From a virus, in the IMG/VR virus record IMGVR_UViG_3300025483_000069, positions 1 through 24,711 of that record: a DNA stretch of 24,711 nt; one strand, given 5' to 3'. Of this stretch, positions 1 to 24,711 are shown one piece after another. A program made the position numbers and the translations under genes. Below the pieces are notes generated by a model that did not search any database, had not been told where the DNA came from, and was given only the letters and a program-made list of their open reading frames with translations. The stretch's first letter is position 1; the number at the start of each line of letters is the position of its first letter.

Positions 1-1
1 C

Positions 2-484
2 TCTGACTCTGCCTCTTCTTCTGACTCTGCCTCTTCTTCAGACTCTTCTTCTGACTCTGCCTCTTCTTCTGACTCTGCCTCTTCTTCTGACTCTGCCTCT
101 TCTTCTGACTCTGCCTCTTCTTCTGACTCTGCCTCTTCTTCTGACTCTGCCTCTTCTGACTCTGCCTCCTCTTCAGACTCTGCCTCTTCTTCTGACTCTG
201 CCTCTTCTTCTGACTCTGCCTCTTCTGCCTCCTCTTCAGACTCCGCCTCTTCTTCTGACTCAGCCTCTTCTTCTGACTCTGCCTCCTCTTCTGACTCTGC
301 CTCTTCTTCTGACTCTGCCTCCTCTTCTGACTCTGCCTCTTCTGCCTCCTCTTCTGACTCTGCCTCTTCTTCAGACTCAGCCTCTTCTTCAGCCTCTTCT
401 TCAGACTCAGCCTCTTCTTCTGACTCTGATTCAAGTTCTTCTTTACATTCTTCAGATTCTTCTTCAGATTCTTCTTCAGATTCT
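2..484 (+). repeat. Tandem 18/15/12-nt repeats encoding DSASSS-type units
   Basis: The basic unit is GACTCTGCCTCTTCTTCT (18 nt), mixed with 15-nt and 12-nt shorter versions. All unit lengths are multiples of three, so the reading frame is kept throughout. Synonymous changes (TCT/TCA, GCC/GCT, TCT/TCC) are scattered between copies. The last units drift to GAT TCT TCT TCA. The structure is prone to copy-number change by slippage or recombination. Confidence 0.95.
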
Positions 485-550
485 AGTGGGTCTGCTAAGA
501 GTTTCTCATCAGTATCAGAATCTCAAGCACAACTCATTGGCGTCGGGTAA
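2..550 (+). CDS. C-terminal part of a Ser/Asp/Ala-rich repeat protein (5' end outside window)
   Basis: One open frame runs from the left edge to a TAA at 548-550 (182 visible residues). It is almost entirely Asp-Ser-Ala-Ser-Ser-Ser type repeats, then a short non-repetitive end (SGSAKSFSSVSESQAQLIGVG-like, last residues LIGVG). The sequence resembles Ser-rich or Ser-Asp stalk regions of surface adhesins; in a phage the likely carrier is a tail fibre or other exposed virion protein, which is inference. Two glycosyltransferase genes follow directly, so the serines are candidate O-glycosylation sites. The opposite strand is also open here (Glu-Glu-Ala-Glu-Ser repeats), but that frame has no ATG, GTG or TTG in the window and begins just after a stop, so I favour the + strand. 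No fold can be recognised. Confidence 0.7.
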   Translation, partial: SDSASSSDSASSSDSSSDSASSSDSASSSDSASSSDSASSSDSASSSDSASSDSASSSDSASSSDSASSSDSASSASSSDSASSSDSASSSDSASSSDSASSSDSASSSDSASSASSSDSASSSDSASSSASSSDSASSSDSDSSSSLHSSDSSSDSSSDSSGSAKSFSSVSESQAQLIGVG

Positions 551-576
551 TGTGTTGAAACGAAAAAATAACGACT

Positions 577-1248
577 ATGAAGAACCTAACTGACTGGTTT
601 GATCGCGTTTACGTGATCAACTGCGCTCATAGACCAGACCGTCTTGAAGAGACGAAGAAGCATCTTGAAGAGACTAGAATGGCGGACAACGACAAGGTCC
701 ACTATTATCCTGCTATAATCGGTGACTGGGTAACTCATCCTGCCGATTGGGGTTCCGGTAGAGGAGCGTGGGGTTGTCTGCGTTCTCACCAAAGAATTCT
801 GGAAGATGTCCTCCACGCTAGAGATGATCGTCATATGATGACTTTAAATAATGTTTTGATACTGGAAGACGACGTCATATTCAAAGAAGACTCTTTAGAG
901 AAGCTTAACGAGTTTATGGAAGATGTGCCGGAGGATTGGGGGCAGATTTATTTAGGTGGTCAGCACCGCAGGACTCCTAAAGATACAGACATCCCTAATG
1001 TTAGAATTGGTAATTCTATTAACCGGACACACGCACACGCAATCAACGGGTCTTCAATAACAGCAGTCTACAGACACATATCTTATGCGACGGACTACCG
1101 GAATACTAACAAGCACGTTGACCACCAACTTGAAGTAGCGCATCGACGTAAGGACTGGCCCGTTTACTGCCCGAAAGAGTGGATCGCAGGCCAGAGAGCT
1201 GGTTCGTCGAATATCAGTGGTAAGGTGAACGAGACTAAGTTTTGGTAA
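577..1248 (+). CDS. Glycosyltransferase family 25 (LPS/collagen-type)
   Basis: This 223-residue protein has the GT25 layout. An N-terminal strand with RVYVINCAHRPDRLE (about residues 10-24) corresponds to the family's vINLdrRpdR motif. GAWGCLRSHQRILE (63-76) matches the GaiGCalSH block. LILEDDV (94-100) carries the acidic metal/nucleotide-sugar motif, and VDHQL lies at 181-185. GT25 enzymes transfer hexoses, for example galactose onto lipooligosaccharide or onto hydroxylysine in proteins. The length is near the usual catalytic domain and there is no signal peptide or membrane segment, so it should act in the host cytoplasm. It starts 26 nt after the Ser-rich gene and overlaps the region just before the next gene. 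The acceptor could be host LPS or a virion protein; the position favours the latter, by inference. Confidence 0.88.
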   Translation: MKNLTDWFDRVYVINCAHRPDRLEETKKHLEETRMADNDKVHYYPAIIGDWVTHPADWGSGRGAWGCLRSHQRILEDVLHARDDRHMMTLNNVLILEDDVIFKEDSLEKLNEFMEDVPEDWGQIYLGGQHRRTPKDTDIPNVRIGNSINRTHAHAINGSSITAVYRHISYATDYRNTNKHVDHQLEVAHRRKDWPVYCPKEWIAGQRAGSSNISGKVNETKFW

Positions 1249-1250
1249 TT

Positions 1251-2300
1251 ATGGAACAGTTCCACAGTCGTAGTGATTTAGTTAGGGGGTTAAAGGGAGT
1301 GGGGGTTGAGCTGGGCGTAGCTAATGGATGGTTTTCTGATAGAATCCTTAGATGCAGTAACTTAAATAAACTATACTCTATCGATATGTGGGCGGGGGAT
1401 AGAGGACACGATTTTCAACAATACAATAAAGCACTAGAGCTTCTAAGTATCCACGGGGAGAGGAGTGCTGTGGTGAGAGCTAAATTCCAAGAAATAGTAA
1501 ATCAATTTGATGATGGGTATTTTGATTTCATATATATAGACGGATATGCCCATTCAGGACAAGACTCAGGTAAAACTTTAAATGATTGGTGGCCAAAACT
1601 TAAAAAGGGGGGTTTATTTTCTGGTCATGATTATTCCTACAGTAGGTGGCCTGATACCTTTAATAAGGTCAACGAATTTCTAAATAAAGAAGATTTGAAA
1701 TTAATGGGTGTTACTAAAGACAAAGACCCATCATGGTATCTTAGAAAGCCACCACTTGCAGAACCGTTGCCCGATGTACTTCTAATAGGGAATAGCCCGC
1801 TAGCATTATCTGATAAAAGGGGCAAAGAAATTGACGAGTTTCAAGGTGAAGTTGTGCGTTTTAATAATGCAGTAACTAAATCATACGAAGAAAAATTAGG
1901 TTCGCGAACTGATGTGTGGTGTACGTGGGGTGGTTGCCCAAGTCCTAATAGCGACATGGCTAAAACAAAAAAAATTCTTTTTAGTATCCCCTTAAAATTC
2001 AACAAGAAATGCTTAGACGCATGGGGGTCGTTATCGAATTGGGAAAGGGAAGTAGTTCATGAGGACTCATTTTATCGGGCAAAACATCAAATGAATTATC
2101 ACCCTAGTAGTGGGGCAATCGCCGCTTCTCATTACATAAACAAAGGGCAAAAAGTGTATATCTATGGTTTTTCTCACTTCGATAATTCATTTAGCCATCA
2201 TTACTGGAATTCTAATGTGGTGAACAGGGACCACTCTCCAGCAAAAGAGAAGGAATGGTTCTCAAAAAAGATCTCTCAAGGTCTTATTCACCCACTGTAA
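1251..2300 (+). CDS. Methyltransferase-GT29 (sialyltransferase-like) fusion
   Basis: This 349-residue protein has two domains. Residues 1-160 look like a class I SAM-dependent methyltransferase (Methyltransf_24-like): VELGVANG (19-26) is motif I, YSIDMW has the post-I Asp45, FIYIDG is at 93-98 and GHDYS at 125-129. Residues 175-340 match GT29: a sialylmotif L (LLIGNSPL, GKEIDEF, VVRFNNA; 177-207), motif S (PSSGAIAAS then KVYIYGFS; 285-308), a motif III-like HHYW (316-319), and motif VS as H328-x4-E333. GT29 enzymes transfer sialic acid from CMP-sialic acid. I start at ATG 1251, 2 nt after the previous stop; an in-frame TTG at 1242 is less likely. The gene looks more AT-rich than its neighbours, suggesting separate acquisition. 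Donor and acceptor are unknown. Confidence 0.85.
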   Translation: MEQFHSRSDLVRGLKGVGVELGVANGWFSDRILRCSNLNKLYSIDMWAGDRGHDFQQYNKALELLSIHGERSAVVRAKFQEIVNQFDDGYFDFIYIDGYAHSGQDSGKTLNDWWPKLKKGGLFSGHDYSYSRWPDTFNKVNEFLNKEDLKLMGVTKDKDPSWYLRKPPLAEPLPDVLLIGNSPLALSDKRGKEIDEFQGEVVRFNNAVTKSYEEKLGSRTDVWCTWGGCPSPNSDMAKTKKILFSIPLKFNKKCLDAWGSLSNWEREVVHEDSFYRAKHQMNYHPSSGAIAASHYINKGQKVYIYGFSHFDNSFSHHYWNSNVVNRDHSPAKEKEWFSKKISQGLIHPL

Positions 2301-2329
2301 TCTCTTTAAACAGCCCTATTTCTCAGTGA

Positions 2330-2358
2330 TTGACTTTACTTTAGCCTAATTGTAAGGT
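2330..2358 (+). promoter_or_regulatory. Sigma70-like promoter for a predicted leaderless mRNA
   Basis: TTGACT (2330-2335), a 17-nt spacer, then TAAGGT (2353-2358). The ATG of the next gene lies 6 nt after the -10 hexamer, so the expected transcription start is the A of ATG 2365. There is no Shine-Dalgarno sequence. The same layout occurs at 18458-18486. It lies in the 64-nt gap between the GT29 fusion and the next gene, the largest gap in the left block. Confidence 0.6.
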
Positions 2359-2364
2359 TATCCC

Positions 2365-3327
2365 ATGCCAGCTTTGACCGTAAAGGCCGTAACTAAAGCC
2401 TTATCAGAATACGTCCGGCCTGACGAAGACCTTGTAGCCAAGCTGAACTTAGTCATGCCCCGCCTCTACGCGATGGGGATGTGGAAGGATCTACTCTATG
2501 ACTGGTCTATTGAGACTACGAACGATTATTTCGCGTTGCCTGAGCATTCTGAGAGCCTTTTAGGGGCTATGCTACAAGATTCTCCGGTAGAAGCCCGTTC
2601 TCAGTGGCATGATTACCGGATTGGGGGCTATGCGAAGGCAGGCCCCTCACCTATTTTTGGGGTCGTCGATGATGGTTACCACCCCACAAAAGAGGATATA
2701 ATTTATGAGACCTTGAGTGATGGAGACTTAGTCGTAGTAAATCACGTTCAACCCGCGACAAATCTACCTTCAGAAGGGTCTATTACTATAGTTTATGGGC
2801 GCAGCACAGACTCTGTGTTCGGGGAAGACTCTGTCGCGACCCATACATTTAATCTAAATGGGTCGCAATTATCTACTCCTAGTTCAGACATCTCTAGTAT
2901 CAAATCTATTAGTTTTGAAGACGTTCCAGAGTCAGTTAAGGTCTGTTATGACTACCAAGCAGCAGGGTCTGATTCTGTAACAATTACACTAGCCGTAGTC
3001 AAAGGCGACGGCGTAGCTCGCTACCGTCGATTCCGGTTTAGTAATCCTTCCGCTGAGGTTAAGAATATAAAGCTTCTACTCAAGCGGGCGTGGGAGCCAG
3101 TCCTTGTTCAAGACGATCTAATCTATTTAGGCAATCTAAATGCTATTAAACACGGCCTTTTAGGTATGTTAGCGGAGGATAATGCAGATTTAGAACGCGC
3201 TCAATACCACTGGACGATCTGCCAAAAGCTTCTGGACGAGGAGCTAGACGCTGCCAGAGGAGCCGCTAAACCACGAGTTTCTCTAGACCCGTCAGGGTCT
3301 AGGTCCACAATCCCCAATATAATCTAA
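2365..3327 (+). CDS. Probable virion structural protein
   Basis: This 320-residue protein has no enzymatic motif and no signal peptide. The N-terminal part (VTKALSEYVRPDEDLVAKLN, then MPRLYAMGMWKDLLYDWSI) is helical. A beta-rich central section (about 80-230) includes SITIVYGRSTDS and VTITLAVVKGDGVARYRRFRF. The C-terminal helical part (about 255-295, LLGMLAEDNADLERAQYHW) resembles segments of phage neck/adaptor or tail-tube-associated proteins, where a DLxxAxxxW helix is common. It sits between the glycosyltransferases and the lysis cassette, and its own promoter fits late expression. A structural role is inferred from architecture and position; the exact function is unknown. ATG 2365 is supported by the promoter placement. 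Confidence 0.7.
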   Translation: MPALTVKAVTKALSEYVRPDEDLVAKLNLVMPRLYAMGMWKDLLYDWSIETTNDYFALPEHSESLLGAMLQDSPVEARSQWHDYRIGGYAKAGPSPIFGVVDDGYHPTKEDIIYETLSDGDLVVVNHVQPATNLPSEGSITIVYGRSTDSVFGEDSVATHTFNLNGSQLSTPSSDISSIKSISFEDVPESVKVCYDYQAAGSDSVTITLAVVKGDGVARYRRFRFSNPSAEVKNIKLLLKRAWEPVLVQDDLIYLGNLNAIKHGLLGMLAEDNADLERAQYHWTICQKLLDEELDAARGAAKPRVSLDPSGSRSTIPNII

Positions 3328-3328
3328 A

Positions 3329-3508
3329 ATGTTTCAACACCTCACACACCCTATATCTGGTATCGTTGGTTCCGCCATCGCTTTCATGTCAACCTTACCA
3401 GAGAATCTGGATATGGGTATCCAACTGCTCTCGACTTTTCTCGGCTTGATAATCGCCGTCCTCTCTGCTATAACGGCAGTTGAAAAATTCCGCAACCGCA
3501 AGAAATGA
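3329..3508 (+). CDS. Small two-TM protein, holin-like
   Basis: This 59-residue ORF starts 1 nt after the preceding stop codon. It has two hydrophobic segments: ISGIVGSAIAFMSTL (about 9-23) and a longer one at about 31-51 (LLSTFLGLIIAVLSAITAV), and ends in a basic tail (EKFRNRKK). This is the layout of a class II holin, which permeabilises the inner membrane at the end of infection. Its stop overlaps the next start by 4 nt (ATGA), and an endolysin lies two genes further on. The holin assignment rests on size, topology and context, not on a recognised family. Confidence 0.7.
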   Translation: MFQHLTHPISGIVGSAIAFMSTLPENLDMGIQLLSTFLGLIIAVLSAITAVEKFRNRKK

Positions 3509-3684
3509 TTGATTACATTTTAGAAAACAAAGAGCAACTCTTCGGGGTTGTCACCGCCGTCATTGCAGCCGCGTCCGCTATCGCTGCCCTTACACCGACG
3601 CCGAAGGATGATACCTTTATCGGTAAGGCATACAAGATCGTTGACTGGCTCGCGCTTAACGTGTTCAAGGCCAAAGATAAGTGA
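3505..3684 (+). CDS. Small one-TM protein, holin/lysis-associated
   Basis: This 59-residue protein overlaps its neighbours by 4 nt on each side. One membrane segment (FGVVTAVIAAASAIAALTP, about 13-31) is followed by PTPKDDTFIGKAYKIVDWLA and a Lys-rich end. This pattern, a short TM helix followed by a TPxxDD motif and a conserved basic amphipathic segment, recurs in phage lysis regions and is often annotated as a putative holin. It could be the holin itself, with the upstream two-TM protein acting as an antiholin or partner; the sequence alone cannot decide. Confidence 0.75.
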   Translation: MIDYILENKEQLFGVVTAVIAAASAIAALTPTPKDDTFIGKAYKIVDWLALNVFKAKDK

Positions 3685-3890
3685 TTAAACTGCTCACTGA
3701 GCTGATCAAGGCATACGTAGCTATGCTTAACTGGAAAAGAAGGCGACATATTTATGAACTGGAAGACGAAATCGACGATCTCGCTGCTGACGGCTCTCCT
3801 GCTGCCAAGCTGCGTATCGAGAGGCTATCGCGACGCCTCCGCTTTGAACAGAAGTGCGCTCTACGATCCACCAACAGTGACCTTAATTAA
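3681..3890 (+). CDS. Short coiled-coil protein, possible i-spanin-like partner
   Basis: This 69-residue protein starts with GTG in a 4-nt GTGA overlap with the previous gene. The N-terminus (MIKLLTELIKAYVAMLNW) is amphipathic with charged residues rather than a clean membrane segment. Residues 25-57 (YELEDEIDDLAADGSPAAKL and LRIERLSRRLRFEQ) form a likely coiled coil. The lipoprotein gene below begins inside it in the +1 frame, the classic nested layout of Rz/Rz1 spanin genes. A real i-spanin normally has a clear N-terminal TM helix, so the role is uncertain; related short proteins are common near phage endolysins. Confidence 0.65.
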   Translation: MIKLLTELIKAYVAMLNWKRRRHIYELEDEIDDLAADGSPAAKLRIERLSRRLRFEQKCALRSTNSDLN

Positions 3891-3990
3891 CGGGGCTGAG
3901 TATCGGTTTAAGGAAGGCACCTTCGTCGGCAGTGGTCAGAAGTTCCACAGTGACTACAGCTACCGCCGCGCTATTATTATTGGTAAATGA
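3754..3990 (+). CDS. Rz1-like outer-membrane lipoprotein (o-spanin candidate)
   Basis: This 78-residue ORF begins within the preceding gene in another frame and ends with a 4-nt ATGA overlap into the endolysin gene. Residues 1-20 form a lipoprotein signal: MNWKTK, a hydrophobic core (ISLLTALLLP), and a lipobox ending LLPSC with the lipidated Cys20. The mature part would be about 59 residues. A small lipoprotein nested in an upstream coiled-coil gene next to an endolysin is the hallmark of an o-spanin, which helps disrupt the outer membrane and implies a Gram-negative host. It lacks the proline-rich stretch of lambda Rz1. Confidence 0.75.
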   Translation: MNWKTKSTISLLTALLLPSCVSRGYRDASALNRSALYDPPTVTLINGAEYRFKEGTFVGSGQKFHSDYSYRRAIIIGK

Positions 3991-4640
3991 AGCCAAGCGA
4001 AATACTCGACAAGATTTTAGAATTAGTAGCCGCTTACAGAGTGGCTAAAGCTGCTAAACGTAAGAAGGTCAAGAAGCTAAAAAAAGTCGCTATTTGTGTC
4101 GGACACAGCCGGATCGGAGATAAAGGCGCAAACTCTGTCGGGGGTGTGGACGAGTGGACTTACAACAAGAAGGTCGCAGACCTGTTGCAGAACCACCTAC
4201 GCCATCAAGGAATTGATTCGGTTGTCTTTGACGATTATCCGTCAGAAAGCTACGGACGTGCGATGGATTGGATTGCACAGAGCGTAGCAAAAGAAAAATG
4301 CGACATTGCGATTGAGCTGCATTTTAACAGTTACTCCAGCTCTAAGGCTGAGGGCTACGAATACCTCTACTACCACACGAGCAATAACGGACGACGTTTA
4401 GCCGAGTGTTTTAGTAAAGCGCAATCCGAAACTTTTAAGGTGCAGAAAAATAGGGGCGTAAAAGCAATTGAGTCTGACGGTCGTGGGGCTGGGTTCTTGA
4501 GAAGCGTCCCACCACCTGCCGTGATCTGCGAGCCTTTCTTCGGAAGTTCTCCGAAGGAATGGATTCTCTTTGACTCAAAGCACTCACTACTAGCCGACAC
4601 ATACGCACAAGCGATTGTCGAATACTTTAACAACGCATGA
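3987..4640 (+). CDS. N-acetylmuramoyl-L-alanine amidase (Amidase_3), endolysin
   Basis: This 217-residue protein cleaves the bond between N-acetylmuramic acid and L-alanine in peptidoglycan. The Amidase_3 motifs are all present: VAICVGHSR with Zn ligand His40, DEWTYN with Glu56, IELHFNS with His112, and the catalytic Glu182 in AVICEPFFG. There is no signal peptide, so it should depend on the holin. The N-terminal extension (about residues 1-32) is highly basic (KAAKRKKVKKLKK), unusual for the family, and could help it reach or disturb membranes. Gene order (holin-like, spanin-like, amidase) supports the endolysin role. Confidence 0.93.
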   Translation: MKPSEILDKILELVAAYRVAKAAKRKKVKKLKKVAICVGHSRIGDKGANSVGGVDEWTYNKKVADLLQNHLRHQGIDSVVFDDYPSESYGRAMDWIAQSVAKEKCDIAIELHFNSYSSSKAEGYEYLYYHTSNNGRRLAECFSKAQSETFKVQKNRGVKAIESDGRGAGFLRSVPPPAVICEPFFGSSPKEWILFDSKHSLLADTYAQAIVEYFNNA

Positions 4641-4852
4641 GAAATTACCGAAAAGAATACGATAACTATCAAGGTAAACCAGAACAGAAAAAGAATCGGG
4701 CCAGCCGTAATGGCGCACGTCGTAAGATGAAGAAGATTTTAGGTAAGCGGGTCAAAGGCAAGGACGTTGACCATAAGGACGGGAATCCGAAAAACAACTC
4801 GCGTCAAAATTTAAGATTACTCAGCAAATCAAGGAACAGGTCTAGAAAGTGA
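4637..4852 (+). CDS. Small HNH-type protein
   Basis: This 71-residue basic protein overlaps the amidase gene by 4 nt. It carries VDHKDGNPKNNSRQNLR (about 44-60), matching the DH...N...N core of HNH nucleases, including the final Asn and the NL pair. The N-terminal YRKEYDNYQGKPEQKKNRAS is also conserved in similar phage proteins, as I recall them. Phage HNH proteins of this kind are either homing endonucleases or helpers of DNA packaging next to terminase genes; here the terminase is far away on this map. The short length leaves only a minimal beta-beta-alpha core. Confidence 0.82.
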   Translation: MRNYRKEYDNYQGKPEQKKNRASRNGARRKMKKILGKRVKGKDVDHKDGNPKNNSRQNLRLLSKSRNRSRK

Positions 4853-5136
4853 AATCGCTAAAATCAGTCATGATCGCTGGTCAGCGGATCAAGATCCAAA
4901 AGGCTGAGTTAGATGATTGCTACGGACAGTATTTACACGAAAAACGAATAATCCAGTTGCACAAGAAATTACCAGAAAACGAAATAATACCAACTTTACG
5001 TCATGAAATGTTACACGCCGCCTTCCATATCTCAGGCATCTCGTTCTGCGAGAGCTTCCAAGAAGAAGCATGTATCCGTTGCATCGACGAGGTTTTCTTT
5101 CCGGCCTACGAACGAATCCTTAAACGCTTAAAATAA
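4849..5136 (+). CDS. Minimal zinc metalloprotease-like protein (HExxH)
   Basis: This 95-residue protein starts with GTG in a 4-nt overlap. RHEMLHAAFH (51-60) holds the HExxH zinc site (His52, Glu53, His56), and QEEACIRCID (71-80) supplies a likely third ligand Glu about 16-17 residues later, a gluzincin-like layout. The fold would be a small SprT/ImmA-like zincin core. Homologues in phages have no proven substrate. Proteolysis of a host or virion protein is possible; the small size also fits a scaffold with only residual activity. Confidence 0.75.
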   Translation: MKSLKSVMIAGQRIKIQKAELDDCYGQYLHEKRIIQLHKKLPENEIIPTLRHEMLHAAFHISGISFCESFQEEACIRCIDEVFFPAYERILKRLK

Positions 5137-5351
5137 TGAGTAAAAGAAAAGTTCTCAAGAAAGTTAAACGTAAGAAATCTAAGTCTCGCGTTAACGAAGC
5201 AGGAAACTATACGAAGCCTAAGATGCGTAAGCGTATGTTTAGAAGAATTTTAGCAGGAACAAAAGGCGGTAAAGCTGGCCAGTGGTCAGCCCGCAAAGCG
5301 CAGTTACTAGCAGCACGATATAAAAAAGCAGGAGGAGGATACAGAAACTAA
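5136..5351 (+). CDS. Small, very basic conserved phage protein
   Basis: This 71-residue protein overlaps its neighbours by 1 nt on each side. A Lys/Arg-rich N-terminus is followed by the conserved-looking block NEAGNYTKPKMRKRMFRRIL, and then GGKAGQWSARKAQLLAARYK and a GGGY end. I recall similar NYTKP...GQWSARKAQ...GGGY proteins in many phages, without known function. The charge suggests nucleic-acid binding, perhaps packaged with or coating DNA. Together with the next two genes it forms a cassette of basic proteins. Confidence 0.75.
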   Translation: MSKRKVLKKVKRKKSKSRVNEAGNYTKPKMRKRMFRRILAGTKGGKAGQWSARKAQLLAARYKKAGGGYRN

Positions 5352-5545
5352 TGAAAAAAGAAGATTTTAAACCACACATGATGTATGACAAAAACGGTAA
5401 AGGTTATATGGCCGAAACCTATGGACAACATTTAGCTATGTCTAAAAAAGGATACAAACACAAGAAAACAGCAAAAAAGTCTTCTACTAAAAAGAAGGTT
5501 AATAAAATAATTAGTAAGCGGTCTACTCCTAAGTCTGGATACTGA
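5351..5545 (+). CDS. Small Lys-rich protein of unknown function
   Basis: This 64-residue protein is tightly coupled to its neighbours by 1-nt overlaps. The N-terminus PHMMYDKNGKGYMAETYGQH resembles a short conserved motif seen in phage small proteins. The C-terminal half is Lys/Ser/Thr-rich (KKTAKKSSTKKKVNKIISKR), like histone tails or other DNA-binding tails. No enzyme motif is visible. It is probably co-expressed with the other basic proteins here; the function is unknown. Confidence 0.7.
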   Translation: MKKEDFKPHMMYDKNGKGYMAETYGQHLAMSKKGYKHKKTAKKSSTKKKVNKIISKRSTPKSGY

Positions 5546-5832
5546 TGCCAAAACGTAGGTCACAGAGATCTCTCGAAAATTGGACGCGGGAGAAATGGGG
5601 AACCAAATCCGGTAAACCGTCTTTGGAGACAGGTGAACGGTATTTGCCAAAAGCTGCGCGTGAAGCTTTAACCGACGAAGAGTATGCCCGAACTAGTCAG
5701 AAGAAAAGAGAAGGCATGAAGGCAGGTAAACAACACGTTAAGCAACCTAAAGGTATCGCGGAGAAGACCGCGAAGCATAGAAAAACGGCTAAGATTCTGA
5801 AGAACATACGCCGTAGAAAAGGTAAATTTTGA
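5545..5832 (+). CDS. DUF5872-like basic protein
   Basis: This 95-residue protein contains WTREKWGTKSGKPS (13-26), GERYLPKAAREALTDEEYAR (about 30-49) and TSQKKREGMKAGKQHVKQPK (about 50-69), a pattern I recognise as the DUF5872 family. Members are found in marine phages, cyanophages and giant viruses, and have no established function. It is strongly basic, so nucleic-acid binding is plausible. The next gene starts inside its stop codon region (4-nt overlap). The family call is from memory of the pattern. Confidence 0.8.
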   Translation: MPKRRSQRSLENWTREKWGTKSGKPSLETGERYLPKAAREALTDEEYARTSQKKREGMKAGKQHVKQPKGIAEKTAKHRKTAKILKNIRRRKGKF

Positions 5833-6347
5833 GTCGTTTCATACTCTACGAACCTACGCCAGAAGATGTCGCTGAAGCGTGCCGTAGGTCTGACGCCTTA
5901 GGAAATCTCAGGACATCGTTCACTAACGGTAAAGGAAACATGACTGGCTTCTTAGGTGAGGTCGCTTTTGAAAAAACTTTCAAGCAGTTCGACTACGTAG
6001 GAGATAAGTCTTACACTCACGACTACGAGTATAAAGGTCTGAAGGTTGACGTTAAGGCTAAGAGCTGCAACACCCCACCTAAGCTAAACTATAATGCTTC
6101 CGTAGTCAGGACTAAGTTTAGCAAATTTGAAGCCGACGTTTATTTCTTCATGCGAGTTCACAAAGGTCTGCGGAAAGTATGGCTCTGCGGATGGTCCCCT
6201 AAGAAATCCATCATACATAAGAAACGATTCAACGAGAGAGGCGAGCGCGACGCCGACGGATTTCGATTCAAAGCTGACGGCTACAACATAGAGATCAAGA
6301 GAACTCGTCGGCCAGACGCTTTCGAGTCACTCCTCCTCCGGCGGTAG
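5829..6347 (+). CDS. PD-(D/E)XK-like nuclease domain protein
   Basis: This 172-residue protein uses a TTG start overlapping the previous stop by 4 nt. GFLGEVAFEKTF (40-51, Glu44), DYEYKGLKVDVKAKS (65-79; Asp74-x-Lys76) and LNYNASVV follow the E...D...DxK order of restriction-endonuclease-like folds. WLCGW and FFMRV are probably the core strands after the active site. Such small stand-alone phage domains may cut host DNA, process ends or help recombination; the role here is not known. The gene is the last of the left block, and its 3' end overlaps the convergent minus-strand gene by 21 nt. Confidence 0.72.
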   Translation: MSRFILYEPTPEDVAEACRRSDALGNLRTSFTNGKGNMTGFLGEVAFEKTFKQFDYVGDKSYTHDYEYKGLKVDVKAKSCNTPPKLNYNASVVRTKFSKFEADVYFFMRVHKGLRKVWLCGWSPKKSIIHKKRFNERGERDADGFRFKADGYNIEIKRTRRPDAFESLLLRR

Positions 6348-6554
6348 GCAGTTATGGTGGATGTGGCCTGTCTTTTTATAAACGGGCCTTATACCGTTAG
6401 GAGCGACGAAATCTACAAACTCACTGAGAGGAGCATCTAAGTAAGCATCTATAACAGACGGGTCACCCCCAATTTGTTCTAAAATCTGCCGAAGTTCCAT
6501 CCAGAACTCACCGCAAAGTTCCTGCCTCCTGATCTGAAGATCTTCGTTTGTCAT
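6327..6554 (-). CDS. Small hypothetical protein at the end of the replication operon
   Basis: This 75-residue acidic protein (QLLEQIGG-like helical N-terminus, then DFVAPNGIRPVYKK and HIHHNCLPPEEE) has no recognised domain. It is the last gene of the minus-strand block and overlaps both the primase/helicase gene (47 nt at the ATG 6554 start) and the convergent + gene. An alternative ATG at 6500 (MELRQILEQ) would remove the overlap and has a GGTGAG-like sequence about 8 nt upstream. The HIHHNC segment could bind metal, but this is weak. Confidence 0.55.
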   Translation of the reverse strand: MTNEDLQIRRQELCGEFWMELRQILEQIGGDPSVIDAYLDAPLSEFVDFVAPNGIRPVYKKTGHIHHNCLPPEEE

Positions 6555-8703
6555 CCGCTGTATAACCTATATCGTAAATCTCACTCAGGTCAATGCTCCA
6601 CAATTTACCGCCGCCTTGTCCTTGAGAAATAACAGGGCGGATCTTGTTATTGACTCGGCTCGCCTCTTCAAGAGTTATCATCCCCCTTCGACAAAACTCC
6701 AGATTACGAGAAGAACCTACGTCACGCCCGTTGTTCAACTCGTGGAGCGCCACTTGAAACTCCGTAAGAGTCCCGCTCCATAGGTCCAAGTCAGGGTAAA
6801 CTTCTCGGCAACGCTTGGCGAAGAACTCGACCAACTCTGCTATCGAACTGCGGCTGCTGTTATCATAAGCGGCATCTGCAATAGTAGGCTCGATGTATGA
6901 CTTAACTCCGAACCGACCAACATCTTCAACTTCTTTAGGGATCTGCCAGTCGAGTAGGAACTTACCAAAGTGCGGCAGTTCTTGTTCGATGGTAGCTTCT
7001 AGCTGGGCGTTAGGTGGGAATGATGTTGTAGAGGAGTCAGCAATCAATAAGGCCATGAGCTTATCACGATTACTGGTGTCCAAAGAAGGGATCACCGACA
7101 GTGAATTAGCATCCATGTTTAGTGATAGTATCACTCGGCCAGTCCAAGGAATCGACATTGCATCTGCATACTTGGCCATATACTCGACTCTCGGATTAGC
7201 TACCGCACGCTTGAGCAACTCAGTCGCACGTCTCTGGTCTTGAAAGCTAGCTGCTGAGGTCGTATCGTCTATAACCCAAGAGGCGACACGACCTAAGTCT
7301 TTGTTAAACTTCGTCTGACCTGACAGATAATCAGACGCATCAGAGAAACCCCCAACGAGTCCGCTGATAATTTTGTTCGACAGTAGTGACTTGCCACGAC
7401 CTGTTGGCCCGACCAGCAGCAGAGCTTGTCCCTGTAACGGAACCCTATCCAAGACAGCGGTGTAGAAACGCTGCATCCACGAGTAAAAATAATCTAGGGC
7501 TGAGTTCTTTGAGCTATCCACAAATAGCTGATTAAGCCATTGATAGAGGAACGGCCACTTTGATGGGTCACCGTCGGCGTCAGGGTCAACTGGAACTAAG
7601 TTAGAGCAGTTGAGAATCCGGCTCGCGTTGTAAGATACGATGCGCTCGTTTGAAAACACGACAGGAGCAATCTCGTCAATGCGATTATTGTTACTGATAG
7701 TCAACCACGCACTCTCTACTTCACTAACTCCTTGACCTTTTTTAACTCTAGTCGAGAAGCCCGCCTGACGTAGTTCTAATAAAAGTTGATCTTTAGGTAT
7801 CGAGACTGCATTTCCGTATAGTAGCTTGAAAAAGCTTTTCCCATTAAACCAGTATTCGTCGAGTAGGTTAGCTAGCTTCTTGGTCTCGTAGTCTTTGACA
7901 AATGAGCTACCAAAAATATCAGACCAACTCATGAATCCTTTACCAGCTCTGTCGCTATAACAGACGATGCCGTCTTCCACAACCTGACAGCCGTCGCGGT
8001 TGATGCCGTCATCTATCCAGAACAATGGTCCTCTGGCTCCAACTTCAAAATCACCGAACCACCGATTCGGGAATCGGGATTCGACTTCCTCCGCTATGAC
8101 GGGGATGGGGATGGTGGTATCCGAAGTCTCAGGTGGTTTAGAGTTTACAGCTTTTGAAAGGGCGGCATGGACAATGTCCATTGTGACTGGGTCATTTGTT
8201 TTCTGCCAATCCTCACCTAACTCAAAATATTGATTAGCTCTAAAAGACGTAGTATCAAAACCAGCAAACAATTTGCTAATCTTTAGCGTGAGGTTCATCG
8301 CCGATATAAAAGAATCGAACATCGAAGGGTCTATAGGAATCGACTCTTCAAACTCCCACACCAAACGAAGATACCCGCTGTATGTTTTAGAGGACCAAGT
8401 TGGTTTTATCGTTCCCGCACAACTTGTATTTAGTTTTGTTTCAAACGAATTCCAATCAATAGGTGAGTCATAGTCAGCAACAATACCGTGAATTTTGTGG
8501 ACTGGGTTGTCGCCGCTAATTCTTTTACTAGGCGCACGGCCTTCCATCGTCGAGTAAAATACGTGATTTGTTTTAGGGTCACTACACCACTCACGATAAT
8601 TGGCTTTTGATTTAAATTTTGGTTTTTTAGTCGGGAACTTACTGAGGTCATCTGTCTTGGATGTTTTTGTGTCGCGTAGGTTACGCAAATATCTGTAGGT
8701 CAT
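6508..8703 (-). CDS. Primase (AEP-like)/SF3 helicase fusion
   Basis: This 731-residue replicative protein has two regions. The N-terminal part has HGIVADYDS (72-80; Asp77 and Asp79), like the catalytic hhhDhD motif of archaeo-eukaryotic primases, followed by TWSSKTYSGYLRLVWEF (102-118) as the substrate-binding strand and an FDTTSFRANQYFELG segment. The C-terminal part has an SF3-type AAA+ ATPase: Walker A GPTGRGKS (432-439), Walker B WVIDDT (with Asp479-Asp480), and a sensor/motif C region RVILSLNMDANS (523-534). Together these fit primer synthesis and fork unwinding. The start overlaps the stop of polA by 1 nt (TAATG). The primase half is the less certain. Confidence 0.85.
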   Translation of the reverse strand: MTYRYLRNLRDTKTSKTDDLSKFPTKKPKFKSKANYREWCSDPKTNHVFYSTMEGRAPSKRISGDNPVHKIHGIVADYDSPIDWNSFETKLNTSCAGTIKPTWSSKTYSGYLRLVWEFEESIPIDPSMFDSFISAMNLTLKISKLFAGFDTTSFRANQYFELGEDWQKTNDPVTMDIVHAALSKAVNSKPPETSDTTIPIPVIAEEVESRFPNRWFGDFEVGARGPLFWIDDGINRDGCQVVEDGIVCYSDRAGKGFMSWSDIFGSSFVKDYETKKLANLLDEYWFNGKSFFKLLYGNAVSIPKDQLLLELRQAGFSTRVKKGQGVSEVESAWLTISNNNRIDEIAPVVFSNERIVSYNASRILNCSNLVPVDPDADGDPSKWPFLYQWLNQLFVDSSKNSALDYFYSWMQRFYTAVLDRVPLQGQALLLVGPTGRGKSLLSNKIISGLVGGFSDASDYLSGQTKFNKDLGRVASWVIDDTTSAASFQDQRRATELLKRAVANPRVEYMAKYADAMSIPWTGRVILSLNMDANSLSVIPSLDTSNRDKLMALLIADSSTTSFPPNAQLEATIEQELPHFGKFLLDWQIPKEVEDVGRFGVKSYIEPTIADAAYDNSSRSSIAELVEFFAKRCREVYPDLDLWSGTLTEFQVALHELNNGRDVGSSRNLEFCRRGMITLEEASRVNNKIRPVISQGQGGGKLWSIDLSEIYDIGYTADDKRRSSDQEAGTLR

Positions 8704-10460
8704 TATTTTTGGTATTGGGTTAGAATTTCTCCCTCTGCATCCAGAGGAATATCGCTAATCCACTCAGGAGGAGTGGACATAATTTGGGTAATTTTTTGTA
8801 GGGTTTCTTCAGCTTTATCTTCATCACACTCGCAGATTACTTCATCATGAACGTGGAAGATAATATTTATGCCTGCCTTGTCGATCTCTAACATCATGAA
8901 ACTAAAAATATCTCTGGCCAAAGCCTGCGAGAGATTCTCAGCGAGGACTCCACCCCATAGTTTCATGATGCGTTTCTGACCATTTCGGTTAATACTGGAG
9001 ACAAACTGGATTCGTCCTTGGGCCAGAGTCTTGCGAAGATTGCCGTAATTAAGAGACCTTCCTGACGGGAGTGTCAGAGATAGGCGACCAGCATTATATG
9101 CTTTATCGACTTCCTTGTCCAGTTTCTTCCAGTAGCGGGGAACCTTTGCGATCTTCTTCCGATAAAGATTGACAGCATCTTTGGCTTCTTGCTGAGGCAT
9201 ATCGTACATCTCAGCAAACCGATTAGCACCTGCACCGTAGCCGCACCCTAATACAAGAGCCTTAACTTTGTGTCTCAGCTTGGCGTCTTCCTTCTTCAGG
9301 ACTCCCCTATCTTCAGACCACAGACCGAACTGGATTGCGAACGCTTCGTAGATATCATCCGAAGCTTCGATTGCGTCCATTGTCTCTCGGTCTCCTGATA
9401 GCCAGCACAGCGTGCGGACTTCGATCTGCGAGAGGTCAACAACGACTAGCTTCTTACCTTCAGGAGCAGTAATCAAGTTACGCATGTTGACTCCGAACAT
9501 ACCCTCTCTAGGCAAGTTCTGGAGGTTCAGGTTCCCGCCGCTCCCGCTAAAGCGTCCGGTGTGTCCTCCAAAATACATAATCCCGCCGTAGTATCGGTTG
9601 TCCGGCATAGTAGCGTGGTCGAAACTTTCGAGCTTTTTCTTAATCGTGTTGATGCGTCGCCAGTTCGTTACGGCCTCGATCCATTTGTATTTGTGGCCGT
9701 GCGCGAGTATCCATCTCTGGGCATCGACATCAGTTTTAGCGAGAGAAGCAGGAGGCTCGATGCCAAGCTGGATGCAGTGTTCATCAAATGCTTTCCGGCT
9801 CAATAGAGGCTTTTCGTCAGCCCAAGGAATCGACTTCTCAGTTTCAAAGATGAGTTCATTGATTGTCTCTTTCGCTTTACGGAGAGCGTCTATATCAATA
9901 GGGATTCCTCTTTGAACGATTCGTCGGTTGGTAACGCTGATGTCTCGCTCAAACTGAGACCACTTAGACTCATAAGCCTTCCATAGACGGAGACAGAGAA
10001 CAGAATCTTTGATGGCGTATTCTTCTACTTCCTTCTGAAACTCCTTAGTCATACCGGCCCACGTCTTACCAGACATGTTATCACGGGTAGATTTGGAGAT
10101 CTCTAAGTCGAAAGCTTCCGCAGTTGAGTTCTTCAATGATCGTGGCAAACCCACAGCAGCAGCCATGTCAGCAGTGCAGTGCCATTCGGCGGGTTCTACT
10201 TTAGGCCACCAACCATAATTAATGCCGTAGAGGTAAAGTGTTTCATCAAATGATGCGTTATGGGACAGGACAATATTGCCGTTAAGCATCGGCCAGTCAA
10301 AATTTTCAGGGTGGCCAACCCATTCGTATCCGTCATCTCCGACGACACTCACCATATAAGCGTCGAAGTCGTAATGAGAAAAATATCCTAACGGGCCGAG
10401 CTTCCGTATGGAGCAGTGCTTGTCGTAATAGGTCTCAAAGTCTAAGGCGTATGTATTCAT
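8703..10460 (-). CDS. polA: Family A DNA polymerase with 3'-5' exonuclease
   Basis: This 585-residue replicative polymerase has a DEDDy exonuclease: DFET (Asp7, Glu9), SHNASFDE (Asp72), and Y148-x3-D152. The polymerase has TGR (301-303), motif A VVVDLSQIEVR (Asp342), motif B R396-x3-K400-x7-Y408, and motif C FHVHDE (535-540). The residue equivalent to E. coli Phe762 is Leu404 (KALVLGCGYG), the Leu-762 type of many viral PolAs. There is no 5'-3' exonuclease domain, as usual for phage enzymes. No Shine-Dalgarno sequence precedes ATG 10460. It lies just downstream of a terminator-like hairpin. Confidence 0.95.
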   Translation of the reverse strand: MNTYALDFETYYDKHCSIRKLGPLGYFSHYDFDAYMVSVVGDDGYEWVGHPENFDWPMLNGNIVLSHNASFDETLYLYGINYGWWPKVEPAEWHCTADMAAAVGLPRSLKNSTAEAFDLEISKSTRDNMSGKTWAGMTKEFQKEVEEYAIKDSVLCLRLWKAYESKWSQFERDISVTNRRIVQRGIPIDIDALRKAKETINELIFETEKSIPWADEKPLLSRKAFDEHCIQLGIEPPASLAKTDVDAQRWILAHGHKYKWIEAVTNWRRINTIKKKLESFDHATMPDNRYYGGIMYFGGHTGRFSGSGGNLNLQNLPREGMFGVNMRNLITAPEGKKLVVVDLSQIEVRTLCWLSGDRETMDAIEASDDIYEAFAIQFGLWSEDRGVLKKEDAKLRHKVKALVLGCGYGAGANRFAEMYDMPQQEAKDAVNLYRKKIAKVPRYWKKLDKEVDKAYNAGRLSLTLPSGRSLNYGNLRKTLAQGRIQFVSSINRNGQKRIMKLWGGVLAENLSQALARDIFSFMMLEIDKAGINIIFHVHDEVICECDEDKAEETLQKITQIMSTPPEWISDIPLDAEGEILTQYQK

Positions 10461-10480
10461 ATAAGTTTATTTGTGGGCAG

Positions 10481-10529
10481 AAAAAAGCCCACCGCAAAGG
10501 GAAGAAAAGAAAAACTCTGCGGCGGGCTT
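10481..10529 (-). terminator. Rho-independent terminator with an overlapping alternative hairpin
   Basis: Read on the minus strand, AAGCCCGCCGCA (10529-10518) pairs with TGCGGTGGGCTT (10496-10485) over 12 bp with one G-U, with a 21-nt loop, followed by a T-tract (10486-10481). The right arm can alternatively pair with GCCCAC just downstream (plus-strand 10473-10478) to give a small GTGGGC/GCCCAC hairpin. The site lies between the 65-residue gene and polA, so it may attenuate polymerase expression. Confidence 0.7.
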
Positions 10530-10541
10530 GCTTTCTAACGA

Positions 10542-10739
10542 CTATTCTTTCGATTCCAAATCTAATTCAGTCTGCTCACCAGTAACATGCTGGAGTGCTT
10601 CCCGAACTACCCTCAACTTTCTCAAGTTGGCTCCGACTTGGGAGAGCTGATCCTCGACTTCAGCGATCATGCCGTCGAGCATCGTGATCTCTTCGAGAAG
10701 GAGATCGCGGGTTTTTTGTTCTTTCTCTTCGTCAGTCAT
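10542..10739 (-). CDS. Small acidic coiled-coil protein
   Basis: This 65-residue protein is helical throughout, with heptad-like spacing (LLLEEITMLDGMIAEVEDQL then QVGANLRKLRVVREALQHV) and an acidic end. No domain is recognised. It starts 2 nt after the stop of the possible ssDNA-binding gene and is followed by the terminator-like hairpin. It could be a small helper or dimerisation partner of a replication protein, by position only. Confidence 0.7.
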   Translation of the reverse strand: MTDEEKEQKTRDLLLEEITMLDGMIAEVEDQLSQVGANLRKLRVVREALQHVTGEQTELDLESKE

Positions 10740-10741
10740 AA

Positions 10742-11398
10742 CTAAGCTCCGAGAAAGTTTTTAACAAATGCGGTAACAGCTTCATCGGCTTCTTCCTTAG
10801 TCACGGTAAGTGATGGATTAAACCAAGTGTATTTACCCTTACTAAGTTCTTCAGACACGAAGTTCCATACTTTGCTGTGAATAGGGATTCCAGACTGAAG
10901 AGCGGCGAATGTCGCAAGACGCTTGTAGGTTGAACGGTATGCGTTCTTACCTACATTAATCTTACCCAACGCATAGTTGTGGTCGCCGATAGGTAACTGA
11001 AACGCCTCGTCATTTTCACTACCTTCAGGCTGACGCATGAGGAGAGTGATCTCAGCGAACTCGGTCATATCCCACTCTGACTCGGCTGCAATAGCGTCAG
11101 ATTCGGATTTGGACCAAGCGATGCGGGGGATGTCCTCTTCATCGAAGGGGATGTTCTCCCGCCAGCCCTTCTGGGCAGCGACAGTGATCGTCTTAACCGG
11201 AGTGTCCGGTGGAGCGATCTCATATGTCTTGTCGAAAAGAATCGATCCAACTGGGGCGTCAGACTGAGACATCTTCTGGCAAACATTAATACGTGGAATC
11301 TCGATGTCCTCTACGTCGATTTCGATTCCGCTTACGTTGGTGGAGAGACCAGTGTTGGTCTCGGCAGCAACGACTTCTTGGGTTTTGGTTTTAGCCAT
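10742..11398 (-). CDS. Conserved replication-module protein, possibly ssDNA-binding
   Basis: This 218-residue protein has a disordered Thr/Val-rich start, then EIDVEDIEIPRINVCQKMSQ (about 26-45) and PVGSILFDKTYEI, a beta-rich centre with ITVAAQKGWRENIPFDEEDI, and YRSTYKRLATFAALQS plus FVSEELSKGKYTWFNPSLTV. It lacks nuclease or ATPase motifs. Its place between an AddB-like nuclease and PolA, the aromatic-rich C-terminal half and the acidic patches suggest an ssDNA-binding or annealing protein. I do not recognise a firm family, so the function is an inference from position and shape. It is preceded by 21 nt without a Shine-Dalgarno sequence. Confidence 0.7.
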   Translation of the reverse strand: MAKTKTQEVVAAETNTGLSTNVSGIEIDVEDIEIPRINVCQKMSQSDAPVGSILFDKTYEIAPPDTPVKTITVAAQKGWRENIPFDEEDIPRIAWSKSESDAIAAESEWDMTEFAEITLLMRQPEGSENDEAFQLPIGDHNYALGKINVGKNAYRSTYKRLATFAALQSGIPIHSKVWNFVSEELSKGKYTWFNPSLTVTKEEADEAVTAFVKNFLGA

Positions 11399-11419
11399 AA
11401 TATCAATTATTGGTTTGGT

Positions 11420-12517
11420 TTATTGAGTCGCGACACTGTGTCGTTCGTCGGATGTTTCTACGATTCCTGCATCTTCGCATTCGTCGAGGAAAGGTTGTTT
11501 GCTATCGGCTCCCGCTTTCTTGGCAACCTTGGCGAGCGGGATGTTAACTTGATCAAGTAACGTGTCGAGATCTATTCCATGTTTTTTTGCAATTTTTACA
11601 AAAGTAGCATTGTCGGAGATTTTTCGGGTTCGTCCCATCGAGCGAAGTTTAAGCCCGTCAAGCTTCTCGCCGTCTTTCAAAGCAGCTAACGTCTTCTTCT
11701 TAATAGACATAGACCAGTTCTCCACAATCTTCGCGATGTTGAATAGCTCAGAGAGTCTAGCTGGATTGTCAACGTCAGTCGGATCAATGTCTGGCAACGT
11801 GGTATCTAGTTTCTTAGCTACGCTGATAACGAGTCCGCCTAACGCAGGACAAGTATCTTCGTGCTTACAAAAACGACAATACTGAGTCGGGGTGCATTCC
11901 TCTAGTTCAGGTGTGCCAGACTCCCACTTAGGTCTAGTCTCTTCGCCAGCCTTGATCACTCGGCTAAGGTCTTCGACCAGAGTAGGGAGATCGTCTCGCG
12001 TAAACGTGTGGTGAAGGGTCGCATTGTGTTGCGGCACGTAGAACGCGAAGACGATCTCCTGAATGTCTGGATACTTCTGAAAGGCTCCAGTCGTATAAGC
12101 TTTGGCTTGCCAGTTCTTATCTGGTGGATCAATGATACTGATTCCGGTTTTGTAGTCAGCCATGACGGCTCGGTCACCACCTTTAAGGATCAGGAATCGG
12201 TCACAGGTTCCCCATGTCTCAGTGCCGTCTAGGGCAACCTCAACTTGGATCTCGTTTAGCTCCTCAGCAATCTCGCCGAAGTTAGCCATGAAGTCCTGTT
12301 CCATCTTAACAATCTGCTCGTAGATCTCATGCTCCTGTTCAGTATGGAGGGCCGAAGGGTCGAAGACTTCTAGAGCCTCGTGGATTCTGGTCCCCATCTC
12401 AGCGGCGGCGGATGTGCCGTCACGTCCTTGATAAGCAGCACAGGCGGCTACATACTTTAGGCTCGACGGAGAAAACTCCGCGTGGCCCCTACTTTGATGG
12501 TCCGGTTGGTTACTCAT
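11420..12517 (-). CDS. RecB/Cas4-type PD-(D/E)XK nuclease with AddB-like Fe-S motif
   Basis: This 365-residue nuclease shows the RecB-family motifs in order: FSPSSLKYVAACAAYQ (Cys26), GTRIHEALE (His46), GTCDR (Asp106), MADYKTG (Asp121-x-Lys123), and QAKAY (Gln137). A cysteine cluster follows: Cys208, then Cys214-x2-Cys217-x5-Cys223. With Cys26 as first ligand, the C-x2-C-x5-C end matches the 4Fe-4S iron staple of AddB and some Cas4-like nucleases. The C-terminal third has no known domain. In phages, proteins of this family digest DNA ends for recombination or replication together with annealing proteins. The start overlaps the stop of the preceding gene by 1 nt. Confidence 0.88.
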   Translation of the reverse strand: MSNQPDHQSRGHAEFSPSSLKYVAACAAYQGRDGTSAAAEMGTRIHEALEVFDPSALHTEQEHEIYEQIVKMEQDFMANFGEIAEELNEIQVEVALDGTETWGTCDRFLILKGGDRAVMADYKTGISIIDPPDKNWQAKAYTTGAFQKYPDIQEIVFAFYVPQHNATLHHTFTRDDLPTLVEDLSRVIKAGEETRPKWESGTPELEECTPTQYCRFCKHEDTCPALGGLVISVAKKLDTTLPDIDPTDVDNPARLSELFNIAKIVENWSMSIKKKTLAALKDGEKLDGLKLRSMGRTRKISDNATFVKIAKKHGIDLDTLLDQVNIPLAKVAKKAGADSKQPFLDECEDAGIVETSDERHSVATQ

Positions 12518-12825
12518 TATTTCCCATAAAGAGTTACCTCTTCTGTTACATCTTTCATAATAGCCTCAAGACCTTCACTTGGGAAAGAAACATCCTCTCC
12601 GTTTTCTACATAGTCCTTAAAGACTTTCTGATACCGCTCTCTACCGACTTCGATTAACCAGTTCCTAACTCTCCAATAAGAAGCATGAAGAGAAGATGAG
12701 GTATCGTGTTCTCGGTCAAAGTCTTCAACTGCTTTAGCTAGACCTTCACTAGCTTTGCCTAGAGAAAGAAGTCTATCTATATCTTTAATTGCTTTTGTTG
12801 ACAGTTTCGTTTTATTAAGTTTCAT
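12517..12825 (-). CDS. Hypothetical helical protein
   Basis: This 102-residue protein is probably all-helical: TKAIKDIDRLLSLGKASEGL, ASYWRVRNWLIEVGRERYQK, and VFKDYVENGEDVSF. I recognise no domain. It overlaps the neighbouring genes by 1 and 4 nt, so it is translated as part of the replication operon. A role with the nuclease that follows is possible but cannot be shown from sequence. Confidence 0.75.
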   Translation of the reverse strand: MKLNKTKLSTKAIKDIDRLLSLGKASEGLAKAVEDFDREHDTSSSLHASYWRVRNWLIEVGRERYQKVFKDYVENGEDVSFPSEGLEAIMKDVTEEVTLYGK

Positions 12826-12974
12826 AGTTTGTTTTTGTTTTTGTTTTTGTTTGTTTTCCCTTTCGAGTATTTACTATCTCTCTCTAGGAAAGAGTCGTGT
12901 TTTCTTGGGTATTGATCCCAAAGAATGCTGTAACCAGACCTAATTTGTTTCGTATCGGTTCTTTTTATTTTCAT
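12822..12974 (-). CDS. 50-residue protein with a C-terminal Lys-Asn repeat
   Basis: Reading the minus strand from ATG 12974 gives 50 residues: MKIKRTDTKQIRSGYSILWD, QYPRKHDSFLERDSKYSKGK, then TNKNKNKNKL. The stop TGA shares bases with the ATG at 12825 (4-nt ATGA overlap), which is the same coupling used elsewhere here. The Lys-Asn tail comes from a repeated CAAAAA sequence. It could be a small DNA-binding protein. A non-coding A-rich leader is the alternative explanation. No clear Shine-Dalgarno sequence precedes it. Confidence 0.55.
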   Translation of the reverse strand: MKIKRTDTKQIRSGYSILWDQYPRKHDSFLERDSKYSKGKTNKNKNKNKL

Positions 12975-12986
12975 TATATTTCAGTT

Positions 12987-13307
12987 TTAGTGGTTGATTT
13001 GAAGTGAGCTGGAGAAGTTACTCAATACGTCCTTAGCGTAAGGAGTAGCGTGCCAGTAACCGACTTTATTTTTGACGCCCTCTTCCATTTCGACTCTGAG
13101 TTCTTGTCGGGTCAGGTTTATTTTTTGCAACGCAATCATCGCCCCATAAATTTTAGCGCGAGAAGACTTAAAGGCTTTACCAACTTCTCCCGTATCGACT
13201 CCATCCTTAGATGCGATATACGCAAGCATTGAAAGACGCTCTGTTTGAGTGATCCCTGCTTCCAGCAGGTGTGCTACGGACACCGCTATATTTTTTAATT
13301 GTGTCAT
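12987..13307 (-). CDS. Winged-helix-like DNA-binding protein, possible regulator
   Basis: This 106-residue protein looks like a single winged helix-turn-helix domain: TERLSMLAYIASKDG (22-36), the HTH DTGEVGKAFKSSRAKIYGAM (38-57), and a probable wing with RQELRVEMEEGVKNKVGYWH (67-86). Such MarR-like proteins bind DNA as dimers. It sits in the middle of the replication operon, 2 nt after the 52-residue gene, and may control this or the late genes. The fold is inferred from pattern only. Confidence 0.7.
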   Translation of the reverse strand: MTQLKNIAVSVAHLLEAGITQTERLSMLAYIASKDGVDTGEVGKAFKSSRAKIYGAMIALQKINLTRQELRVEMEEGVKNKVGYWHATPYAKDVLSNFSSSLQINH

Positions 13308-13309
13308 GG

Positions 13310-13468
13310 TTATTTTTCTATTCGGCTTACGATGTCCTCGACTTTCTTCGTTAGTTCGTCCCGCCTACTAACAATCCGACTAATCGCTTTACTAAGCATA
13401 TCAATCTCGTGACGAAGCAACTTAACTTCCATCTGTTCTTTGGGGGTTAGGTATTTTTCTGTTTTCAT
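13310..13468 (-). CDS. Small coiled-coil protein
   Basis: ATG 13468 to TAA 13310 gives 52 residues: MKTEKYLTPKEQMEVKLLRH, EIDMLSKAISRIVSRRDELT and KKVEDIVSRIEK. It is strongly helical with heptad spacing. Its start overlaps the helicase stop by 4 nt (ATGA), and the winged-helix gene starts 2 nt after its end, so it has the tight coupling of real genes here. It probably dimerises. Function is unknown. Confidence 0.75.
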   Translation of the reverse strand: MKTEKYLTPKEQMEVKLLRHEIDMLSKAISRIVSRRDELTKKVEDIVSRIEK

Positions 13469-14757
13469 TGGTGTAGAGTATTTAGATTTTCAGACTTCTG
13501 CTCAACAACACGCATAACATGTTCCTCTATGGAGTCGCTAGCAACCAGAACTTTCTGAATGGCATCACTTTTTGCACCGTTGCGGTGGATGCGCCCTAAC
13601 GCTTGCAGGTGATCTTTCACATTAAAGGTAGGTGAGATCAACGAAATCCGTTGGCGGTTACCGTTGATGTCGTGAAGAGAGATTCCGGTTCCGCCAGCAG
13701 CAGTGTTAATAACGAGAATGTGTTCTTCGTCCCTTTGAAAAGCGTCAATGATCTGTTGTCGATCCTCAACTTTCTGACCTCCTTGAATGCAAGGGCATCC
13801 TAGCAGTTCGCAAAGGACATCGACAGTGTCTGTAAAATTCACAAACAGCACAACACTATGGCCTTGCTCTACGTAATCTTTTGCCATATCAGCCATGTCC
13901 TTCGCTTTCAAGGACTCAGCGAGTTGTCTCGCCCGAAGTAAATTTACTAGACCCCAGTCACTGTCCTCAACAGTCCCGTTCTCTAATAGGTTGGTGATTA
14001 TCTCAGGAGTTACTCCAAAGTCGCTGTAAGCCTTCGCGATCTTAGCGGCGGAACCAAAAGCTATTGGCTCAATAAAAACTCGGTTCTCTTTAAATGAATC
14101 GGGAAAGTCGTCTACCGTGAGCCGTTTGACATTCTTCCCATACATGACCTTATTAAGATCACTAAGTTTTGTTTTACGGCGCAGCTCCCATGCGTTCCAC
14201 TGGTTTTGTAAACAGCCGTATTGCATCATCCAACTGAACCAGCTCTTGAGACCCTCTGATGCTTTGTTAAGATTATGTAGCCCTAATGCGAAACCGATTG
14301 GTCGCATCTCAGTAGGGTCTTCCGCAGCAGTGGCGGACATCGCATGAATTGAATAGCCTTGTGTAACGAGAGACACGAGAAGCTGCGCGTTCTGTGTATA
14401 CGGCCCTTTACACTTATGGACCTCATCGACTAGCACTAGTGTGTCTTCTGGCAAGTGCCACGTCATGATCTTCTTGCCGCGCTTCGACATCCACTCTGTC
14501 TTTCCGGTCCTAATCTTTTCGTAGTTAAGAACGAAGATGGGTTCTATACCCGTCTCTTTAAGCTCACGCTCCCATGACGGGATCACTGCTTTAGGGCATA
14601 GAACGGCAACGGGTCTGTTTAAAACCTTAGCCAGATGTGCGGCCACTACCGTCTTACCAGTCCCGACATGACTAGTGTCTAGGGAGTTCAAATCTAATCT
14701 ATGTTTTGCTAGAAAGAAGTCGAACGCCTCTTGCTGTTTTGGATATAGTGTCTTCAT
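13465..14757 (-). CDS. SNF2-like superfamily 2 DNA helicase/ATPase
   Basis: This 430-residue protein has the SF2 motifs in order: a Q-like start YPKQQEAFDFF, motif I SHVGTGKT (29-36), Ia AVLCPKAVIPSW, motif II DEVHKC (111-116), motif III MSATAAE (140-146), motif V NTAAGGTGISL, and motif VI QALGRIHRNGAKSD. The Q-x2-GR-x-HR form points to the SNF2/Rad54 group rather than DEAD-box RNA helicases. It likely remodels DNA or protein-DNA complexes in replication or recombination. The gene starts a segment after a 58-nt gap that holds an inverted repeat. Confidence 0.92.
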   Translation of the reverse strand: MKTLYPKQQEAFDFFLAKHRLDLNSLDTSHVGTGKTVVAAHLAKVLNRPVAVLCPKAVIPSWERELKETGIEPIFVLNYEKIRTGKTEWMSKRGKKIMTWHLPEDTLVLVDEVHKCKGPYTQNAQLLVSLVTQGYSIHAMSATAAEDPTEMRPIGFALGLHNLNKASEGLKSWFSWMMQYGCLQNQWNAWELRRKTKLSDLNKVMYGKNVKRLTVDDFPDSFKENRVFIEPIAFGSAAKIAKAYSDFGVTPEIITNLLENGTVEDSDWGLVNLLRARQLAESLKAKDMADMAKDYVEQGHSVVLFVNFTDTVDVLCELLGCPCIQGGQKVEDRQQIIDAFQRDEEHILVINTAAGGTGISLHDINGNRQRISLISPTFNVKDHLQALGRIHRNGAKSDAIQKVLVASDSIEEHVMRVVEQKSENLNTLHQ

Positions 14758-14763
14758 TTATTA

Positions 14764-14781
14764 TTGTCTATACTCAGACAA
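14764..14781. promoter_or_regulatory. Inverted repeat upstream of the helicase gene
   Basis: TTGTCT (14764-14769), 6 nt, then AGACAA (14776-14781): a perfect 6-bp inverted repeat with flanking A/T matches. It lies 6 nt upstream of the helicase ATG on the minus strand, in the only clear non-coding gap of the upper replication operon. It could be an operator for the winged-helix protein or a weak hairpin. Confidence 0.4.
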
Positions 14782-14815
14782 ATAATTGAAGCGACTTACT
14801 ATGTCCAGAAAAATT

Positions 14816-15301
14816 TCAACTTTTTCTCCCACCCCAAATATACTGAGCAATAAGATAGGCGTCGATCATACCATCGTGAGGTTTTTTACACCTCTTGTTT
14901 GCAAGCCAGTTCTCTTCTGGCGCAAGTGAATCAGCCAATTCTAAAGCTGCTTCTTTGGTTTTTCCTTTAGGAGTCCGACCAAGCATATGCTTCTGCCACT
15001 TATGGACGCTCACACGTAGGACTGAGTAATCGTGTGACTCAGCCATACCTATTAGCTTACCAAAGCTAATAGCCATTGATCTAACAGCTTGGCTGCTTTT
15101 TGCATGGGCTAATGGTTCTTCGATTGCGAGATCGAATGGTGTATTAAAATCGAGGAGCCACTGGTTGATGGAACGGATGTCAATTTCTTTCTTCTTCGAC
15201 ATTTGAAGAGTCGGCATACGAATCTTGTCGATGATGCCACCATCAAATTTAGATATAGCGCAAAGTCCGCCATCTAACCCGTTGTCGATTCCGACAATCA
15301 T
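14816..15301 (-). CDS. RuvC-like Holliday junction resolvase
   Basis: This 161-residue protein follows the RuvC pattern: IVGIDNGLDGG with catalytic Asp6, LAIEEPLAHAKSSQAV with the acidic pair near residues 61-62, and KPHDGMIDAYLIA with His142 and Asp143/Asp147. RuvC-like enzymes cut four-way DNA junctions symmetrically and, in phages, resolve branched replication or recombination intermediates before packaging. I use ATG 15301 rather than an upstream in-frame TTG at 15304; the ATG overlaps the stop of the preceding gene by 1 nt. The size is near normal. Confidence 0.92.
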   Translation of the reverse strand: MIVGIDNGLDGGLCAISKFDGGIIDKIRMPTLQMSKKKEIDIRSINQWLLDFNTPFDLAIEEPLAHAKSSQAVRSMAISFGKLIGMAESHDYSVLRVSVHKWQKHMLGRTPKGKTKEAALELADSLAPEENWLANKRCKKPHDGMIDAYLIAQYIWGGRKS

Positions 15302-15684
15302 CAAGATTTTTCAGGACAATAGAGATTGTCGCACTCCCCACCAGATACCGGATTGCTGCAAGTGCCACACTCACGCTCTTCACTAAGTAAGGCTTTCGCG
15401 AGGATAGAATAGTTCACAAGATCCTCACAGGCATCATCGACCGACTCGCCTGCTACCTTTAACTCACCGTCGTTAACGAATGATTTAATCCGCATCAACT
15501 TATCTTGCATTCTCAACAAGAGTCCGGTGACCGGATGGAGGCCAAGTGATTTAGCAGTCTTGAAATTGGCGAGTGCATCGACAGTGTTCTCACCACCGCA
15601 GTAGTCAGAGTTCTTTGCTCGCATAATTTCGAGCGTTTTCTTGCACGTCGATTCGTGTAAACGGAATAGGGTTTCGGGTTTCAT
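15301..15684 (-). CDS. DUF1599/Nmad1-like protein with C-terminal Cys4 tail
   Basis: This 127-residue protein has KNSDYCGG (24-31), ALANFKTAK, HPVTGLLLRMQDKLMRI and GESVDDACEDLVNYS (79-93), which match the DUF1599 pattern. The acidic pair Glu80/Asp84 and the helical layout resemble MazG-type nucleotide pyrophosphatases, so a role in nucleotide or base-modification metabolism is possible. The last 20 residues add C106-x2-C109 and C118-x4-C123, probably a small zinc-binding tail. I do not know this as a usual part of the family. Enzyme activity is an inference. Confidence 0.8.
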   Translation of the reverse strand: MKPETLFRLHESTCKKTLEIMRAKNSDYCGGENTVDALANFKTAKSLGLHPVTGLLLRMQDKLMRIKSFVNDGELKVAGESVDDACEDLVNYSILAKALLSEERECGTCSNPVSGGECDNLYCPEKS

Positions 15685-15914
15685 TATTTTACTGGTATTG
15701 AATCTCCTCTGACCAGAAGACCGTCGCCCTCTGCTGGAACTAAAACTCTAATCCCTTTCGGCAGGGACTGTAAATAAAATACTTCGCGGGCCGTTGACGG
15801 CTTCACGCGATACCACAACCCGTCAGCGGTATCTACCGGAAAACGGAAATCCGCCCCTTCGTCTATTCGGGTAATAAATTTTGGCCCTACCTCTGGCTCA
15901 CGGTCGTGGAACAT
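15684..15914 (-). CDS. Small hypothetical beta-rich protein
   Basis: Starting at ATG 15914 gives 76 residues, including DFRFPVDTADGLWYRVKPST, VFYLQSLPKGIRVLVPAEGD and a GLLVRGDS end. It appears beta-rich, with no family that I recognise. An upstream in-frame TTG at 15953 would add 13 residues but would overlap the terminase small-subunit gene by 29 nt; the ATG lies 10 nt after that gene's stop. Neither start has a clear Shine-Dalgarno sequence. Confidence 0.65.
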   Translation of the reverse strand: MFHDREPEVGPKFITRIDEGADFRFPVDTADGLWYRVKPSTAREVFYLQSLPKGIRVLVPAEGDGLLVRGDSIPVK

Positions 15915-15924
15915 TGTAGTAATA

Positions 15925-16566
15925 TTAAATCTCGTTTCCGGTCTCCGCGTCAATCGTTTTTTTCTGCCTGATTGCGCCTCCGCCTTTATCTGCTTTAGAG
16001 TTATTCAGGATAGAAATATCAATTTGCATCTTACTACTACCGCCACCAGTTTTTGCGTTAAGACCTAAGTTACGTCTGATGAGCTGGTCAAGCTCTGACA
16101 TCTCACGAATTGTCTTCGGACCACGCAGCGTTTTCATAGAGTCACGTAACAACTTAATTCCGGCTGCGGCAATGTAGTGCTGGTATTTATCAGCCGGAGA
16201 GTTCTGCGCCTCCGCGATTTCGTTGAGGGTAACGTCCTCTTGTTTGGATGCGCGGAACCTTTCTTCCACAATAGCTGAACTCATCGTCTCATTGAAGTGT
16301 TCTTCAACATCCTCTTTAAGCTGGTCCTTATCAGCATCTGATTTCAGATGTTCCTCTTTGATGTCTGTGTTGTGGATCAAGTTGTCGAGAACCTTACCAT
16401 CTACTATATCACCGTTCATCTTAGCGGCGACTCCGTGTTTCTTTAACCACTTACGTATTGTATTTCGGTGGACCCCAATGTGTTGACCAATCGCACTATT
16501 ACTGTAACCTTCTTTGTTAAGGCGCAAGGCTTCAGCCTCGCACTCTCTAATAGGTTTTTCAGACAT
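15925..16566 (-). CDS. Terminase small subunit-like HTH protein
   Basis: This 213-residue protein has an N-terminal HTH (EALRLNKEGYSNSAIGQHIG, then VHRNTIRKWLKKHG; about 12-45), a charged linker, and helical MKTLRGPKTIREMSELDQLI followed by RRNLGLNAKTGGGSSKMQID. The resolvase-like HTH, the helical middle and position next to terL suggest a small terminase that recognises phage DNA for packaging. The opposite orientation to terL is unusual, so a DNA-binding regulator is an alternative. I chose ATG 16566 over ATG 16623 because of the promoter-like site immediately upstream and because 16623 would overlap terL by 47 nt. Confidence 0.7.
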   Translation of the reverse strand: MSEKPIRECEAEALRLNKEGYSNSAIGQHIGVHRNTIRKWLKKHGVAAKMNGDIVDGKVLDNLIHNTDIKEEHLKSDADKDQLKEDVEEHFNETMSSAIVEERFRASKQEDVTLNEIAEAQNSPADKYQHYIAAAGIKLLRDSMKTLRGPKTIREMSELDQLIRRNLGLNAKTGGGSSKMQIDISILNNSKADKGGGAIRQKKTIDAETGNEI

Positions 16567-16573
16567 CGATTTA

Positions 16574-16602
16574 ATTATGCCCTCAGAAGCAGACAAGCGC
16601 AA
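16574..16602 (-). promoter_or_regulatory. Sigma70-like promoter at the divergent terminase junction (minus strand)
   Basis: On the minus strand: TTGCGC (16602-16597), a 17-nt spacer, CATAAT (16579-16574), and 7 nt to the ATG at 16566. The -10 hexamer overlaps the start codon of terL on the + strand. The spacing again puts transcription start at or next to the ATG, but the -35 is weak. No convincing + strand promoter was found for terL. Confidence 0.45.
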
Positions 16603-18367
16603 GCGCGTTCTAGAGCCGCGCATCGACCCACAATCTAAGCAGATGGACGTAGGGGGACTGATAATCCCACCGACAAGTCTACTAACCTCTTTATTGTATG
16701 GCTTTGCTCACCACCCCAACGACAAGGCCAAAGAGTTTTATTTTTGGAGAGTATGCGATGAACTATGGAATAGAGAAGAACTGCCGGAGAAGATGATGGT
16801 CCGCCATCCTTGGGCAGAGCAGATGATTAGGTCAGCCATCAAACACAAGTATCTAGCGATTGGTGGTTCAGCCAGTAGCGGTAAATCACACACGATGGCC
16901 GCGTGGGGTATTGTCCAATGGCTCTGCCAGCCACGAGATACACTAGTCTTGATGACATCGACCACTTTACGGGAAGCACGAAAGAGGATTTGGGGTTCAG
17001 TTATGTCCTTGCTATCGGTGATCGACGGTGCGCCAATCAAGATACGGGACTCAATAGGAAACGCCGCTTATGTAGATGAGAACGGCACGCTTATCGAACG
17101 GGCCGGATTATCTCTGATCGCGGCGGAGAAATCCAAAACACGCGAGGCAATAGGCAAGTTTATTGGTATAAAGCAGAAGCGTGTAATTATGATTGGTGAT
17201 GAACTTTCAGAACTTTCTGAAAGTATCTTGCAGGCTGGTCTGACTAACCTATCTAAGAACCCCTTCTTCCAGATGATTGGTATGTCTAACCCGAATAGCC
17301 GATTCGACGCTTTCGGCGTGTGGTCAGAGCCTAAGAAAGGCTGGGAGTCCATAGACACGCAGACCGCTGACAGGTGGACCACGAAATGGAAAGGACACTA
17401 CCTCCGACTCGATGGGGAGCGCAGTCCTAATATTACGCTAGGAGAGGTTAAGTTTCCTTGGCTACCGACCGCTGAGAAGCTGGCAGAAGACAGGGCGTTA
17501 TTGGGTCCAGAGTCCAGAGGATACATGCGAATGGTTCGCGCCGTCTTCTTCGACTCTGACGAAACAACCGGAATCTACTCAGAAGCAGAGCTTATCAAAG
17601 GCGGGGCGATGGGCGAGGTCGATTGGGCGGACAAGCCGACTGTCGTTGCCGGAGTCGATCCGGCTTTTACTAATGGTGGCGATAGGACTATTATGTATAC
17701 AGCAGAAGTCGGCTACGCTCGAAACGGCCAATACGTCTGCAAGTTAGGAGAAGCCATACACCTCAATGACGATGCCACAAACAAAGCGGTTCCCCGAACA
17801 TATCAGATTGTCCACCAAATTATCGATCACTGTAAACGTAGGAATATCTCTGCTAACAATGTGGCTCTCGACTCGACCGGAGCAGGTGCGCCCTTCTGCG
17901 ACGTTCTGGCTGGTGAGTGGGAGAGTTCGTTCATGCGCGTTACCTTTGGCGGGAAAGCTTCCGACAAACGAGTCAGCATGAACAGCCAGCTCACCGGAGC
18001 AGAACTCTATACTAATAGAGTGTCAGAACTTTGGTTTGTCGGCAAAGAACTGCTTCGGACACAGCAGATATATGGGGTAGCTGCGGATTTAGCTAAGGAA
18101 ATGTGCGCCAGAAACTACGATATGACAAAGGGAACAGGCACGCTGAGAGTGAAAATTGAATCGAAACCGGAGTTTAAAGCTCGGTTCGGTCGTAGTCCTG
18201 ACTTAGCTGATGCGGCGTTCCTTGCTCTCGATTGCGCTCGCCAGCGTTTAGGACTCGTGGCTGTTGACCCACCGAAAGACGAAAAGGGTGCGGGGTTCAG
18301 GAAACAGGTTACAATTAAAACTCTTAGTGGCGCACTTAATAATCCTGATACCAGTTTACTCAGTTAA
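16577..18367 (+). CDS. terL: Terminase large subunit
   Basis: This 596-residue packaging motor has an N-terminal ATPase with Walker A GGSASSGKS (96-104), Walker B VIMIGDE (203-209), and MSNPNSRFD (236-244) as the probable coupling region. The C-terminal RNase H-like nuclease has VVAGVDPAF (Asp361), VALDSTGAGAPF (Asp432) and SPDLADAAFLALD (540-552). The enzyme cuts concatemeric DNA and pumps it into the prohead. I chose ATG 16577 (MPSEADKRKR) over an upstream in-frame TTG. The divergent small-subunit gene starts 10 bp away. Confidence 0.95.
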   Translation: MPSEADKRKRVLEPRIDPQSKQMDVGGLIIPPTSLLTSLLYGFAHHPNDKAKEFYFWRVCDELWNREELPEKMMVRHPWAEQMIRSAIKHKYLAIGGSASSGKSHTMAAWGIVQWLCQPRDTLVLMTSTTLREARKRIWGSVMSLLSVIDGAPIKIRDSIGNAAYVDENGTLIERAGLSLIAAEKSKTREAIGKFIGIKQKRVIMIGDELSELSESILQAGLTNLSKNPFFQMIGMSNPNSRFDAFGVWSEPKKGWESIDTQTADRWTTKWKGHYLRLDGERSPNITLGEVKFPWLPTAEKLAEDRALLGPESRGYMRMVRAVFFDSDETTGIYSEAELIKGGAMGEVDWADKPTVVAGVDPAFTNGGDRTIMYTAEVGYARNGQYVCKLGEAIHLNDDATNKAVPRTYQIVHQIIDHCKRRNISANNVALDSTGAGAPFCDVLAGEWESSFMRVTFGGKASDKRVSMNSQLTGAELYTNRVSELWFVGKELLRTQQIYGVAADLAKEMCARNYDMTKGTGTLRVKIESKPEFKARFGRSPDLADAAFLALDCARQRLGLVAVDPPKDEKGAGFRKQVTIKTLSGALNNPDTSLLS

Positions 18368-18439
18368 AAACTTTCTCGTAACCTCTTTGGTATTTATAAC
18401 ATATACAATTAGTACTCAAGTATATAGAGAAAAGTTTTT
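18366..18439. repeat. Nested inverted repeats between terL and the next gene
   Basis: AAAAACTTTCTC (18366-18377) pairs with GAGAAAAGTTTTT (18427-18439) apart from one bulged base. Inside are ATATAC (18401-18406) with GTATAT (18420-18425), and a central palindrome AGTACT (18411-18416). It ends with a T-tract just upstream of the next promoter. It could be a weak terminator for terL, a regulator site or a replication-related structure. Confidence 0.5.
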
Positions 18440-18457
18440 ATACAAGAATCCCGAAGA

Positions 18458-18486
18458 TTGACACTTTTCCCTAAAACCTGTATCTT
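18458..18486 (+). promoter_or_regulatory. Near-consensus sigma70 promoter for a predicted leaderless mRNA
   Basis: TTGACA (18458-18463), a 17-nt spacer, then TATCTT (18481-18486). The GTG start of the next gene is 6 nt after the -10 hexamer, so +1 would coincide with the G of GTG 18493. There is no Shine-Dalgarno sequence, and an in-frame TAA at 18472 excludes an upstream ATG. The arrangement repeats that at 2330-2358. Confidence 0.72.
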
Positions 18487-18492
18487 CTGCCT

Positions 18493-18786
18493 GTGGCGAA
18501 CAAACGTTTCAAGAGGCTCCCGTCTGGCCGTATCCAATACCACGGTGAGACGTTCGCTGGCTTTAATAAGCCTAAACGCGCCCCTAAAGGATCTAAGAAG
18601 AAGTTTGTCGTTTTAGGTAAAGAAGGCGACAAGATCAAGAAAGTTGGTTACGGTCACCGAGACTACAGTGATTTCACGAAACATAAGAATCCTAAGCGTC
18701 GGGCGAACTTCAGAGCCAGACACAACTGCAAAACTGCAAAAGACAAAACAACCGCACGCTATTGGGCGTGCAAAAAACTTTGGTAA
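18493..18786 (+). CDS. Small conserved basic protein
   Basis: This 97-residue protein has a Lys/Arg-rich first half and VLGKEGDKIKKVGYGHRDYS, then DFTKHKNPKRRANFRARHNC and a KTTARYWACKKLW end. The HRDYSDFTxHK...RxxFxxRH...YWxxKxLW pattern is familiar from small proteins of tailed phages and giant viruses (related to DUF5754), without a proven function. It follows terL and precedes large virion proteins, so it is probably a late protein, perhaps packaged. GTG is the only plausible start in this frame. The following gene starts 2 nt after the stop. Confidence 0.85.
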   Translation: MANKRFKRLPSGRIQYHGETFAGFNKPKRAPKGSKKKFVVLGKEGDKIKKVGYGHRDYSDFTKHKNPKRRANFRARHNCKTAKDKTTARYWACKKLW

Positions 18787-18788
18787 TC

Positions 18789-20051
18789 ATGGCGGAAAAA
18801 GATAAATATTATAAAGATGCTGCGGCTAAAGATGCCGAAGCGAAGGATATACTAACCAGTTCCCGCATAACTTCTCAAGGTCAAAGAGATAAGTTAAGTA
18901 GCATCTTGGCTGGTAGAACCAAGGCTTTTGAAGAGCGCAGGAAAAAAAGTGAAGAAGAGGACGCCGCGAGGAAAGCACGTCTTAAACAATATGAGGAACC
19001 CGAGAAACCCCTTGATTCATATGATCAAGGTATGGCTGAGTTAGATGCAGCTTTTGACGCGTCAGCCGCTCGTGACAGAAAACTTGAAATAGATAAAAAA
19101 ACAAGTATTGCCTCCGAGCTTAAAGACTTATCGAAGCGGGGGGCTTTGACCTCCGACCTCCTAAAAGGTTCTCGCAAAAAAGCAATAGATGCTGGTATAT
19201 CTGAAGATCAGTTTAACACGTTCTTAGAAAAGAATAGCATCCGCGAGCGCGGTTCTGCGTTTTCTTTTAAGAAACCTAAGAAAGAGAAAGGGGCAGGGCT
19301 GTTCGACCAACCCGCAGTAGACCCAACATCAGCAGCCGGAGCGGCCCAAAACGTCATATATCAAAAAGAGTTCGGGACCGGACTTGACGCATTAGCAGCC
19401 ATGCAAGACCCAAATTACGTGACAGGGAGTGGGTCTGCCCTCCGCCAGCCCTCTCGTCGTATTAGCCCTGCTAGTGGGAGGCTTCGCAGTGCGTCTCGTC
19501 GCCTGACCGGACCTGCCGCGCAAAAAATGGCTTTATTAGGTGAGTTGGCCCGTGTGAACGAGCCTTCTATCGACACACGCGCTTTACGAAAAAGTAGGAT
19601 GGATTCACGAATGTTAGCCGCTGAAGAAGCTAATAAGCAAAACAAAATCGCGTCAGGTTCTAAAAACATGTTTGACGCGATGGGGGTGAAGGAGCCAAAA
19701 TCGAACGACTCCATCGAGCAGCCTAAGAAATCGGGAAAAACCCCTAAAATAGAGGCGCGGGAGCGGGACGGAGACCAAATAAAAAAAGCTCCTCACCTAC
19801 GAAAAGAAGTTGACCCCCAGATTTTCAAGAACCTCCCTCGCATCAAGAACCTCCCTCGCACGTTCCTTCATGACAAAGCGATTCCACTTGATGAAGTGGG
19901 AAAGAGAGAGCAAGGGCCTGTTTATTATGCTAAAGATGGTAACGAAATGATATTCAGTGAATATCAGACTATGGAATTTAGGGATTCAAATGGTAATGGT
20001 ATCGAAGATCGTAGAGAAGGTATTTACCGTAAGAGCGACTACATAAAATAA
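18789..20051 (+). CDS. Disordered virion-associated protein with a C-terminal Ca-binding loop
   Basis: This 420-residue protein is mostly charged and low in hydrophobic residues, with coiled-coil-like parts at the N-terminus (KYYKDAAAKDAEAKDI) and long Lys/Arg/Glu segments. Near the end DSNGNGIEDRRE (399-410) matches a Ca-binding EF-hand/TSP3-like loop: Asp1, Asn3, Asn5, Gly6 and Glu12. A short tandem duplication gives KNLPRI-KNLPRT. I chose ATG 18789; an in-frame TTG at 18762 lies inside the previous gene. It precedes two internal virion protein candidates, so a structural or assembly role is likely but not shown. Confidence 0.75.
   Translation: MAEKDKYYKDAAAKDAEAKDILTSSRITSQGQRDKLSSILAGRTKAFEERRKKSEEEDAARKARLKQYEEPEKPLDSYDQGMAELDAAFDASAARDRKLEIDKKTSIASELKDLSKRGALTSDLLKGSRKKAIDAGISEDQFNTFLEKNSIRERGSAFSFKKPKKEKGAGLFDQPAVDPTSAAGAAQNVIYQKEFGTGLDALAAMQDPNYVTGSGSALRQPSRRISPASGRLRSASRRLTGPAAQKMALLGELARVNEPSIDTRALRKSRMDSRMLAAEEANKQNKIASGSKNMFDAMGVKEPKSNDSIEQPKKSGKTPKIEARERDGDQIKKAPHLRKEVDPQIFKNLPRIKNLPRTFLHDKAIPLDEVGKREQGPVYYAKDGNEMIFSEYQTMEFRDSNGNGIEDRREGIYRKSDYIK
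19826..19861 (+). repeat. Perfect-near tandem duplication of 18 nt
   Basis: CAAGAACCTCCCTCGCAT (19826-19843) is followed directly by CAAGAACCTCCCTCGCAC (19844-19861), differing only in the last base. It adds six residues (KNLPRI/KNLPRT) to the disordered protein without a frame change, and looks like a recent slippage event. Confidence 0.9.
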
Positions 20052-20086
20052 CCCAAAGGCCCACGTCCCAGAGGCTTATAGTTTAT

Positions 20087-21115
20087 ATGATTAATTACAA
20101 CCAAGACATCGCACCACTCCGCCAGCAGTATTTCCCAATGCTGATGGGGGAGAGAGGTTTCGACCAAGCGATGAAATATCGTCAGGAAGTCATCATGCCG
20201 ATGCAGGTGCATACTATGAAGATGCAATCGCATGCTATGTCTATGCAGGCGCAGGATCTTGCCAACGAAAAGCTGAAGTTTGATCTGATGCAGTCTAGGC
20301 AGAAGGCTAAGTCCCAGCTTGATTTCATGGAGAAGCTACCTGACTTGATGAGTCGGATTGAGGGCATCACGTCTGACCCTGAAAAAGATTCTTACACAGC
20401 GACTAAGGATTTGATTGGCCTACAGATGGAGTATCTACCGTCTGCACAGCATAACCCTCTTATTGGTAATCTGTTTAACTTTGCAGGTAACTCTATTAAC
20501 GTAGATCGTATTCGGCAAGAAAAAGAAGACCGTAAAGAAAAAGAAGCAGAGTCCCGAAAGTTTGGTCGTATGTCTCAGCTAGCTCAGGTGGGAGCTGTTG
20601 ACGCTGTAATAGCTGCTGCTGGAGAAGAAATAGATCCAGAAGAACAGGACTATGTGAGCCTTGCCCAAACGTATAAGAGTGCAGGAGCTGCAAAAACAAA
20701 AGCAGCAGCCGACAAGGCAGCAGCAGCAGCCGAATCTGCGGCTATAGGTAGGGCATCCTCTACTTTTAAATCGTATGAGTCTGCATTACGGGGTATGACT
20801 GTTAAATCCACGCAGACAGACTGGTCAAACATGACTGCACCTACAGTGGGGGATATTAAACAGATTAGTAATCAAGTCTCTGAAGGTTTCGATATTGGAA
20901 AAGCTAATAAACAAGAACTAGCAGCGACTTATATAGACGTGATGAGGAGATTCGGTCGCAATCCAGATAAAGCTCTTGTTTTAGAAGCGGCGGAAAATGA
21001 TACAAAAAATCTTTATAGAGAAACTTTAGAGAAAGTCTTAGAACAGCAAAGGCTTTTTGGCCAATATGGCCAACCTGAAACGACAAGTAAAGTAGATACA
21101 ATCTTTAATACCTAA
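20087..21115 (+). CDS. Probable internal virion protein, coiled-coil-rich
   Basis: This 342-residue protein is rich in Gln, Met and Ala. The first 70 residues are helical (MINYNQDIAPLRQQYFPMLM, then FDQAMKYRQEVIMPMQVHTM). A long charged helix (about 140-165) and an Ala/Lys-rich helix (GAAKTKAAADKAAAAAESAA, about 202-221) follow, with no catalytic motif. Its size, helical nature and place directly before the giant gene recall the internal (ejection) proteins of podoviruses, which leave the capsid with DNA. That assignment is by context. Downstream spacing is 35 nt; no Shine-Dalgarno sequence is seen. Confidence 0.7.
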   Translation: MINYNQDIAPLRQQYFPMLMGERGFDQAMKYRQEVIMPMQVHTMKMQSHAMSMQAQDLANEKLKFDLMQSRQKAKSQLDFMEKLPDLMSRIEGITSDPEKDSYTATKDLIGLQMEYLPSAQHNPLIGNLFNFAGNSINVDRIRQEKEDRKEKEAESRKFGRMSQLAQVGAVDAVIAAAGEEIDPEEQDYVSLAQTYKSAGAAKTKAAADKAAAAAESAAIGRASSTFKSYESALRGMTVKSTQTDWSNMTAPTVGDIKQISNQVSEGFDIGKANKQELAATYIDVMRRFGRNPDKALVLEAAENDTKNLYRETLEKVLEQQRLFGQYGQPETTSKVDTIFNT

Positions 21116-21150
21116 ACACCACTTAAACTACAATCCAAACCTTTTCAGCT

Positions 21151-24100
21151 ATGACTGATTTGAATTCTTCCCTTACCGACTTCGATAAGTCTCTAATCAC
21201 AGAGACTCCAAAACCGCCCGAACTTAAACCCTTTTCTGTTTGGTCAGAGGAGAATCAATTAGCTGAAGCTGACCCTCAGAGCTACGTCCAATATTCGGAT
21301 TACGTTCGTGAGGGTTACCTCGATCAAGGAGCCTACACTCCTAATATCGAAGAAGAGATAAGTGGATCACTGAATTCTAAGTTAGCTGATTTCGGCGTAG
21401 TTGATGAGGAGGGCGTCCAAGCCCTCACCGCTACTAAAGAGCCGTCGTTTGAAGAGAAGTTTGAGTATGTCCGTTCTTCAATAAATAGCGACGAAGAGGA
21501 TTGGAAGACCCTTACTGATTACAAAGCAGGTAATGAAGTCGTCTCCGCTGGCGGGACTGTCAAGCCGTTCCAAGATAAAGTAGCTGGTCTTAAAGAAAGA
21601 TCTGAAGAAATTGTTAACCGCCGTTACAACGACGTTAAAAGATCTTTGGTGGAGAGTAACCAACTCCCACTAGCTTACGTCACTAATGAAGAAGGCCAGC
21701 GCGAACTATTAGTCGGCGACGCCGCGGAGAACATGACCGTGACTCAGGCGATCAAAGCTTCTAAGATTGGTGGTGTGTCATTTAAGGACGGTCTGGTAGC
21801 TCAGAAGCTTCTTTCGCCTATCGCAGGTCTTGATATTAAACTTTACAAATTCAAGAAGATCACGGAGATCTCTGAAGGTATCGCTCAGTTAGCTCAACAA
21901 GACGCCTCTGTTGCAGAACACGTTACTGGACACACACGCCAACTCGCCAGAAAGGACCGCAGTGCTTTTGATTCTGTAGGGGCCACTATTACTCGTGGAG
22001 TTAGCGATCTATTGACATTTGCTGGTGTTGAATCAGAGGAGAGCAACGCCGAAAAACAAAGGATATTCTTAGCCAGCCATGAATCTTTTGACAACACTGT
22101 CGAGTATATCACTGAGAAGCTGAACGCCTCAGGAGCCAATTACAATACTAAAGACGTTCGTGATGCTTATGAATCGCACGTTATTAATGAAGGAGCCAAG
22201 CGTGGGGCGTTTAAACTACACCAAGACCCGTCCGAAGCGGGGAAGAACCTTTATAACACTGCTCTTGGCCCTGTCCTGAATCCCGCAGTATTTGCCCGTG
22301 AAGAGGATATGGTTAATACTCTTGCCGCTCATCCTGAACTTACGGCGCAGCAAAAAGAACTTTTTACCAAGAACCGTGTTGATGTCCTTAAACAAAACTT
22401 TGCTAGTTACAGTAAGCTCTTATCTGAATCTGCCGTTGGTGATGAGTGGACAAAAGCTCTCGTAGCCGGAAGGCAGGCTGGAAGAGACGACTTAGATGTA
22501 TTCGACGAGTTTGTTGCTAAGGACGAGAACTTCAATGAGTTCACCGACAGTGTTAAAGGAATCGCCTACTCTGTATGGGATTCTGTTGCCAGCCTCCTCT
22601 ACATTGCTCCTGCTGTTATGGGAGCTGACTGGGCTAAAGACGGACTTGCTGATGCGAGTCAGAGACAATCGGATCGCCGTGAGGTCGCACAGATTTTTGG
22701 TGAGCAATACGGTTTGTTCCAAGACGTAGCCGAAAGCGTCGCTCCCCTTATTGTGGATGTAGCTGCTACGACAGCCTTGTCCACGGTCACCGCTGGAGCT
22801 GGTGGCGCAGCTTACTTGGCTGCAAAAGGCGGGGCGCAGCTCACCGCGAAGGGTTTAGGTAAAGCACTTACTAGTAATGTACTTAGAGCTACCTCTGAAG
22901 GTCTTGAGAAAGTGGCGGATAATGCTCTCGCTAAAGGTCTCATCAAGAAGTCACTGGAAAAAGGACACCGTGACAAGACCATAGAAGCCCTTGAACTATA
23001 CAACAGTGAAGTCGCTAAGAAGTTTGGCGTAACAGTTGGAACCTTCGTCCCAGCAGCAACCCGAAGCGGTGCGATGAGTTATGGTTCCCTTTACAACCAA
23101 CTACGTAAAGATCCTGACCTTACTGAAGAGGAAGCTCATGACAGAGCATTAGGCTTCGCCCTTACCTCTGGCGCAATCACAGGTGTGATCACATCTAGTT
23201 TCAGTGCGTTGGGACGTGGCGGTGTTGAAGATGCCTTACTTAAAGGCATGACCTTTAGAGAGTCTAAAAAGCTTTTCCAAGCAATGGGGAATACGACAGG
23301 GATCGCCGACGAGACCGTCGCCGCCGCTATGAAAAAAGTAGTGGGTGATTCCATCAAGAAGTATGGGGCTACTACTCTCGGAAAGAAGGTCGTAAAGAAT
23401 GCAGTCGATGAAGGTCTTGAAGAAGGTGTTGATCAACTGGTTAACTCATTCGTTGAAGACGTAGCTCTCAATCAAGACACGCCGATGCTTGAGAGAATGA
23501 AGCAGGTGTGGCACGCCGCACAAGTTGGTGGTATTCTTGGTGGCGGTGTTCCCGCTGTTCAGGCCGCTGCGAGCCGCTTAGGAGTGACTCCGATGGATCA
23601 GCTAGAGCAGCGTATCCGTGTGCAGAATGAGTTCGTTCAACAAGTTTCTTCTGAGCTTGAAGGAACTGGTAGCCCACTTGCTGCGAGACAAGTTCGTGAG
23701 ATCATGATGTCCCGTGTCAGGGGCCGTAGACCTTCTGCACCTGAACCTGAAGTTCCCGATACTTTAACTATTACTGAGCAGAAAGTAAAATCGGAACAGA
23801 ACGATAAAAGGACTCAAGAGATCGCTCAAGAGATATCAAAACTAGATGACCAATCAACCTTACCTAAGAAGGCGGAAGAAAGGGAAGCTGAAGTTTCCCA
23901 ACGCGCACAACGGCGAGTGGAGTTGGAGCAAGAAGGTGTGGCTCTATCGGAAGAACAACAAAACCTCAGAGCTTTGGAGGAAGCCCCTACTACCTTTGGT
24001 ATTCCTCCCGCCGATCAGAAAGTAACTCCAGAGGCGTTTATTCAGTCTCTAAACGAAGCTAGCCCACTTGACGTGGAGACTGCTTTTGAAAACATCCGCA

Positions 24101-24711
24101 ACCAGCAGAACATATCGTTTAATAATAGTGAAGACACTACGGTTCTTAAAATTGAGGATACTGAAGCCCCTCCAGCTACGGAGACTCCTTTTGATTACGG
24201 TGTAAAGACTCCTAGAAAGATTAGAACTTATTCTGGTCGTGCTGATATCGACTTTACTAAAGAACAAGCTAACGCTGAGTCCGCTGGAGTATCTCTTCAA
24301 GGCGAGTCCAGAACTAATATTGGATCACATAATAGTAGCAGTCGAGGCTTCAACCCATCTGTATCGAAACGATATTCTTCTAGACCGACATCCGACACAC
24401 TTAGGTTTGATGATCCCCCCTTCAGTGGGACAAATGCAAAAGAGAAAGCGATCAAGCTTATTGACTTTGCAATCGCCAACGGCTTTCCAGTTAACCTCGA
24501 CCCCAACGTAAACTACGGGTTACCGCTGCCGTCTGAAGCATCCCGCCAATCTGTATCAGAGTTTGTATCATCTGCTGTTTACACAGCCTACCCTAAACTC
24601 GCACCTCCGAAGAACGCAAAGCCTTACACTAGTAAGCAGACCGCCAAGACTTACTTCGATCCCGTATCCGGTAAGACTGTACGGCAGAAGGTTAAAGGTT
24701 TTGTTGATGAT
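21151..24711 (+). CDS. Giant internal virion/ejection-like protein (3' end outside window)
   Basis: The frame is open from ATG 21151 to the window edge, 1187 codons so far. The protein is helical and charged. Four hydrophobic or Gly/Ala-rich stretches stand out: about 477-493 (SVASLLYIAPAVMG), 534-560 (IVDVAATTALSTVTAGAGG), 671-690 (LTSGAITGVITSSFSAL) and 789-805 (QVGGILGGGVPAVQ). The region after residue 850 is Glu/Gln-rich, probably disordered. This layout fits large podovirus internal proteins that form a membrane-crossing channel during DNA ejection. No lysozyme or transglycosylase motif is visible in the window. No other strand gives a comparable frame. Confidence 0.85.
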   Translation, partial: MTDLNSSLTDFDKSLITETPKPPELKPFSVWSEENQLAEADPQSYVQYSDYVREGYLDQGAYTPNIEEEISGSLNSKLADFGVVDEEGVQALTATKEPSFEEKFEYVRSSINSDEEDWKTLTDYKAGNEVVSAGGTVKPFQDKVAGLKERSEEIVNRRYNDVKRSLVESNQLPLAYVTNEEGQRELLVGDAAENMTVTQAIKASKIGGVSFKDGLVAQKLLSPIAGLDIKLYKFKKITEISEGIAQLAQQDASVAEHVTGHTRQLARKDRSAFDSVGATITRGVSDLLTFAGVESEESNAEKQRIFLASHESFDNTVEYITEKLNASGANYNTKDVRDAYESHVINEGAKRGAFKLHQDPSEAGKNLYNTALGPVLNPAVFAREEDMVNTLAAHPELTAQQKELFTKNRVDVLKQNFASYSKLLSESAVGDEWTKALVAGRQAGRDDLDVFDEFVAKDENFNEFTDSVKGIAYSVWDSVASLLYIAPAVMGADWAKDGLADASQRQSDRREVAQIFGEQYGLFQDVAESVAPLIVDVAATTALSTVTAGAGGAAYLAAKGGAQLTAKGLGKALTSNVLRATSEGLEKVADNALAKGLIKKSLEKGHRDKTIEALELYNSEVAKKFGVTVGTFVPAATRSGAMSYGSLYNQLRKDPDLTEEEAHDRALGFALTSGAITGVITSSFSALGRGGVEDALLKGMTFRESKKLFQAMGNTTGIADETVAAAMKKVVGDSIKKYGATTLGKKVVKNAVDEGLEEGVDQLVNSFVEDVALNQDTPMLERMKQVWHAAQVGGILGGGVPAVQAAASRLGVTPMDQLEQRIRVQNEFVQQVSSELEGTGSPLAARQVREIMMSRVRGRRPSAPEPEVPDTLTITEQKVKSEQNDKRTQEIAQEISKLDDQSTLPKKAEEREAEVSQRAQRRVELEQEGVALSEEQQNLRALEEAPTTFGIPPADQKVTPEAFIQSLNEASPLDVETAFENIRNQQNISFNNSEDTTVLKIEDTEAPPATETPFDYGVKTPRKIRTYSGRADIDFTKEQANAESAGVSLQGESRTNIGSHNSSSRGFNPSVSKRYSSRPTSDTLRFDDPPFSGTNAKEKAIKLIDFAIANGFPVNLDPNVNYGLPLPSEASRQSVSEFVSSAVYTAYPKLAPPKNAKPYTSKQTAKTYFDPVSGKTVRQKVKGFVDD

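Follow-up and report, generated by a model that had tools for sequence, protein, structure and literature searches.

A methyltransferase-GT29 fusion gene in a variable glycosyltransferase slot of an uncultivated phage

GT29 sialyltransferases are best known as animal enzymes, so what would a phage do with a GT29 domain joined to a methyltransferase, and how did it obtain one? The gene in question lies in IMG/VR record IMGVR_UViG_3300025483_000069 (positions 1-24,711), a linear 24.7-kb fragment referred to here as the window (24,711 nt). Whole-record megablast found no phage relative, and the TerL, a 1,187-aa protein and a serine-rich homologue were each without a close match among annotated phage records. 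TerL relatives at 80-99% identity were found as 181 stretches across many viral contigs, the largest relatives of the record being 56-63 kb; the kind of contigs suggests that the phage group is marine.

A two-domain protein with a GT29 half

The fusion gene and its parts are as follows.

1251..2300, + strand: Methyltransf_24-GT29 fusion gene, 349 aa, variable second slot occupant (Pfam, profile, predicted fold)
1251..1754, + strand: class I SAM methyltransferase domain, residues 1-168 (PF13578; E20-L-G, D45, D97-G-Y-A-H101, H126-D127)
1761..2297, + strand: GT29 domain, residues 171-349 (PF00777; match to ST3Gal1 2wnb; motif coordinates)
1779-1868, + strand: sialylmotif L, residues 177-182 LLIGNS and 201-206 VVRFNN
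2100-2171, + strand: sialylmotif S, residues 284-288 HPSSG and 303-307 YIYGF
2196-2207, + strand: motif III, residues 316-319 HHYW
2232-2249, + strand: motif VS, H328-x4-E333

The reading frame starts with ATG at 1251, and an in-frame TTG lies upstream at 1242. The initial annotation read this single frame as a methyltransferase fused to a GT29 domain, and the Pfam search agreed, both domains exceeding their curated cut-offs: Glyco_transf_29 (PF00777) scored 52.9 bits against 23 (E 4.5e-14, in two stretches) and Methyltransf_24 (PF13578) 52.2 bits against 26.3 (E 1.3e-13, residues 19-128). The four sialylmotifs were located in the order that had been claimed (residues 177-206, 284-307, 316-319 and 328-333), and motifs L, S, III and VS were conserved across 54 viral and 80 bacterial GT29 members. 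A profile built from 27 such domains, both viral and bacterial, matched ST3Gal1 at E 3.4e-32, and ST6GalNAc2, ST8SiaIII and ST6Gal1 at 1e-18 or better. When aligned to ST3Gal1, H328 corresponded to H319, H317 to H302, N181 to N150, N205 to N173, and S286/G288 to S271/G273. In 2WNB (ST3Gal1) we take H319 to be the catalytic histidine of motif VS, and the Asn, Ser and Gly residues to contact CMP.

An AlphaFold2 model of the fusion protein, built on an 86-sequence alignment, was confident for the GT29 half (pLDDT about 74-97 by block), which superimposed on porcine ST3Gal1 (2wnb) with a Z-score of 15.7 and 2.8 A over 174 residues. The 13 best structure matches of this half were GT29 sialyltransferases, followed by the GT42 enzyme CstII (Z 12), and the modelled half has the GT29 fold. 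Membership of GT29 and the fusion to a methyltransferase are secure. The phage domain has motifs L, S, III and VS, a histidine of the catalytic type and the GT-A-variant fold in common with ST3Gal1, ST6GalNAc2, ST8SiaIII and ST6Gal1. Unlike ST3Gal1-type enzymes, it is of phage origin, has about 18% identity to them, lacks a hydrophobic anchor segment and cysteines in the sialylmotifs, and carries an N-terminal methyltransferase. The gene product would be a soluble, cytoplasmic, bifunctional enzyme. In a quick tree the record's GT29 formed an isolated, long branch (best identity about 30%). The tree named no donor lineage and, because of this isolation, specificity cannot be read from the neighbouring branches.

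The structure prediction was less informative for the methyltransferase half, where the model had low confidence values (pLDDT about 51-72). It has a SAM motif and a D...H...HD pattern, and E20, G22, D45, D97, H101 and D127 were conserved in the alignments. Its best fold match was the TDP-rhamnose O-methyltransferase CalS11, with a moderate Z-score of 7.1, and further matches, among them MycF (6.2), lay near Z 6. These matches agree with, and do not prove, a sugar O-methyltransferase; the SAM fold is common to all three, but CalS11 and MycF are stand-alone natural-product enzymes and the half studied here is fused. A stand-alone methyltransferase 54% identical to this half was found in a Parasphingopyxis MAG, with a GT29 gene about 1 kb away.

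When viral contigs were scanned for members of this methyltransferase subfamily, 80 loci were obtained, and 14 GT29 ORFs were found in them. All 14 were fused to the methyltransferase or overlapped it by a few bases, and both domain orders occurred (L032/L383 have the order of the record; in L355 and L403 the GT29 domain comes first). Because several of these contigs are near-copies, there are fewer than fourteen independent cases. In the quick GT29 tree the methyltransferase-linked members required at least five changes, two of them forced by well-supported branches, so that on present sequences the pairing is likely to have arisen repeatedly. Functional coupling of the two halves is supported.

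Exchange of whole genes between constant flanks

The fusion gene is bordered by the following features.

2..550, + strand: serine-rich repeat (SDSASS)n protein, C-terminal part, cut by the record start and ending in GSAKSFSSVSESQAQLIGVG
577..1248, + strand: GT25-type glycosyltransferase, constant first cassette gene (PF01755, E 1.3e-7)
2314..2364, + strand: right-hand boundary of the slot (CCTATTTCTCAGTGATTGACTTTACTTTAGCCTAATTGTAAGGTTAT) and leader of g3, near-identical in L310, L311, L313, L314 and L320
2365..3327, + strand: g3, conserved gene flanking the slot, present in 16 of the 38 TerL relatives searched

The fusion gene itself was absent from the 38 related records searched. Upstream of g3 in 14 relatives, and around 20 GT25 homologues, the common layout was a serine-rich gene, GT25, a variable gene and g3. 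The relatives L310 and L311 aligned to the record at 96-99% identity in the left flank, as far as base 1220, and at about 95% in the right flank, where the match resumed at base 2314-2317; no similarity was seen from 1221 to 2313. The leader of g3 was near-identical whatever gene preceded it, homology resuming at 2314-2318 in most relatives. The slot is empty in L313. It holds GT8-type genes in six loci, Gly_transf_sug-type genes in several, a second GT25-like gene in L312, a fusion of GT2-like and Methyltransf_24 domains in L327/L328, and in L311 a gene with an N-terminal domain that has no Pfam assignment and a C-terminal Methyltransf_24. Every occupant assignable by Pfam was a glycosyltransferase (GT8, GT25, Gly_transf_sug, or GT2-like plus methyltransferase). 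The slot is a site of module exchange at gene boundaries, which close relatives fill with GT8-, GT32- or GT25-like enzymes or with other methyltransferase-linked glycosyltransferases.

The composition of the gene points the same way. It had been described as AT-richer than its neighbours, as if separately acquired, and both the replacement of other genes in near-identical relatives and its G+C content (39.3%, versus 46.1% for the record) bear this out. No other long gene in the record is as AT-rich; among non-overlapping stretches of 1,050 bases, just 0.05% had a G+C content this low, GC3 was 0.349, and the low G+C extended through both halves (38.7 and 40.0%). The codon comparison did not add to this, synonymous codon choice being not significantly odd (z -1.7), and codon usage was dropped as proof of transfer.

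The block at 2314-2364 is strongly conserved and non-coding, and is possibly a promoter or leader.

Acceptor, donor and competing readings

The genes upstream of the slot suggest what the enzymes would act on. In 2-550 an 18-bp in-frame tandem repeat codes SDSASS, serine makes up 115 of the 182 residues, and the tail GSAKSxSSVSE of this protein is kept in most relatives. Among viral contigs the adjoining GT25 gene has 20 relatives (67-99% identity), and in 13 of these 20 loci the stop of the serine-rich gene overlaps the GT25 start, such that GT25 would be translationally coupled to the serine-rich gene in most relatives. Read upstream of g3, all nine GT25-bearing relatives reached at least 43% Ser over 30 aa, versus never above 37% in the five GT25-less ones, a correlation drawn from related phages that are not independent. 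The serine-rich protein of L323 also carries bacterial surface Ig-like repeats. Outside this phage group, the viral GT29 motif scan gave no Ser-rich ORF at a 50% threshold in 70 loci. L361 was the only case of a Ser/Thr-rich protein near a GT29-methyltransferase pair; in this viral contig, unrelated to the record, a mucin-like Thr/Ser-rich protein lies directly 5' of a cluster of GT2-like, methyltransferase, GT29 and Methyltransf_24 genes, the methyltransferase being 50% and the GT29 29% identical to those of the record. Since a serine-rich gene is followed by a constant GT25 gene, the serine-rich protein is the likely target; we regard it as the best candidate acceptor, and it may be located in the virion.

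In staphylococci, SdgB and then SdgA glycosylate serine-aspartate repeat adhesins in steps (PMC3794999). There two enzymes act on Ser-Asp repeats; in the phage, a gene for a Ser-Asp-rich repeat protein stands ahead of two enzyme genes (2-550, 577-1248 and 1251-2300, the serine-rich gene and GT25 recurring in 20 further loci). The likeness is one of gene layout and of how such a system would work. SdgA and SdgB add GlcNAc, whereas the phage enzymes are by Pfam a GT25 and a swappable GT29-methyltransferase. Mycobacteriophages carry glycans on their own capsid and tail tube proteins, at the C-termini, according to PMC11256854 and PMC12619734 (citing Freeman et al. 2023); those are other phages, and in the passages concerned neither a serine-rich repeat protein nor module exchange is reported.

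Evidence on the donor sugar comes from other phages. NeuB or NeuA was found near GT29 in 13 of 48 viral loci, versus none of 80 control loci (TerL set). In L020, a 200-kb viral contig, a CTP_transf_3 (NeuA-type CMP-sialate synthetase) domain is fused to GT29 and NeuB is the next gene, and the uncultivated huge phage LR756508 (484 kb) encodes NeuB together with at least five GT29 ORFs. These cases suggest that phage GT29 enzymes usually draw on CMP-nonulosonates, and a CMP-activated acidic sugar is the probable donor of the record's enzyme. NeuB was absent from 11 large relatives and none was recognised in the window; because the phage group lacks it, the host would have to supply the donor.

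In outline there is good support for the proposed mechanism, in which an acidic outer sugar is added to a glycan primed by GT25 and is O-methylated. The GT25-type enzyme would begin a glycan, most likely carried by the serine-rich repeat protein. The GT29 half would then move an acidic keto-sugar (sialic acid or another nonulosonate, with CMP-Kdo possible) from its CMP donor onto this glycan, and the Methyltransf_24 half would O-methylate a sugar of the glycan, probably the cap; the methylation site is presumed to be on a glycan sugar. For the full proposal, that one bifunctional enzyme adds and O-methylates a CMP-derived acidic sugar on a GT25-begun glycan, the probable carrier being the serine-rich protein that the phage itself encodes, we see an even chance. 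With GT25 constant and the second enzyme interchangeable, the phages would therefore keep the core and change only its outer sugar. That an abundant group of uncultivated marine phages makes an analogue of sialylated mucin, a serine-rich protein of the virion bearing a core sugar from the constant GT25 and an outer sugar (here an O-methylated nonulosonate) that differs between close relatives through a one-gene swap, is offered more tentatively and is somewhat doubtful.

The main rival to the serine-rich protein as acceptor is the surface glycan of the host. The same enzymology would then place a methylated acidic sugar on the LPS or capsule of the host during infection, so as to keep competing phages from adsorbing or to free progeny from receptors. 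GT25 is an LPS-biosynthesis family, NeuA/NeuB sometimes lie near bacterial GT29 loci (11 of 116 loci, among the matches listed), and rapid exchange of surface-modifying genes would be expected between close relatives. However, the cassette adjoins structural-type genes and an endolysin and stands directly 3' of the serine-rich gene, whose stop codon in most relatives overlaps the start codon of GT25, and serine-rich tracts are missing where GT25 is missing. No integrase was recognised within the window, which may leave little time to remodel a host. A host target is fairly unlikely on this evidence.

A further reading concerns the donor. GT29 motifs recognise mainly CMP, and CMP-Kdo, which is present in nearly all Gram-negative hosts, has been proposed as donor for plant GT29 relatives. 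The GT29-fold enzyme might therefore use CMP-Kdo or another CMP-sugar, with the methyltransferase acting on Kdo or on the underlying sugar, and the failure to find NeuB in the record's large relatives fits such a donor. The donor genes beside phage GT29 genes are nevertheless of the NeuB/NeuA types, including one direct fusion, and we consider this reading quite unlikely. Least credible, and very improbable, is a chance fusion of two unrelated activities in the variable slot, the methyltransferase acting on DNA or protein. Such slots do collect unrelated genes, and PHROG names the methyltransferase family 'DNA methyltransferase'; this label was rejected on the Methyltransf_24 domain and on the sugar O-methyltransferases among the best fold matches. 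Chance pairing was rejected likewise, as GT29 was fused to or overlapped the same methyltransferase subfamily in all 14 cases in other viral contigs and in both orders, and two other slot occupants, those of L311 and of L327/L328, end in a Methyltransf_24 domain, which in one of the two follows a GT2-like domain.

If a surface glycan is indeed the product, the slot offers a testable case of its diversification in phages by one-gene exchange between constant flanks. The serine-rich protein, GT25 and the second enzyme form a defined three-gene unit for expression in a laboratory host, and a compact cytoplasmic GT29-methyltransferase could serve as a tool enzyme.

Separately, L361:852-1883, the mucin-like gene, codes a tract of considerably more than 100 Thr/Ser residues followed by Pro/Thr and EPPGT repeats. 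L020:6530-7972 and 7969-9015 look like a unit with which a single phage both makes and transfers the donor sugar.

GT29 genes in phages and bacteria

GT29 had been called rare in bacteria and phages, which is true of sequenced phages: one GT29 query matched 1 of 50,697 annotated phage records, the huge phage LR756508, and we found no paper on GT29 in tailed phages in the open-access literature. The claim does not extend to uncultivated viruses or to bacteria. The single fusion protein used as query found no relative in IMG/VR and GTDB contigs because its own peptides are too divergent, and a five-domain GT29 alignment also found none. A DNA pattern for sialylmotif L gave 68 stretches in IMG/VR from one pattern, and the two pattern scans yielded 49 non-redundant viral proteins, all matching PF00777. 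The same motif scan of GTDB genomes gave at least 116 stretches, with a PF00777 match in 79 of 80 tested loci. In Pseudomonadota, GT29 was present in 9 of 398 genomes, including the centre genome chosen for having GT29.

One review describes bacterial sialyltransferases as lacking sialylmotifs and not belonging to GT29 (PMC4202792), and another confines GT29 to eukaryotes and some viruses (PMC6104685). Contrary to both, GT29 as recognised by motif and Pfam match is widespread in bacteria, and in viral genomes it often lies beside sialate-synthesis genes. GT29 proteins (L082-L197) occur in many bacterial phyla, for example in Idiomarina, Helicobacter, Rhizobiales and Verrucomicrobiota, and are missing from the reviews.

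Four of the GT29 ORFs of LR756508.1 lie in L003:5947-10768, immediately preceded by nucleotide-sugar dehydratase/epimerase-like genes. The viral contigs L014, L016, L024, L028, L029, L056 and L078 each have two or three GT29 genes, in some cases arranged in tandem.
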